Assembly: GCF_038622445.1 (NCBI RefSeq)
Contig: NZ_CP152019.1
Coordinates: 2,826,501 to 2,890,500 of the forward strand
DNA from: Sporosarcina sp. FSL K6-1522
Lineage (GTDB): Bacteria; Bacillota; Bacilli; Bacillales_A; Planococcaceae
Direction: 5' to 3'
Length of the DNA: 64,000 nt
The translations under genes were made by a program, and so were the position numbers. Every line of letters begins with the position of its first letter. Position 1 is the first letter of the stretch. Below the pieces are notes generated by a model, which did no database searches, had not been told where the DNA came from, and worked only from the letters and a program-made list of their open reading frames with translations. Below, in pieces: positions 1-64,000 of this stretch.

Positions 1-1
1 A

Positions 2-304
2 AAGTCGACGCTTACTTTGAAGTTTGTGGACACGCAATGTCCATCTAGAAAGAACTTTTTATTTACAGCAAATACGATTACTTCTGTTGACTGTAAGAAG
101 GACGGGCAGGGCTGTGTAGTCACGGTTACTGGTACTGGAATTGTGAACGGAAAACAGTATCCTTTTACGGCTGTGTTTAAAGATCGAGTTGCTCCGGCGG
201 CGAATGATGTTGTACAAAGCTTTGTTATAAACGGTTTCTTTGATCAAAATGGTGCAGTACTTGTCCCGCAAGGTTCCATTACTGCATTGGGCTGTAGGGA
301 ATAA
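2..304 (+). CDS. conserved hypothetical protein, 5' end cut off by window edge
   Basis: The reading frame is open to the left edge, so the gene starts outside the window. About 100 residues are visible, beta-rich with four scattered cysteines and the phrases FKDRVAPAANDVVQSF and VPQGSITALGC. I do not recognise a named domain. No membrane segment is visible. A strong terminator follows 7 bases after the stop, so this is the last gene of its transcript. Confidence 0.6.
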   Translation, partial: KSTLTLKFVDTQCPSRKNFLFTANTITSVDCKKDGQGCVVTVTGTGIVNGKQYPFTAVFKDRVAPAANDVVQSFVINGFFDQNGAVLVPQGSITALGCRE

Positions 305-310
305 CCTTGG

Positions 311-340
311 AACTCTCGGCCATCAAACCGAGAGTTTTTC
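311..340 (+). terminator. rho-independent terminator
   Basis: Nine-base stem AACTCTCGG / CCGAGAGTT with an 8-base loop and a following T-run, directly behind the partial first gene. Confidence 0.85.
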
Positions 341-403
341 CAACACTGGTGATTCTAAAGTAAAAATGAGCCATGGATTAAAAAATATTAAGGAGGAGGA
401 ATC

Positions 404-1702
404 GTGAAGAGTAGTCGCGGCCGATTAGGCCAATATTCATTATTACATTCAGTAGAAAGCTTATCTCCATATCTAGTAGAAACAGAGCTATTTACGGAAG
501 CAGCTTTTTACGTTTGCATAGAAAAGTACAAGGCATTTGTCATTCAGCCTGTTTTTGGTCCTGGGGAGGTTCGTATATTCAGTGAAAACAGTAAGTTTAG
601 GATTGTTTCAAAGACAAACACCATAATATGTGTGGATCGAGAAGAGGTTTATCAACATTTGGTCCGTAATGAAATCAAGCAAAAGTATGCTGTCATTAAG
701 CCCATAAAGATGAATTGTCGATATGCCCAGGGCAATTGTCATTATTTTGTGACCGTTCATCGGCGATCAGCAACATGTGAGTGGCGGTTACACGCTTATA
801 CAGAGAAAGTGAAGACGACGAATGGTCGAGGGATTTATAAGTATTTCCGCCGCGAGATAGCAAAAGTATGCTTGTTAGCAGCAAAACAGCTAGGAGCATT
901 CTTTCCAGCGTGTCATACGATTGTTATTGAAATTGTGTATGACATGAAAGAGGGAATATGGATTCATGATACGGTTTTGCATTATCCAAGAAGTAAATGG
1001 AGCCAGTGTCTCGCACTCACTGTCAAGAGTCTACTAGAGCCCTTCATACCTATTACAGCTTTACTTACTGAGGCTACGTTTAGTGATTTTCTTCACAGAT
1101 ATCATCAAGTCATCATTAAGCCTTGCTACGGGCAAGAAGGTTTAGGAATTGTACAAATATCTAAAACTACTGACCATTCCTATGAAATACATGCAGGAAT
1201 GAAGAAGATGACAAAATCGACTCTTGAAGAAACCTATCGTTTTATCGAAGAACATTATCTTTGTGAAAAGTATTATGTGATTCAGCAAAGATTACCGTTA
1301 GCAACGATCAATGACTGTCCAATGGATTGTAGAGCCATTGTGCAAAAGGTAGATTCGATTTGGAGAGCAACCGGAAAGATTGTTAAGGTCGCAGGCCCAG
1401 GGTTCTTTATAACCAATGCAGCCCAAGAGCTACAATCACTGGAAAACGCCATTCGAAACTCAAACATGCCATATATACCTATTGATTTACTAGAAGACGA
1501 AATAGATGAAATTTGTATCGTTGCTGCCGGATTGCTTGAAGAGAATAAGTCAGGGATTAAGATCATTGGCTTTGACATAGGCATTACAAATTGGGGAGAT
1601 ATATGGATCATTGAGGGCAATGACACCCCCGATCTTTCCATGTTCTATAAACTAGAAGACAAAGAGACTTACCAGGCTATTTTGAAAGCCAAAGGAAATT
1701 AA
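404..1702 (+). CDS. YheC/YheD-family ATP-grasp protein (spore-associated)
   Basis: 432 residues from a GTG start, preceded by the strong ribosome site AAGGAGGAGG. The C-terminal half (about 225-430) is an ATP-grasp fold: nucleotide-binding segment VIIKPCYGQEGLGI near residue 237 and the metal-binding end WIIEGNDTPD near 405. The family is known from B. subtilis YheC/YheD, endospore coat-associated proteins of unknown substrate; ATP-grasp enzymes join a carboxylate to an amine through an acyl-phosphate. The next gene on the same strand, 109 bp on, is a Mur-type ligase, suggesting the two work on one peptide or polymer. Family call is firm, substrate unknown. Confidence 0.8.
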   Translation: MKSSRGRLGQYSLLHSVESLSPYLVETELFTEAAFYVCIEKYKAFVIQPVFGPGEVRIFSENSKFRIVSKTNTIICVDREEVYQHLVRNEIKQKYAVIKPIKMNCRYAQGNCHYFVTVHRRSATCEWRLHAYTEKVKTTNGRGIYKYFRREIAKVCLLAAKQLGAFFPACHTIVIEIVYDMKEGIWIHDTVLHYPRSKWSQCLALTVKSLLEPFIPITALLTEATFSDFLHRYHQVIIKPCYGQEGLGIVQISKTTDHSYEIHAGMKKMTKSTLEETYRFIEEHYLCEKYYVIQQRLPLATINDCPMDCRAIVQKVDSIWRATGKIVKVAGPGFFITNAAQELQSLENAIRNSNMPYIPIDLLEDEIDEICIVAAGLLEENKSGIKIIGFDIGITNWGDIWIIEGNDTPDLSMFYKLEDKETYQAILKAKGN

Positions 1703-1811
1703 AACAGTGTATTCAATCTTGCAGGAAGTGAGAGAAGCAAAATTACGATGCAGTACCCATACATTAAAAATCTGCGTTTCATACTATAGGTAGAGGAAAG
1801 GAGGCATCATA

Positions 1812-3200
1812 TTGAAACCTTTACTAGTGAAAGATATTCGAGAATTACTTCAAGGTGAATTGATTAGTGGTTCGGAAAACTGGCAGGTCAAGGATGCTAT
1901 TTATTATAAACGCCATGATCTAACGGAGCAGCATACACTGCTATTTGTTAGTAGAAGCGACTCTGTTAATTGGCAGGAAATTAATCAGAAAGGCCCTTCT
2001 CTTGTGATATCAGATAAGCCTTTATCAGAGCTGAAAAATGCCTTGTCAAATACGACTGTCATTAAAGTGGCTAGCCTTGTTCAATCCTATTGGAAATTTA
2101 TCAAGTACTATCGTGGTCTTTTTACGATACCCGTCGTTACAATTACGGGAACATGTGGGAAAACAACAACGAAAGATATGATTACCCATATGTTAAGTAA
2201 GGAGCGCAATGTCCAAGCTTCTGTCAGCAGTAAAAATGAACCGAGAAGATCACTCCCTTATTTGATGGGGATTGATGATCAGACAGAGGCGGCAGTTTTT
2301 GAGCATGGGCTAGGAAATTCGGGTAATATCACCCATCAGTGCATGATTTACCAGCCTACGATTGGAATCATTACGACAATCGGTGTGCATCATTTAGATG
2401 GCTGTAAAAACCTAGAAGGTTATATTCGTGCGAAAGCAGAAATAGTAGATGGAATAAAGAAAGGCGGTACATTGATTCTAAATGCAGATGACATAAATAC
2501 GAGAAAGATTCCTTTGCAAGCATTCGAAGGAAAGATTGTCTATTTTGGAGTTGGCATGCGTGCAGACTTTAGAGCTTCGACAATTCAATTTGCAAATCAT
2601 GGAATGACTTTTCAACTTCACTATAACAAAAAGACATACGAAGCTTTTATACCTGGATACGGGGAACACCAAGTCTACAACGCACTTGCTGCGCTAGCGG
2701 CTGTAAACGAGATGGGGATGGACCTAAACGAAGCGATTTCTTATCTCGCAACGTTTAAAAACATGACGAGACATTTGGAATTTTCCAATGGGGTAGGCGG
2801 CAGTACAATTATTGATGATACATGGACAAATAACCCGACTTCTGTGGAAGCTGCATTAAAAGTTCTCGATTCAATTGGTCAAGGGAAAAATGTCATTCTT
2901 GTATTGGGGGACATTAATCGATTAGGGCAGTTTGAAAAGAAATATCATCGCGAAATAGGCCGTTTGGTTGCTAAGCGCAACGTTCACACATTAATTACGA
3001 TAGGCAGCAAGGCAGAAGAAATAGCAAGACAAGCGATTCGCGATGGCAGCACAGCAACGATCCATATGTTTAAAGAGGTCAAAGGGCTGAAAGAGTTGCT
3101 AGACCCTATTCTTGATAGTGAGGCGATTCTGCTTATAAAGGGACCCATGTCAAGCCGATCCATGATTGACTTTGCGAATAGTTTAAAATTGAATCCATGA
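1812..3200 (+). CDS. MurF-like Mur ligase family protein
   Basis: 462 residues from a TTG start behind GGAAAGGAGG. It has the MurF layout: N-terminal substrate domain, central ATPase with P-loop TGTCGKTTTK (about 112-121), the lysine in IRAKAEI (about 207-212) that is carbamoylated in Mur ligases, and a C-terminal domain with VLGDINRLG. Mur ligases form amide bonds with ATP. The usual MurF substrate stretch (NNHIG-type) reads SSKNEPRRSLPYLM here, and the gene sits outside any cell-wall (dcw or ddl-murF) cluster, so I infer a specialised paralogue rather than the housekeeping enzyme. Partner is probably the upstream ATP-grasp protein. Confidence 0.8.
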   Translation: MKPLLVKDIRELLQGELISGSENWQVKDAIYYKRHDLTEQHTLLFVSRSDSVNWQEINQKGPSLVISDKPLSELKNALSNTTVIKVASLVQSYWKFIKYYRGLFTIPVVTITGTCGKTTTKDMITHMLSKERNVQASVSSKNEPRRSLPYLMGIDDQTEAAVFEHGLGNSGNITHQCMIYQPTIGIITTIGVHHLDGCKNLEGYIRAKAEIVDGIKKGGTLILNADDINTRKIPLQAFEGKIVYFGVGMRADFRASTIQFANHGMTFQLHYNKKTYEAFIPGYGEHQVYNALAALAAVNEMGMDLNEAISYLATFKNMTRHLEFSNGVGGSTIIDDTWTNNPTSVEAALKVLDSIGQGKNVILVLGDINRLGQFEKKYHREIGRLVAKRNVHTLITIGSKAEEIARQAIRDGSTATIHMFKEVKGLKELLDPILDSEAILLIKGPMSSRSMIDFANSLKLNP

Positions 3201-3248
3201 AAAAGAGAAGCATTCGACCACATTTGTGATGAATGCTTCTCTTTTTTT
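3200..3248. terminator. bidirectional terminator
   Basis: Perfect stem of about 16 bases (arms 3200-3215 and 3231-3246) with A-run on the left and T-run on the right; serves the Mur ligase gene and the convergent NlpC/P60 gene. Confidence 0.9.
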
Positions 3249-3257
3249 ATGGATTCA

Positions 3258-4601
3258 TTAAAGTACACGACGTGCTGAAATATAGTTTTTCTTAGCCCAA
3301 TCGGAGTTGAGACTCTCTTTCATAACTGAACCAGAAGTAGAAAGGGAAATAAATTGGTTACCTCCCATGTACACCCCAGTTTGCGTCATTTTAGCTCCCT
3401 TATTGTCCGTTGAGAAGAGCAAAAGATCGCCCTTTTGAAGGTTGGCTTTTTGAACTACTTTCCCGATTTGCGCTTGTTGACTTGCTGTTTTATATTTCAG
3501 GTCAATGCCTTGGTTTTTATACACATAATACGTAAAGCCAGCTCCCGTAAATGTTAAGTTTTTTTCATCATATCCATAACCAAATTTCGCTTTCCCTATC
3601 AGACTGGATGCGAAATTGACGAGTTTATCAGCCGATGATGTACTAGCGGCAGGCGGCGCGACGATCGATGTATTATTGTCAGTCAAAACACGTTTTGCTG
3701 TTATAAAACGTTGATCGTAATAGTCAACGAAAAGAACACGAGTGAGGATTCCGTTCGAATTCGGAATAATAATCCTGTGATCTCCTGCGTAAATCGCGAC
3801 TAAACCTGGTGTTTTTGATCCAATCGCATTACTGAAGAAAATCAAGTCACCTTTCTTCAAGTTCGCTCGTGAGACGGTTGTTCCTACCTTCATTTGGTCG
3901 TTAAGATTGGTCGACCCAAGCGTTACCCCATTTTTGTTATATACATAGTTAACGAATCCTCCGCCTGTAAACTTCATTGCTTTTTCATCGTTAACAGTGC
4001 CCATTGTGACTTTATTCATTAAATCATAAGAAAGGCCAACAATGTTATCCCCTTTAGTTGCAGGATTTGAAGGGAGTAAACTTGGCAGAACTCTTCGGGC
4101 CGTAATGTAACTGTCTTTATAATAAGGTTTGCTGTTTAAATCAGAAATCACAATCTTTTGTGTTGGGTCTGCCATTTGAATCACTTTATTATCACCGATA
4201 TACATCGCTACATGATCCGGCGTCTTCGTTCCTTTGCTAGAGAAGAAAAGTAGATCCCCTTTTTGTAGTTGATTCCTTGCTACGTAAGTGCCTTGTTGCA
4301 TCATATAATCTTCATTATACGTCGCTAGATCAACGCCGTTTTTTTCGAAAATATACATAAGAAAAGTTGCACAAGAGAATTTGTAAGGGGCAGTAGGCTT
4401 ATATTCGGTATTGCTGTAGGTAGCTTTCCCGATTAAGCTCTTAGCAGTTTGAATTAGTTGATCCGCCTTTGCTTCAACTGCCGATTGATTGTTCTGGGTT
4501 ACTGTTGCTGCTGATACATGTACTGGATTCAGGGAAGGTACGCCTACTGTGCCTAAACTGATGCCGATAATTAGTGTAGCTGTAACTAAACGTTTTTTCA
4601 T
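3258..4601 (-). CDS. secreted protein with three NlpC/P60-type repeats, only the first catalytic
   Basis: 447 residues. I chose ATG at 4601 because it follows AGGAGGTACC and opens a signal peptide (MKKRLVTATLIIG... to VSAA); a longer frame upstream has no ribosome site. Three domains of about 130 residues, each ending in a TARRVL or SARRVL motif. Domain 1 keeps the Cys (FSCATF, about residue 76) and His (TPDHVAMYIG, about 129) of NlpC/P60 endopeptidases, which cut peptidoglycan stem peptides. In domain 2 these read FTGGGF and PGLVAIYAG, in domain 3 FTGAGF and TQTGVYMG, so both lack Cys and His. Domains 2 and 3 are probably binding modules. WalR-type boxes lie upstream. Confidence 0.88.
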   Translation of the reverse strand: MKKRLVTATLIIGISLGTVGVPSLNPVHVSAATVTQNNQSAVEAKADQLIQTAKSLIGKATYSNTEYKPTAPYKFSCATFLMYIFEKNGVDLATYNEDYMMQQGTYVARNQLQKGDLLFFSSKGTKTPDHVAMYIGDNKVIQMADPTQKIVISDLNSKPYYKDSYITARRVLPSLLPSNPATKGDNIVGLSYDLMNKVTMGTVNDEKAMKFTGGGFVNYVYNKNGVTLGSTNLNDQMKVGTTVSRANLKKGDLIFFSNAIGSKTPGLVAIYAGDHRIIIPNSNGILTRVLFVDYYDQRFITAKRVLTDNNTSIVAPPAASTSSADKLVNFASSLIGKAKFGYGYDEKNLTFTGAGFTYYVYKNQGIDLKYKTASQQAQIGKVVQKANLQKGDLLLFSTDNKGAKMTQTGVYMGGNQFISLSTSGSVMKESLNSDWAKKNYISARRVL

Positions 4602-4707
4602 ATGGTACCTCCTGAAAGTTATGAGATTCGAACTCGCAATTGATAGTAACATAGAAAAGCACAAGAACTTTGAGGGAAATGTTTCCACGGTTCGTACGAA
4701 CAACCTC

Positions 4708-4744
4708 AAAAGCCTTATCCTTAAGGGGATACATAAGGCTTTTT
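4708..4744. other. hairpin between WalR-type boxes and NlpC/P60 gene
   Basis: Eleven-base stem AAAAGCCTTAT / ATAAGGCTTTT. It would lie in the leader if transcription of the NlpC/P60 gene starts near the WalR-type boxes; it ends in a short T-run on either strand. It could be an attenuator or the terminator of an unseen small transcript. The rest of 4602-4894 shows only a 12-base palindrome GTTCGTACGAAC. Confidence 0.5.
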
Positions 4745-4769
4745 ACAATTAGGTTACAGATAGATTACA
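4742..4769 (-). promoter_or_regulatory. three tandem WalR (YycF)-type half-sites
   Basis: Read on the minus strand: TGTAAT, five bases, TGTAAC, five bases, TGTAAA. Each neighbouring pair fits the published WalR consensus TGTWAH-N5-TGTWAH, giving two overlapping sites 11 bp apart. The downstream gene encodes a cell-wall hydrolase, the class WalKR controls in Bacillales. Confidence 0.65.
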
Positions 4770-4868
4770 AGGCATGTTATACGATAGGTTTTATCCTTTA
4801 TTTAGGGGGATGAGGTGGGTATCTTCTATAATGGGTTCGCGATATGATGATGCGAAAGGATTGTTACA

Positions 4869-4908
4869 TAAAAAAAGCGTGCGGCATATGCCATTCACGC
4901 TTTTTCGT
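4869..4908 (-). terminator. terminator of HesB-like gene
   Basis: GCGTG / CACGC stem flanked by A7 and T5; the right arm overlaps the last codons of the HesB-like gene. Confidence 0.75.
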
Positions 4909-5188
4909 ATGAATAAATCAGTTCGTTCAATTTGGGATCGACGTTGACATGTAAGTCATGTTCAAGGAAATACCATTCATCACGACTTTCGATATAGTAC
5001 CGCACACCGTCGCGCTCCGTTATGACAGCCGCTTCGTCTGGCGATTCCATTCTGACGCCGAGTGAAAAACCATCATGTAGTGGGCTTGCTCCACCGTACC
5101 TAGCGAAAAATTGAATACTGTCGCCAGTCTTAACATCCATTTCATCTGTAAACCACTGCAATGCTTCATTCGATAAGACAATTTCCAT
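4895..5188 (-). CDS. HesB/IscA-like (YneR-type) protein
   Basis: 97 residues. Resembles the short HesB/YadR/YfhF family represented by B. subtilis YneR, which lacks the cysteines of true IscA scaffolds; no Cys is present here. Role unknown, possibly a degenerate Fe-S carrier fold. It lies just downstream of plsY on the same strand, with parE-parC divergent, the same order as yneR-yneS-parEC in B. subtilis; this synteny is the main support for the call. Confidence 0.75.
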   Translation of the reverse strand: MEIVLSNEALQWFTDEMDVKTGDSIQFFARYGGASPLHDGFSLGVRMESPDEAAVITERDGVRYYIESRDEWYFLEHDLHVNVDPKLNELIYSYEKA

Positions 5189-5226
5189 ACCTTTACACCA
5201 GCCTTTCAGTTGTTGCTACCATTGTA

Positions 5227-5829
5227 TTACAACCACTTTACTTTTGGCTCAGTTCCCGCCTTGATGCGTCCAATGTTGGCACGGTGGCGATAGAAAATGA
5301 AGGAACCGAATAAACCAATAAGAATGATTAAATAGAAATCGCCTGTACGGAAGTAATGTAAAATGCTATACAAAAACCCGACAACGGCTACAATCATCGA
5401 ACTAAGTGACACCATTTTCGTTAACTTCAAAACGATAAAGAACGTAATGAATACGATGACGAAGACTGGCCAGTTATAACCAAGTAACACGCCACCAGAC
5501 GTTGCAACAGCTTTTCCACCTTTGAAACGAGCGAAAACCGGATACATATGCCCGATTACCGCTAATACGCCTAAAATGAGCGGGTTGATGTTGACGTTTG
5601 CGAAAATTGGTAGGAGTACTAACAAGACAGCGGCGGTGCCTTTCAGAATATCGAGTAAGGTCACTGCAAGTCCTGCTTTTTTTCCGAGTATACGGAAAGT
5701 GTTTGTTCCGCCAAGATTACCGCTACCATGTTCGCGGATATCCGTATTGTAAAACAGTTTGCCGACCCACAGTCCCGAAGGAATCGACCCAAGTAAATAA
5801 GCGATGAGTAAAAGTAAAATAAGTTCCAT
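5227..5829 (-). CDS. plsY: glycerol-3-phosphate acyltransferase PlsY
   Basis: 200 residues, integral membrane protein with about five to six hydrophobic segments. It shows the three PlsY loops: GSIPSGLWVGK near the N-terminus, HGSGNLGGTN (about 35-44) and GHMYPVFARFKGGKAVATS (about 92-110), and ends with a basic tail. PlsY moves the acyl group from acyl-phosphate to glycerol-3-phosphate, the first step of phospholipid synthesis in the membrane. Length and all motifs are standard. Confidence 0.95.
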   Translation of the reverse strand: MELILLLLIAYLLGSIPSGLWVGKLFYNTDIREHGSGNLGGTNTFRILGKKAGLAVTLLDILKGTAAVLLVLLPIFANVNINPLILGVLAVIGHMYPVFARFKGGKAVATSGGVLLGYNWPVFVIVFITFFIVLKLTKMVSLSSMIVAVVGFLYSILHYFRTGDFYLIILIGLFGSFIFYRHRANIGRIKAGTEPKVKWL

Positions 5830-5866
5830 TGTCTACCCCTTTTTTTATTTGTTTATGTATGGTTTT

Positions 5867-5895
5867 AGTTTAGCAGAACGATGTAGTTGCGACAA
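5867..5895 (-). promoter_or_regulatory. putative sigma-A promoter of plsY
   Basis: Minus strand TTGTCG, 17-base spacer, TAAACT, about 40 bases before the plsY start. Confidence 0.5.
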
Positions 5896-6050
5896 TGGGA
5901 TTAATGTAGGGAGCAGTTGAATTGCGATGAAATGGTTAGAAGCGTTTCTGTATTATTCCACCTTTGCCATAGCCGTTATTTGCCTATTCGTGTTTGCAAT
6001 AAATCACCTTCTTCTATACAATTAGTTGAGCAAGCTTCCGGAAACGTTGA

Positions 6051-10519
<4,469 letters not shown>

Positions 10520-10528
10520 AGAATAGGT

Positions 10529-10564
10529 AAAAGTCACGGTCATAAAACTCCGTGACTTTTTTTC
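10529..10564 (+). terminator. terminator of parE-parC
   Basis: Stem AAAAGTCACGG / CCGTGACTTTT followed by T3C. Confidence 0.88.
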
Positions 10565-10617
10565 TTGTCAGCTTTATACTAATTCGATAAGCGAAATAAT
10601 AGAATGGGGATAGAGGT

Positions 10618-11838
10618 ATGTGGAGAAATCGCAATGTTTGGATCATTTTAACGGGAGAAATGATAGCGGGTTTAGGGTTATGGACAGGCATCATTGGCAA
10701 TTTGGAATTTTTGCAGGAGAAGATTCCATCCGATTTTGTAAAAGCGCTCATTTTATCAGTCGGTTTGCTGGCAGGTATCATAGTGGGGCCACTAGCGGGG
10801 AAGGTAATTGATCGTTCTAGGAAAAAGACCGTGTTGCTAGTATCTGGCTTAGGACGAGTGATTAGTGTGATTTTTATGCTCATCGCAATCTCAACGGAAT
10901 CGGTTTGGTGGATGTTGGCCTTTGTTGTAAGTATTCAATTAGCAGCTACCTTTTATTTTCCGGCGCTTCAGGCAACGATTCCGCTCGTTGTGAAGGATGA
11001 TGACTTGCTCGTTATGAACGGTCTGCATATGAATGTATCGACCATTGCACGGGTCGCTGGGACAGCATTAGCGGGCATCATGCTCGTTTACTGGTCGCTA
11101 ATGTCACTTTACTGGGCATCGATGATTGCCTACGGTGCCATATTGTTCTTTACATGGATGTTACAGATTGATGAAGGAGAGAGAAGAGAGGCAAAAGTGA
11201 AGACTGTTGGGAGCAAAGGGGGCTTCATGGAAGTCTTTCCAGTGTTACAAGCGTATCCAGCAGTCGGCATGACGCTTGTAATGACGCTGATCCCTTTACT
11301 ATTTCTCGGTTCCTTCAATCTAGTCGTCATCAATATTAGTATTATCCAAGATTCTGCGTCCATTAAAGGACTCATTTATACATTTGAAGGGCTTGCGTTT
11401 ATGGTTGGTTCGTTTACAGTGAAGTATATTTCATCGAGGTGGAACACGACAACGATTCTCTTTTTCTTTGCCAGCATGGTAGCTGTAGCGGAGTTCATGT
11501 TGTTTTTTGCTGATAGTGCAGTCATTACGCTAGGCGCATTTGCCGTGTTAGGCTTTTCACTCGGTTGCTTTTTCCCAACAGCAATGGTCGTTTTTCAGAA
11601 GCAGATGCCAAAGGAGTACCACGGGCGATTTTTCTCCTTCCGCAATATGTTGGAACGGGTTATGTTTCAAGTGGTCTTATTATCAGCAGGCGCATTCCTC
11701 GATATTATTGGGCTTCAAACGATGGTTATCGTGTTTGGGATGATTAGTTTAAGCATGACGGCATTATTTTTCGTGCAGATGAAAAGAAGAAATATTGTAT
11801 TAGAACAATCAAACCAAAATACCGCAGAAAGCATCTGA
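10618..11838 (+). CDS. MFS transporter (exporter-like)
   Basis: 406 residues, about twelve hydrophobic segments, loop motif GKVIDRSRKKTVLL after the second segment typical of major facilitator drug or siderophore exporters (MFS_3 type). Substrate cannot be read from sequence. Single-gene unit with its own terminator; no regulator adjoins it. Confidence 0.8.
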   Translation: MWRNRNVWIILTGEMIAGLGLWTGIIGNLEFLQEKIPSDFVKALILSVGLLAGIIVGPLAGKVIDRSRKKTVLLVSGLGRVISVIFMLIAISTESVWWMLAFVVSIQLAATFYFPALQATIPLVVKDDDLLVMNGLHMNVSTIARVAGTALAGIMLVYWSLMSLYWASMIAYGAILFFTWMLQIDEGERREAKVKTVGSKGGFMEVFPVLQAYPAVGMTLVMTLIPLLFLGSFNLVVINISIIQDSASIKGLIYTFEGLAFMVGSFTVKYISSRWNTTTILFFFASMVAVAEFMLFFADSAVITLGAFAVLGFSLGCFFPTAMVVFQKQMPKEYHGRFFSFRNMLERVMFQVVLLSAGAFLDIIGLQTMVIVFGMISLSMTALFFVQMKRRNIVLEQSNQNTAESI

Positions 11839-11862
11839 CTTTCTGCGGTATTTTGGTTTTTG
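11811..11862 (+). terminator. long terminator overlapping the MFS stop codon
   Basis: Perfect 21-base arms (11811-11831 and 11839-11859) with a 7-base loop and trailing T-run. The left arm encodes the last residues of the transporter and the TGA stop lies in the loop. Confidence 0.85.
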
Positions 11863-11900
11863 TAATAAATGTCAATTCGATATATCTGCTAACCGATAAT

Positions 11901-12028
11901 TGTTCTGTTAATTTCAAATTATGTATATAAATTTTATATATAAGACCTCGCTAGTACATATATAAAGATATGGCTCGCACTTAGACTATTTATCATCCAA
12001 TTATCCATTCCCGTATCGTCAATTAAGT
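11901..12028 (+). repeat. non-coding repeat copy A (inverted partner at 27665-27795)
   Basis: Shares, in order and on the opposite strand of copy B, the blocks ATGTATATAA, ACCTCGCTAGT(A/G)CATATA, GCTCGC and ATCCA(A)TTATCC..CCCGT. AT-rich, no ORF. Copy B lies upstream of a winged-helix gene in the same orientation; copy A now faces the 3' end of the broken Fic gene. Function unknown. This also accounts for the 259-bp gap here. Confidence 0.6.
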
Positions 12029-12063
12029 GTAAAGGGAAGGGCGTTGTTGATGATAAAAGCAAA

Positions 12064-12092
12064 AACGAACTTTCTAAGTTAGAAAGTTCGTT
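12064..12092 (-). terminator. terminator behind the Fic pseudogene
   Basis: Twelve-base stem AACGAACTTTCT / AGAAAGTTCGTT with an A-rich left flank (T-run on the minus strand). Confidence 0.75.
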
Positions 12093-12097
12093 GGTAT

Positions 12098-12672
12098 TTA
12101 TGCTATGAATGTTAACGTATTTAAGAAAAGTTGCTCGAGTAACTCTTCACTCGTTATAGAACGAATCATCGCCTGCATATATTCATCGCGATCCATTTTA
12201 TCGTATGCCCAAAAGAATTGTTTTGACTTTGCAAAGGCTTGTAGAAAAATACGTGTTGTGCGCCCGTTACCTTCACGAAATGGATGTAACATATTCAATT
12301 CGGCTTTGAAATAAGCCAAGCTTTTCGCAGCATGCTCAAGGGAGTCCCAGTCAGGTTCATTGACCAATTCAGTGAAGCGTATTCATCCATGTGTTGCACT
12401 TGACAGAAGCGCGTGTTGCCTTTCATTAACAGCACATCCCGGAATTGTCCCGCGAAAGGGTAGAGGGCTTGAAATAGATGGTGGTGAAGCTTAACAAACT
12501 CCGCTAGTGAAAAAGCGGAGAATTTGTATGCACCTTTTTCAATTTGCGTTGCACGAATTGAAAAAGTAAAGGCTTCAGCTTGCTCAATCTCGGAAAAGTT
12601 CGTCAAACCTAATACACGGTTAAATTCAGGAGAATCTAATATAAAGGATATGGATATATGGATTTGTTGCAA
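12098..12672 (-). pseudogene. Fic/DOC-family AMPylase-like gene, frameshifted
   Basis: Two overlapping frames make up one Fic protein. The upstream part contains NFSEIEQAEAFTF, LVKLHHHLFQALYPFAGQFRD and GNTRFCQVQHMDEYA; the downstream part continues FTELVNEPDWDSLE and holds the catalytic motif HPFREGNGRTTR followed by the C-terminal helices. The frames meet near 12376-12379, consistent with one missing base. Fic enzymes transfer AMP or related groups to hydroxyl side chains and often act as toxins. An antitoxin helix (S/T)xxxE(G/N) is not obvious. Unless a recoding event occurs, the product lacks its active site. Confidence 0.85.
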
Positions 12673-13410
<738 letters not shown>

Positions 13411-13441
13411 AGCTAAAACACTCCTATCTAACTATGCTAGT

Positions 13442-14212
<771 letters not shown>

Positions 14213-14331
14213 CTAGTGTAATATATACCCATATAGAGAGTTTATAAACAAAAAGATGGGAAAATCGATTGTTTTACTTCTAAAGCCCACTTTATTATTA
14301 CAGAAATTAATAAAGTGTATTTCCTTCAAAG

Positions 14332-14343
14332 GAACACTTGTTC
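14332..14343. promoter_or_regulatory. second LexA-type box
   Basis: GAACACTTGTTC, in a segment that resembles the first box region read on the opposite strand: AAAG(G)AACA(T/C)TTGTTCC and then CACTTT 17 bases on. No gene follows it before the terminator at 14424. Otherwise the 14132-14540 gap holds no gene I can support. Confidence 0.55.
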
Positions 14344-14423
14344 CCTGTGCGGAAAAATAGCACTTTAACTATGATAATGGTGATTAATCACTATAAATGC
14401 TATAAAATTTTTCGTTTATTGAT

Positions 14424-14473
14424 AAAAAACAGCAGTTCAAACTAAACACTCAGTTTGAACTGCTGTTTTTTTA
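14424..14473. terminator. strong intrinsic terminator
   Basis: Stem of 19 bases (arms 14424-14442 and 14452-14470), GCAGTTCAAACT/AGTTTGAACTGC core, flanked by A6 and T7, so able to act on both strands. The obvious minus-strand user is the 40-residue ORF beginning at 14663. Confidence 0.85.
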
Positions 14474-14483
14474 GTATAGCGAT

Positions 14484-14539
14484 TGCATACGTACGGTAAC
14501 CTAATGTATTATAAGGAGGTTTTATACATGAATCGTTAA
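14484..14539 (+). promoter_or_regulatory. promoter-like and ribosome-site remnant with a three-codon ORF
   Basis: TTGCAT, 17 bases, TATTAT, then AAGGAGG and eight bases later ATG AAT CGT TAA. The spacer contains TACGGTAACC, also the core of the BltR-type operator at 19954-19968. The ribosome site abuts the -10 element, so this is not a working unit as it stands and may be the stump of a lost gene. Confidence 0.35.
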
Positions 14540-14540
14540 G

Positions 14541-14663
14541 TTAAGCAATATAAGAAAGGTATTTGTTCCCTTTCATATTTTTATAGACCTCTTTTGCTTC
14601 TTTTTCCGACTCGAATTCAAACATCCTAATTCGTACTTCCAGGTAAAGAGTAATAATCCACAT
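14541..14663 (-). CDS. 40-residue hypothetical protein
   Basis: ATG at 14663 follows GGGAGG with eight-base spacing. The product starts MWIITLYLEVRIRMFEFESE and continues KEAKEVYKNMKGNKYLSYIA: a beta-hairpin-like start then a charged helix. The ribosome site, sensible composition and a terminator downstream (14424-14473) support a real small gene. Family unknown to me; no cysteines, no membrane segment. Confidence 0.6.
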   Translation of the reverse strand: MWIITLYLEVRIRMFEFESEKEAKEVYKNMKGNKYLSYIA

Positions 14664-14873
14664 ATAGATTGCCTCCCGGTTAATTAAGCAAGCTTAACAT
14701 TTTTCATAGACGTCAATGATCATTTTCAAGTAGATCTATTCATACAACTACGTAGATCGTAGTAATCCTCCCTTCTCCGGTCGCTAGAGTGCTGTCTTTC
14801 CCTTCCTATAGGGGAAAACATGCAAAATCATTGTATGCTCGTGAACAGCCTGCTATGCCTTCTTTTTGAAATC

Positions 14874-14916
14874 AAAAATCTCTATTTCCCCATGTTAGCT
14901 AGGAAATAGAGATTTT
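14874..14916 (-). terminator. terminator duplicated from the yhfH-like array
   Basis: Arms AAATCTCTATTTCC / GGAAATAGAGATTT. The right arm and next 18 bases (CTAGGAAATAGAGATT(T/C)TACTCAGTGTTCAT) recur at 21449-21478, where they end the first yhfH-like gene. Confidence 0.8.
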
Positions 14917-14918
14917 AC

Positions 14919-14939
14919 TCAGTGTTCATATTTACTATT
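14919..14939 (-). pseudogene. relic of a yhfH-like 3' end
   Basis: Minus-strand codons N-S-K-Y-E-H-stop sit exactly where the intact copies at 21.5 kb read I-G-K-H-E-H-stop, with the same terminator behind. Nothing upstream of these seven codons resembles the gene. Confidence 0.6.
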
Positions 14940-14953
14940 AGCCTGTTTTTGTA

Positions 14954-15379
14954 TTAATTGGCTAGTTCCTTATAAGCCAGTACCTTCAGCGCTAGCAATT
15001 CCTCTTCTGTTAATTTACCTTCGATGTCGCTAAGTAATTGCTGTTTTTCTTCCGCCGTGAGGCCACTTTGCGCTTTGGATTGAAGTTCTTGCAGTTCACT
15101 AATATTGAATTTCTTAATTAAGACCTTCACAGCTTGCTCTTTCGTTTCAAACGGTAACGTGCTGCTGTCTACATTTTTTCCTTCTTCAATAAATGCCTGT
15201 AATTGCGGATTATTCTTGATCTCTTGTTTAATATTTTCAAGTTTACCACTATCATTGAGCTCTACCGCCACTTGATCCATGACTTGGTCTGCGATGAATT
15301 TGGTACCGAAATGATAAACTAAAAACGCTGCAATAGCGATAGTGATGATTGTCCCCAAAAGCACTTTAATAAATTTCAA
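14954..15379 (-). CDS. membrane-anchored helical protein of unknown function
   Basis: 141 residues, ATG start behind GAAAGGAAGAACC. One N-terminal membrane segment (about 5-24, VLLGTIITIAIAAFLVYHFG) then an acidic, helix-rich domain with EEKQQLLSDIEGKLTEEELLALK. Probably exported with an N-terminal anchor. No catalytic motif and no family recognised. Single gene; the relic and terminator just downstream appear to have been brought in by rearrangement. Confidence 0.7.
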   Translation of the reverse strand: MKFIKVLLGTIITIAIAAFLVYHFGTKFIADQVMDQVAVELNDSGKLENIKQEIKNNPQLQAFIEEGKNVDSSTLPFETKEQAVKVLIKKFNISELQELQSKAQSGLTAEEKQQLLSDIEGKLTEEELLALKVLAYKELAN

Positions 15380-15396
15380 CTAGGTTCTTCCTTTCT

Positions 15397-15935
15397 TTAC
15401 AGTCTAAAGCGATTACGAACTATGACGTCACCTTTTATAGATAAGTTGCGTATCAATACATTTTCTGGCGGTGAAAAACGTGGTTTTTTGATTAATACTC
15501 GTAATTCTTCATTCGCACAGACTGCGACATCAAAGTGTATGTGGAGTTTTCCATCCTACTAACTCGTAATTCATCGCAATGATCGCTGATAAAATGTTAT
15601 AGGAACTGGCTAACTGGAAGGTCAAGGTTGATGGTTGCATGGCGTAACATTGATACATAAGCGCGAGCTTTCGTTGAAAATGGGCGCATCAAGACTGCGA
15701 CTTGTAAAGATTTGCTGGATAAAGCACCTTCTTCATGACTGCCAATGAGCTTTACATCAGGTGCGATTGGCCAAGATAATCGGGATTAGTGGCAACACAA
15801 CTAAGTCCAGCTATGTTGAATGTCAGTCCTTCGTGTTTAATAGTCTTGCGCACCACACCTGCGTAGCTGACCAGTCTCCCATTTGATTTGTTATCAATTT
15901 CATATCACTCGCCCAGAAGCGTTCTTGGCATCGTC
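15397..15935 (-). pseudogene. GNAT acetyltransferase gene (aminoglycoside 2'-N-acetyltransferase-like), multiply disrupted
   Basis: Pieces in changing frames on the minus strand read ERFWASDMKLITNQMGDWSATQ, then RLVSYAGVVRKTIKHEG, NIAGLSCVATNPDYLGQ, then APDVKLIGSHEEGALSSKS, AVLMRPFSTKARAYVS, LRHATINLDLPVSQFL and a final stretch ending VIVRNRFRL. The middle segment is the GNAT acetyl-CoA site (VATNPDYxGQG), after which the domain centre is missing. At least three frame changes and one internal deletion are needed, so it cannot work. Confidence 0.7.
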
Positions 15936-16008
15936 TAACGTACCAATTACTAACCCTCTTAAGCACTTGCCGTTCTTATGTCACCTTTAGCTCAATGAGT
16001 GCTGTCTA

Positions 16009-16069
16009 ACTTCGTCTAGACAGTGAAATTCCAATGGAGTTTGACTATATAGACGAAGTGGTGTTATAT
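16009..16069 (+). promoter_or_regulatory. promoter with flanking inverted repeat for the SatD-like operon
   Basis: TTGACT (16041-16046), 17 bases, TTATAT (16064-16069). The arms ACTTCGTCTA (16009-16018) and TAGACGAAGT (16050-16059) form a perfect 10-base inverted repeat; the second lies in the promoter spacer, the first just upstream of -35. This layout suits a repressor that loops or binds cooperatively. The regulator is unknown. Confidence 0.65.
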
Positions 16070-16140
16070 TCGTTTAAGTAGACAAATCAATGTGCGAATT
16101 AACCAGCCATTTACTACAAATCAGTTGAGAGGAGATTTAT

Positions 16141-16926
16141 ATGACTTACCCAGTTTCTGTTTTTATTATGGATGTAAGCAATTCTTCTAAAGGAGACATT
16201 GGCGGTGAACTAAGTAAGTATCTTCATCGTGTAGAAAAAAGAATAGCTGACTGGACGAAGGATACCACAACGACTCAAGTCGTCCATCGTTCTGGTGATG
16301 AGATTGTGGTCGTCAGTAGTGGCTATGCAACAGCTTACACACTCGCCTTTTACATTAGTCAAATATGGGCATTCAAAGACCATAAACCCTATTTTGGCCT
16401 CTCTTTTGGTGAACTTCAAGAAGACATCAATGCTCTCGATATCGAGACTTGGATTCATCCTTTCATGAAGCAAGCGAGATATGCCAACGATACGCTCAAA
16501 CAACAAAAGCAAAAAAGGGACCAATTTAATTTTGAGTTAACTGATTTTTTACATGTAAGCTCCTCTGAAGGCTATCACCCCTTTAGAAGTCAATTTGAGA
16601 TCTTATTAAATATGATTTTAAAATTACAACAAGATCAAATAAATGAACAAACAGCTATTCAGTCACTTGTCTGTTCTTTGTTACTTGTCCTTGACCAACA
16701 AAATAGAATAAGTCATTGTCTTGGTCGGTCTGCATCCACTATTTCAAGCCATTTAAAAAAAGGGAATTATGAATCTATTACAAGTGCATTTAATGATGTT
16801 GTCAAAGTATTGAATTCCTTGCAACCAGAAAGCGAACATGCTCAACAAGTCATCAACAATCAACTGCAACAGAATATCAAGCGAAGTGTGAGCGCTAATC
16901 TTCATGAGTATTTTTCAATTGATTAG
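16141..16926 (+). CDS. SatD-family-like protein
   Basis: 261 residues, ATG behind GAGAGGAG. N-terminal VSVFIMDVSNSSKG and then VVHRSGDEIVVV resemble the DIxxSR and GDE motifs of SatD proteins, a family named for streptococcal acid-tolerance loci and of unproven activity. The C-terminal third (RISHCLGRSASTISSHLKKGNYE) looks like a helix-turn-helix. The following gene is a DUF3307 membrane protein 17 bp on, a pairing I recall for this family. Soluble, cytoplasmic. Assignment is moderate; a DNA-binding sensor role is inference. Confidence 0.6.
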   Translation: MTYPVSVFIMDVSNSSKGDIGGELSKYLHRVEKRIADWTKDTTTTQVVHRSGDEIVVVSSGYATAYTLAFYISQIWAFKDHKPYFGLSFGELQEDINALDIETWIHPFMKQARYANDTLKQQKQKRDQFNFELTDFLHVSSSEGYHPFRSQFEILLNMILKLQQDQINEQTAIQSLVCSLLLVLDQQNRISHCLGRSASTISSHLKKGNYESITSAFNDVVKVLNSLQPESEHAQQVINNQLQQNIKRSVSANLHEYFSID

Positions 16927-16943
16927 AAATGGAGGGAGAAAAG

Positions 16944-17828
16944 ATGATAGTCTTATTGCTACTCCTTGCACATTTAGTAGCTGACTTTTGGCTACAAACG
17001 GATGCCATGGTGAAAAACAAGATGAAGAATTTAAAGAAGCATATGCTCCACCATCTACTAACAACTGGTCTAATACTTGTAATCATCTGGGGCTATTCTC
17101 ATCACTTTACGAATATATTCAGCTATCTCCTATTCCCCTTAGCCTTTATTGTCATGTCGCATCTAGTGATTGATATATTGAAAATAAAGCTGTTGGACAC
17201 CATCAAAGCAAAAGACAGTAACAGTTTAAAAAAGTTATGGTTTTTCCTAGTAGATCAGCTATTACATATTACGATGTTGCTTATTACCTGTATGATTTTC
17301 TTTCATATGACCGCACCAAAGATAGTGACCCGATTACTACAATTGCTCAGTGAGGAAAATGAAATCGGCAGTTTAGGCGTGCTCAATACATTTCTTTTTA
17401 TTGTCATTCTTTTTATTTTGGCTACAAGTGTGAGTGGTCACATTATAAATTTATTGGTAGGCTCGCTACCTTCAGAATTCGCAAATTTCGAAGGGAAATT
17501 TACGCTTAATAATCAATTAACGGAAGAAAAATCTAGTCATCCGTCTAAGATTGATAGTCATTTCACTGAGCAATACCATTACCTTACCTATTCCAATCCC
17601 CTACCTTCACGTGGAAAGTTAATTGGCTACGTAGAAAGATTACTAGTAATTTCATTAACGATTGTAGGTGCTTATCCATCGATTGCTTTCATTATTGCGG
17701 CAAAGTCGATTGCGCGTTTCAAACAATTAGATGATCGTAATTGGGCTGAATACTTCTTATTGGGAACTTTAGCTTCCATATTGTTAGGATTAGTGCTTGG
17801 TTTATTGGCAAAAAAGATCATCATGTAG
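16944..17828 (+). CDS. DUF3307 membrane protein
   Basis: 294 residues from ATG 16944, placed after GGAGGG; the in-frame ATG at 16929 lies within the ribosome site. N-terminus LLLLLAHLVADFWLQTDAMV..K is the DUF3307 hallmark (HLxxDFxLQ), followed by several membrane segments, a hydrophilic stretch (about 185-225) and two or three more segments. Function unknown. Second gene of the SatD-like operon. Confidence 0.8.
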   Translation: MIVLLLLLAHLVADFWLQTDAMVKNKMKNLKKHMLHHLLTTGLILVIIWGYSHHFTNIFSYLLFPLAFIVMSHLVIDILKIKLLDTIKAKDSNSLKKLWFFLVDQLLHITMLLITCMIFFHMTAPKIVTRLLQLLSEENEIGSLGVLNTFLFIVILFILATSVSGHIINLLVGSLPSEFANFEGKFTLNNQLTEEKSSHPSKIDSHFTEQYHYLTYSNPLPSRGKLIGYVERLLVISLTIVGAYPSIAFIIAAKSIARFKQLDDRNWAEYFLLGTLASILLGLVLGLLAKKIIM

Positions 17829-17853
17829 GTAAGTCGAAAGCAACACCTCTTAA

Positions 17854-17900
17854 CAAAATGAGAAGTTGCTTACCACTCCCCCAGGCAACTTCTCATTTTG
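17854..17900 (+). terminator. hairpin ending the SatD-like operon
   Basis: Perfect 16-base arms CAAAATGAGAAGTTGC / GCAACTTCTCATTTTG with a 15-base loop. The T-run is short, so efficiency is uncertain. Confidence 0.6.
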
Positions 17901-17922
17901 ATGAAATAAATTGTTCTTCCAT

Positions 17923-18094
17923 TTACGGCTTCGGATTAATCGACCACGACAAAGCAAACATCAGGAAGGTGAATAAAAATTGTGCACAGCTTTCACAGTC
18001 AGCGATATGTTGTTCAATGTCTTGCCTTGCCGTCGTATCTAGCATCCCATCTACATAACTCTACCAGCTGTTCTTGACAGGCCTTACAATTCAT
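17923..18094 (-). pseudogene. zinc-finger (zf-HC2) anti-sigma-like protein, one-base frameshift
   Basis: ATG 18094 follows AAAGGGGCGG. The frame reads MNCKACQEQLVE and then shifts: removing one T of GAGTTATG restores YVDGMLDTTARQDIEQHIADCESCAQFLF and a hydrophobic tail ending SINPKP. HIADCESC is the H-x3-C-x2-C zinc motif of anti-sigma factors. Repaired length would be 56 residues, with one short membrane-like tail. No sigma factor adjoins it. Confidence 0.7.
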
Positions 18095-18111
18095 CGTTCC
18101 GCCCCTTTCAA

Positions 18112-18285
18112 TTAGTTGTCTAAGTGCGATAAGGCCTCTATATAACAATCCAATAGGGCATTCATATCTTGCTTTTTGATCATTTTCAGTAAAATCGTAG
18201 TCGTCACAAACGCCAGTCTCCCTTTTCTATCTGTCTCTTTAGCAATTAGAGTTTTGAAGTCGATTAAAAGTTCCGTGGAAAACAA
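18112..18285 (-). CDS. 57-residue hypothetical protein upstream of the zinc-finger gene
   Basis: Frame from a TTG at 18285: FSTELLIDFKTLIAKETDRK, then GRLAFVTTTILLKMIKKQDMN and ALLDCYIEALSHLDN. Helical throughout. It ends 17 bp before the zinc-finger ORF on the same strand, consistent with an operon. The ribosome site is weak (AAAAAAGAAA), so this may be the C-terminal remnant of a longer protein. No family recognised. Confidence 0.4.
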   Translation of the reverse strand: MFSTELLIDFKTLIAKETDRKGRLAFVTTTILLKMIKKQDMNALLDCYIEALSHLDN

Positions 18286-18309
18286 ATTTCTTTTTTAAAA
18301 TAAAGAAAA

Positions 18310-18335
18310 CCATTCAATGGGTTAGCATTGAATGG
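18310..18335 (-). terminator. terminator behind the DUF3221 pseudogene
   Basis: Stem CCATTCAATG / CATTGAATGG; on the minus strand it runs into TTTTCTTTATTTT. Confidence 0.8.
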
Positions 18336-18348
18336 CTATAGCAAGCAT

Positions 18349-19044
18349 TTATTTTACATCGACAACGAATGTATACGAAGCTTCGCCGTTTGTCCATTTC
18401 GCAACGACTTCATAGATTGTACGGCCGCTTGTGGCTGGTAATGAGATCTGCGCCTCATCTTCAGCAACACCCTCCTGCTCACCATTCCATGTATAAACGC
18501 TTAGGTTAGGGCTTTGGTCAATCACAATTTTAGCTTTGCTGTCCGCTTCTATGACAATTGCTTCAAAGTCTTCTGCAATTTGTGTTGAGCCTGCGGTATC
18601 TGTTGTAGCCGTTTTGCTTCCTTTGGTCCACCTAAAGCCGCCTTTTGCCATTTCGTAGCGAGTGCCATCAATTTCAACAAATCCAGCTAGACTAGGCGGA
18701 AACGCATGATTGCTAAATTTGAATGCATGCAATGGGGGCTCCTCTGCCTCTAGAATTTCAATATGTAATGCTTTGCCTGTGCAGGCGATGATTCCAAGAC
18801 GCCACCCTCTATCCACACGATAACCTCTTGTCCGACTTCATAGATGGTGCTGTCTCCTTGAACCGGCCATGAGAGCCAAATAAGTCCCTTGTCTGGATCA
18901 TTCCACCGACATCCGCTTTCCCTCAATATCGACCTCAGTAATAATGCCTTTATAATCAGCTTGACCTTTAACCACATTATCCTTTGCATCACAACCTACC
19001 AAAATTAAGCAAATGAATATAACTAAGACTAGATGTCTTTTCAT
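18349..19044 (-). pseudogene. DUF3221 lipoprotein gene with two frameshifts
   Basis: ATG 19044 opens a lipoprotein signal (MKRHLVLVIFICLILVGC, lipobox LVGC) followed by DYKGIITEVDIEGKRMSVE. The frame then changes to NDPDKGLIWLSWPVQGD..YEVGQEVIVWIEGGVLES, the DUF3221 pattern, and changes again to IEILEAEEPPLHAF and a long C-terminal part ending TNGEASYTFVVDVK at 18349. Frame changes lie near 18905 and 18780. The intact protein would be a surface lipoprotein of about 230 residues. Confidence 0.8.
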
Positions 19045-19105
19045 AGTATGCATTTCCCCCTTTAACTGGTTTGACGAGCACTTCTGATAAAAGTTACTGA
19101 ATCAT

Positions 19106-19933
19106 TCACAGCCGTTCGACATGTATCATAATCTCCGTGACATACTCTTCATTGCTGCTCACCGATATTTCATCCAATACATATTCCTCATACGTATAAT
19201 CGGCAAGCTTTAAATTATGACGATGGATAAAATCCAGCATTTTTTCAAACGTTTCATGAATCAATTCCTCGCTTCCTTTATGGTAAGCCACCACATACAA
19301 GCCTTTTGGTTTTACATAACAGGCAATCTGCGGAGCTTGTTGTTCCATCCTCGTATAGAGATAAGAATAGTTTTCGTAGTCCCCCTGTTTGACTTGCTCT
19401 TTACTGACTATAGCTCCAATTGGATAACCTAGGTCCAGCTGATTATCTTTGATAAATTCGATAAATGTAGAAACCGATTTAAGGAACCCCTTATCCGAAC
19501 AATCCAAAATGGAACTGCTAAGAAATAGCCGTTCCTCCTCTAGTTCTTGTAAGGTAATTTGCGAATCATCGATGGACAACGCACGCTCTGTTAACTCAAT
19601 CTTTGTCTGAATAATTTTTTGGATACTGTTTAAATGATTAATTTTTATATCGATTTCTTGTGATTTATTCTTCAAAAGTTCAATAAGTTCTCCCGGGGTT
19701 TTATTTTTTAAAAATAGTTTAATGTCCTTTAATGGCATGCCAACTTCTTTTAATAGCTGAATAACGGAAAAAACATCAAACTGATGATATGAATAGTATC
19801 GATACCCTTTGTCGTTGGTAACTTCAGGGGAAAGTAGCCCGATTTCATCGTAATGGAATAATGTTTGCTTTTTTACATGACATAGCTTGGCGAATTCACC
19901 GGTTGTAAAATATTTATGCAGCGTTTGGCTCAT
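19106..19933 (-). CDS. MerR-family regulator, BltR/BmrR type
   Basis: 275 residues, ATG behind AAGGAGG. N-terminal MerR winged helix (FTTGEFAKLCHVKKQTLFHYDEIGLLSPE, with NDKGYRYYSYHQ), coiled-coil dimer helix at about 85-125, and a C-terminal GyrI-like effector-binding domain (about 125-275) as in BmrR and BltR, which sense lipophilic cations. Divergent from a BltD-like acetyltransferase gene whose promoter has the 19-bp MerR spacer. The efflux pump gene normally found with BltR is absent. Confidence 0.85.
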   Translation of the reverse strand: MSQTLHKYFTTGEFAKLCHVKKQTLFHYDEIGLLSPEVTNDKGYRYYSYHQFDVFSVIQLLKEVGMPLKDIKLFLKNKTPGELIELLKNKSQEIDIKINHLNSIQKIIQTKIELTERALSIDDSQITLQELEEERLFLSSSILDCSDKGFLKSVSTFIEFIKDNQLDLGYPIGAIVSKEQVKQGDYENYSYLYTRMEQQAPQIACYVKPKGLYVVAYHKGSEELIHETFEKMLDFIHRHNLKLADYTYEEYVLDEISVSSNEEYVTEIMIHVERL

Positions 19934-19947
19934 TTGAGAGATCCTCC

Positions 19948-19978
19948 TTGACTATACGGTAACCGTATACTTTAGGAT
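19948..19978 (+). promoter_or_regulatory. MerR-type promoter and operator of the bltD-like gene
   Basis: TTGACT, 19-base spacer, TAGGAT. The spacer holds the perfect dyad ATACGGTAACCGTAT (19954-19968). Over-long spacers with a central dyad are diagnostic of promoters remodelled by MerR proteins. Confidence 0.85.
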
Positions 19979-20033
19979 GTAATTGTACCATTACAAAACT
20001 CAATCGGTACAAAATAGAAGGGATTTGATAGTC

Positions 20034-20483
20034 ATGGGTATTACCATTCATGACGTGACGCAAGACAACGAAGAGGAAATTTTAAGGTTAAGTGTGGCTG
20101 AATCACAAACGAATTTTATCGAAACAACAGAGCAATGTTTAGAGGAAGCTAAGGAATGCGCTTATTATAAACCTGTTGGCCTTTATGTAGACAACAAGTT
20201 AGTCGGCTTTGCGATGTATGGACGTTTTCCAGACGAACAAGAACAGAGTCGTGTATGGTTAGATCGCTTTCTGATTGACGCTAACTATCAAGGCATGGGC
20301 TTTGGAAAAATGATGTTGCAAGCATTAATTGACAAGTTGGTGGAAAAATATTCGTGTCCAAAGATCTATTTGAGTATTTATGAGGACAACCATTCCGCCA
20401 TTTACTTGTATCAAAAATTCGGATTTCAGTTTAATGGCGAGTTTGACGTGAATAATGAGAAAGTTATGGTGAAAAATATATAG
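20034..20483 (+). CDS. bltD: spermine/spermidine acetyltransferase, BltD-like
   Basis: 149 residues; ATG 20034 gives the family's start (MGITIHDVTQDNEEEILRL). Strong overall likeness to B. subtilis BltD: ECAYYKPVGLYVDNKLVGFAMYG, acetyl-CoA site YQGMGFGKMML, YLSIYEDNHSAIYLYQKFGF and the end EKVMVKNI. BltD acetylates spermine and spermidine. In B. subtilis it is cotranscribed with the Blt pump under BltR; here it stands alone opposite the regulator. Confidence 0.85.
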   Translation: MGITIHDVTQDNEEEILRLSVAESQTNFIETTEQCLEEAKECAYYKPVGLYVDNKLVGFAMYGRFPDEQEQSRVWLDRFLIDANYQGMGFGKMMLQALIDKLVEKYSCPKIYLSIYEDNHSAIYLYQKFGFQFNGEFDVNNEKVMVKNI

Positions 20484-20491
20484 GTAATGCT

Positions 20492-20534
20492 AAAAAAGTG
20501 CTCGACCGATTAATGGACTGAGCACTTTTTTATT
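20492..20534 (+). terminator. terminator of bltD-like gene
   Basis: AAAAAAGTGCT / AGCACTTTTTT stem. The 20535-20690 stretch beyond shows nothing further. Confidence 0.85.
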
Positions 20535-20698
20535 GACATGAATCTTGATTTTGATTGTCTATTTACACTAAGTGAAAATATCTCTATATCATAATAATCA
20601 ATCATTCCACCCCGCTCATTCTATTTAAAACATGTTAGAAAGTTATAACATAATGAATTAAATAGTCTCCTTGTAGGATATTTAAATGTAACAACGGC

Positions 20699-20727
20699 TT
20701 GTGATCTCTATTTTTTGGTTGTATAAT
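20699..20727 (+). promoter_or_regulatory. sigma-A promoter of the RimJ/RimL-like gene
   Basis: TTGTGA, 17-base spacer, TATAAT. Confidence 0.7.
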
Positions 20728-20819
20728 CAAACTGTATTTTATTCGGAAGGGACTGAACTATGCGTAGATATCAATATCTTTCACCCAACTACAAAAAAAC
20801 AATGGAGGGAAAAGTATTG

Positions 20820-21347
20820 ATGACAGAATTACACACAAAAAGATTATATTTACGTAAAATGAAAGCGACGGATGCGTCTAGTTTGTTTCACATTTGGTCT
20901 GACCCTGATGTTACTAAATTTATGAATGTCAGTAACTTTACAAATGAAAGACAAGCAATAGAGATGATTGAATTACTAGATGGACTCGCACGAGCTAACG
21001 AAGCTATCCGTTTTAGTATCATTGAAGTAGAATCGACTAAAATTATCGGTTCTTGCGGGTACAACTCCTTAGATTTCGAACATGCAAAAGCTGAAATTGG
21101 TTATGATCTTGCGAAAGTATTTTGGGGCAAAGGATATGCTGCAGAAGCTATCAATTCTTTGGTAGAGCATGCATTTACAACATTAGCGTTAAATAGAATA
21201 GAAGCAAAAGTACATCCTGAAAACGTGAATTCGATAAAGGTTTTACAGAAGTTAAACTTTATATTCGAGGGGACATTGAGGCAAGCTGAACGAGTGAATG
21301 GACAGTTTCATGACCTCAATATCTATTCAAAATTAAGGACTGATTGA
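20820..21347 (+). CDS. GNAT acetyltransferase, RimJ/RimL type
   Basis: 175 residues from ATG 20820 (ribosome site GGAGGG at 20804), where homologues begin TELHTKRLYLRKM; a TTG at 20817 is equally spaced, and an in-frame ATG at 20760 with its own GGAAGGG would add 20 residues. Acetyl-CoA site is GYDLAKVFWGKGYAAEA, followed by NRIEAKVHPENVNSIKVLQKLNF, typical of the RimJ/RimL family that acetylates N-termini or small amines. Substrate unknown. Monocistronic. Confidence 0.85.
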   Translation: MTELHTKRLYLRKMKATDASSLFHIWSDPDVTKFMNVSNFTNERQAIEMIELLDGLARANEAIRFSIIEVESTKIIGSCGYNSLDFEHAKAEIGYDLAKVFWGKGYAAEAINSLVEHAFTTLALNRIEAKVHPENVNSIKVLQKLNFIFEGTLRQAERVNGQFHDLNIYSKLRTD

Positions 21348-21356
21348 TTTTACCGG

Positions 21357-21385
21357 CCTATACTTACTGAAAGTATAGGTTTTTT
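21357..21385 (+). terminator. terminator of the RimJ/RimL-like gene
   Basis: CCTATACTT / AAGTATAGG stem plus T6. Confidence 0.88.
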
Positions 21386-21417
21386 GCTTGTTTATTGTAA
21401 GTCATACAATTAAACAG

Positions 21418-21464
21418 CAAAAAAAGAATCTCTATCTCCTCTGTTATCTAGGAAATAGAGATTC
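21418..21464 (-). terminator. terminator of the yhfH-like array
   Basis: Arms GAATCTCTATCTCC / GGAAATAGAGATTC; A-run on the left gives a T-run on the minus strand. A diverged copy sits at 14874-14916. Confidence 0.8.
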
Positions 21465-21467
21465 TAC

Positions 21468-21587
21468 TCAGTGTTCATGCTTACCAATGCAACGCTCACA
21501 TTCATACAGTGCTGACTCATGCTTCTCAATGATTTGTTTGCCACATTCTGTGCAATATTTCTCCGTATAGTGTTTGATCGCTTCCAT
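21468..21587 (-). CDS. YhfH-like small zinc-ribbon protein, copy 1
   Basis: 39 residues, ATG 21587 behind TTGGAGGCG. Sequence opens MEAIKHYTEKYCTECGKQII and closes EKHESALYECERCIGKHEH. Two CxxC pairs (C12/C15, C30/C33) suggest one zinc site, as in the YhfH family of Bacillus, whose role is unknown. Third and last of a minus-strand tandem triplet; its terminator follows. Confidence 0.8.
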   Translation of the reverse strand: MEAIKHYTEKYCTECGKQIIEKHESALYECERCIGKHEH

Positions 21588-21632
21588 AAGTAAACGCCTC
21601 CAATTTTTGTTGTGGTATGTTACTGTCAGTAC

Positions 21633-21752
21633 TCAGTGCTCATGCCTGCCAATACAACGTTCGCATTCATATAATGCTGATTCATGCTTTTCAATGATTT
21701 GGTTTCCGCACTCCATGCAATGCTTTTCTGTCTGCTGTTTAATCTGTTCCAT
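21633..21752 (-). CDS. YhfH-like small zinc-ribbon protein, copy 2
   Basis: 39 residues, ATG 21752 behind the same TTGGAGGCG leader as copy 1. Opens MEQIKQQTEKHCMECGNQII and ends EKHESALYECERCIGRHEH. Differences from copies 1 and 3 are concentrated in the first ten residues; the zinc half is nearly invariant, so the duplicates are under selection or recent. Function unknown. Confidence 0.8.
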   Translation of the reverse strand: MEQIKQQTEKHCMECGNQIIEKHESALYECERCIGRHEH

Positions 21753-21802
21753 ATCAATCGCCTCCAATTTTTAATAGTATCTTTCATTTATTGCGGTGGT
21801 GC

Positions 21803-21922
21803 TCAGTGTTCGTGTTTACCGATGCAACGCTCACATTCGTATAGTGCTGACTCGTGTTTCTCGATGATTTTGTTTCCGCATTCCGTACAATGCTTTTCCA
21901 TATGATTCGTTGTCTGTTCCAT
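21803..21922 (-). CDS. YhfH-like small zinc-ribbon protein, copy 3
   Basis: 39 residues, ATG 21922 behind AAAAAGGAGATG. Opens MEQTTNHMEKHCTECGNKII and ends EKHESALYECERCIGKHEH. First gene of the array. Upstream, 21990-22019 holds an imperfect inverted repeat (ATAACTACTAT / ATAGTCGTTAT) that might be a control site; no clear promoter was placed. Confidence 0.8.
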   Translation of the reverse strand: MEQTTNHMEKHCTECGNKIIEKHESALYECERCIGKHEH

Positions 21923-22116
21923 AATCTTCATCTCCTTTTTGCTGTAAGTTCAATACTGTTTAGTAACAGATGAACTTCTTAATAACTACTATATAACAGA
22001 TAGTCGTTATTGTTGCCGAAATCGGATGAAAAGGTTTATTTCAGGATGAAATGCATTATAGAGTGACGAAATAACGTAACATTCTGAATTCGTAGTTTAG
22101 AAATGATGAGAAATAG

Positions 22117-22156
22117 AAAAACGACATAGATCTGTATCATTCGTCTATGCCGTTTT
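22117..22156 (-). terminator. terminator of the helix-turn-helix gene
   Basis: AAAACGACATAGA / TCTATGCCGTTTT stem with one mismatch. Confidence 0.75.
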
Positions 22157-22162
22157 GTATTT

Positions 22163-23146
22163 TTAGTCTATACTTTCTTCCCTTTCCAGCTTTTCTCTCA
22201 GAGCTACCTCCAGATATTCACTCATTGATAGGCTTTTTTTCTTAGCAATCCCCTGCAGTTCATCAAGTAGATGGTTTGGCAAATCAAACGTTGTTCGTCT
22301 ATAGCCGCTAACGAGTGTCCACTGTCCCTCGCTCATCATGATGTCGCCTAATACAAGATATTTCTTGATAACTCCCTCTGTAAGCGCTTCAGGAATCGGT
22401 ATTGGTATTGTGACGCTCCCGCTCTTGATTGATAAATCGATATGTGAATCTTGCTCGCGAATGCGAATATTTTCAATTCCCCACACATGGTATACAAAAT
22501 CGAGAAACTCAAATGTGTCATGTGCATCTTTGGGTAATGAAAAGTCTGTGTAACCCCTTACACTGTGATTGGGTTGATGGATTGGATAAGCTGCTTCGTA
22601 TTGAAAGATACTCATCCCATCTGCAAAAGGAATCCATGTCTGTGACGGTAAATAGAACCCCCACTCTTGGTTGCTGTTTCGCACGACGCGCATATCCTGG
22701 CCTTGCTGTGTGCGAAAACGTTGATAAATCGCGATATCAAATTTAGCGTCATAAAACTCCATGCGTGTGCCCCGGGAGGATGTGGTTCGTTCGATTTCTT
22801 GGCGAATCCATTCAGCAGTTTCAGCTGGAATGGAATAGATGGTGCGTTCATCCCCGACAGGCAGTTCATCGACAGGTAAATCGGTCTCTCGAATTAAAGC
22901 GTAAATACGTTGTGTCGCCACATTCAATTGCTTTGCCAGTTCAGAAGGTCGTAACCCTGTTGGCTGATGGCGTTTTCGTTCCTCTGCAAGCATATCAACT
23001 TCTTCCTTTTGATACCTCGCTTCCCGTATAAGACGATGTGGATCGTCGATTTTGATAATTTTCTTTTGTTTGGCGTAATGGTAGACGGTAGCTTTTGAAA
23101 TACCGAGCAGTTCCGCAACTTCTTGTCTTGTGTACCAATCGTTCAA
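22163..23146 (-). CDS. helix-turn-helix protein paired with a tyrosine recombinase
   Basis: 327 residues from TTG 23146, eight bases after AGGAG; the GTG at 23155 lies inside the ribosome site. N-terminal MerR/excisionase-like helix-turn-helix (WYTRQEVAELLGISKATVYHYAK), a second one (LRPSELAKQLNVATQRIYALIRE, about 70-95), a central domain of unknown fold, and a C-terminal ribbon-helix-helix-like segment (TTFDLPNHLLDELQGIAKKKSLSMSEYLEVALREKL). It faces away from the recombinase gene across a 447-bp AT-rich gap, suggesting it controls or assists it. Confidence 0.65.
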   Translation of the reverse strand: MNDWYTRQEVAELLGISKATVYHYAKQKKIIKIDDPHRLIREARYQKEEVDMLAEERKRHQPTGLRPSELAKQLNVATQRIYALIRETDLPVDELPVGDERTIYSIPAETAEWIRQEIERTTSSRGTRMEFYDAKFDIAIYQRFRTQQGQDMRVVRNSNQEWGFYLPSQTWIPFADGMSIFQYEAAYPIHQPNHSVRGYTDFSLPKDAHDTFEFLDFVYHVWGIENIRIREQDSHIDLSIKSGSVTIPIPIPEALTEGVIKKYLVLGDIMMSEGQWTLVSGYRRTTFDLPNHLLDELQGIAKKKSLSMSEYLEVALREKLEREESID

Positions 23147-23593
23147 TGAAATCACTCCTATTTTTAAAAATGAATAATAGTATAGGTGTTGATATTTGAA
23201 AATAAATTTAATAAAATATAGATTTTCTCAATGTAATATGAAATTTATATAAAGTGTTAACTATCTATTTTTCTAATAGTTATTTATTGATTACTAATTA
23301 TATCATAAATAACAATCAATAAAATATACATTGGTGAGCATCTAAAAATGAATCTTATTATATTGAATAACGCTATATAAAATTGAATAGCTTATTAAAT
23401 GCATATAAGAATAGAATCTATTACATTTCGTAATAGACTATACATAAACAAATGGATTGTTTTTTTATGTTCTATCAAAACTATGATAAAATGGATGTAT
23501 AGAATGAAAATAATTGCATGACTATGGAATTCAATTGTATAAAAAAGAGTTGCGTTTATCATAATAAGAATTTATTAAAAGGATGATGCTAAA
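23147..23593. promoter_or_regulatory. AT-rich divergent intergenic region of the recombinase pair
   Basis: 447 bp, very AT-rich, without ORFs. It contains inverted repeats TCTATTAC / GTAATAGA (about 23427-23447) and TTATTGATT / AATCAATAA (about 23284-23322). Both genes must be expressed from here; the repeats could be operator or recombination core sites. No direct repeat pair that would mark att ends was found. Confidence 0.4.
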
Positions 23594-24742
23594 TTGACAT
23601 TCCCGATAATGGAACACAATAAATTTGAAATAATCGATTTGCAAAATGAATTACGAAAAACGGAAGGATTGCCAATTCTCCAAAAACGTTTGGATGAGGC
23701 GGAAAAAAATGGACAGGATGCTTTTCATGATTTTACGGATCCAGATATGATGAAATGGTTTCTTTATGAACGCCGTCATTTGAACCAAGAGAATGAGCGT
23801 ACAGCGAGGACTGTTCGGGAGTATGAACGTGAGCTTGTGCTGTTCATTGAACAGCTTTTTACGTATAGTACGGACATTGACGTAGATGTTGCCTATATAA
23901 TAGAAGGTTCTCTATTTAAATCCCTTCAATCGCGTCATTTGAGAAGGTATCAGGAGTGGTTAGCGACCGACAGTCCGCATGTGATTCGAAACGGGGCGTA
24001 CTCACCCGCTACACTTGAACGAAAAACGACGATTCTCAAAGCTTTCTTTGCCTTTTTGCATAAGGTCGGCTATATTGAACAGCCGATTCATGAAGGGCTG
24101 CGAATTGCCTCGGTTCGCAAAGATGACCGCCCTAATCGTGATTTAGGGCCGATTGATGTTGTTACGCTACTGAATACGTTCCGTGACATGCAGCAACCGA
24201 TTATGTTTGCGATTATTCATGTCCTGACAACGACGGGTATTCGGAATGAGGAGTTTTGTACGTTGCAAGTGAAAGATTTGAAGATAGATGCGATTCAAGG
24301 TGGCTATTATTTAGATGTATTAGGGAAAGGTAATAAGAGGCGGCATGTGCCGTTGAAAGAGAAAGTTGTCCAGAGCATTCGGCAGTTTCGCCAAGCACGA
24401 GGGCTGTTGCCGATTGAGCAAGCATTATTAGAAGCTCCACTCTTTACGACGAATACAGGGCGTGCCTATTCTCCTTCGTATTTATCACAATACGTAAAAA
24501 AAGAGATTACGAACTTAGGGCAGCTAAAGCTATCCAATCAAACAATGAAAATCACACCTCACGTCTTTCGCCATGCTTTTGCGATTATTTCCAAGCTGAA
24601 TGGCGTAGATATTTACGACATCATGCGCTCGCTCGGTCATGAGAAAATTGAAACGACAATGATTTACCTGGAGAAAGTTTTCGAGAAAGAGCGTCATGCG
24701 ATTCATTCGTGGAAATCAGAGGGGTTTGGGGAGTATATTTAG
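23594..24742 (+). CDS. tyrosine recombinase/integrase
   Basis: 382 residues; TTG start behind AAAAGGATGATG (ATG at 23609 is an alternative). N-terminal SAM-like core-binding domain (RTVREYERELVLFIEQL) and catalytic domain with all conserved residues: Arg in TTTGIRNEEF (about 217), Lys in GKGNKRRHVPL (about 243), HVFRH (about 322), His in LGHEKIETT (about 347) and the nucleophile in MIYLEKVF (about 357). XerC/D-like size. No phage genes or tRNA adjoin it. Likely acts on a nearby or dispersed site; target unknown. Confidence 0.9.
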   Translation: MTFPIMEHNKFEIIDLQNELRKTEGLPILQKRLDEAEKNGQDAFHDFTDPDMMKWFLYERRHLNQENERTARTVREYERELVLFIEQLFTYSTDIDVDVAYIIEGSLFKSLQSRHLRRYQEWLATDSPHVIRNGAYSPATLERKTTILKAFFAFLHKVGYIEQPIHEGLRIASVRKDDRPNRDLGPIDVVTLLNTFRDMQQPIMFAIIHVLTTTGIRNEEFCTLQVKDLKIDAIQGGYYLDVLGKGNKRRHVPLKEKVVQSIRQFRQARGLLPIEQALLEAPLFTTNTGRAYSPSYLSQYVKKEITNLGQLKLSNQTMKITPHVFRHAFAIISKLNGVDIYDIMRSLGHEKIETTMIYLEKVFEKERHAIHSWKSEGFGEYI

Positions 24743-24747
24743 GGATG

Positions 24748-24800
24748 AAAAAGGTAGTATCTACGCCGTTGGAATGACGTAGGTACTACCTTTTTGCTTG
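24748..24800 (+). terminator. terminator of the recombinase gene
   Basis: 18-base arms AAAAAGGTAGTATCTACG / CGTAGGTACTACCTTTTT with one mismatch. Confidence 0.88.
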
Positions 24801-24849
24801 AATCGAATGATTAGGTTTTGTGTTGCTTGCTAACTTCCAGTCTACCGTT

Positions 24850-25236
24850 TTAGATGCCCATTTTATATTTTGAAATTCCACTATCTTTCTCCCATGCTGC
24901 CATCGTCCTTTTCTCTTGTTGCAAAGGATTAGATGACTTTTCAAGTTGTTTCATTAGCATATCATGCGTAATGTCGATTAAATCGCCTGTTTCATTCGAC
25001 TGCATACCTGCTTGCGCTTTTGTTTGCTTGGTTTCCATAATTAGAATTTTATCTCCATTGGCTTTTACAACATATTTACGTATATATCCCCCTTCGTTTC
25101 GTATTTCAAATCTAGCTTTATTGTTCTTTATGTCTTCTTTGTCCAACAGTAAATGTGAAAGGTTTTGCTCTTTTGCCTCTTCATTATGTAGCGGTTTGAC
25201 ATAGCCTATCGTTGCATTTATAGATTGAATCCTCAT
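24850..25236 (-). CDS. hypothetical protein
   Basis: 128 residues. ATG 25236 is chosen since it stands eight bases after GGAGGG; the ATG two codons earlier is too close. Contains FEIRNEGGYIRKYVVKANGDKILIMETKQ, a beta-strand pattern, and a polar glutamine-rich tail. I do not recognise the family; the middle resembles short flagellin-related (FlaG/YvyC-size) proteins in style only. No signal or membrane segment. Confidence 0.55.
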   Translation of the reverse strand: MRIQSINATIGYVKPLHNEEAKEQNLSHLLLDKEDIKNNKARFEIRNEGGYIRKYVVKANGDKILIMETKQTKAQAGMQSNETGDLIDITHDMLMKQLEKSSNPLQQEKRTMAAWEKDSGISKYKMGI

Positions 25237-25251
25237 TGTCATTCCCTCCGT

Positions 25252-26250
25252 CTATTTAATCAATCCATTAGTCAAAAAAACTTTCCCATCATTTCCCTTT
25301 GAAAGATTAGCTATCCGAACAGCTTCCTTTACATCCGTTAAATCGAACTGCAATCCAGGTTCCATCAATTGCAATTTTTCATCGAGAATCAATTGGATGA
25401 TAGTATGAAAAGTTTTTTGCCATGTCTCCACTGAAACACGTTGATTCCAATGACGTAGATGAAATAATTTCACATGAACATTTGCCTGATTTGAAATATC
25501 TGCCCAATTGATAGCTTCACCCGACAAAAGCCCAATTGTGATCAAAATCCCATTCGTCCGAACACAAAATGCTAACGCCGTACCTGCTGAACCGCCAATC
25601 GAATCGATGGCAGCCGTTGCCCCATAGCCATTGGTTAACTTCATAATAGCTTGATGCAATGGAGTTTCTGAAGTATTAATGACATGCGTGGCTCCGAGTT
25701 GCAGTAACTGCTCTGTATATGTATGATTTCGTGTCACAGCAATCAAGCGAAACCCGAGAATTTTTGCTAACTGTGCAAAAATCCGGCCAATCGCAGATCC
25801 ACATGCATTGACGAGTAATGTATCGCCCCGTTTCAGCTTTAATTCTTCGGTACAGATAACCCATGCGGTTAACGGATTGATATAGAGTTGTGCTGCTGTA
25901 TAATCATCGATTGTCTTTGGGACAGCAACAGCAAAATCAGCTGATACTGTTACGTGCTCTTGCCAAGTGCCTTCCCCACGCAGCGGCAGCACCCGTCGCC
26001 CTAAAAGTGCTTGTGAAACGCCTGGCCCTACATCTTCTACAATTCCAACACCTTCATAACCAGGAATCCCGGGTAAAGAAATCCGATGTGCATACGATCC
26101 CTTAATAGGGATTAAATCAGAAGGATTAATGGGACGCATCTTCATTTTTACAAGGACTTCGCCTTCCATAGGGGGAAGAATGATTTTATTCTCAACTTTT
26201 AACACATCCTCAGGCATTCCGAATTCATGAAATGTAATATATTTAGCCAA
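25252..26250 (-). CDS. zinc-independent alcohol dehydrogenase/quinone reductase-like (MDR family)
   Basis: 332 residues from TTG 26250 behind GGGGGG (a start at 26280 would add ten). Medium-chain dehydrogenase fold: GroES-like N-terminal domain (IPGYEGVGIVEDVG) and Rossmann NAD(P)-binding domain (LLVNACGSAIGRIFAQLAK). The glycine motif is VNACGSAIG rather than the usual GAGGGVG, and structural-zinc cysteines are absent, so it belongs with crotonyl-CoA or quinone reductase-like members. Substrate unknown. First of a short minus-strand set with a GNAT and a winged-helix gene upstream. Confidence 0.8.
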   Translation of the reverse strand: MAKYITFHEFGMPEDVLKVENKIILPPMEGEVLVKMKMRPINPSDLIPIKGSYAHRISLPGIPGYEGVGIVEDVGPGVSQALLGRRVLPLRGEGTWQEHVTVSADFAVAVPKTIDDYTAAQLYINPLTAWVICTEELKLKRGDTLLVNACGSAIGRIFAQLAKILGFRLIAVTRNHTYTEQLLQLGATHVINTSETPLHQAIMKLTNGYGATAAIDSIGGSAGTALAFCVRTNGILITIGLLSGEAINWADISNQANVHVKLFHLRHWNQRVSVETWQKTFHTIIQLILDEKLQLMEPGLQFDLTDVKEAVRIANLSKGNDGKVFLTNGLIK

Positions 26251-26298
26251 TGAATTGTTCCCCCCATAATCCAAGACCACTCACTAGAAAGCGAACGA

Positions 26299-26799
26299 TT
26301 ATTTTAGAAATAAAACCATATGTTCTTCATCAAAATAAGTGTTATCCACCTTTAAAGCCCGCTTTTCCAGACCAAATACTTCAAAACCTAAAGAACTATA
26401 TAATTTTTTGGCAGGTATATTTGTAGTGACGACTGTTAAATAAACTTGTTCTATACCTTCTATCCCATTTGCTGCGGCAATTGCTTCTAACATTAGCGAT
26501 TTCCCAATTCTTAATCCACGTTGCTCAGGCGAAACATACATCGCTACGATCGTTGTGCGGTGTCGTAACTTTATTAATCGTTCTTTCACTAACGTAACAA
26601 CTCCAACAAGCTGCGAATCGTTAAAAGCACCTAATGTAAGCGAATCATTTGATTGAAATCGCTGTCTATATTTTTCAATCGGATCATCTTTTTCTTCTGA
26701 ATAACTTGAACCAAATGCTTCGGGGGTATTTTTCAAGCCTGCCAGTCGGAGCCTAAGATAGGCTTCCGCATCCAATGAGGTTAAGCGTCTGATTTGCAT
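26299..26799 (-). CDS. GNAT acetyltransferase
   Basis: 166 residues, ATG behind AAAGGAG. Typical N-terminus (IRRLTSLDAEAYLRLRLAGL..TPEAFGSSYSEE) and acetyl-CoA site VSPEQRGLRIGKSLMLEA, ending with YSSLGFEVFGLEKRALKV. Twenty bases separate it from the upstream winged-helix gene, so the two are probably cotranscribed. Substrate unknown. Confidence 0.85.
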   Translation of the reverse strand: MQIRRLTSLDAEAYLRLRLAGLKNTPEAFGSSYSEEKDDPIEKYRQRFQSNDSLTLGAFNDSQLVGVVTLVKERLIKLRHRTTIVAMYVSPEQRGLRIGKSLMLEAIAAANGIEGIEQVYLTVVTTNIPAKKLYSSLGFEVFGLEKRALKVDNTYFDEEHMVLFLK

Positions 26800-26819
26800 G
26801 GAAATACTCCTTTCAAATG

Positions 26820-27551
26820 CTACACCGTCTTAATAATATAGTGTAAATACTTCCGAACCTGTGTGATTCTCTCGGTTAAGGAGGCTGCGACAACTTGATA
26901 GAATTGTTCACTGTTATCCGTTTTATACAATGTGCGGACGGTTCTTCTTTCATCTGGCCAGTACCCTATCAACAAATCGGTTTCTTCCATTTCGTGTGCG
27001 ATATTATATAAGTAGCCATTAGAAGGAGCCCAGCCAAACAAACTATTTAATTGGTCTTGAACCTCGGCCATATAGAAAGAGTCTCGCGTTAAACTCAGTC
27101 GTAGTGCGACAAAACGAACGACATCTTTGACAGACAATAATTTGGAGATGAACGGGCGAAAGTCTTCGTGTAAGGGCTCCACCTCAACTTGTGGTGGAAG
27201 ACCGTTTTTCGTAAGAAAATAATAAAATCGATCAATGACTAGCGACACTTCATCAAAACGGAGTGCATAAATCCGCTCGTACTCTTGTAGACGTGCCCTA
27301 CCCTGTTCAGAAATATGAAAGATTTTCTTGCGACCATCTGTTTGCGAGAATAGAAAACCATCTGTTTCTAGTGTATTGGCAGTACGCGCCACATACTCAT
27401 AGGAAACCGATCTTCCTGGGAACTCTACATTGAATTGTTCATAGAGGGCTCTTGGGTAATTCGCTTGAACGGTAATCGTCCGTAACAAAAATAAAGAGAG
27501 TGCATCGCCGACACTAAAACCGACGGCTTGCTGAAACGAAGGTATCTTCAT
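26820..27551 (-). CDS. winged-helix regulator, PadR/tandem-wHTH-like
   Basis: 243 residues, ATG behind AAGGGG. Two winged-helix-like parts: residues about 12-75 (LFLLRTI...SVSYEYVARTANTLETDGFLF..DGRKKIFHISEQG) and about 145-205 (SFYMAEVQDQLNSLFGWAPSNGYLYNIAHEMEETDLLIGYW). The first resembles PadR regulators. Probably controls the adjoining acetyltransferase and dehydrogenase. Repeat copy B lies 114 bp upstream in the same orientation and may include its promoter. Confidence 0.6.
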   Translation of the reverse strand: MKIPSFQQAVGFSVGDALSLFLLRTITVQANYPRALYEQFNVEFPGRSVSYEYVARTANTLETDGFLFSQTDGRKKIFHISEQGRARLQEYERIYALRFDEVSLVIDRFYYFLTKNGLPPQVEVEPLHEDFRPFISKLLSVKDVVRFVALRLSLTRDSFYMAEVQDQLNSLFGWAPSNGYLYNIAHEMEETDLLIGYWPDERRTVRTLYKTDNSEQFYQVVAASLTERITQVRKYLHYIIKTV

Positions 27552-27664
27552 ATCGCCACCCCTTAGACGTAATATTTAAAATAATCATATACCTCGTTTG
27601 TACATATGGCAATAAAAACGTTCGATTCCATATCCTTTTTCTTTTTGAAGTTATTGTTTGTCCT

Positions 27665-27795
27665 TACTTGAATAAAAGAACGGGTAAGGATAATGGATTA
27701 TGGAAAATTATGAGGCGAGCATATTGTATTTTTATATGCACTAGCGAGGTTATAAGTATTTTTGTTATATACATATTATTTAAATGTTCAGACTA
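27665..27795 (-). repeat. non-coding repeat copy B (inverted partner at 11901-12028)
   Basis: Minus-strand sequence shares ordered blocks with copy A: ATGTATATAA, ACCTCGCTAGTGCATATA, GCTCGC, ATCCATTATCC and CCCGT, with small gaps between. It makes up most of the 350-bp gap 27552-27901, which holds no ORF I can support. Confidence 0.6.
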
Positions 27796-27838
27796 CACTA
27801 TTGTTATAAGTATAAAAATAGAAAACCTGTAAACGTAG

Positions 27839-27880
27839 AAAAGCACCTCACCTAGCCTCTGGTGAAGTGCTTTTGTTTCA
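27839..27880. terminator. terminator of the sigma/ABC transporter operon
   Basis: AAAAGCAC..TCACC / GGTGA..GTGCTTTT hairpin, 22 bp beyond the last gene of the operon. Confidence 0.8.
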
Positions 27881-27901
27881 TTTGATTACTATAAAACTTG
27901 C

Positions 27902-29029
27902 TTATAATAAAATATCCCGCTTTTTCTCTCTTGCCCAAAGAACGATGATAAAGAGGAAACTACCGGCCGCCATCACACCATATCCCGTTGGAGCCAGCCA
28001 CTGTGGATAGCCAATAGCGATGATATAACGCATTAATGGTCCCGCCATCAAGAGGATCATTCCAACAATAAATGGAATTTGGATGCCGATTAAAGCCATA
28101 CTATTAGGTACAATGCTTGAAAACGACATCGCTAATAAACTAAATACAAAACCGATTACGTAAATCATAGCAACACAGAACAAGATATATTGAAAGAACG
28201 TCGGATCATACCATGATTCATTAGCGATAAAAGTGTTAATCGACACTCCAAAATACATAGACGTTTTATTAGATGAATAGATACCAAAATAGATGGTAAG
28301 CAAGGCCGTCATCACAATGAACGCCGAAATTAGACTAGCCAAGATTTTCGTCTTATAGAGGCTTCTGCCTATTTTCGCTGTGTATTGCAAAGCAAGTACT
28401 TGCCGCGAACGATCCCGTAAAATCATTGGTGAAATGACTATTACAACACTAAAAAGAACTGTGATGGCCACATTGCCAATGAAATCTTTGAAATTCATCA
28501 TGACTACTTCCGGATAGACACCATATTTTTTTGCGGCAATTAATTCTTCCACACGCTGTTTTTGCTTGGCGTTAGCATATGGCAGGTCTTCTTTCCATTC
28601 ATAAAATTCAATAATACGTCCCCTTTCTTGAAGCTCCCAAAACGTATTGACTTCCTTTTCCTCAAACATCAACTTACTATGAAGCGCACTCAGTTCTTTA
28701 TTGTCTCGATCATAATTGATAAATTTTTCATACGTATCAAATTCTGCTAGTACAAACTCTTGCCTAGACTGTAAGTATTGATCGGCTTCCCTGACTTGCG
28801 CATCATATACTATTTTGAAATCAAGAAATTCTTCCTCATCCATCTGCGTCCCATATTTCTCAATCATTTCAATGCCTATATTGTAGGAATCGAGTGCTGG
28901 CCTACCGTTAGGAAAGTACTCGATATGAAACTGTATCAGAAAAAAGTAGAGCACACTATTGACCAAAACAAGTAACAGCAATATTTTCCACGTCAAGATT
29001 TTCTTTAGTTCATTCCATAAAATCCGCAT
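27902..29029 (-). CDS. ABC transporter permease (ABC-2 type), second
   Basis: 375 residues. One N-terminal membrane segment, a large extracytoplasmic domain (about 40-175, charged and helical), then five more segments, the ABC-2 export layout seen for lantibiotic-immunity and YxlG-like permeases. Last gene of a five-gene minus-strand operon headed by an ECF sigma factor; 12 bp behind the first permease. Confidence 0.8.
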   Translation of the reverse strand: MRILWNELKKILTWKILLLLVLVNSVLYFFLIQFHIEYFPNGRPALDSYNIGIEMIEKYGTQMDEEEFLDFKIVYDAQVREADQYLQSRQEFVLAEFDTYEKFINYDRDNKELSALHSKLMFEEKEVNTFWELQERGRIIEFYEWKEDLPYANAKQKQRVEELIAAKKYGVYPEVVMMNFKDFIGNVAITVLFSVVIVISPMILRDRSRQVLALQYTAKIGRSLYKTKILASLISAFIVMTALLTIYFGIYSSNKTSMYFGVSINTFIANESWYDPTFFQYILFCVAMIYVIGFVFSLLAMSFSSIVPNSMALIGIQIPFIVGMILLMAGPLMRYIIAIGYPQWLAPTGYGVMAAGSFLFIIVLWAREKKRDILL

Positions 29030-29041
29030 CGCTTTCTCCCC

Positions 29042-30298
29042 TTACTGAATATCCTCTTTGTTGAACCATTTCAATGAAAAAACACAACATACAATCGTGA
29101 TCATCGTCCAGTAGACAATTGTCATCCATTCAAAGTTTTTAAACATGACGAGACCACTGCTTCCCATGAACGATGTGGGAATATTCATGACAAGCACTGA
29201 TAAATTATAACTTGTGATAAATAGTAAACTAGAAGATGTCGGCATGAAGCTAGGTATCAGCCAGGCCAGGATGAAAAAGGTAGCCATACTAATAGCCGCG
29301 ATATAGCTATTTTTAACAAATATCGTTAATGTAAAGGTTAACCCTGAAAATAACAACATAGCGATGTAAACAATGACAATCACACCAACGATAAATAGGC
29401 CGACTGATAAGTCCCACCATGCTACATTCGGGAAATTATACTCCCAATTGAAAGCGCTACTGATGGCGCTCCCCCATAGATGGGTATAATCGAAAATAGT
29501 GAAATAGGTGCTCAATGTGACAACTAGTAAAAAAGTTGTTAGCAATGCCGCCGTCATAACCGAAGCCCCAAGCTTATCCTTCATCAGGCGTCTGCCTCTC
29601 GTCGTGCCGTATGTAACAAGATGCGTTCTGTTTTCAAATTCATAATTCGTAATCAGTGCGGTTGACAGGATAATGAGGATCAATGCTTCTATGGCAATGT
29701 GTAAGAATACGGTTTTAAACAGAAAACTGTGCATGAAGTAAGCTTTCCCCGCAAAAAACCATTCTTTATGTTCCCCATTGTGTTTCATTTCCTCAAAACG
29801 CTGTGAAAACTTATCGTATTCTCGTAGAAGTATCTTCTCTGCGTTGCCGCTTAGGCCATATCTCGCTATATCGCTTGCCGCAACTTGTTTTAAATCAATA
29901 TCCGCATAGTTCTTGTCGATGTCATTTGCCATGCCAAAGTACATTTCCTTTAGTTGCAATTGTTCGATGAACTGCCAATCATCTCTGCTATATAGCTCAC
30001 GCTCTTCATACGGCAATTGTTCAATAAAATCATAGACACTGTTGGATTGTTGTCCTGTTAGTTCTTCTAATTGTGCAAGGTCAGCTTGCAGGTCCTTCTC
30101 AAATTGTTGCAACGACCCATCCGTAATATACCTGCCATATTTTTCGACTAATTGATTGGCAACCTTTAGTTCGTCTTTGAAATGAGAACCGCCGACAATT
30201 ATAAAAATGTTAAAGGCCGTAAATAGTAGGAGCAGCCCGATAAGAATAGGCGACGTCAACGCCTTTTTGCATTCATGCCCGACGATGCGCATGCCCAT
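29042..30298 (-). CDS. ABC transporter permease (ABC-2 type), first
   Basis: 418 residues, same layout as the following permease (N-terminal segment, long outer domain about 40-200, five C-terminal segments). Its ATG overlaps the ATPase stop (TGATG); an ATG two codons later has better ribosome-site spacing. The two permeases presumably form a heterodimer around the operon's ATPase. Confidence 0.8.
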   Translation of the reverse strand: MGMRIVGHECKKALTSPILIGLLLLFTAFNIFIIVGGSHFKDELKVANQLVEKYGRYITDGSLQQFEKDLQADLAQLEELTGQQSNSVYDFIEQLPYEERELYSRDDWQFIEQLQLKEMYFGMANDIDKNYADIDLKQVAASDIARYGLSGNAEKILLREYDKFSQRFEEMKHNGEHKEWFFAGKAYFMHSFLFKTVFLHIAIEALILIILSTALITNYEFENRTHLVTYGTTRGRRLMKDKLGASVMTAALLTTFLLVVTLSTYFTIFDYTHLWGSAISSAFNWEYNFPNVAWWDLSVGLFIVGVIVIVYIAMLLFSGLTFTLTIFVKNSYIAAISMATFFILAWLIPSFMPTSSSLLFITSYNLSVLVMNIPTSFMGSSGLVMFKNFEWMTIVYWTMITIVCCVFSLKWFNKEDIQ

Positions 30299-31173
30299 CA
30301 CCCTTCCGCCTGCATATCATCTCGGTATTCATAGAGAAAAACATCTTCTAGCTGTGGAGCAAGTGATAACCAGTTCGACTCGGCTTCTCCCTTATGGATG
30401 AAACGGATCACCATGGAGCCTTGATGCTGCTTCTCCGATAGCAACACATACTGTTTTCGATACATTTCTAGCTGCTCATAAGGAATCGTCGTTTCAAAGA
30501 CACGCCCATCTAGTGTTGCACAAATTGATTCAACGGAATCTTTATAGAGTAGCCGTTGGTTTTTAATCATAATAATTTCATTCGCAATCGTTTCAACATC
30601 TGACACGATATGTGTGGAGACAATGACCAGTCGTTCTCTTGCCAGCTCTGTGAGTAAATGGCGAAAGCGTGCACGTTCTTTAGGATCAAGCCCTGCTGTG
30701 GGCTCGTCCAAAATGAGGATTTTTGGATCATTTAACAGTGACTGTGCAATACCGACACGTTGAATCATCCCTCCTGAAAATTTCTTCATTTTTTTAGTAG
30801 CCACTTCACTCAATGCTACTTTTACCAATAAATCATCAATCTTCAGCAAAGCTTCTTTTTTCCCAATGCCCTTTAACGCAGCTAAATAAAGTAAATATTG
30901 CTTCGGCGAGTAATTTTTATAGTAGCCAAACTGCTGTGGTAAATAGCCTAGCAACGAACGATATTCCTCATCCATCGCAACGATATTTTTTCCGTTATAG
31001 AGAATTTCTCCTTTGCTTGGCGAAATCAATGTCGCCAACATCTTGATCAAAGTTGTTTTACCCGCACCATTCGGGGCAAGTAGCCCATATAGTCCATTTG
31101 TGAACTCCAAATTGATATTTTGGAGTGCAGTAAACTCCCCATATTGCTTGCTAATATCTTTAACGATAATCAT
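30298..31173 (-). CDS. ABC transporter ATP-binding protein
   Basis: 291 residues. Walker A LLAPNGAGKTTLIKM (about 33-47), Q-loop YLPQQFGYY, signature KFSGGMIQRVGIAQSLL, Walker B ILILDEPTAGLDPKER and switch His in VIVSTHIVSDVE. Closest to the exporter ATPases of the YxlF/CcmA-like group. Energises the two adjacent permeases. Confidence 0.9.
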   Translation of the reverse strand: MIIVKDISKQYGEFTALQNINLEFTNGLYGLLAPNGAGKTTLIKMLATLISPSKGEILYNGKNIVAMDEEYRSLLGYLPQQFGYYKNYSPKQYLLYLAALKGIGKKEALLKIDDLLVKVALSEVATKKMKKFSGGMIQRVGIAQSLLNDPKILILDEPTAGLDPKERARFRHLLTELARERLVIVSTHIVSDVETIANEIIMIKNQRLLYKDSVESICATLDGRVFETTIPYEQLEMYRKQYVLLSEKQHQGSMVIRFIHKGEAESNWLSLAPQLEDVFLYEYRDDMQAEG

Positions 31174-31174
31174 C

Positions 31175-31936
31175 TTAAAACGCTCCTTCCGTTTGTTTAA
31201 AGTGCATTAATTTTTCGAGATATTTTAAATAGCTGTAGAGGGTACCAACAAGGACAATCCCATAAATAAATAGTGGTAGTGTGACAAGCATATGGGTATA
31301 TATCATATAGTTCGAGAAACGTAATAGCAGATTTCCAGCAATCCAGCCAAAGAAAATGCTCACTGCGCCAACTGTTGAACGACGCTTCATCATGCCGTAT
31401 AAAAAAAGGATGGAAAATATGAACAGCGACGTAATGGAAATCATAAACGCCCGTATAAATTGAATATCTTCATACCAAAAAATGAGCAGAGCAATGATGA
31501 TTGAATTGACGATAATGGAAATCGCGCTAAATACCAACATCCTGAATGCAATGATTTGATAGACATTATATTTACAGGACATCTCAACTTCAAAAGTGGC
31601 ATTCCTCACTTTATTGACATAGGTGAAGGCTGAAAAACTCACAAATAGAATCGGTGACAGCAGAAAGATCAATCCGTATAGCTCCTGTACATCCAATCGT
31701 TCAGGTACAGCTAGTAGGAATATCATCACGTATGCCATAAGCGCTATACAGATGACATACATGAGCTCTAGCCGATCTGCAAACAAGTGCTTGAGGCCAA
31801 CTTGCTGCACCATCGACTTTAAATAGGATGGGAACGATTCTTTTCGCTGAACACCTGCAGCGACAATTTTGTCAATTTCCAATTGAATTGTACGTTCATC
31901 TGGCATTGGGATTTGAAATTTCTCTTTAGTCATCAT
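31175..31936 (-). CDS. membrane protein encoded between ECF sigma factor and ABC transporter
   Basis: 253 residues. Cytoplasmic N-terminus of about 60 residues (IPMPDERTIQLEIDKIVAAGVQRKES), then six hydrophobic segments. Its start overlaps the end of the sigma gene by 11 bp, which suggests translational coupling and, by analogy with ECF operons, an anti-sigma role for the N-terminal part. No zinc motif, so this role is inference. Confidence 0.65.
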   Translation of the reverse strand: MMTKEKFQIPMPDERTIQLEIDKIVAAGVQRKESFPSYLKSMVQQVGLKHLFADRLELMYVICIALMAYVMIFLLAVPERLDVQELYGLIFLLSPILFVSFSAFTYVNKVRNATFEVEMSCKYNVYQIIAFRMLVFSAISIIVNSIIIALLIFWYEDIQFIRAFMISITSLFIFSILFLYGMMKRRSTVGAVSIFFGWIAGNLLLRFSNYMIYTHMLVTLPLFIYGIVLVGTLYSYLKYLEKLMHFKQTEGAF

Positions 31937-32480
31937 GCATCGTCTCCATTCCTTTTCGGATTTTTTTCAATGCCCCATAGTATTTCGTTTTCACCGTTGA
32001 TTGTGGAATTGCTTCGATGTCCGCGATTTCCTGAAACGTGTAGTCCCCGAATAATTTAAGGCGGACGATTTGCTGTGAACTGGCATCCAGTTCATTAATA
32101 AGTGTTGTTGCTCTTTCCACATCGTCTTTGTACTCTAGTGAGATTGTCATATCATAGTCGTCTTCAAAATCATAATCTTCAATGGGCTGGACAAGCTGTG
32201 TATCTTTATAGCCTTTCGATCGGAAATAATCGATGAGCCGATTCGATGCTAACTTGTACAACCACGTCCGAAATGATGCTTTTTTACTGTCATAACTCTG
32301 AATCGACTTTAAGACACTGATAAAAATCTCCTGCGTAAGATCCAGTGATAACTCTTGATGAAGTGTCTGCTTGTACATAAAGACATAGATTTCCTTGTAA
32401 TATTTCGCAACAAGCTGATTTGCCGCCTCTTCACTACCATTTTTCTTTATTTGGCGTATCCAACGCTTATCATTTTCCAT
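31926..32480 (-). CDS. ECF-type RNA polymerase sigma factor
   Basis: 184 residues. Region 2 (VFMYKQTLHQELSLDLTQEIFISVLKSIQSYDSKKASFRTWLYKLASNRLIDYFRSK in parts) and region 4 (ELDASSQQIVRLKLFGDYTFQEIADIEAIPQSTVKTKYYGALKKIRK). An acidic linker (IEDYDFEDDYD) separates them. It heads an operon with a membrane protein and an ABC exporter, like sigY-yxlCDEFG of B. subtilis, and probably controls its own transcription. Confidence 0.9.
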   Translation of the reverse strand: MENDKRWIRQIKKNGSEEAANQLVAKYYKEIYVFMYKQTLHQELSLDLTQEIFISVLKSIQSYDSKKASFRTWLYKLASNRLIDYFRSKGYKDTQLVQPIEDYDFEDDYDMTISLEYKDDVERATTLINELDASSQQIVRLKLFGDYTFQEIADIEAIPQSTVKTKYYGALKKIRKGMETMHDD

Positions 32481-32604
32481 AGTTCACCACATGCTTCCCT
32501 GATGTTCTTTATTGCTCTATGTATATATTCGTAAGTTAGCTGAAAATAGTTTGAAATAAGTTGAAGAATTTTTTCAAAGTCTCTTATTCTCGTCATTATA
32601 GCCA

Positions 32605-32635
32605 TAAAAAATACACTGCCCGTGACAAGCAGTGT
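32605..32635 (-). terminator. terminator of the 52-residue gene
   Basis: ACACTGC / GCAGTGT stem; A6 at its left gives T6 on the minus strand. Confidence 0.75.
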
Positions 32636-32690
32636 ACAGTAGTTGGTTATTATTCAACAAATTACTTTACATAATATTATTATCTTTCGC

Positions 32691-32849
32691 TTATTTCTGT
32701 CTACAATGTTTACATACCTGAATAGTTGTACGAGTATCCGTTTTAACGTTGTACAATAATTTGACTCCGGTTCGGTTGCATAGTGGGCAACTGCCCCGCC
32801 CATTCGATGGAAGCTTATGCAATACTTTTCCACGGTTTCTTTTCGCCAT
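32691..32849 (-). CDS. 52-residue zinc-ribbon-like protein
   Basis: ATG 32849 follows AGGGGTG with a nine-base gap. The product begins MAKRNRGKVLHKLPSNGRGS and has CPLC (21-24) and CKHC (46-49), one likely zinc site, with a basic N-terminus. Reads like a small ribosome- or RNA-associated ribbon, but the family is not known to me. It has its own terminator. An overlapping ATG seven bases upstream is out of frame. Confidence 0.75.
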   Translation of the reverse strand: MAKRNRGKVLHKLPSNGRGSCPLCNRTGVKLLYNVKTDTRTTIQVCKHCRQK

Positions 32850-33040
32850 CGTCCATCACCCCTAAAGTACGATTTTCCTTCTTCCTTTAGTAGATGTTGG
32901 TTTAGTAAAAAGATTGCTGGGGAGATGTAGTTTATTTTGTGGGAAATAGACGGTTAAACATGATGTATCCTATAAGACTATTTATGAATCATTTCCCGGA
33001 AAATAATGTTTGATAATTCAGATACCCAGTGGGGATAAAG

Positions 33041-33616
33041 TTAGTTAAGTCCTTCAACAAGATCCTTCATCGTTGCTTCATCCATCGGTCCAATAATTTG
33101 TTGGCCAATCTTGCCATCTGTTCCAAGCATGTAAGTGGTTGGATACGCCATAATTCGGTAGGCTTTCTCCACATTGCCATCTATATCAAGTGGAATCGGA
33201 AATGTTAACCCATAGGCATCGATAAAGTGCTGAACCCCCTTCAATCCTTTACGCTCTGCCGCTGTCAAATTCACTGCGATAATTTCAACATTCGCTGATT
33301 CCTTATATTCTTTATAGTACTTCTGCATAAAAGGCATTTCCACCTCACACCACGTACACCAGGACGTCCAAAAGTTTACTATCACTTTTGTTCCTTTTAA
33401 ATCAGATAACTTGATTACCTCTCCTGAAGTAGTTGTTAACTCAAAATCAGGTGGCGTGTCTCCAATGCCTAATCCCGGCACTTCCACTAAGGAAGCAGAA
33501 TTGATGGCTGGCAGACTATCTGTTGATTTCTGTTCACTATTCGATTTCACCATAAGAACAATCATCGTGCCAATTAAGAAAGCTGCTACACTGAGCCCAA
33601 CCGTTTTTCTAATCAC
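33041..33616 (-). CDS. membrane-anchored thiol-disulfide oxidoreductase (ResA/TlpA family)
   Basis: 191 residues. N-terminal anchor (about 7-23) then a thioredoxin fold: PPDFELTTTSGEVIKLSDLKG, active site WCTWCEVEMP (C87, C90) and cis-proline AYPTTYMLG. Such proteins reduce or oxidise exported proteins, for instance apocytochrome c. No cytochrome genes are near, so the partner is unknown. Confidence 0.88.
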   Translation of the reverse strand: MIRKTVGLSVAAFLIGTMIVLMVKSNSEQKSTDSLPAINSASLVEVPGLGIGDTPPDFELTTTSGEVIKLSDLKGTKVIVNFWTSWCTWCEVEMPFMQKYYKEYKESANVEIIAVNLTAAERKGLKGVQHFIDAYGLTFPIPLDIDGNVEKAYRIMAYPTTYMLGTDGKIGQQIIGPMDEATMKDLVEGLN

Positions 33617-33820
33617 CGATATCCCTCCATCCTAAACGCTTGTACCAAATTCACTACATCCAGTCTACATAATCTCTTCCTTATATTCCAATTCAAATTA
33701 GAATATAAGGAAATAATAATATTATGTAAACTTAAATATGAATAATCTCTCTCTATTCCATACTATCGCGCTCCTTTCTCGAATACGCTGAAAGAGATGA
33801 CAATAGAAGGAGCGAAGTTT

Positions 33821-35092
33821 ATGCAAATTCATGTGACACATCCTGGAGAAACCTTATGGTTAATCGCCCAGCGATATGGCGTCACCGTGACGCAAATTGT
33901 TACAGCAAACAAGTTGGAAAACCCAAATCGATTAGTACCAGGGATGGCCCTTGTTGTTCCAACAGCTTCCGGGATCCACATTGTTCAACCCGGTGAGAAC
34001 CTATCAGAAATTGCGCAACGTTACGGGACGACGATTCAAGCAATCACACAAGCCAATCAACTACAAGATCCAGATATGATTGCAGTTGGTATGCGTTTGA
34101 CCATCCCTGTTCAGAAGCCGGTTATCGATGTCAATGCGTATACCATTAACACTGGAGAAACGGGTGCAAGAGAAATTCAGGAAGTCGGGCAATACTTAAC
34201 GTATTGGATGCCTTTCGCTTATAGCATACAAGAAGATGGTGGGCTGACTCCCGTCGACGACACAACGATGCTACAAGCTGCCGCGGCTGAAAAGATTGTA
34301 CCTGTGCTTTGTATCACGAACTTTAGTTCCACAGAAACGGGGTCGCAATTGGCTCATAATATCCTAGCAAGTACAGATATTCAGGATCAATTATTAACGA
34401 ATATCATAAAGGTTATGAAAGAAAAAGGCTATCGAGGAATTAATGTTGACTTTGAAAATGTGCTACCCGCTGACCGAGAAAACTATAATCAGTTTTTGCA
34501 ACGAGCGGTTGATCGATTGCATCCTGAAGGCTATTTTGTTTCAAGCGCCCTCGCGCCTAAAGTAAGTAGTGAACAACAAGGGCTATTGTATGAAGCGCAT
34601 GACTATGAGGCACAAGGGAAGATTGTAGACTTTGTGGTGTTGATGACCTATGAATGGGGCTATCGATTCGGTCCACCACAAGCCATTTCGCCGCTAAATG
34701 AGATAAAACGTGTGCTCGATTACGCTGTAACCGTTATTCCAAGAGATAAGATTTTCTTTGGTTTTCAAATTTACGCACGTGACTGGCTTCTTCCCCATGT
34801 TCAAGGACAGGAGGCAGAGACCTTTAGTCAACAGGAAGCCATACGCCGGGCTATTCAATACGGAGCGGTGATCCAGTATGATCCAATCGCTCAATCCCCT
34901 TTCTATCGCTATACAGATGCACAAGGGCGTCAGCACGAAGTATGGTTTGAAGATGCTCGCAGTGCCCAAGCCAAGTTTACGATGGTAAAAGACTATCACT
35001 TGCGTGGCATAAGTTATTGGGTACTTGGCTATCCATTCCCACAAAACTGGTTATTGTTAGAAGACAACTTTACCATTCGGAAAATTGTGTAA
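33821..35092 (+). CDS. LysM-GH18 peptidoglycan hydrolase (SleL/YaaH type)
   Basis: 423 residues from ATG 33821, seven bases after GAAGGAG; an upstream in-frame start at 33797 is inside the leader. Two LysM domains (about 2-46, HVTHPGETLWLIAQRYGV; about 50-95, HIVQPGENLSEIAQRYGT) and a GH18 domain (about 115-420) with the catalytic motif GINVDFENV (Glu near 212). Length and order equal B. subtilis YaaH/SleL, the N-acetylglucosaminidase that degrades cortex during spore germination. No signal peptide, as in SleL. Confidence 0.88.
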   Translation: MQIHVTHPGETLWLIAQRYGVTVTQIVTANKLENPNRLVPGMALVVPTASGIHIVQPGENLSEIAQRYGTTIQAITQANQLQDPDMIAVGMRLTIPVQKPVIDVNAYTINTGETGAREIQEVGQYLTYWMPFAYSIQEDGGLTPVDDTTMLQAAAAEKIVPVLCITNFSSTETGSQLAHNILASTDIQDQLLTNIIKVMKEKGYRGINVDFENVLPADRENYNQFLQRAVDRLHPEGYFVSSALAPKVSSEQQGLLYEAHDYEAQGKIVDFVVLMTYEWGYRFGPPQAISPLNEIKRVLDYAVTVIPRDKIFFGFQIYARDWLLPHVQGQEAETFSQQEAIRRAIQYGAVIQYDPIAQSPFYRYTDAQGRQHEVWFEDARSAQAKFTMVKDYHLRGISYWVLGYPFPQNWLLLEDNFTIRKIV

Positions 35093-35166
35093 AACTATTG
35101 TCGGTACAGTCATTCAAATGTATACTACTATAAATTGAATCATCGAACTACACATTCTATTTTTAT

Positions 35167-35874
35167 TTGGAGGAGATTGTCATAAAAACGATTGGTCTTA
35201 TTGGTGGAATGAGCTGGGAATCATCGGCAACCTATTATCGAATTGTGAATGAAGAAGTAAAAAATAAATTGGGCGGATTGCATTCAGCCAAATGTCTTTT
35301 ATATAGCGTAGATTTCGAGGAAATTGAACGTTATCAGATAGCAGGCGATTGGGAACGCGCTGGTGTAGTGCTTGGGGATGCAGCGTGGTCTTTGGAAAAG
35401 GCGGGCGCTGAAATGATTGTCCTTTGCACCAATACGATGCATAAAGTGATTGGATACATCGAAGAGCGAGTCACTTTGCCCATTTTACATATCGCAGATG
35501 CAACAGCTACGCAAATTCAACAAGCAGAAATCCAGACGGTTGGATTACTTGGAACCAAATATACGATGGAACAAGATTTTTATAAATCACGCATTGCCTC
35601 TAGGGGCATTAATGTGTTAATTCCCAGTCAAGAGGACCGAGAAGTTGTCAATCAAGTAATCTTTGAAGAATTATGTTTAGGTAATATTCAGCAAGACTCT
35701 AAGGAATACTACAAAAAAGTTATTCAAAGACTAGTGGATGAAGGTGCTGAAGGCATCATATTAGGCTGTACCGAAATCGGCTTATTGATCGAGCAAGAAG
35801 ATTCAGCAGTTCCATTGTTCGATACAACGGTTATCCATGCTGTTGAGGCGGTTAATCGAGCTTTGACAGAATGA
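35167..35874 (+). CDS. aspartate/glutamate racemase family protein
   Basis: 235 residues if TTG 35167 is used. The family starts MKTIGLIGGMSWESS; here the matching codon is ATA at 35182, six bases after GGAGGAG, so the natural start may have mutated. Both catalytic cysteines are present: VLCTNTMH (about 86) and LGCTEIGLL (about 200). PLP-independent two-base racemases of this type (RacX/YgeA) act on aspartate or broader amino acids. Single gene. Confidence 0.85.
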   Translation: MEEIVIKTIGLIGGMSWESSATYYRIVNEEVKNKLGGLHSAKCLLYSVDFEEIERYQIAGDWERAGVVLGDAAWSLEKAGAEMIVLCTNTMHKVIGYIEERVTLPILHIADATATQIQQAEIQTVGLLGTKYTMEQDFYKSRIASRGINVLIPSQEDREVVNQVIFEELCLGNIQQDSKEYYKKVIQRLVDEGAEGIILGCTEIGLLIEQEDSAVPLFDTTVIHAVEAVNRALTE

Positions 35875-35991
35875 TCTAGAACTGCGTAACCATTCTCAGG
35901 GACGTTACACTCAAGGGATGATTAGTTTTAGCATAATGCATACTTAGCCGTGGCCAAATATGGAGTGATATCGAGAATAAAATCCAAATTC

Positions 35992-36042
35992 AAAAGCCCA
36001 GCTTCTCCGCAATTAAGCAGAGAAAATGGGCTTTTTGATTTT
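35992..36042. terminator. bidirectional terminator
   Basis: AAAAGCCCA / TGGGCTTTT outer stem with an inner TTCTC / GAGAA pair, between the racemase gene and the convergent UvrA-like gene. Confidence 0.75.
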
Positions 36043-36056
36043 TCCAGAATGCTAAT

Positions 36057-39000
36057 TTAATTATTTTGCTCAAGGCATTGATAAACTGCCATCATATCGC
36101 GTTTATTTAGCTCACGAATACGATTGAAGATGGATATATCAGCAACTGTCTCCGTGTATAGGGTCTCAACGACAACATCACTTACTTTACCAGTGAGCCA
36201 TGTTTCTACTGATATGCCTTCAATAACTTCCTGAAGTCCTTCCTCATTGATACCACTTGCATTGCAACTCACACAAGGGATTGTTAATTTCAAGACACCG
36301 TCATGTAGATTATCTTCCGTAATGACTTTCTTGCCTTTACAGAATGGACATGGATGACTTTTTTTCACTTTATTAATTTGGGTAATAATTTTTTTATAGC
36401 CAAAAGCTTCATAAACATACGTTAGTTTTTTGTATTTGCCATTGGTGAAATACTGATCAATGATCGTTTCCCTTGTTTCAGTGATTTTGTCAAAATCACA
36501 GATGGTAACCTGGTTATTCGCGCTAATGGATTCCATATTGCTGCTAATTGCGTCCCAGAATGGTAAAGCATTTTGTAGCACCATTTCATAACCAACAAAG
36601 CTTGCTTGCTCTAATTCAAACATTTTCAGTGCGACTTGTGTTGTTCTAGGTAGTAAAGAGACATCTTCTGTTAATATCATATCGCCGCCTACAATCGATT
36701 TCAGTTTGACGAGTGCAGGTATATCACCTACTGTGTTCAATACTTGGTCAATTGGCTGATTGATGATATCACGAATATCTGTGTCGCCAAATTTCAGCCG
36801 TTTATGGTGGTTTAACACAGTCCCTTCACAAACTGGGCACGTCATCATCTCTTTAGAAGCTTTTATTTGCTCTTTAATCGCTGATTTCGAGACGAATATA
36901 TACATACCGACGATGGTATTAAAACCGACCCATGTTCGACGCGCCTTACTTTTTTTATCATAAAATGACTGGTCAAAATAGCCGTACCAAAATGTATGCT
37001 TTTCTTCATCAGACATGTCATTATAGCTTTTCGTCAAGTCATGCCCAAGCTCATTTTTAATTTCTTCAAATAGAAATTCTAACTTGGCATATTGATAAAA
37101 TTTTAATACGTCCATTACGTCTGGATGGAATAGGCCATCCCAAAACGGCAGATTTTTGTCTTGAATGACAACCTCTTTATCAAATATTTCGATTGCTAGA
37201 CGTCCTGCGCATGATGGACAATGATTGTCCTTCGAATAGAAATCAAAGCTTTTTGTATCTTTATTGGTCGGATGCGCCGCCACGAGATGATTGATAAGGC
37301 CGCCCATTTCATAAAGAAAACTATATTGGCTATACAAGTGCCTTTCAAGATCAATGGCAACGACGGGGGCAATGGTATCAGATTCGTATTCTCCATAAAT
37401 CAAACGGGCCATTGAGGATAAGCTTTTTAAGATGCCACCCTTATAAATGTTTTCTGCATTCTTAAAGTAATCGATATGATTTTCTTGTAAGTAATGAATG
37501 CCATTTTGCTGCTTAAGTGTGGACGAAATAGGCAATGGCAGCGCGAGTACTTCCTCATTTCTAGCCTCATAATAGTCATGATGGCTGACAACATCGAGAT
37601 GTGTGACAGGTTCATTCTTTCTTTTACCAAAATCAATAATGAAATCTGAGCTTTCCATCATGTAGGCGTTATGTTCAATCATTATGATTGAAACAGATGC
37701 ATCTTGTAGAATACCCCTTATGCTATCAATAAATTGATTTAAAATGTTTTGCGATAAACCTTTTGATGGTTCGTCAAAAATGAATAGTGTATGAGGTTTT
37801 CTTGAATTCGTGAACAGTTCAGAGACTAAATGCACACATTGAAATTCACCTGTCGATAATGTCTGCGTTTTTCTATTTAACGTTAAATAACCGAGTCCCA
37901 GTTTGATCAATAAGCTCAAGCGCTTATAAGCGATATCTTCATTGGGCAGTTCATCAATAATATCCTCAATCGAGCGCTCGAAAACATCATCAATCTCTTC
38001 ACTGTATTTGTTGAGACTCCTTTTAATATCAAGAAACGTTGCAACGGTTGAGCGGCTCGTAATCGATTGGTTTCGGTCCTGCCCTACCATAACGAGTTTA
38101 TCTTTTGGATAACGCTTCAGAAAATCGTCGGCAATACACATATTAACAAGCGTAGATTTACCACACCCAGACTCTCCCGTGACAGTGACGAGTCTGTTTT
38201 TAGGAATTATTATTTCAGCCATTTGGATCGTACGGCAATAGAGATCATGAAATTGATAGTAGTCTGTTGGTGTTTCCTCATTCCGTTCCAAGTATACAGG
38301 TTGTGGACGTGGCGATTCATCTACAATTTTCCCACCATATTTCCCGCTACCTGGTCCAAAAAATACTTGCTCATCCGTTAAATCCAGCACCGTGTCAGAA
38401 TGATCGATGAGCCAAATTTGATTTTTATAGCCCAATTGTTTAATTTCTTCTAAGATTTTTAAGAGGGTTTGGTGATCAAGCCCCACGGAGATTTCATCGA
38501 TGATAATTACTGTGTTTTCACTTGTTGCCATGAATTCTGCCAAGTACAGTCGTGTTAGTTCTCCACCTGATAATGTACCCATAATGCGATTTAATGTTAA
38601 GTAACCAACATTCATATTGATGATATTTTGGAGAATCTGTTGTTTTCCTTCACTAATATGTAAAACTTCTGCAAGTGAAAGAATCGATTCAATGCTCAAA
38701 TTGTTAATATCGGAAATTGTATGTGGTTGATCCCATAATTCCATTGTATATTGCTCAATTTCTGGATTATAGCGTTTACCCCCACACTTTTTACACTCCA
38801 CATTTTTGGTCGTACCGCGTCCTTTACAACCTGAACACCAGCCTAATTCATTATTAAATGAAAACGATTCTGGCGAGAGATGGAATTTCTCGGCAAGACA
38901 AATACGAATATCTGTAAAGACGCCTGTGTGTGTGCCAATTGTTGAACGCGGATTGGAGGAGATAGATGATCTTCCTAGAAAAAGCACTAAAGGCATCTCT

Positions 39001-39227
39001 TCCATCTTGATAGCACTGAAATTCGTTTCCATAATATTGGGGAATAAATACTGATATTCAGCCTTTGGCAATAAGGAAACGAGACGCTTTTTAGATTCTT
39101 CACCAATCGTCTGACAAAAAGTTGTTTTACCAGAACCAGACAAGCCCGCAATGCCTAACGACTGATTTGCTGGTAGTGCAGCATCTAATTTGTTAATATT
39201 GTTCGCAATTAATTGATTGATTTTCAT
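36057..39227 (-). CDS. UvrA-like ABC ATPase with relocated zinc modules
   Basis: 1056 residues from ATG 39227 behind AAAGGAT. ATPase 1: GLSGSGKTTFCQ (about 28-39), an internal zinc module (CSGCKGRG..CKKCGGKRY), signature TLSGGELTRLYLAE and VIIIDEISVGLD. ATPase 2: TGESGCGKSTLVN (about 352), signature TLSTGEFQCVHL and FIFDEPSKGLS. From about 545 a 500-residue tail follows with CPSCAGR, CPVCEG, CPFCKGK and CVSC. Tail segments such as MSDEEKHTFWYGY and TCPVCEGTVLNHHKRLKF resemble the UvrA insert that normally sits within ATPase 1. UvrA recognises DNA damage; relatives give drug resistance. Housekeeping uvrA is unlikely. Role unknown. Confidence 0.75.
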   Translation of the reverse strand: MKINQLIANNINKLDAALPANQSLGIAGLSGSGKTTFCQTIGEESKKRLVSLLPKAEYQYLFPNIMETNFSAIKMEEMPLVLFLGRSSISSNPRSTIGTHTGVFTDIRICLAEKFHLSPESFSFNNELGWCSGCKGRGTTKNVECKKCGGKRYNPEIEQYTMELWDQPHTISDINNLSIESILSLAEVLHISEGKQQILQNIINMNVGYLTLNRIMGTLSGGELTRLYLAEFMATSENTVIIIDEISVGLDHQTLLKILEEIKQLGYKNQIWLIDHSDTVLDLTDEQVFFGPGSGKYGGKIVDESPRPQPVYLERNEETPTDYYQFHDLYCRTIQMAEIIIPKNRLVTVTGESGCGKSTLVNMCIADDFLKRYPKDKLVMVGQDRNQSITSRSTVATFLDIKRSLNKYSEEIDDVFERSIEDIIDELPNEDIAYKRLSLLIKLGLGYLTLNRKTQTLSTGEFQCVHLVSELFTNSRKPHTLFIFDEPSKGLSQNILNQFIDSIRGILQDASVSIIMIEHNAYMMESSDFIIDFGKRKNEPVTHLDVVSHHDYYEARNEEVLALPLPISSTLKQQNGIHYLQENHIDYFKNAENIYKGGILKSLSSMARLIYGEYESDTIAPVVAIDLERHLYSQYSFLYEMGGLINHLVAAHPTNKDTKSFDFYSKDNHCPSCAGRLAIEIFDKEVVIQDKNLPFWDGLFHPDVMDVLKFYQYAKLEFLFEEIKNELGHDLTKSYNDMSDEEKHTFWYGYFDQSFYDKKSKARRTWVGFNTIVGMYIFVSKSAIKEQIKASKEMMTCPVCEGTVLNHHKRLKFGDTDIRDIINQPIDQVLNTVGDIPALVKLKSIVGGDMILTEDVSLLPRTTQVALKMFELEQASFVGYEMVLQNALPFWDAISSNMESISANNQVTICDFDKITETRETIIDQYFTNGKYKKLTYVYEAFGYKKIITQINKVKKSHPCPFCKGKKVITEDNLHDGVLKLTIPCVSCNASGINEEGLQEVIEGISVETWLTGKVSDVVVETLYTETVADISIFNRIRELNKRDMMAVYQCLEQNN

Positions 39228-39500
39228 TGTGATATCCTTTCTCTTTTCTCTATTTAGAATCGCCATGTTTAATAAAGATAAAAATGACGCTTCCCATGTT
39301 TCAGAAAAGCGCCCGATGATAAGAAATCCGTTTGAAGATAACCCTTATCATTATACCACACGTACGTTCTTTAATTCCTATTTACTAAAAAATTATTTCG
39401 ATACGGTAAATCGCAACCTCCACAATTCCCTGATTAAAAACCCATCTATTCACCAACACTATAGAGGACAAATCTATTACACTTGAAAGGGGTCCTCTAC

Positions 39501-39836
39501 TTGAAACAGCTACAGCAAAAGCAAATTGATCCAGCACCAATCGAGCAGCAATTCCAAACGCAGAAAAAGTTAGCACTTCAAACAATGCAGCAAGCTGTAC
39601 ACACGTTACAACAGAGTAAGACGATAAATGACCTGCAAGCTGTGCAACAAGCGCAACAGCAACTTCAACAGGCCTCACAGCTTATGAATCAAATGCAAGG
39701 CATCGCAGTCACCGAGTCGACGACAGCCATTCAGCAACAACTCGAACAAGTTCGACAACAAATCGAGCAAGCAGCACAAACACTCCAGCTTATTCAATCA
39801 TTAAACAGCGCGAATAATAGCTTTAAAAAAGGGTGA
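39501..39836 (+). CDS. glutamine-rich coiled-coil protein
   Basis: 111 residues from TTG 39501, eight bases after AAAGGGG. Almost wholly helical, with about a third glutamine (QQAQQQLQQASQLMNQMQ; IQQQLEQVRQQIEQAAQTL) in heptad spacing, so a coiled coil. No signal or membrane segment. Such proteins in Bacillales are often sporulation-linked, but there is no direct evidence here. Single gene with its own terminator. Confidence 0.65.
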   Translation: MKQLQQKQIDPAPIEQQFQTQKKLALQTMQQAVHTLQQSKTINDLQAVQQAQQQLQQASQLMNQMQGIAVTESTTAIQQQLEQVRQQIEQAAQTLQLIQSLNSANNSFKKG

Positions 39837-39840
39837 AAAA

Positions 39841-39882
39841 CCCGTCATCAGCGGAGTTCAATTCGTCGATGACGGGCTTTTC
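39841..39882. terminator. terminator between coiled-coil and hydroxylase genes
   Basis: CCCGTCATC / GATGACGGG stem followed by CTTTTCT; A-run on the left. Confidence 0.8.
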
Positions 39883-39916
39883 TATTCTTCACAAGAGAAG
39901 GGGGTACTTCAAAGTA

Positions 39917-40411
39917 CTAAAGGGGCGAAGTCTGATCTTTTTTCATCCGCAAAACACTTTTTACAGCGTCTTTTATTTCCTGATAGCCTGTACATCTACA
40001 GAGATTCGATGCAAGCCATTCATCGATAAGCGCAGCATCGGCATCCGGGTGTTGTTCAACAAGTGCATGACAGTTGGTGATAAACCCAGATGTACAATAA
40101 CCGCATTGTATCGCCCAGTTATCTACGAAAGCCTGTTGCAACGGTGAATCCAGTAGTCCTTCATTCGTTGTAATCGACTGATGGACCGTTTCAATCGTTA
40201 AAGACAAACACGAGTGCATGGGTTGACCGTCAATGATGACTGTACAAGCCCCGCAATCGCCATTTTCACATGCTGGTTTTGCGGCGGTTAGCCCGAGTTG
40301 TTCGCGCAGTGTATGCAACAATGTATCAGCGGATCGGATAGTCGCATCGTGCGTTTTGCCATTGACATGAAGTTGGACCAGTTTTTTCGATTTGTCGTTC
40401 GACATAATCAT
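39917..40411 (-). CDS. molybdenum hydroxylase [2Fe-2S] subunit
   Basis: 164 residues. Plant-type ferredoxin cluster cysteines in CENGDCGACT and MHSC (about 48-68) and the second cluster in IQCGYCTSGF and LCRCTGY (about 105-145), as in the small subunits of xanthine dehydrogenase (B. subtilis PucE) and CO dehydrogenase. It passes electrons from the Mo centre to FAD. Start overlaps the FAD-subunit stop by 4 bp; last gene of the XDH operon. Confidence 0.92.
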   Translation of the reverse strand: MIMSNDKSKKLVQLHVNGKTHDATIRSADTLLHTLREQLGLTAAKPACENGDCGACTVIIDGQPMHSCLSLTIETVHQSITTNEGLLDSPLQQAFVDNWAIQCGYCTSGFITNCHALVEQHPDADAALIDEWLASNLCRCTGYQEIKDAVKSVLRMKKDQTSPL

Positions 40412-41238
40412 ATAGTTCCCTCCAAGGCTTCGAGTGTGTCAGTTAACACATTTTTCAAAACAAATTTGCGGTATTCTGCTGACGCATGAATATCTTGGAC
40501 AACTGGTGCCGGGAGATGATGAATGACCTGCTCGATTCTCTCTTCCTTTGCCGTGGAAACATCATTTAGTATCTTTTCGATTGCATCCAATCTAAATGGA
40601 AATTCGCACACCCCACTAAAAGCAGTTCGAATATGCTGATCTTTTACCAATGCCGCCACCGTAACAATCGGGTATCCGATTGTTGAGATTCTCGTTCGCT
40701 TGATACTACTGAATGGCAAGTTGACATAGGAGTGGTCGACATGGATTTGGACAAGAAACTCGCCCTCACCTAGTCCCTCGTTCAGAAGCTGTTTTAATGG
40801 AAGAACCCTCTCTTTTTCCTTCCCCGCAATTTTCGCATGTGCATCGGCTAATAAAAAAGGTAAAATCCCTTCCCGATACATGAAATGACTATTGAGATTA
40901 CCACCAATTGTGATTTTATTGCGGGACGTATGATCCGCTATTCGTTTAACCGTCTCGCTCAATAATGGGAATAGCTTTGATTCCACAATAGTCGTTAGTG
41001 TAACGGCTGCTCCAATAATCAGCTCATCTCCGACAATCTTCAACGCTGTACATTCAGGAATTCCTTTTATATCAATTACCACATCGGCTGTCTTTTTATT
41101 TGTCCGAGCAAATGTAATAAATTCCGTACCACCCGAATAAAAAATCGCTTGTTTTCCAGATTGATATGCCGGCTGATACGTGTCAACTGCTTCACGAATT
41201 GTAGAAGGCTTATAATACTCAAAGTCGAACGCAATCAT
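40408..41238 (-). CDS. molybdenum hydroxylase FAD-binding subunit
   Basis: 276 residues from ATG 41238 behind AAGGAGTG, overlapping the large-subunit stop by 4 bp. FAD-binding PCMH fold with YSGGTEFITF (about 33) and TSRNKITIGGNLNS (about 103), then the CO dehydrogenase flavoprotein C-terminal domain. Equivalent to PucC. It returns electrons to the external acceptor. Confidence 0.9.
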   Translation of the reverse strand: MIAFDFEYYKPSTIREAVDTYQPAYQSGKQAIFYSGGTEFITFARTNKKTADVVIDIKGIPECTALKIVGDELIIGAAVTLTTIVESKLFPLLSETVKRIADHTSRNKITIGGNLNSHFMYREGILPFLLADAHAKIAGKEKERVLPLKQLLNEGLGEGEFLVQIHVDHSYVNLPFSSIKRTRISTIGYPIVTVAALVKDQHIRTAFSGVCEFPFRLDAIEKILNDVSTAKEERIEQVIHHLPAPVVQDIHASAEYRKFVLKNVLTDTLEALEGTI

Positions 41239-43556
41239 TTGCCGCACTCCTTCTTCGTTTGCCATATAAATTCTGGTGTGAGGGGCAAATGGTTTAGTTC
41301 CACTTGTGCTGCCCTCGATAATCCATTCGCAAGTGCCGCCCCAACACCAATCACACCATATTCCCCAATGCCACGCGCTCCATAAGGTCCATCGACGGCT
41401 GGTGTTTCAACAAAATCAACGAGATACTCTATAGGCTGTTCGCCAAACCGTAGCATTTGATAATTTCTTAAATCGGCATTTTGCACAATGCCCTTTACAT
41501 CAAATATAAACGTTTCACTACTAGCTAAACTCAAGCCCATGTACATCCCCCCACGCATTTGCTGGGTGGCTGTTGTCGGGTTTATAATCGTGCCTCCATC
41601 TAGCACGGTAACTGCTTTCAATAGCTGATACGTACAATCTCTTTCGTTATACGCAATCTCGACTGCTTGCGCCCCAACAGACCACCAGGGCCCCGGGTTG
41701 CCGAATCCTGTTTCTTTATCCAACGGAGTCAAATGCCGCTGCGTATGTTTGCCGACACCGACAACTTGCCCACCAACGGTATGCCCATTTGGATAGGTGT
41801 AGCCTAAAGCAATAGCTTGAAGAGTGACTCCAAATTGTGGGTTCGCTTTGACAAAAGCACGGCCGTCTGCAACATCTATATCATCCTCTGCACATTGTAA
41901 GACAATAGCTGCTGTTTTCTTCAATTGACGGATGGCATCTTCCGCCGCAGCAAGCACCGCACGTCCCGCCAAAAAGGTTGTGCTACTTGCTACAGTACGC
42001 CATTGATGGGGATCGTATTGCGTATTCACTTCCATCTTGACATGGATATTCTTCATATCCATTTTCAACTTTTCCGCAACGATTTGCGCAAGCACCGTTT
42101 TGGCACCTTGACCTAGTTCAATTGCTGCGCAGTTGAGATTAAGAGAACCATCTGCTTCGAATGTAAGAATCGCGCCTGCTTGGGCATTTGTTGCTGTTGA
42201 TGATGTTTTCCAAAATAAACTGATCCCTTTATAGCTGCCTTCATCTGTATCCCATTCAATTAATTCTTGCGCCCTTGTAAGGCATTTTGCCGCATCGCCA
42301 ACTGTATTTGCGGTAAGAACCGTTTGGGTCGGTGTTGTGTCGCCGGGTTTAATGGCATTCATGAGCCGCAATTGGATGGGATCCATCTGTAACTGCTTGG
42401 CTAATTTGTCCATCGTTCTTTCAACGGCAAACGTCAGCTCTGGATGGCCATAGCCCCTTAGTGACGTCGCATACGGATGATTGGTGTACATGCAATACGC
42501 ATCGCACCAGACATTTGGTACATTATAGGGACCCGTGCAATCGACCGCCATCGCCCTTGTAATCCCAGCAGCTTGATCCGTATACGCCCCAGAGTCAACA
42601 AGGAACGTATATTGACCCGCAAGTAATTTACCCTCTTTCGTCACCCCGAGTTTAATGGTGGCATCGAGCCCAATATGACAAGGTGCAGTAATCAAATCTT
42701 CTTCACGCTCATACTGTAATTTCACCTTTTTTCCACCGACTGCTTTCGAGGCTAAATAGGCAAGCGGCTCTAACTGAACTGTTCCTTTCCCGCCAAATGC
42801 ACCACCAACAATGGGCACATGCACAATGATATTACCCACTTCAATATTGAAGAACTGATTCAATACTTTTTTGATAGTGTAAGGAGATTGCGTGCAGGAA
42901 TGGACGGTTACTTTGCCAGCAGAATTGATTTCCACCTGCGTGCTCCGAGTTTCTAATGCCGCATGATCTGACAGATTGAAAGCATATGTTGCGGTTATTG
43001 TTTCTGCACAGCTTGCCCAGACCTTGGCAAAATCTCCTTTTCGAATTTTATTATGACTACCGATATTCGTCCCGGGTACAGGATAGACGTCTGTAATAAT
43101 TTTCGTATAGTCACCCGAATTGTCATGGACTAACGGCGCATCTGTTTGAAAAGCCTGTTGAACAGAATTCACAACAGGTAACGATTCATACATAACTTTT
43201 ACTTTACTGGCGGCAAGTTTACCTTGGTGTCCATGATCTGCTACGACAATAGCGATAGGTTCTCCGAAATAACGCACCTTTTTAAATGCTAGAGGCGGTC
43301 TGTCGGCAAGAAGCGGGCCAATATGAAAAGGGAAAACATCTCCAGTGATAATTGCGCGCACACCAGGTACTTTCCAAGCCTCTGAGGTGTCGACAGATGT
43401 AATGTTGGCATGTGCCTCTGTACTCGTTACAAGTTTGGCGTGTAGGATGCCGGTACCGACTAAATCGCCAACATATTTGACATTCCCCGTCGCCTTGTCA
43501 AGTGTATCAATCCGCGTAACACGCTGGCCAACAGTTGTTCGTGTTGTATGATCCAT
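41235..43556 (-). CDS. xanthine dehydrogenase-family molybdopterin subunit
   Basis: 773 residues. ATG 43556 lies nine bases after AGGAGGT; an earlier ATG is out of frame. N-terminal Ald_Xan domain (GILHAKLVTSTEAHANITSVD), Mo-cofactor motifs GGAFGGKG (about 251-258), SLRGYGHPEL, the substrate-side IELGQGAKT, and GARGIGEYG near residue 735 with the general-base Glu. Homologous to PucD. The SLRGYG loop differs from the selenium-free CO dehydrogenase site, so xanthine or another purine/N-heterocycle is the likely substrate; not provable here. Confidence 0.9.
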   Translation of the reverse strand: MDHTTRTTVGQRVTRIDTLDKATGNVKYVGDLVGTGILHAKLVTSTEAHANITSVDTSEAWKVPGVRAIITGDVFPFHIGPLLADRPPLAFKKVRYFGEPIAIVVADHGHQGKLAASKVKVMYESLPVVNSVQQAFQTDAPLVHDNSGDYTKIITDVYPVPGTNIGSHNKIRKGDFAKVWASCAETITATYAFNLSDHAALETRSTQVEINSAGKVTVHSCTQSPYTIKKVLNQFFNIEVGNIIVHVPIVGGAFGGKGTVQLEPLAYLASKAVGGKKVKLQYEREEDLITAPCHIGLDATIKLGVTKEGKLLAGQYTFLVDSGAYTDQAAGITRAMAVDCTGPYNVPNVWCDAYCMYTNHPYATSLRGYGHPELTFAVERTMDKLAKQLQMDPIQLRLMNAIKPGDTTPTQTVLTANTVGDAAKCLTRAQELIEWDTDEGSYKGISLFWKTSSTATNAQAGAILTFEADGSLNLNCAAIELGQGAKTVLAQIVAEKLKMDMKNIHVKMEVNTQYDPHQWRTVASSTTFLAGRAVLAAAEDAIRQLKKTAAIVLQCAEDDIDVADGRAFVKANPQFGVTLQAIALGYTYPNGHTVGGQVVGVGKHTQRHLTPLDKETGFGNPGPWWSVGAQAVEIAYNERDCTYQLLKAVTVLDGGTIINPTTATQQMRGGMYMGLSLASSETFIFDVKGIVQNADLRNYQMLRFGEQPIEYLVDFVETPAVDGPYGARGIGEYGVIGVGAALANGLSRAAQVELNHLPLTPEFIWQTKKECGK

Positions 43557-43575
43557 TCATGAACACCTCCTATTT

Positions 43576-43818
43576 TTAACGTGCCACAATAATCATCGTC
43601 TCTTCTTCTACTTCATGTGCGGCAGCATCCATAATCTTTTCTAACGTTAAACTCATTTTCTGCAAGTGTTTGATATCCTCTACTATAAAAACAGGTGCGC
43701 CGCCACTTTGAATAGTTTCCGGCTTGACCGTAATAACAGCCACAATTTCGGCATGCTGATTGCCCAATACATATCCATCCTTCCATTGTTGGTCAATGAT
43801 GAGAGATTGAAATGCCAT
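43576..43818 (-). CDS. capping-complex subunit for YIEGIA (small protein)
   Basis: 80 residues. The phrases GGAPVFIVEDIKHLQKMSLTLEKIMDAAAHEVEEETMIIVAR match my recollection of the small partner of YIEGIA proteins, which form a membrane-associated complex in spore-formers. It lies 20 bp upstream of the Mo subunit gene on the same strand, yet its presumed partner is 0.6 kb away beyond an oppositely oriented gene. The ribosome site (AAGG close to ATG) is weak. Confidence 0.6.
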   Translation of the reverse strand: MAFQSLIIDQQWKDGYVLGNQHAEIVAVITVKPETIQSGGAPVFIVEDIKHLQKMSLTLEKIMDAAAHEVEEETMIIVAR

Positions 43819-43988
43819 CCTTATTTATCACGCTAACTTCTTTATGACATTTCGAAAAGTGTAACCCAGAGTTTAACCAAGGCAGCAACAGATTATAATG
43901 AACACAATCATTTCAGCATGTTTACTCTCCCCTCTTTGACATTCACTACATAAAGTAGGATAAACAACAAACAGAAAGGAGAACGCTC

Positions 43989-44381
43989 ATGCATTATTTC
44001 CACCCTCTATGGATAGCTGGGGAAAGCTCATCTTCTGTACGTACGAATGCATCTGTTCAATCACAAACGAACTCAAGGTCGGAAAGTCCATTTCCTTCTG
44101 TAAATACGCAACAGCTCCATACATCTGCCGAGAAGATGCTAGACATTACAAAGCAGGCACAGTTCGTCATCAATCGAATTGTAGATTCGCAAAGTTTCGC
44201 GTATGAGTTGATGGATGCCTCCCAATTATCCAATCAAAAGAAAGTCGATGAATTAATTAAATCAACGGGGGTTACGAGTAAAGTGAAGACCAAATTTACG
44301 CCAAGCGGTATTCATATTGAATTTGATAATGCTGAAAAACTGGGTGATTGTTGTAAATTACAAATTTCCTTACGTTGGTAA
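43989..44381 (+). CDS. hypothetical protein, possibly spore-associated
   Basis: 130 residues, ATG behind AGGAGAACG. Polar, serine-rich N-terminus (about 10-45), then a helical pair (AEKMLDITKQAQFVINRIVDSQSFAYELMDA in two pieces) and a small C-terminal domain ending GIHIEFDNAEKLGDCCKLQISLRW with a CC pair. The tail resembles short Bacillales proteins of the coat or exosporium, but I cannot name it. Placed between the two YIEGIA-system genes on the opposite strand. Confidence 0.6.
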   Translation: MHYFHPLWIAGESSSSVRTNASVQSQTNSRSESPFPSVNTQQLHTSAEKMLDITKQAQFVINRIVDSQSFAYELMDASQLSNQKKVDELIKSTGVTSKVKTKFTPSGIHIEFDNAEKLGDCCKLQISLRW

Positions 44382-44397
44382 CGGATTTTCGACCCTG

Positions 44398-45273
44398 CTA
44401 TTTCCCTTTATCCGCTTCTTCAGGCAAGCGAATTGCGCTATCCAATACCGGTACTTTTTCTAATACTGCTTGGATTTGGGCAAAATCTTTTTCCCTAGGT
44501 AAAAAAAACAGCGCAATTCGGCCGTCTGCCATATCTCTTTTCGACAGAGGAATTAACGCTGGTTCACCGGAATCGAGATAACAGCCCAGAACTGTGGCAA
44601 CATGATGGAGCATCGCTTGCCGCTGCCCAAGATAGGATAATGTGACAATGCTGTTTTCATTTTTCGGAATGACAATGGCGCCAACTGCCTTTTCGGTAAT
44701 GATTTTTCTCGTATCCTCCAATCCGACGTTTTTAATCAGGATATCTCCTACAAAGAGTGTTGGTCCCTCAAAACGAATATCTGCTTCCGTGACATCAGCA
44801 ATTGCATGCAACAGCTTGCCTGACATCTTAAACTTCACAATGATAAGCATGACAATTCCCCCTATAACCCCTAGCCAAATAGAATAGACAGAACACAGAG
44901 TTGTCACCAATGCTGTAAACATCACTAAATAATTGCGACTTTCGAATGCTTGCGCCATCCCTTCAATAAATGGCGCTCCACGTTTCACAAGCTCGTTCGT
45001 ATCGATTTTTTCAAGGGAATCCCTTTCCATTTTCCTGATTTCGCGAAACTGTGTCGCGGCGAGTCCAAGAAAAGTCACTGCGGCCCAATCAGATTCTAAA
45101 ACGGAAGGAATGGCGACCGCGCCGATAAAAGCTGCAATGAACCCAAGAGAAAGATGAATAATTCGACCTGTCGGATACGTTGGGTATTGTCGAAAATCGG
45201 TACGTAACAATTGTGTTCGTGCCACAAAGCCAAAAATGATTCCCATTACGACGGGAAGTAAATAACTATCCAT
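44398..45273 (-). CDS. YIEGIA-family membrane protein
   Basis: 291 residues from ATG 45273 behind AAGGAG. The signature is APFIEGMAQAF (about 117-127), the counterpart of the YIEGIA motif. Three to four membrane segments in the first 170 residues, then a soluble C-terminal domain. Family members are restricted to endospore-formers and are thought to act in sporulation; mechanism unknown. It converges with the hypothetical gene on its left, with 16 bp between stops. Confidence 0.8.
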   Translation of the reverse strand: MDSYLLPVVMGIIFGFVARTQLLRTDFRQYPTYPTGRIIHLSLGFIAAFIGAVAIPSVLESDWAAVTFLGLAATQFREIRKMERDSLEKIDTNELVKRGAPFIEGMAQAFESRNYLVMFTALVTTLCSVYSIWLGVIGGIVMLIIVKFKMSGKLLHAIADVTEADIRFEGPTLFVGDILIKNVGLEDTRKIITEKAVGAIVIPKNENSIVTLSYLGQRQAMLHHVATVLGCYLDSGEPALIPLSKRDMADGRIALFFLPREKDFAQIQAVLEKVPVLDSAIRLPEEADKGK

Positions 45274-45420
45274 CACAACGACTCCTTCAAATATGTTCTA
45301 TCACCTCTTTCACATGTTAACCATCATGAGAGCTGATTATAATGACAGTCTTCATTTCACAAAACGAATAGAATAGCAAGCAAATGGTGAGAGTTGGAAC
45401 AATGAAATGGAGTGAAATAG

Positions 45421-46419
45421 TTGCAAACGATTCAACAAATGATTGAAACGATATTGAATGACAATCGACCAGTTGTCCTCGCGATGATTGTGCATGTGGA
45501 AGGTTCAGCTTATCGAAAAGAAGGATCCTGGATGATAATTCAAGAGGATGGAACACGGTTAGGGGTCATCAGTGGCGGCTGTCTTGAAAGCGATTTACAA
45601 ATGCGCTCACAAGAATTGTTCGAAACAGGCAAAGTAGAAATCGTTCAGTATGATTTAAGTGACATAGATGATGTCGGTTGGGGGCGTGGTGCAGGATGTA
45701 ATGGGATTGTTTCAGTACTAATACGGGACGTTGATCAAACATTTCGTTTTTTTCTTAACCAATTACACAAAAACTTACTGGTTAAAGAACCCATTGTATT
45801 CATCCAATCTATGAACGATTTTAACGACTATGGAGCTATCATGCAGGGAGGTAATCGCTATGGCAGCTTGGAAAATGAAGTACCAATTGCAATAGATGGA
45901 ACAGCCGCTTTTCAACAGCAAGCAGGGCAAAAAATCATCCATGATAAAAATATGTATGTGCAATTCATCTGGCCTAAACCAGTCCTTTATATCATTGGTG
46001 CCGGAGCGGATGCGCGGCCACTTGCACGTCTTGCCCAGGATGTCGGCTATTCAGTCCATTTGCTAGACTGGCGCCAATCATTGTGCAGCGAAGAGCATTT
46101 TCCAACGGCTGCGTCTATTCGTATTGGAGACATTGCGCAGGCAATCGATACAATTGCATTCAACGAGTTGGATGCCGTTGTCATTATGACGCATGATTTT
46201 CAAAAGGATTTACAAATCATGCAACGACTACGTACAATTCCCCTGCTGTATCTTGGGATTTTAGGATCAAAAAAAAGAACGGAACGATTACTTGGCGGAG
46301 AAATTCTCAAGGGGATGCATTCGCCTATTGGGTTGCCCATCGGAGCAGACGGACCTGAGGAAATTGCTATTAGTATTGTTGCGGAACTAATCGCTGTGAG
46401 ACGGGGGAAAATGCTATGA
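45421..46419 (+). CDS. XdhC/CoxI-family maturation factor
   Basis: 332 residues, TTG start behind GGAG. N-terminal XdhC_CoxI segment (VVLAMIVHVEGSAYRKEGSWMII and GVISGGCLESDL) and a C-terminal Rossmann domain (PVLYIIGAGADARPLARLAQDVGYSVHLLDWR; YLGILGSKKRTERLL). XdhC proteins bind molybdenum cofactor and insert its sulfurated form into xanthine dehydrogenase. Equivalent to PucA. It overlaps the MobA-like gene by 4 bp and serves the hydroxylase encoded on the other strand. Confidence 0.88.
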   Translation: MQTIQQMIETILNDNRPVVLAMIVHVEGSAYRKEGSWMIIQEDGTRLGVISGGCLESDLQMRSQELFETGKVEIVQYDLSDIDDVGWGRGAGCNGIVSVLIRDVDQTFRFFLNQLHKNLLVKEPIVFIQSMNDFNDYGAIMQGGNRYGSLENEVPIAIDGTAAFQQQAGQKIIHDKNMYVQFIWPKPVLYIIGAGADARPLARLAQDVGYSVHLLDWRQSLCSEEHFPTAASIRIGDIAQAIDTIAFNELDAVVIMTHDFQKDLQIMQRLRTIPLLYLGILGSKKRTERLLGGEILKGMHSPIGLPIGADGPEEIAISIVAELIAVRRGKML

Positions 46420-47033
46420 AAATCGCGGGGATTTATCTAGCTGCTGGCAATAGTAGCCGAATGGGAAGTCATAAGCTGAATCTACCTATTGGGACAATGA
46501 CATTGGGAAGTTTGGGCCTGGAAACAGCTATACAATCATCACTTGATACAATATATATTATTACGAAAGGGGTAGATGATTTAGCATGGCTACCAATTGA
46601 TATGAAGATGAACGCTAAGTGTACTATCTTACCTTGCTCCACCGCTTACAAAGGCCAGTCCGAATCATTAAAATGCGGCATTCAACAGGCACAAGCCGAT
46701 CATATGGAAGCCGTCATCGTCATGCTAGCAGACCAGCCTTTCATCACTAGCCAAATGCTTGAAGAAATGATGACATGCATGAAGAGCAACCCGACATGCA
46801 CGTTTGTTGCGACATCAGTCGATAAGGTCACTATGCCGCCCGTTTTACTATCGTCCTCCATGTATGCAGACCTTCTTACCCTACAGGGAGATGTTGGAGC
46901 GAAAAGCCTTTTACAAGGGAAGTTTCTTCGCAAGGGAACAATCTTGCCCTGCGCCGATAAACGGCTAATTTTCGATATCGATACGCAAGAAGACTATCAG
47001 TCATTGCTCGCGTATCAAGAAGAAACGAACTGA
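46416..47033 (+). CDS. MobA-like molybdenum cofactor nucleotidyltransferase
   Basis: 205 residues. Nucleotide-binding start GIYLAAGNSSRMGSHKLNLP, metal site MLADQPFI (about 108) and the end RLIFDIDTQEDYQSL are those of the MobA/MocA family, which joins a nucleotide (usually CMP) to molybdopterin. Equivalent to PucB. ATGA overlap with the XdhC-like gene. Confidence 0.88.
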   Translation: MKIAGIYLAAGNSSRMGSHKLNLPIGTMTLGSLGLETAIQSSLDTIYIITKGVDDLAWLPIDMKMNAKCTILPCSTAYKGQSESLKCGIQQAQADHMEAVIVMLADQPFITSQMLEEMMTCMKSNPTCTFVATSVDKVTMPPVLLSSSMYADLLTLQGDVGAKSLLQGKFLRKGTILPCADKRLIFDIDTQEDYQSLLAYQEETN

Positions 47034-47056
47034 TTGTCGGTGCACAATCAGTTCGT
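47025..47056. terminator. inverted repeat spanning two convergent stop codons
   Basis: Perfect 13-base arms ACGAACTGATTGT / ACAATCAGTTCGT, loop CGGTGC. The left arm encodes the end of the MobA-like protein, the right arm the end of the DUF4097 protein. T-runs are missing, so terminator function is uncertain. Confidence 0.5.
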
Positions 47057-47848
47057 CACAGTAATTCTTCCATTATCGGTTCTCAGCTTGATTAAATTTT
47101 CACCTTTTCCGAACATCACAAGTTTGTTTTCCTGTCCAAACAGTTCGACTCGGCCATTATCCGACTTCGCATCAATAGTCGCATTTTTAGGTTCCATTTC
47201 TGTTTGTATCTCAATTTTACCGTTATCCGTTTCTAAATCGATTGGCCGATCTAAGATGTTTGTAATGAGAGAAATCCGCCCATTGTCTGTCTTCGCCTCT
47301 ATTTTCCCTTCAACGTCTTCGAGAAGGATGCGGCCATTATCCGTTTTCACACGAACGACTGTTGCATCTATCTGCTTCAATTCAACCTTGCCATTGTCTG
47401 TCTCTAGGACAAGATCCCCTGCTTGAAGATTTTCGACCTTAATGCGCCCGTTATCGGTTTCAGCTTGAATTTGCTCATAGTGCTTTTCTGGAATGCTCAC
47501 AGTTAACGTTATATTCAAGGTAGAGAGCCCTAGGTGAATGAAACCCTTATGCTTCTCTTTAAACTGAACCGCTAGTGTATCCCCTTTGACTTCTGCCTCG
47601 AATAGATACTTCGCTTTTTTCTTTGTTGTTCCAGTGTACGCCACCGTCACTTCTGAATCTTTGCTAGGCACAATTTCGATGGCAGCATTGTCTGCCATCA
47701 CTTCAACTGCTGTAAATGAATGATCCTCAATCACTTTTTTATCCGCGCTCTTTTCAAATGTATCTCTTGGTTTAAAAATTAGCGTAATCGCGCCGCCAAC
47801 GACTACTATCAGGAGCACAACCATAAAGGTCTTACTTCTAAAAAACAT
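47048..47848 (-). CDS. DUF4097-family beta-repeat protein
   Basis: 266 residues from ATG 47848 (GAGAGGTGGG upstream; a GTG at 47863 falls in that site). One N-terminal membrane segment (about 8-25) followed by a beta-solenoid-like run of repeats KTDNGRI, ETDNGKV, KSDNGRV about every 20 residues, the DUF4097 pattern. Outward-facing and anchored, function unknown in this family. Coupled behind the EcsC-like gene. Confidence 0.85.
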   Translation of the reverse strand: MFFRSKTFMVVLLIVVVGGAITLIFKPRDTFEKSADKKVIEDHSFTAVEVMADNAAIEIVPSKDSEVTVAYTGTTKKKAKYLFEAEVKGDTLAVQFKEKHKGFIHLGLSTLNITLTVSIPEKHYEQIQAETDNGRIKVENLQAGDLVLETDNGKVELKQIDATVVRVKTDNGRILLEDVEGKIEAKTDNGRISLITNILDRPIDLETDNGKIEIQTEMEPKNATIDAKSDNGRVELFGQENKLVMFGKGENLIKLRTDNGRITVTN

Positions 47849-47866
47849 CTGCAGTTTTCCCACCTC

Positions 47867-48574
47867 TCATTGTAATAAGCGTAGCCGATAAGCATTCATC
47901 GCCGTTTCACCTAGTTGATCTAGCAGATTGTAATTGGCAAATGCACCGACGATGGCACCGAAGCCGGGTATTAGTTGAAACATCTTGACCAAATCGATAT
48001 GATCTCGATACTCCTGTTGAAAATCCTGCCAATCCATATCAGCTATAAGCTGTTTCTGTAGCTCCCAATTTTCAATAATATGCAACGTTTCTTTTCGGGT
48101 CGTCTCACTGGAAAAGGCTAATTGAAACACATGCAAGATAAAAAGGCGCTCTTCATATTCATTCGTATCAAAGCCATAGACCGCAGCTGCCTCGAATAGA
48201 AATTTCATTTTAATGGATAACAGTAACGGGAAATCAGCTAGTCCCAGCATAATCCCGCCAGCACCTGTTCCTGCTCCCTCAATGACAGCTGTTTTTCGGA
48301 AAATCGCAAGTTTCTCCTTGAACAACTCATCTCGCTCATAAAGGCTAAGCCCTATTGCCTGCTGCTTTTTTGTCGTCACATTTGAACCGACAAGCGTTGC
48401 TTTCACCATGCTTTTGATACTTTCTGTTAGCGCTTTATGTACTTTTTCTGGGATAAGGCCATTCACCTTTGTTTGTGCTTTTTTAGATGTGCGCTCAATA
48501 AGTCCGGGCCGTCTTGTCATTTTACGTTTCCAGTATATCAACTCATCTTGCACCTTCGCTGTATAATCAACCAT
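47867..48574 (-). CDS. EcsC-family protein
   Basis: 235 residues from ATG 48574 behind AAAGGGTG; a longer frame to 48610 lacks a ribosome site. Family features: DELIYWKRKMTRRPGLIERTSKKAQ..VN, GAGTGAGGIMLGLADFPLLLSIKMKFLFEAA and the LIPGFGAIVGAFANYNLL end. EcsC accompanies the Ecs ABC transporter in B. subtilis; stand-alone copies like this one are of unknown role. Confidence 0.85.
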   Translation of the reverse strand: MVDYTAKVQDELIYWKRKMTRRPGLIERTSKKAQTKVNGLIPEKVHKALTESIKSMVKATLVGSNVTTKKQQAIGLSLYERDELFKEKLAIFRKTAVIEGAGTGAGGIMLGLADFPLLLSIKMKFLFEAAAVYGFDTNEYEERLFILHVFQLAFSSETTRKETLHIIENWELQKQLIADMDWQDFQQEYRDHIDLVKMFQLIPGFGAIVGAFANYNLLDQLGETAMNAYRLRLLQ

Positions 48575-48651
48575 CTCGTCACACCCTTTACTTACACTTA
48601 GTATAAACAATGATTAGCTTCATCAAAATGGACTTGAGTAGTGATTCCACC

Positions 48652-49351
48652 TCAGCCTTCAGACGTAGTTTTCCATTTTCTGAACATCAACCACAAACAG
48701 AGGAACATGATAAAGGCGGCAACATCGAGTGACAAGATATACCAAGGATATGCCCCTAAGTAATCAAGCAGACTCCCATTTAAAGGTTTCTCTCTTAAAA
48801 ACATATAATTTCCGTTAAACAACATATTTGCGGTAAAAATTATCGGTAGCAATCCATTTAAAATAACTATCGTCGTAAGCACACCTTTAAAAGTGGGCCG
48901 ATAGGCTTTCACCCATGTAAAATATAAAGCCGTTAAAATAATGCCGATATGCGTATAGAAGAAATGAATATATCTAAAATGCGGAAACCCAAGATCAAGA
49001 ACAAGCGTCGCAATCGCTTGAATGGCCCCGCCAATCCCCGCGAAGAACACAAAATTATACAAATGCGGGTTCCCCGTCCATAGCAGTAAAATGGCTGCGA
49101 TTAAACTGATACTACATAATTCTAACGGGAACGAATCGCTCAATCCCCATCTACCAATTCCAATTAGCCAAACGTGATAGAGAAGCTCCATCACTAGCAG
49201 AGACAAGGCAAAAAGACGCTCACACTTCGATGATACAGCTCCTTTTTTTCTAGAAATGAATACAAGTAACATTAACAGGCACAATACTGCTATTTGTCAC
49301 TAGATGTGTTGTTGAAAACAGTATGAAAGAAGGCTCGTTATCGTCCACCAT
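48652..49351 (-). pseudogene. YwaF/TIGR02206-type membrane protein gene, frameshifted near the start
   Basis: The main frame (from 49284) reads CLLMLLVFISRKK, LFALSLLVMELLYHVWLIGIGRW, FPLELCSISLIAAILLLWTGN and HFFYTHIGIILTALYFTW, matching the six-segment YwaF family. The missing N-terminus lies in another frame from ATG 49351: VDDNEPSFILFSTTHLVT. The frames join near 49300, where one base appears to be lost. Translation from an internal TTG could still give a protein lacking the first segment. Confidence 0.7.
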
Positions 49352-49526
49352 CCTCAATCCCCCAATTACCCATGTTATATGGACAATACTCATTCAACAA
49401 GTCATCCTTATCTATTTTATATGCTTTGCCTGATTCTAGATAGTCTATAAAGAACAGGGTAACGTCTTGCTGACCAATATCAAACTTCTGCCAGAGGAGT
49501 TGATAAAACAGAATATGAATAAGCAC
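49338..49526 (-). CDS. short ORF ending inside the YwaF-type gene start; uncertain
   Basis: 62 codons from a GTG without a ribosome site; the frame stays open back to a stop near 49560. C-terminal sequence YLESGKAYKIDKDDLLNEYCPYNMGNWGIEDGGR looks protein-like, and the stop overlaps the YwaF-type ATG, as coupled genes do. It may be the 3' remnant of a lost gene. It runs against the tetR-type promoter. Confidence 0.3.
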   Translation of the reverse strand: MLIHILFYQLLWQKFDIGQQDVTLFFIDYLESGKAYKIDKDDLLNEYCPYNMGNWGIEDGGR

Positions 49527-49527
49527 T

Positions 49528-49575
49528 TGTAAATAGTTTAAAATCGGGGTATGATTTAGTTAACCAATGGTCAAA
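49528..49575 (+). promoter_or_regulatory. sigma-A promoter and operator 1 of the TetR gene
   Basis: TTGTAA, 17 bases, TATGAT (49551-49556), then GTTAACCAATGGTCAA (49560-49575). The reverse complement, TTGACCATTGGTTAAC, recurs with one change at 50219-50234. The site sits at the expected transcription start, fitting autorepression. Confidence 0.75.
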
Positions 49576-49588
49576 AAGGAGCGAGACA

Positions 49589-50161
49589 ATGTCTTCTCAT
49601 AAACCGGCATCTCAAGAGTTAACAAAAGAGATGATTGTACAACAAGCTCGTACCTTATTCGTTGAAAAAGGTTTTCATGATGTTTCTATGCGAAGCATCG
49701 CTAAGCAAGTTGGCTGTACACATGGTGCACTTTATTACCATTTCAAAAATAAAGTAGAGTTGTTCGGTGCAATTGTAGAAGTCGATTTTTCTGCCCTAAA
49801 CAACCTTTTACAAGATACTGTTCAAGGTGCTGAAGAGAACATCAAAAAGCTTAAAAATGTATTTCTTAGCTTTATCGAATTTGGATTGAATAATCAAAGT
49901 CAATATGAATTCATGTTTGTCGCAAGGTATGCTGAGGTAGATAGTTTGTCGCAGGAGGCAGCCTTCCTTAGTTATCAAAAGTTTGCCGAGTCCGTGCAAA
50001 CTTTATCGACGAAAAAACTTGAGATTAAAGATGTATGGTCCGCATTTTTAGCACTACATGGGTTTGTTGCCCACCATCGTGGATTCGTTACGAACTTTGA
50101 GGAAGCGAAAGTGTCGGCTGAATCGCATGTTGATTTTATCTTAAAAGGGTTGTCTAGCTAA
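49589..50161 (+). CDS. TetR-family transcriptional regulator
   Basis: 190 residues, ATG behind AAAAAGGAG. N-terminal TetR helix-turn-helix: KEMIVQQARTLFVEKGFHDVSMRSIAKQVGCTHGALYYHFKNK (about 13-55, split here by function: recognition helix THGALYYHF). The C-terminal ligand domain is divergent as usual. The two near-identical operators upstream of itself and of the next operon make it the likely local repressor. Confidence 0.92.
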   Translation: MSSHKPASQELTKEMIVQQARTLFVEKGFHDVSMRSIAKQVGCTHGALYYHFKNKVELFGAIVEVDFSALNNLLQDTVQGAEENIKKLKNVFLSFIEFGLNNQSQYEFMFVARYAEVDSLSQEAAFLSYQKFAESVQTLSTKKLEIKDVWSAFLALHGFVAHHRGFVTNFEEAKVSAESHVDFILKGLSS

Positions 50162-50163
50162 GT

Positions 50164-50210
50164 GGATACTCTATATCTTACGTCGATATAGAGTGTCACA
50201 CTATTTTTTT
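50164..50210 (+). terminator. terminator of the TetR gene
   Basis: GATACTCTATATC / GATATAGAGTGTC stem, followed after a few bases by T7. Confidence 0.8.
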
Positions 50211-50218
50211 AACGAGTA

Positions 50219-50234
50219 TTGACCAGTGGTTAAC
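50219..50234 (+). promoter_or_regulatory. operator 2 (TetR) before the epimerase operon
   Basis: TTGACCAGTGGTTAAC, matching operator 1 in 15 of 16 positions in inverse orientation, three bases before the ribosome site of the epimerase gene. Core dyad TTGACCA-N-TGGTTAA. Confidence 0.75.
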
Positions 50235-50247
50235 AAGGGAGGAGAAA

Positions 50248-51186
50248 ATGTTTATGAAGAAAGCATTAGTGTTAGGCGCCTCAGGTGGGATGGGGTATGC
50301 ATTGGTGAGAGAACTGGTTTCACGAGGAGTCGATGTTGTCGCCTTTGCTAGAGGTGAAGAGAAGTTGAGGGCACTTTTTGAACAGGAACCGGGCGTTATG
50401 ATTTATGCAGGTGATGTATTAATAAAATCTGAGGTATCACAGGCAGCCCAAGGAGTCGATATCATTTTTCACGCTGTAAACTTCCCCTATCCTGTCTGGA
50501 GTGTCACGCATCCTTCGTGTATGGACATTCTGATTGGTGTCGCTGAAGCGCAGCATGCAAAAATTGCGCTTGTGGATAATATATATGCATATGGAGCGCA
50601 ACATAAAGGCAAAGTCACAGAAGCTTCAATAAAGGAGCCGCATACGAAAAAGGGAAAGATTCGCTTAGCGATGGAGCAAAAATTGAAAGCTAGTCATATC
50701 CCTTCCTTGATTGTTCACTTCCCTGATTTTTATGGCCCTTATGCTGGAAATACAATGCTCCATGAAACATTCAAAAATGTCGTTCAACATAAAACAGCTA
50801 ATTTCGTTGGTAGCACCCATGTAGGGAGAGAGTTTTTATACACGTTCGATGGTGCAAAGGCAATGGTGGAGCTTGCTTTGCGTGAAGATACTTACAATCA
50901 AAATTGGAACATCCCTGCCGTCCATCCGATTACGGGTGAAGAGCTGATTGCGATTTTACGTGAGGATGCAGCATATACTAAGTCTGTAAGATCCATATCA
51001 AAATCAATGATTCGTTTCATTGGCCTATTTCAACCTTTTATGAGAGAAATGGTGGAAATGATGTATTTAACAGAAGCACCTATTGTGTTAAGTGGAGATA
51101 AATATGAATCTAAAATAGGCCCGTTACCAAGAACATCATATAGGGAAGGAATAAAGGAAACATTGATCGCTCTCAGTAATTATTAG
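50248..51186 (+). CDS. NAD-dependent epimerase/dehydratase-like (extended SDR)
   Basis: 312 residues, ATG behind AGGGAGGAG. Rossmann motif VLGASGGMGYALVREL (about 8-23), then YAGDVL and a catalytic-region change: the usual YxxxK is replaced by a KIRLAMEQKLKASH segment, so this is an atypical SDR closer to NAD(P)H-binding (NmrA-like or epimerase) proteins. Substrate unknown. First gene of a two-gene operon with the 2TM protein, under the TetR operator. Confidence 0.8.
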   Translation: MFMKKALVLGASGGMGYALVRELVSRGVDVVAFARGEEKLRALFEQEPGVMIYAGDVLIKSEVSQAAQGVDIIFHAVNFPYPVWSVTHPSCMDILIGVAEAQHAKIALVDNIYAYGAQHKGKVTEASIKEPHTKKGKIRLAMEQKLKASHIPSLIVHFPDFYGPYAGNTMLHETFKNVVQHKTANFVGSTHVGREFLYTFDGAKAMVELALREDTYNQNWNIPAVHPITGEELIAILREDAAYTKSVRSISKSMIRFIGLFQPFMREMVEMMYLTEAPIVLSGDKYESKIGPLPRTSYREGIKETLIALSNY

Positions 51187-51207
51187 AAATAGGTTGGGGG
51201 TAATTTT

Positions 51208-51477
51208 ATGGCTGATGATAAAAGATATGAATCTGCTAAGAAAAAGGTTCAAGCGTTGAAGGACTTTTACATTCACTTACTTGTATATATCCTTGTCAAT
51301 GCAGGGTTAATTTTCATTAATTTACTATACTCCCAAGGGGGCATTTGGTTTATTTATCCTCTTTTAGGATGGGGAATTGGCATTGTAGTACACGGCTTTT
51401 CTGTCTTTGGCAGTAGCCTATTTTTCGGGGAAGATTGGGAAAAGCGGCAAATCGATAAGTATATGAATAAGAAATAA
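51208..51477 (+). CDS. 2TM-domain protein
   Basis: 89 residues, ATG behind TTGGGGG. N-terminal charged helix (RYESAKKKVQALKDFYIHLLVY) followed by two membrane segments and WGIGIVVHGFSVFG, then an acidic/basic tail EDWEKRQIDKYM: the 2TM domain (PF13239 type), found fused to histidine kinases or alone. It lies 21 bp behind the epimerase-like gene, so the same TetR probably controls it. Confidence 0.85.
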   Translation: MADDKRYESAKKKVQALKDFYIHLLVYILVNAGLIFINLLYSQGGIWFIYPLLGWGIGIVVHGFSVFGSSLFFGEDWEKRQIDKYMNKK

Positions 51478-51501
51478 AAATTTTATTAAATCTGGATGAA
51501 T

Positions 51502-51551
51502 GAAATTCAGGGTTCTGGAACAAATCCAGGTTATTCTGGAACCTGAATTTC
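51502..51551. terminator. hairpin behind the 2TM gene
   Basis: GAAATTCAGG..TTCTGGA / TCTGGAACCTGAATTTC, imperfect 17-18 base stem; no long T-run. Confidence 0.55.
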
Positions 51552-51596
51552 ACACCCAAATACCCCTGTTACTCCGTATAGTTAACAGGTAGAAAC

Positions 51597-51630
51597 ACAT
51601 CATCGCGCAGACTACTCCTGGCGATGATGT
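51597..51630 (-). terminator. hairpin behind the sigma/anti-sigma operon
   Basis: ACATCATCGC / GCGATGATGT stem; minus-strand continuation GTGTTTCT is only mildly T-rich. Confidence 0.6.
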
Positions 51631-51642
51631 GCCTGTGAAAGC

Positions 51643-52944
51643 TTATTCATTCAAAGGAATATCAATTTCTACCTTGCCATCCAAATACAGCGGATAGCTT
51701 CCAATATACAGACGAATTGGATTCACTGCATGATTAAAATCAAAGGTAGATATTGCTTTAGTATAAGATTCTTCTCTGCTCAAATGCGCTTCAATTAAAT
51801 TTTGGCTAAGATCGGTGCCCTCTTGGTCCGCTATATTAGCCAATAGCCCATAATCACCGGTTGGATAAGTGACTTCTAATGTATTGCCCGATAGCACTTG
51901 AACATCGATATCTAGTTCGCTCGGCACATACAGCACCTTCTGTTGCTCAAAATCTACCTCGATATAATCCGAGCCTTTTGGTAATGCTTCAATTTTGTCC
52001 ATTACTAACGTTAATTTTTTCGGCTGTCTGAAGTAATTACTTTCCATCGAGATGGTTACCTCGCCATTACGTAAATGGCCAGATCCCCTGCTCCCCATTG
52101 GTCGCCCCCACTCTTCCCCATTTTCATCTATCAATCGAACCGATATGAAATGTAGTAATTGCATGGTATTTTGTTCATCCGCAACGAGTTGAATTTTTGC
52201 ACGTAATGGCGAGATTTTAAGCTCTTTAATGTGAACTTGTTGACCATCGACCATAACAGATTTGTTCAGTTCATATATTTTCGTCGGTTCAATCGGTTTG
52301 GTAAGTGTGAACGGTACAGCGAACATTGTCTCTTCTGTATCACTTAACTCCAAATTAAATTCAAAGGTCGTGTTATCATAGGATAAATCTTCAGTAGCCA
52401 TAACTTCAACTTTATCTTCCCACACAGTTCTTTTACCCGATTGTGAGACGGTATAGGAATCTACAACCCCAAATGGACTACCTTGTTGGGACACCGTTAA
52501 ATTAGTGATATGTGTGCCGGAAAGATCTAAGGGAGATTCAAGCTTATAATAGATTGTCATACCCGATTGATCTGCTACTGCTCCCCGCAACGTCAAGGTA
52601 TAATCGCCCTTTGTGACGACAATTCCTAGTTCATCATAATAATGATTTTCGACAACGTCACTGATTCCTTTATCGTAAATGATCATCTTTACGATAGAAG
52701 CAAACCCTGGCACTTTGGCAACTGCTTGTGCAAATACGGGAGATACACGAATTGAAGTGGCAAACAGTAATAGTAAGATAGCGGCTACACCGACAACTGC
52801 ATATAGACGGCGCTTTCTTTTCCTTATTAGTCGGTGCTGATACACGGCCTTCATACGTGCTTGCTGTAAGGCTTTTTTCGGGATTTCAACGGTTTCCAAT
52901 TCCTCCGTTAACTTCTGCAAATCCTGCTCGTTCAAATTCGTCAT
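51643..52944 (-). CDS. DUF4179-type anti-sigma protein
   Basis: 433 residues, ATG directly after the sigma gene's stop, ribosome site AAAGGAGGG inside that gene. Cytoplasmic N-terminus of about 45 residues (LQKLTEELETVEIPKKALQQARMKAVYQHR), one membrane segment (about 46-65), then a large beta-rich outer domain (DUF4179 start YDKGISDVVENHYYDELGI, about 95). The arrangement is that of transmembrane anti-sigma factors that hold an ECF sigma factor at the membrane until an outside signal. Confidence 0.85.
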   Translation of the reverse strand: MTNLNEQDLQKLTEELETVEIPKKALQQARMKAVYQHRLIRKRKRRLYAVVGVAAILLLLFATSIRVSPVFAQAVAKVPGFASIVKMIIYDKGISDVVENHYYDELGIVVTKGDYTLTLRGAVADQSGMTIYYKLESPLDLSGTHITNLTVSQQGSPFGVVDSYTVSQSGKRTVWEDKVEVMATEDLSYDNTTFEFNLELSDTEETMFAVPFTLTKPIEPTKIYELNKSVMVDGQQVHIKELKISPLRAKIQLVADEQNTMQLLHFISVRLIDENGEEWGRPMGSRGSGHLRNGEVTISMESNYFRQPKKLTLVMDKIEALPKGSDYIEVDFEQQKVLYVPSELDIDVQVLSGNTLEVTYPTGDYGLLANIADQEGTDLSQNLIEAHLSREESYTKAISTFDFNHAVNPIRLYIGSYPLYLDGKVEIDIPLNE

Positions 52945-53436
52945 TTACAGTCCCTCCTTTCCAATAAGTACACGTAATCTTGTTAACGTCGTGTGCAACC
53001 TTGATTTTACGGTACCTTCAGGAATTTGTTTCAGCTGTGCAATATCTGCATTCTTCATATCTTGAAAATATTTCAAGTAAATCAGCTCCTGTTGTTCGGC
53101 AGGTAATCCCGCGATGATATCCGCCATTTCAAATGGCTGGTGATCCGTTGATGCTAGTTCTACCTCGTGATTGTAGACAAATCGCTGTTGTTTCTTTTTC
53201 ATATCTAAACAAATATTGATCATCATTCGGACAAGCCATGTTGCTATGTATATTGGTTCTTGGACCGTATAAATCTTTTTCAAAGCCCGATACGTCAGCT
53301 CTTGCATAGCTTCAATGGCATCATGCTCATTTTTCAAATACGCATAGGCCGTGCGATAGAGCGTGTCCTCATGCCGTGCCAACAGCTCCACTAACGCTTG
53401 TTCATCCCCCGCAATCGCCCGTTTCGCCAACTCCAT
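52945..53436 (-). CDS. ECF-type RNA polymerase sigma factor
   Basis: 163 residues. Region 2 (EDTLYRTAYAYLKNEHDAIEAMQELTYRALKKI in part; WLVRMMINICLDMKKK) and region 4 (LPAEQQELIYLKYFQDMKNADIAQLKQIPEGTVKSRLHTTLTRLR in part). Of the SigW/SigV-like group paired with DUF4179 anti-sigma proteins. An ECF-like promoter stands just upstream, consistent with self-control. Confidence 0.9.
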   Translation of the reverse strand: MELAKRAIAGDEQALVELLARHEDTLYRTAYAYLKNEHDAIEAMQELTYRALKKIYTVQEPIYIATWLVRMMINICLDMKKKQQRFVYNHEVELASTDHQPFEMADIIAGLPAEQQELIYLKYFQDMKNADIAQLKQIPEGTVKSRLHTTLTRLRVLIGKEGL

Positions 53437-53458
53437 ATCCTCACCCCCTGTTATCTAT

Positions 53459-53486
53459 TAGACTGTTCACTATGACAAATCGTTCA
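53459..53486 (-). promoter_or_regulatory. putative ECF-type autoregulated promoter
   Basis: Minus strand TGAAC, 16 bases, CAGTCTA, ending about 22 bases before the sigma start. Similar to Bacillus ECF promoters of the TGAAC-N16-CGTC class, with one mismatch in the -10 part. Confidence 0.45.
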
Positions 53487-53500
53487 TTTTATTTTTACAA

Positions 53501-53538
53501 TAAAAAACGAGTTGCACTAAAATTAGTGAACCCGTTGC
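53501..53538 (-). terminator. terminator of the 54.6-53.6 kb gene set
   Basis: Arms AACGAGTTGCACTAA / TTAGTGAACCCGTT (imperfect); A6 at left gives a minus-strand T-run. Confidence 0.7.
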
Positions 53539-53593
53539 CTAATCAATGCTAACTCTCTAACAAAATATCAAAACATCCCTTGCGAAATAAACT

Positions 53594-54205
53594 CTAAAAA
53601 GCTAGTTCTCTTAAAGCATCTTGCACATTCCGTCTAGGATTCAAGGATTGAATGATTTCTTCCGTTATAGTAACCCCTTCATAAACTTGTTGAACAACAT
53701 CTACTGGCAATACTTTGTCGTAATAATTTTCCGCCCATTCCACATATACTTCTGGTGTCGTTAAAATCGTCCTTAGTAAAAAGGCGGAACCATCTTCAGC
53801 ACCTATTGGGATTTGTACATCCCCCATTCTCCACTCCATATCACAGGTTTCATGCCAAATACAAAAGGTGACATCATCTCTTTCCAATGCCTCGTCCTCA
53901 AGGTATGCTAGCAATGAAGCAGGTGTAGTATCGTAAATACCAGGAAACACCTCGTACTCTTCTCTGGCATGCGGACTTAGTGCAGATTCATGATCAAAAC
54001 CTTTTAGAATCACGCCCTCCGGAGCAAATAATACAACCAAGTTATCTCCAGCTCCGTTATCAATTGTGGCAAGTGAAATGTTTTCTCCCCATTGTGAATC
54101 AAATTGATAAGTCCGAAGCCAATCTTCCTCACATAAGATTACATCCAATGTAGCCAGGTGCATCAAATTCTTTTTTAGGGCATCTGGTTCAGCTAATTTT
54201 TTCAT
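53594..54205 (-). CDS. hypothetical protein
   Basis: 203 residues, ATG behind GAGGAAG. Acidic, soluble, with tryptophan-rich phrases CEEDWLRTYQFDSQWG, FCIWHETCDMEWRMGDVQIP and YVEWAENYYDKVLPVDVVQQVYEG. No catalytic motif recognised; the style resembles immunity-like or SMI1-type small proteins but I see no firm link. It overlaps the preceding membrane-protein gene by 17 bp. Confidence 0.6.
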   Translation of the reverse strand: MKKLAEPDALKKNLMHLATLDVILCEEDWLRTYQFDSQWGENISLATIDNGAGDNLVVLFAPEGVILKGFDHESALSPHAREEYEVFPGIYDTTPASLLAYLEDEALERDDVTFCIWHETCDMEWRMGDVQIPIGAEDGSAFLLRTILTTPEVYVEWAENYYDKVLPVDVVQQVYEGVTITEEIIQSLNPRRNVQDALRELAF

Positions 54206-54380
54206 AATCTTCCTCTTTTCTCATTCGTATCATACTTACTACGGACATAATTGCAAATAATAAGGAAAACAAAATAAAAATTGCGGTAAATGATATGCGA
54301 TTATTCTTAAAATGAAAACATTCATATGCGGCAAAAGCTGAGTAGCTGGCAAGAGTAAACAACAATACAGTAGCTAGCAT
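54189..54380 (-). CDS. small membrane protein
   Basis: 63 residues, two hydrophobic segments (about 2-20, LATVLLFTLASYSAFAAY; about 29-51) and a charged tail RMRKEEDYEKIS. Overlaps its upstream neighbour by 7 bp and its downstream neighbour by 17 bp, so translation is probably coupled. Function unknown. Confidence 0.55.
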   Translation of the reverse strand: MLATVLLFTLASYSAFAAYECFHFKNNRISFTAIFILFSLLFAIMSVVSMIRMRKEEDYEKIS

Positions 54381-54607
54381 TTTAACTTCGTAAAACTATA
54401 CACAATATCAACGAGTATCACCATGACAATAAACACAATCCCATGAAATATTGCTGTCTGAAGTTCAATAAGTTCTTGAAACTCGGCATCTAACCACTCG
54501 ATTTCTTGCATCCAAGTTGGTGGATTATTTTTATATGCAAGCAAGAGTGTTACTAAAGTCAAAGCGTAAGAAGCAAATTTTAGACCAATGGAAAACTTTG
54601 AATTCAT
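54374..54607 (-). CDS. small membrane protein
   Basis: 77 residues, ATG behind GAGGTGTTCAC. Two hydrophobic segments (about 9-25 and 52-71) separated by an acidic loop (EIEWLDAEFQELIELQ). Lies 22 bp behind the transglutaminase-like gene. Function unknown. Confidence 0.6.
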   Translation of the reverse strand: MNSKFSIGLKFASYALTLVTLLLAYKNNPPTWMQEIEWLDAEFQELIELQTAIFHGIVFIVMVILVDIVYSFTKLKC

Positions 54608-54629
54608 GTGAACACCTCAATTTATGCTT

Positions 54630-55238
54630 TTAAATAGATTGCGGCAAATGATATTTATACATCTCTAACGCGTCTATATGTTCCTCTAACACAGTCATTG
54701 TTATAGGAAGTGGTTTCACATAAATAAATGGATAGTCCTTTTCATCAAATTCCTCTTGAATAGCAAAAGCCAATTTTTCTTCATCAATTGAAAATTGAGC
54801 GTCAATTCCTGTTTTGTTTCCCCTGGCATCTAATCGAATCCATTTTTGCAACGTTTCAAGATAAATAGCATTTAATGCATGAATGCTGTATCCTTTTTCA
54901 GGTGTATCAAATAACATCAATCGTTGATAGCAAAAACCCGTAGCTATGCCTTGCGAACGCAATAACGCAGCCAATAAATTCGACTTTGCATAGCAAATCC
55001 CTTCCTGATAAGTTAGGACATCAGAAGCTTTGCAAGTCACACGTGTACTTTGAATATCCCATGAATGAGCGATGTCATCACGAACAAATACAAAAGCGAC
55101 TTTTACCTTTTCCATCTCTGTTTGGGCTACGTTGAACAATTTGTTTATGGTTGCTGTAATAATAGGATGCGTATAATCAACTTCAGCAGTTTCAAGTAAA
55201 TAATCATCCAATCGATCAGATTCATATTGTAGTTGCAT
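54630..55238 (-). CDS. transglutaminase-like cysteine peptidase
   Basis: 202 residues, ATG behind GGGGGACTGAG. Transglutaminase core with the triad Cys in YQEGICYAKSNLLAALLRS (about 82), His in YSIHALNAIYL (about 122) and Asp in WIRLDARGN (about 137). Bacterial members are usually peptidases or have unknown substrates. Cytoplasmic. First of a four-gene minus-strand set. Confidence 0.85.
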   Translation of the reverse strand: MQLQYESDRLDDYLLETAEVDYTHPIITATINKLFNVAQTEMEKVKVAFVFVRDDIAHSWDIQSTRVTCKASDVLTYQEGICYAKSNLLAALLRSQGIATGFCYQRLMLFDTPEKGYSIHALNAIYLETLQKWIRLDARGNKTGIDAQFSIDEEKLAFAIQEEFDEKDYPFIYVKPLPITMTVLEEHIDALEMYKYHLPQSI

Positions 55239-55441
55239 ACTCTCAGTCCCCCTACTTCAATTACCTAATTATGTATATCTAAAGAGTAGTATACATGTTC
55301 AATAATTATTTTTCATTAATTCTTACAACTTTAAATGATATTAAAGGAATCGCCGCTCTATTTATCGAATAAGGGTATCTATATGGAAGTTATTCACATA
55401 TACGATCACTTAGCATGAATAATATAAAAGGAGGTTTTCAC

Positions 55442-55936
55442 ATGCGTAACTCATTAGTTCTTTCTAGGTTATTGTGGACTGCAGGCTTATTTGGATTGCT
55501 ACTGATCGGTGTTAAATTGGAGATAATGATTAAACAGTCCTTTGAAATATCATTTACGGTACTGCCACTATTTTGGTTTCAGGCAATAGCTCCTTTGCTA
55601 TTGGGGGTGTACACTTCCCTACTCTTTGTAACAATAAAATCATTTAGGCTCCAGCTTCCTTTATTGCTATGCGTGACGCTTCCCTGTCTCCTTATTTCAT
55701 TCTATATGCCTATCGCATTCATGATTGTTTCTGCAATGTCATCTTCTCCAGAAAATTTTAGTGTACCAATCCCTTTTTGGATGTTGACAATCAATTCCTT
55801 TGGGATTGTTCCAGTTGTAGCTGGGTTAACACTTGTCATGAGTCTATTTGGAACTCCCGGCAACCAGAGCAACAATTTTGATGTGCAAGAGACGCCCCCC
55901 TCCATTCAAGATGATTTAGAAAAACAATTTTCCTGA
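55442..55936 (+). CDS. membrane protein of unknown function
   Basis: 164 residues from ATG 55442, seven bases after AAAGGAGG; a longer frame to 55415 has no ribosome site. Four hydrophobic segments (about 10-28, 40-60, 72-93, 112-135) and a hydrophilic C-terminal tail of 25 residues. No family recognised. The upstream gap (55239-55441) shows no clear promoter. Confidence 0.65.
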   Translation: MRNSLVLSRLLWTAGLFGLLLIGVKLEIMIKQSFEISFTVLPLFWFQAIAPLLLGVYTSLLFVTIKSFRLQLPLLLCVTLPCLLISFYMPIAFMIVSAMSSSPENFSVPIPFWMLTINSFGIVPVVAGLTLVMSLFGTPGNQSNNFDVQETPPSIQDDLEKQFS

Positions 55937-55954
55937 CTCTATAGTAACGATAAC

Positions 55955-56002
55955 TAAACACGCCCACTGTGAGAACTTTCTTGTTCACAGTGGGCGTGTT
56001 TA
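55955..56002. terminator. bidirectional terminator
   Basis: 18-base perfect arms TAAACACGCCCACTGTGA / TCACAGTGGGCGTGTTTA between convergent genes. Confidence 0.88.
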
Positions 56003-56011
56003 ATGTTTATA

Positions 56012-57142
56012 TTAACGGGTAATTCTTGCTGACCTTTGCGTAAAATCCATCTCCGGATAATACGCATCTTTTACTAATAGATTTGGTCCTAAACAATTCA
56101 CTACTGGACAGTGACAACCAATCGTCTTCGCGAGTGGACGGTCCAACCAGCGATCAAGCATTTGTGGTAATGAATCTGTTTGAATATTACCCATTGGTGG
56201 CGTATCGCCGAAGTCTGTGACGATGACATCGCCTGTGAAAATATTGACATTCAAACGGGAACGGCCATCAGGATCATTGCGTACCGAGACGTTTTTACTA
56301 GCGTGAATTCGTTTTAATAATGCTAAATCTTCTTCATTATCGCTACATGGATAAAACGGTAGCGTACCAAATAGCATCCAAACGTCTTCATCACGCGTGT
56401 CTAGCAGTTCGTGAATGGCTTTTCGCGTTTCATCCAATGACAATACTTCAAGCTGTGATGCGAAATCGCTTGGGTACATCGGGTGCACTTCGTGCCGCGC
56501 ACACTTCATTTCTTCAATAATTTGTCGATGAATATGTGCCAAATATGGCAGCGTTCGTTTATTCAACATCGTTTCCGCTGACACCATAACACCAGCCTCA
56601 GCTAACGCCCGACTGTTGTCAATCATGCGCTGGAATTGCTCAGCACGGCGTTCCCGTGGTGGTTTCCGATCCATATTGGCAAAGCCACCGTCAACAAAAT
56701 CATCGACTGTTCCCCAGTTATGCGAAATATGTAAGACGTCCAAATAGGGTGCGATAGCCATATAACGATCTAATGGCATTGTTAAGTTCGAATTCATTTG
56801 CGTGCGCACGCCACGCGCATGGGCGTATTTCAGCAAAGGTAGGACATAGTTTTCAACCGATTTTTTAGAAAACATCGGCTCGCCGCCCGTAATACTGATG
56901 GTCCGTAAATGTGGAATTTCATCCAGACGGGTCGTAAGCAAGTCGATTGGTAAAGCGTCCGGATCTTTATGCTCCAGCATATAACCAACTGCACAATGTT
57001 CACAACGCATATTACATAAATACGTCGTTGTGAATTCAATGCTCGATAACGTTAATTTACCATGTTCTTGTACATCCAAATACGCTTCCCATGGATCATG
57101 TGACGGTGTCATATTTTTTAATTGTACTGCACTGTTTTTCAT
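56012..57142 (-). CDS. yfkAB: radical SAM protein YfkAB
   Basis: 376 residues, ATG behind AGGAGC. Radical SAM cluster cysteines in CNMRCEHC (43, 47, 50), SAM-binding ITGGEPMF, and a C-terminal CxCxxxxC motif CHCPVVNC (343, 345, 350) that names the YfkAB group and probably holds an auxiliary iron-sulfur cluster. Some genomes split it into yfkA and yfkB; here it is one ORF. Reaction unknown. Confidence 0.92.
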   Translation of the reverse strand: MKNSAVQLKNMTPSHDPWEAYLDVQEHGKLTLSSIEFTTTYLCNMRCEHCAVGYMLEHKDPDALPIDLLTTRLDEIPHLRTISITGGEPMFSKKSVENYVLPLLKYAHARGVRTQMNSNLTMPLDRYMAIAPYLDVLHISHNWGTVDDFVDGGFANMDRKPPRERRAEQFQRMIDNSRALAEAGVMVSAETMLNKRTLPYLAHIHRQIIEEMKCARHEVHPMYPSDFASQLEVLSLDETRKAIHELLDTRDEDVWMLFGTLPFYPCSDNEEDLALLKRIHASKNVSVRNDPDGRSRLNVNIFTGDVIVTDFGDTPPMGNIQTDSLPQMLDRWLDRPLAKTIGCHCPVVNCLGPNLLVKDAYYPEMDFTQRSARITR

Positions 57143-57224
57143 TTTATAACAAGCTCCTAAATATAAAGTAAGATACTAAAATAGTATGCACGTCTCTTTG
57201 TACTTTCGCAAGTAGATAGCAAAA

Positions 57225-57258
57225 TCCCCATCCAGGAACAGAACGCCTAGATGGGGGA
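57225..57258 (-). terminator. terminator of the ABC exporter operon
   Basis: TCCCCATC..AGG / CCT..GATGGGG hairpin; minus-strand continuation ATTTTGC. Confidence 0.7.
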
Positions 57259-57267
57259 ATATATGTG

Positions 57268-59130
57268 TTAGACAGCTGGATTATTCGAAAATTGACTGTT
57301 GTACAAATCGGCGTAAAAGCCTTTTTCCTTTAACAGCTCATGATGTGTTCCTTGTTCAATGACTTTCCCTTGATCCATCACGATGATCAAATCGGCATCT
57401 CGAATCGTTGACAAACGGTGTGCGATCACGAAGCTCGTTCGTCCTTCCATTAGACGATTCATTGCTTGTTGTATTAACAATTCCGTCCGTGTATCAACAC
57501 TTGAGGTTGCTTCATCTAAAATCATAATCGGCGGATTCGCAAGAACAGCACGCGCGATGGTAATTAACTGCTTTTGCCCTTGTGAAATGTTAGACGCTTC
57601 CTCATTTAAGACTGTGTCATAGCCCTCTGGCAAAGTCCGAATAAAGTAATCCGCATGGGCGGTTTTCGCTGCGGCAAAGACTTCTTCATCTGTTGCACCC
57701 TCTTTACCGAATGCGATGTTGTCTTTAATCGTGCCATTAAAGAGCCATGTATCTTGCAATACCATGCCGAAAGTCGTTCGCAGGTCTTCCCGTGACATTT
57801 CTCGTGTATCGAGCCCGTCAATCGTAATCTTCCCGCCATTTAGTTCATAAAAACGCATTAATAAATTGATTAAGGTTGTTTTTCCAGCACCAGTTGGCCC
57901 TACAATAGCGACCGTTTGACCTGGCGCTACATCGATATTCATGTCTGTAATCAACAAGTCTTCGCCATAACCAAAGTCAACGTGATCAAATGCCACTGCG
58001 CCTTCTGCACGTGGTAACGTCGCCGTCGTCACTTCTTTGACTTCTTCTTCCTCATCAAGCAATTCAAAGACACGTTCTGCGGCGGCAACGGTTGACTGGA
58101 TAACATTTGCGATATTGGCCGTTTGCATAATCGGCTGCGTAAATTGGCGTGTATACGTAATGAACGCTTGAATATCCCCGATTGAAATGGCACGTTGTGT
58201 CACCAAGATCCCCCCAACAACACAGATCACGACATAACTTAAGTTGCCTATCAACGACATCATCGGCATAATAATTCCCGAAATAAATTGTGCTTTTCGG
58301 CCCGCATCATAGAGCTTGTCGTTCACATCATCAAATTCAGCGACCGACTTCTGCTCATGACCAAAAGCTTTCACAACTTGATGTCCGGTATACATCTCTT
58401 CAATATGACTGTTCAACTGACCAAGCGTCCGTTGTTGGTCGGCAAAGTGTTTTTGTGATCGTTTCAAAATCGGTCGAATGCCAAACATAGATAACGGCAA
58501 ACTGACGAGCGCAATGAGTGTTAAGATCGGACTGATAAATAACATCATTGCAAGAATCCCAACAATCGTTACAATCGAAGTGATAAATTGCGTCAAACTT
58601 TGTTGCAATGTACTGCCAATTGTATCGATATCATTGGTGACCCGACTTAACGTTTCACCCACAGGGCGACCATCGAAATATTTGAGCGGCAGATTCTTTA
58701 ACTTCCCGTTGACGTCTTCTCGTAAATCATAAACCGTTTTTTGTGCCACACTCGACATAATATATTGTTGAATATAGCTAAATAAACTACTGACAACATA
58801 GAGCCCACCTAGTAACAGGAGTAAGTTACCGATTGCATGAAAATCAATTGCTGCGCCAGGCATACCTGAAAACTTTCCATAGGCCCCCTCAAATAATTCT
58901 GTGATGGCGTTCCCCATAATTTTAGGGCCAACAATTGAAAAGACCGTACTTAAAATGGCAGCGACAAATACAGCGATCAAATGGTTTCGACGCGGTTTTA
59001 AATAGCCGATAAGACGTCGTAACGTCCCTTTAAAATTCTTGGCTTTTTGTCCAGCCATCATCATATTCCCACCGCCGCCAGGTCCCATTGGGGCGCCACC
59101 TTGAGGTCTTGAATGTTTGTGTTCACTCAT
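57268..59130 (-). CDS. heterodimeric ABC exporter, canonical-Walker half (YfiC/LmrD-like)
   Basis: 620 residues. Glycine-rich N-terminal tail (about 10-28), six membrane segments, and a C-terminal ATPase: Walker A VGPTGAGKTTLIN, Walker B IMILDEATSS with the catalytic Glu, H-loop IAHRLST. Its signature is ISQGQ, not LSGGQ. In heterodimeric exporters the working ATP site combines this half's Walker motifs with the partner's LSGGQ. Overlaps the partner gene by 4 bp. Multidrug export is typical; substrate not known. Confidence 0.92.
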   Translation of the reverse strand: MSEHKHSRPQGGAPMGPGGGGNMMMAGQKAKNFKGTLRRLIGYLKPRRNHLIAVFVAAILSTVFSIVGPKIMGNAITELFEGAYGKFSGMPGAAIDFHAIGNLLLLLGGLYVVSSLFSYIQQYIMSSVAQKTVYDLREDVNGKLKNLPLKYFDGRPVGETLSRVTNDIDTIGSTLQQSLTQFITSIVTIVGILAMMLFISPILTLIALVSLPLSMFGIRPILKRSQKHFADQQRTLGQLNSHIEEMYTGHQVVKAFGHEQKSVAEFDDVNDKLYDAGRKAQFISGIIMPMMSLIGNLSYVVICVVGGILVTQRAISIGDIQAFITYTRQFTQPIMQTANIANVIQSTVAAAERVFELLDEEEEVKEVTTATLPRAEGAVAFDHVDFGYGEDLLITDMNIDVAPGQTVAIVGPTGAGKTTLINLLMRFYELNGGKITIDGLDTREMSREDLRTTFGMVLQDTWLFNGTIKDNIAFGKEGATDEEVFAAAKTAHADYFIRTLPEGYDTVLNEEASNISQGQKQLITIARAVLANPPIMILDEATSSVDTRTELLIQQAMNRLMEGRTSFVIAHRLSTIRDADLIIVMDQGKVIEQGTHHELLKEKGFYADLYNSQFSNNPAV

Positions 59131-60851
59131 GCGCTTTCCTCCTCTGAGAGCTGTGATGCAACGATTTCACGATAGACATGATTCGTTTCCAACAATTCTG
59201 CATGCGTACCGATACCCGCAATAGCCCCATTTTCTAAGACGATAATTTGATCGGCATCGATCACTGTGCTAACGCGCTGCGCGACGATGACAACAGTTGC
59301 TTCCTTCGTTTCTTCCTTTAATGCAGCGCGCAATTGAGCATCTGTTTTATAATCGAGTGCGGAAAAACTGTCATCGAAAATATATAGATCCGGTTTTCGA
59401 ACTAATGCACGTGCAATAGACAGACGTTGCTTTTGTCCACCTGAAAGGTTCGATCCACCTTGTGAAATCACGGAGTCATAGCCATCTTTCATTTGGATGA
59501 TAAAATCTTCTGCTTGTGCAATGCGAGCCGCATGTTCGATTTCGGCTTGCGTAGCATTTTCCTTACCAAAACGAATATTGTCCACAATTGTACCCGTAAA
59601 TAGCAATGCTTTTTGTGGCACAAACCCGATCTTTGACCGCACTTCTTGTTGGGAGGATTCACGAATATCGACACCATTGACACGAATGGTCCCCGCAGAT
59701 ACTTCATAAAATCGTGGGATTAAGTTAATGAGTGTCGATTTCCCGGCGCCTGTTCCGCCGATAATGGCCGTTACTTCACCCGATTTCGCGGTGAAATTGA
59801 TAGCCGATAATGCAGATTCCTCAGCACCTGGATAGCTAAACGACACATTGTCAAATTCCAGTGTGCCAAGCTCTTTATCTGCTTTTTGCGTTCCTTCATC
59901 TAAAAATGTTGGTTGCAAGGCGAGCACTTCATTAATCCGATTGGCTGACACAGCAGCCCGTGGAATCATAACAAACATCATTGATGCCATGACAAGCGCA
60001 AACATGATTTGCATGACGTATTGAATAAAGGCCATCAAATCACCGATTTGCATGCCACCATTATCAATACGAATGCCGCCGAACCAAATGATACCTACAA
60101 CGGTCAAGTTCATGACGAGCATCATAACAGGCATTAAAATTGCCATGATTTTATTGACCTTGATGGAGACATCGGTCAAGTCTTTATTCGCTTTCTCCAG
60201 ACGGACTTGCTCTTGTTTCTCACGGTTAAAAGCACGAATGACACGGATTCCCGTTAAGTTTTCCCGTAACACTAAATTCAAACGATCCAGTCGCTGTTGC
60301 ACTTGTTGGAAAAGCGGAACTCCTTTATACAGAATGAAAAGCACAGAGGCGATTAAAATCGGCATAGCAGCAACGATAATTAACGACAATTTTGCATCTT
60401 TTGATACCGCCATAATAATTCCCCCGACCAACATAATCGGTGCACTCACGACCATACGCAGTAGCATAATGACGACCTGCTGGACTTGTGTAATGTCATT
60501 TGTCGTACGGGTAATCAATGAAGCTGTTCCAATTTTCTCGAAATCTTGCAATGAAAATTGCTCTACATGATTAAACACCTTTCGGCGAATGTCCCGCCCA
60601 AGCCCCATTGCTGCTTTTGAAGAATAATAACTTGCGACAACAGAGGCAGTAGCTCCTAATGCTGCAACGAGTAACATGATACCACCGATTTTCCAAATAT
60701 ACGGGATATTTCCGACGACAACCCCTTTGTCAATGATATCTGCCATTAGTGTCGGCAAAAACAACTCGGACATAGATTGAATAAATATCAGTCCCAATAT
60801 CGCGACAACGATCCATTTATAGACAACCAGATTTTTTAGTAATTTGATCAT
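59127..60851 (-). CDS. heterodimeric ABC exporter, degenerate-Walker half (YfiB/LmrC-like)
   Basis: 574 residues, ATG behind AAGGAG. Six membrane segments, then ATPase with Walker A IGGTGAGKSTLIN and intact signature NLSGGQKQR, but Walker B reads YIFDDSFSALD (Asp in place of catalytic Glu) and the H-loop reads VAQRVST (Gln in place of His). These changes mark the degenerate half of heterodimeric exporters. Confidence 0.92.
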   Translation of the reverse strand: MIKLLKNLVVYKWIVVAILGLIFIQSMSELFLPTLMADIIDKGVVVGNIPYIWKIGGIMLLVAALGATASVVASYYSSKAAMGLGRDIRRKVFNHVEQFSLQDFEKIGTASLITRTTNDITQVQQVVIMLLRMVVSAPIMLVGGIIMAVSKDAKLSLIIVAAMPILIASVLFILYKGVPLFQQVQQRLDRLNLVLRENLTGIRVIRAFNREKQEQVRLEKANKDLTDVSIKVNKIMAILMPVMMLVMNLTVVGIIWFGGIRIDNGGMQIGDLMAFIQYVMQIMFALVMASMMFVMIPRAAVSANRINEVLALQPTFLDEGTQKADKELGTLEFDNVSFSYPGAEESALSAINFTAKSGEVTAIIGGTGAGKSTLINLIPRFYEVSAGTIRVNGVDIRESSQQEVRSKIGFVPQKALLFTGTIVDNIRFGKENATQAEIEHAARIAQAEDFIIQMKDGYDSVISQGGSNLSGGQKQRLSIARALVRKPDLYIFDDSFSALDYKTDAQLRAALKEETKEATVVIVAQRVSTVIDADQIIVLENGAIAGIGTHAELLETNHVYREIVASQLSEEESA

Positions 60852-60993
60852 TTTCAGATTCTCCTTGTTCCCTAGTTTTCTGTAGATGAATGGTTAATGT
60901 TGTCCCTTCATTTTAACAACAACGTTCTCAGTGTTTATCTACATTATACGACTTTGTAAAGAAAGGAGCTTGTCGGAAAGACATTGAAGAGAG

Positions 60994-61029
60994 AAAAAAC
61001 GCACCCGACCTACGCGGACGGATGCGCTG
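60994..61029 (-). terminator. terminator of the Spo0M-like gene
   Basis: CGCACCCG / CGGATGCG stem with one wobble; A6 at its left is the minus-strand T-run. Confidence 0.8.
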
Positions 61030-61033
61030 TACT

Positions 61034-61411
61034 TCATTGATATGTAATTTCATCTTCATCTTGATAACGGGCACCATCTTTCAGATGCACGATGGTTCGT
61101 AAAATAAGCGTTTGCGCCTCGGATTCAGCTTCCCATCGCTCATCAGGCACCATTTCAAAAGGAATCATCCACGTTTCCTTAGATTTGGTATCGCTCATGA
61201 TTTCAATCGATTGTTTGGCAATTATCGCATCTCGCCCCGCCGTCTTTTTCAACAATGTGAGTTCGATATAATCGACAAGCTCCTCACTCTCTTCCCCTTC
61301 AATATAAACCGTGCCGGAAAGTGTGTCACCGAATGCAACATTGGAACCATCGACCATTGTATTCACAGTAATGGTTCCGTATTCAATTGTCGAATTAAAC
61401 TGCTTCACCAT
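61034..61411 (-). CDS. Spo0M-like arrestin-fold protein, short form
   Basis: 125 residues, ATG behind GGAGGAATA. Beta-rich, with VDGSNVAFGDTLSGTVYIEG and VDYIELTLLKK near the start, like the N-terminal half of the Spo0M sporulation-control proteins (arrestin fold). About half the length of Spo0M, so only one of the two sandwiches is present. Cytoplasmic. Role unproven. Confidence 0.6.
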   Translation of the reverse strand: MVKQFNSTIEYGTITVNTMVDGSNVAFGDTLSGTVYIEGEESEELVDYIELTLLKKTAGRDAIIAKQSIEIMSDTKSKETWMIPFEMVPDERWEAESEAQTLILRTIVHLKDGARYQDEDEITYQ

Positions 61412-61429
61412 GTCCTATTCCTCCGCTTC

Positions 61430-62614
61430 TTAATGATTCCCATCTTCATAATGCAGATTTTCATCGGCTACATATTTATTATACCTTAATGTAAACAATT
61501 TAAATAAGTGTGTGACACCAACTTTTAACAAGGCATAACCTGGGATTCCGAGTATAACGCCCGCCACTCCAAACAGTGAGCCAGCTGTCAATAATACAAA
61601 AATAATCGTGATGGGATGAATTTGCAAAGATTTCCCCATAATTTGTGGTGAGATAAACTTCCCTTCAATAAGCTGAACAATGGTCCAGACAACCGCTAAC
61701 TTAATGAGCATGAGCGGTGATGTAACAATCGCAATAATAGCTGCTGGTGTAATGGCAATAAGTGGTCCAAGATAAGGAACGATGCTCGTAAACATTGCGA
61801 GAACACCGAGCAGCAGAGCATATTTCATCCCGATAATTAAAAAGCCTATGGACACCATAATCCCAATGCAAATCGCAACCAATATCTGCCCTTGAATATA
61901 CGAACTGATTTGATTGTCCGCATCATGAAGAAGAGCGGTAGCATCTTTGCGCATACGAGGTGGAAGCATCTTCACAAAGGCACGCGGCAATTTTTCTCCG
62001 TCTTTGAGCAAATAGAACAGGATAAATGGGACTGTGACAATCGCAAGAATAAAGCCTGTAAATGCAGAGATGAACGATGTCAATCCGCTTGCAATTCCTC
62101 CTATTGTATCCGTGAAAAATTTACCGATATCCCCTTGCCCGGTTTCCAGAATCGTCATCACATTTATGTCTAAGCTTTCATAATAGGAAGCGAAAATGGA
62201 AGTGCGCAACAGCCCGTCGATTTGTAACACCAGTTGGCTAAAGTATGTCGGAAATTCTTCCACCAGATTATGAAACTGCGACTTTAAAAACGGTAAGACA
62301 AGAAAAACAAGTAACGTGATGATACCAATTGCGCCGACAAAGAGAATCAGAATTCCCCAAACACGTGGAATGCGTGCTTTTTCCAGCAAGCGCAAAATGG
62401 GACGTAGTAAATAATATGCGATGGTTGCCAGAATGACAGGTAGCACAACCGTCGAGAAAAAGACTGTAATCGGATAAAAAATGAAGGATACTCGATTGAA
62501 AACTAAGATGATTAAGCCAATCAATAAAATCGAGACCAGGACAAACAATGTGCTTCGTCCACCTAGAAATCGGATTACATTTGAGGTTGTGCCTTGTTCT
62601 TTTGATGATTTCAT
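61430..62614 (-). CDS. AI-2E family transporter-like membrane protein
   Basis: 394 residues, ATG behind GGAAGTAGGGA. About eight membrane segments. Family motifs: YYLLRPILRLLEKARIPRVWGIL near the N-terminus, VPFILFYLLKDGEKLPRAFVKMLPPRMR (in part) mid-protein, and FTSIVPYLGPLIAITPAAI with QLIEGKFISPQIMGKSLQIHP (in part). Family members range from AI-2 exporters to Na+/H+ antiporters, so substrate is open. Single gene between the Spo0M-like and LCP genes. Confidence 0.88.
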   Translation of the reverse strand: MKSSKEQGTTSNVIRFLGGRSTLFVLVSILLIGLIILVFNRVSFIFYPITVFFSTVVLPVILATIAYYLLRPILRLLEKARIPRVWGILILFVGAIGIITLLVFLVLPFLKSQFHNLVEEFPTYFSQLVLQIDGLLRTSIFASYYESLDINVMTILETGQGDIGKFFTDTIGGIASGLTSFISAFTGFILAIVTVPFILFYLLKDGEKLPRAFVKMLPPRMRKDATALLHDADNQISSYIQGQILVAICIGIMVSIGFLIIGMKYALLLGVLAMFTSIVPYLGPLIAITPAAIIAIVTSPLMLIKLAVVWTIVQLIEGKFISPQIMGKSLQIHPITIIFVLLTAGSLFGVAGVILGIPGYALLKVGVTHLFKLFTLRYNKYVADENLHYEDGNH

Positions 62615-62645
62615 TCGAATTCCCTACTTCCCTCAAATTAGTACC

Positions 62646-63605
62646 TTACTCTAATTGCATGTTTAGAAATTGCGCAATTGCTTCTTTATTGCGCTCGGTA
62701 TCTACTTCAATGACAGAGCCAGCGTGTGCATACGAATTGAAGGAATACGAACCTTCCACCGGCACAGTCATCGTTTCCACATCGGCCCCTTTTTTCAGCA
62801 ATAAGGAGATAGCACGTGAAATCTCATCTTTGGCTGTTAAATCGGTCTTAATGTACCCAGATAGTGCACCTGCTAGCTTTGGCATATGTGCAATCATTTC
62901 AGGCTTCATCGCTTCTGTTTTCATGGCAGTAATTACTTCTTGTTGCCTTGCAACGCGTCCGAAATCTCCTTCTGCATCAGCACGAAAACGTGCGTAACCA
63001 AGCAATTCTTTACCATTTAACGACTGCTTGCCTGGCAATAACGTAACGCCAATTTTTTCGGACATTTCTTTTTTTACATCGACTTCAACACCACTGGGAA
63101 ATGCGATATCGATAATTGATTCAAAGTTTTGGAAGTCCACGATGGCATAATGATGAATCGGAACACCAAACATCCCTGTCAATGTGTCCTTGGCGGTTTG
63201 CACGCCACCAAGATAATACGCTGTATTTAACTTATATGGCTTATAGCCCGGAATGTCTGCATAAATGTCACGCATGAATGAGATCACACGCATCGTCCCT
63301 TCATTCTTGTCCCAAGACAAGACCATCATCGTATCTGTCCGAGACCTACTGCTCCCATCATTATCTGCACCAAGTAGTAAATAATTTTCCACCGATGTGT
63401 ATTTAGGATCAATCGCGTCCCCTTTGAATGCACCCGGCTCAATCATATTTTCTTTTGCTAGTGCTTTTCCTGCATGATATTGTGCATATGAATAGAGCCC
63501 TGCTCCGATAAAGCACAGTACAGCTATTGTAAAAACAACCCGGCCAATACGAAGTTTTTTCTTTCTTCTTCTTTTGGGAACAGGTCCTTCATAATGATCT
63601 TCCAT
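62646..63605 (-). CDS. LytR-CpsA-Psr (LCP) family protein
   Basis: 319 residues, ATG behind TTGGAGG. Basic N-terminus (KRRRKKKLRIGR), one membrane segment (about 24-44), then the LCP domain: LLLGADNDGSSRSRTDTMMVLSWD (in part), SFMRDIYADIPGY and YARFRADAEGDFGRVARQQEV with the phosphate-binding arginines and aspartates. LCP enzymes attach wall teichoic acid or other polymers to peptidoglycan outside the membrane. Confidence 0.92.
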   Translation of the reverse strand: MEDHYEGPVPKRRRKKKLRIGRVVFTIAVLCFIGAGLYSYAQYHAGKALAKENMIEPGAFKGDAIDPKYTSVENYLLLGADNDGSSRSRTDTMMVLSWDKNEGTMRVISFMRDIYADIPGYKPYKLNTAYYLGGVQTAKDTLTGMFGVPIHHYAIVDFQNFESIIDIAFPSGVEVDVKKEMSEKIGVTLLPGKQSLNGKELLGYARFRADAEGDFGRVARQQEVITAMKTEAMKPEMIAHMPKLAGALSGYIKTDLTAKDEISRAISLLLKKGADVETMTVPVEGSYSFNSYAHAGSVIEVDTERNKEAIAQFLNMQLE

Positions 63606-63790
63606 TAACGAATTCCTCCAAAAAATAATCTCCCTATTAGGACGAACAGGAAGTCACTTAGTTGCATTTTGTTATTATACCATGACAATCCAGTCTAGAT
63701 AAAATAATGGCATTCATGACATTTCCCTATGCCACTTACGCTTACTTTGCATATGCTACACAGATGTCCTCGCGAAAGGGGGTGTAAACT

Positions 63791-63889
63791 ATGGGACGCG
63801 AATGTTATGGTGGTTCAAATAACTCATTTGCATTGATTGTTGTATTGTTCATTTTATTAATTATCATCGGCGCAAGCTTTATTTACTAA
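63791..63889 (+). CDS. YjcZ-family small membrane peptide (sporulation-linked)
   Basis: 32 residues; ATG follows AAAGGGGGTG. Sequence: MGRECYGGSNNSFALIVVLF then ILLIIIGASFIY. The SFALIVVLFILLIIIGA core is the hallmark of YjcZ/YczN-type peptides of spore-formers, a single membrane segment after a Gly-rich start. Too short for usual ORF cut-offs. A terminator-like hairpin follows. Confidence 0.85.
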   Translation: MGRECYGGSNNSFALIVVLFILLIIIGASFIY

Positions 63890-63945
63890 TAAATATCCTA
63901 ATAAAAAACAGCTAATCGAATAGCGACCGCTCACTGGTGCCCTCT

Positions 63946-63985
63946 GCAGTAAGAGTGCCTTATAAGGGCTCTTACTGCTTACGTA
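63946..63985 (+). terminator. hairpin behind the YjcZ-like gene
   Basis: GCAGTAAGAG / CTCTTACTGC stem with a 13-base loop; weak T-run. Confidence 0.6.
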
Positions 63986-64000
63986 TGAATACTATTCCCA

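Follow-up and report, generated by a model that had tools for sequence, protein, structure and literature searches.

Many Bacillales from soil have a mobile UvrA relative in which the ATPase and the DNA-reading parts are separated along the chain. The gene described here encodes a 1056-residue protein at positions 36057-39227 on the minus strand of the window, as we call the whole 64,000-nucleotide stretch of the Sporosarcina sp. FSL K6-1522 genome that was analysed, and it belongs to a conserved Bacillales family with 76-85% identity. The DNA-reading domains of UvrA are threaded through its ATPases, which hampers tests of the coupling between ATP hydrolysis and damage recognition. A motor and a DNA reader separated on one chain, both under strong selection, form a natural test object.

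The reading frame starts with the ATG at 39227, ends with the stop codon at 36057-36059 and has the ribosome-binding site AGAAAGGA ahead of its ATG. An earlier note on this DNA had described the frame, its coordinates and its motifs, with both ATPase modules in the first ~545 residues and a ~510-residue tail free of Walker and signature motifs, and all of this was confirmed. The features of the gene are as follows.

36057 to 39227, minus strand: UvrA-like gene, 1056 aa (from full-length homologues and sequence)
38298 to 39227, minus strand: module 1 (residues 1-310), NBD-I-type ATPase, insertion domain missing
39120 to 39146, minus strand: Walker A 1, GLSGSGKTT (residue 28)
38784 to 38837, minus strand: compact zinc-2-type site C131/C134/C145/C148 of module 1
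38559 to 38573, minus strand: signature 1, LSGGE (residue 219)
38493 to 38510, minus strand: Walker B 1, VIIIDE (Asp244-Glu245)
37593 to 38270, minus strand: module 2 (residues 320-545), NBD-II-type ATPase, zinc-3 hairpin missing
38151 to 38177, minus strand: Walker A 2, GESGCGKST (residue 351)
37845 to 37859, minus strand: signature 2, changed to LSTGE (residue 457)
37770 to 37787, minus strand: Walker B 2, LFIFDE (Asp485-Glu486)
36060 to 37592, minus strand: tail (residues 546-1056), best read as two UvrA signature domains without ATP-binding domains
36603 to 37316, minus strand: signature-domain-I-like part (638-875)
36825 to 37196, minus strand: insertion (DNA-binding) domain, residues 678-801 (PF17755; HMM)
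36060 to 36473, minus strand: signature-domain-II-like part (919-1056), from the predicted model and structural alignment

Judged from sequence, residues 1-545 make up two complete UvrA-type ATPase modules, both of which gave strong matches to UvrA structures. Conservation was checked by aligning 42 relatives, whose identity to the query is 77-85%. None of them departs from the query at the two Walker A motifs, the two Walker B Asp-Glu pairs or the H-loop histidines H276 and H519. Signature 2, which the earlier note had rightly called changed, was S-x-G-E in all 42 relatives, with T (LSTGE) in 90% or more. With the Walker A, Walker B, H-loop and signature residues invariant, two complete ATPase sites are present. 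HMMs of the separate UvrA halves were used to assign the modules to NBD-I or NBD-II. The C-lobe of module 1 in the query scored 56.5 bits with NBD-I and 45.0 bits with NBD-II; six relatives pointed likewise, and NBD-I led by about 8-15 bits in this lobe, while the N-lobe was nearly tied. Module 2 was marginally closer to NBD-II, by a small margin. A circular permutation of the halves had first been suggested by the fact that both modules best match UvrA's C-terminal half; it was weakened by these half-specific HMMs, which favour the order NBD-I then NBD-II, with small margins for the N-lobe and module 2. The excisions were read from a joint alignment with ordinary UvrA and shorter UvrAs. In module 1, the CxxC pairs of zinc site 2 are 10 residues apart and the ~120-residue insertion domain is gone; the zinc-3 hairpin is absent from module 2.

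The ~510-residue tail contains no Walker or signature motif and was matched by no ATPase profile. At the sequence level, its resemblance to UvrA exceeds chance, as hhalign aligned residues 594-876 with UvrA 210-484 (E 1.5e-16, probability 98.7). The tail motifs are FDFY..CPSC (661), MSDEEKHTFWYGY (738), TCPVCEG (796), CPFC (960) and CVSC (985), and all four CxxC pairs are invariant in the 42 relatives. PF17755 (Pfam UvrA_DNA-bind) was detected in the tail at 23.9 bits against a cut-off of 23.2 in the whole-genome scan, and at 19.1 bits, under the cut-off, in the single-protein scan. A UvrA insertion-domain HMM matched the family in the tail only, at residues 678-801 with 23-38 bits. Within the signature-domain-I-like part, a second zinc-2 site (C670/C673/C797/C800) flanks the insertion domain, and F661, F663, C670, C673, G675, G749, C797, C800, G802 and L805 are common to the tail and 29 UvrA fragments. 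These matches indicate that the tail bears UvrA's insertion domain together with its zinc-2 site. UvrA's zinc-1 cysteines are lost in the protein. In our reading of the alignment, LLPRTTQ, in the helix that ends the signature-domain-I-like part, would be a degenerate LSGGE.

The predicted model of residues 575-1056 had a pLDDT of 72.8, with 82-95 in the insertion domain and mostly 78-89 at 919-1056, dipping to about 50-60 at 965-984. UvrA rows in the modelling alignment guide the first half of the tail, where the independent evidence is the sequence profile; over 919-1056 the alignment held no UvrA rows. A Foldseek search with this model returned only UvrA chains down to E about 1 (best 3.4e-11), and the structural alignments ran in order from UvrA ~98, in signature domain I, to ~846, in signature domain II. 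The earlier note was right that UvrA insert material makes up the tail, in the order it has in UvrA. The Foldseek and VIA alignments gave rmsd values of 14-19 Å over the full tail and 3-4 Å over single domains, so the relative placement of the tail parts is not interpretable. A full-length model (pLDDT 58) was too poor and was dropped for domain packing. In residues 919-1056, C960/C963 and C985/C988 enclose a beta hairpin. Since the structural alignment reaches UvrA signature domain II, this CxxC-hairpin-CxxC element is most likely zinc site 3, for which the profile probability is a weak 15-30%, and a second, zinc-3-like signature domain most likely ends the tail in the predicted model.

The tail is therefore most readily understood as the pair of UvrA signature domains, stripped of the ATP-binding domains. 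Head and tail are complementary save for zinc-2, which is present in both. Because the head keeps what the tail lacks and vice versa, zinc-2 excepted, the architecture would be better explained by two UvrA copies that fused and then lost complementary parts than by the moving of one block. The ATPases would stem from one copy and the signature domains that contact DNA from the other. The earlier note had the zinc and insert modules moved to the C-terminus. The insertion domain does lie in the tail, but module 1 keeps its own zinc-2 site, so the ATPase half is not devoid of zinc modules; "moved" is also too simple, as zinc site 3 is missing from module 2 and both signature domains lie in the tail. 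The double-length UvrA model NF001885 (PRK00635, 1809 positions) likewise implies two UvrA copies in a single chain. Unlike that model, the present protein has 1056 residues (159.2 bits against a cut-off of 3054), its second copy lacks both ATP-binding domains, and its first lacks the insertion domain and zinc-3. In 399 Bacilli genomes and 398 genomes of the phylum, the family scored about 820-870 bits and ordinary UvrA at most 58 bits, with no intermediates found, and our literature searches found no paper describing this UvrA-like architecture.

Compared with canonical UvrA (TIGR00630), the protein is homologous throughout, with tail residues 594-876 corresponding to UvrA 210-484. It differs in having no UvrB-binding domain, in the displaced insertion domain and, by the model, zinc-3 hairpin, and in the LSTGE signature. 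The UvrA equivalog cut-offs were missed (TIGR00630, 260.6 against 729.8 bits; NF001503, 258.6 against 1147). The UvrB-binding domain PF17760 matched only the canonical UvrA of the genome, and a UvrB-end HMM gave no match in the UvrA-like protein. A canonical uvrB-uvrA pair was found elsewhere in the window genome, as the earlier note had wished to see checked. Ecm16, DrrC and their relatives, which protect antibiotic producers, offer a precedent: Ecm16 has no UvrB-binding domain (PMC10192343; PMC10413001), acts independently of UvrB and depends on its insertion domain to bind DNA (PMC10192343). The present protein resembles Ecm16, DrrC, MtrX and SgcB2 in its two UvrA-type ATPases, its insertion domain, the lack of a UvrB-binding domain, the presence of zinc sites 2 and 3 along the chain (zinc 3 here as predicted by the model) and an expected UvrB-independent role. 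In Ecm16, NBD-I harbours the insertion domain and NBD-II zinc site 3 (PMC10192343), in contrast to the present protein, where the insertion domain and the modelled zinc-3 hairpin lie outside the ATPase modules, in the C-terminal tail.

The lack of a UvrB-binding domain, the normal uvrB-uvrA pair and the Ecm16/DrrC precedent favour a UvrB-independent role. By analogy with Ecm16 and DrrC, we propose a UvrA-derived, UvrB-independent DNA-protection ATPase that would clear drug-bound or distorted DNA, a reading to which we give even weight for and against. The tail would read distorted DNA or DNA carrying a small molecule, and the head, by binding and hydrolysing ATP, would move the tail so that the ligand is cleared or the protein released, as proposed for Ecm16/DrrC. 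Alternatively, the protein might serve nucleotide excision repair as an auxiliary damage sensor, standing in for canonical UvrA in passing lesions to UvrB/UvrC. Its UvrA ancestry and intact ATPases agree with such a role, as does the alignment of residues 594-660 to the end of UvrA's UvrB-binding region; however, the missing UvrB-binding domain (PF17760, with the UvrB-end HMM silent), the lost zinc-1 cysteines, the complete uvrB-uvrA pair already in the genome and the patchy distribution of the gene make it improbable. A role distinct from excision repair, as the earlier note supposed, is likely.

Full-length relatives were found in Bacillaceae, Caryophanaceae/Planococcaceae, Paenibacillaceae, Listeriaceae and Thermoactinomycetaceae, and this survey of homologues, which the earlier note had proposed, found the same architecture conserved in the whole family. 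The distribution is patchy, with 10 of the 399 sampled Bacilli genomes containing the gene. Canonical UvrA served as the comparison for transfer: relative to the window genome it is 92% identical in G002 (same genus) and 70-71% in G038 and G319, whereas the UvrA-like protein is 83% identical in G002, 83% in G319 and 79% in G038. Identity of the UvrA-like protein hence does not track species distance, which argues for horizontal transfer. The Metabacillus and Shimazuella copies have a pS of only 0.37, one copy sits on a 1.4-Mb Niallia plasmid, and the tree requires 10 taxonomic-family changes against a minimum of 4, with few strong deep branches. Rough omega values of the closest pairs were 0.03-0.27 in every region, so the tail is a maintained part and not debris. 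These comparisons indicate that the gene is horizontally transferred and under purifying selection. Broken copies occur as well: the frame is interrupted in G023 (L012, G023:C1:1856033-1859194), and a decayed fragment with several stops lies in G404:C8.

Such a patchy and mobile gene could also encode an anti-phage or anti-plasmid defence protein whose UvrA-like modules sense foreign DNA, and the PADLOC profiles mad3 and mad8 do match modules 1-2 (E 3e-33 and 1e-18). Yet the best PADLOC stretches fall in the ATPase modules and none in the tail, cross-matches are expected among profiles of related ATPases, no conserved defence genes adjoin, and the protein has no nuclease or other effector domain; we consider a defence role very improbable. 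A phage or viral origin was also considered and rejected: a scan of viral contigs with two short patterns gave no relative, and a phage tblastn for the protein gave matches of only 22% identity, in unannotated records.

The gene neighbourhood suggests protection of DNA against toxic small molecules. Among 91 loci, in which some organisms were fetched twice, 34 have same-strand ArsR-family and AHSA1-family genes directly upstream. Identity among the AHSA1 partners ranges over 56-100%, and thus the linkage is old or repeatedly transferred; the pair corresponds to 13 changes on the tree. The AHSA1 partner matched AHSA1 PF08327 at 7e-22 and, weakly, CalU16 (PDB) at E 0.004. ArsR-COG3832 (AHA1) pairs are regarded as mobile modules, most plausibly for antibiotic resistance, and calicheamicin, a drug that cuts DNA, is neutralised by one member of the COG3832 family, CalC (PMC2701414). 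The loci resemble the ArsR-COG3832 (AHA1/AHSA1) modules (Makarova et al. 2009) in these 34 upstream pairs and differ from such two-gene modules in the third, UvrA-like gene that follows with its own promoter region. No other conserved neighbour emerged, the near and far sets being alike (glyoxalase-family 5 near against 6 far; MFS 5 against 4) save for AHSA1 (4 near, at most 2 far). No member inspected was recognised as lying inside a biosynthetic cluster.

Under the proposed DNA protection, the gene would move between genomes as a stress-response unit, in many cases together with an ArsR repressor and a CalC-related AHSA1 protein, the latter possibly sensing or binding compounds of the same type. 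The DNA- or drug-sensing machine of the earlier note is plausible, and the ArsR-AHSA1 linkage helps it, though, unlike the well-supported architecture, it would still be an inferred function. More specifically, a single-chain asymmetric UvrA "pseudo-dimer", one part pure motor and the other pure DNA reader, might form with ArsR and the CalC-related protein a mobile drug-freeing module of Bacillales; this we offer tentatively, as rather less likely than not. If the drug link is true, the family would represent a resistance-type gene that is widespread in Bacillales but has gone unrecognised, and it would mark DNA-targeting compounds in soil that are yet to be found. A general genome-maintenance or stress ATPase for distorted DNA, with ArsR-AHSA1 merely a frequent companion, would also fit the high conservation in all domains and the more than half of loci, the window's included, that have no such pair. 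Patchy, transferred genes with regulators are, however, more typical of conditional protection, and we regard the general role as rather unlikely, though less so than excision repair or phage defence.

The window gene itself has no adjoining pair, and the best AHSA1 match in its genome is 29%. Its leader has two features.

39286 to 39313, minus strand: terminator-type hairpin in the leader of the UvrA-like gene
39350 to 39358, minus strand: putative extended -10 promoter-like TGGTATAAT, upstream of the leader hairpin (from sequence)

The 27-nt form of the hairpin with its loop occurs once each in the window genome, G002 and G038, in all three cases upstream of the UvrA-like gene. In other loci it is the end of the AHSA1 gene. 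The locus has lost the pair or never had it; since the window leader retains this hairpin, the simplest explanation is that a common cassette was transferred and the pair then lost. With the extended -10 before it, the hairpin could be an attenuator in the window genome; inspection by eye revealed no attenuation leader peptide between promoter and hairpin. Both loop and stem of the hairpin, which is followed by a T-run, are conserved between Sporosarcina and Paenibacillus, and the hairpin is kept in four loci without the ArsR-AHSA1 pair (L001, L008, L049 and L050). Many loci (e.g. L036 and L065) share a conserved block, TTCATTTGAAGTT...CTAACATGGCAATACTA, in the ~70 bp upstream, which forms a TTCAnnTGAA inverted repeat overlapping a promoter-like -10. 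Its second part is kept within 3 mismatches in 46 of the 91 loci and in none of the shuffles. The inverted repeat is a possible operator.

Variants of the neighbourhood were also observed. In two Paenibacillus (L097:9239-10237 and L104), a different ArsR + AHSA1 pair, its ArsR about 32% identical, lies downstream and is possibly an independent association. ArsR and AHSA1 are fused into one ORF of 250-257 aa in L032, L044 and L085, from two Psychrobacillus and one Listeria newyorkensis. A ferredoxin-reductase-like oxidoreductase adjoins an ArsR-AHSA1 pair in G033 (L163:5040-6464), and one 76% identical to it lies directly upstream of the UvrA-like gene in Metabacillus (L031:4664-5371). As a conserved neighbour it was rejected, with just one family locus; its occurrence suggests exchange within one wider stress cassette. 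Directly beyond the UvrA-like gene, positions 39917-47033 of the window hold a molybdenum-hydroxylase gene set, read from translations only, with CoxS/CoxM/CoxL-like ORFs on the minus strand followed by XdhC-like and MobA-like ORFs on the plus strand.
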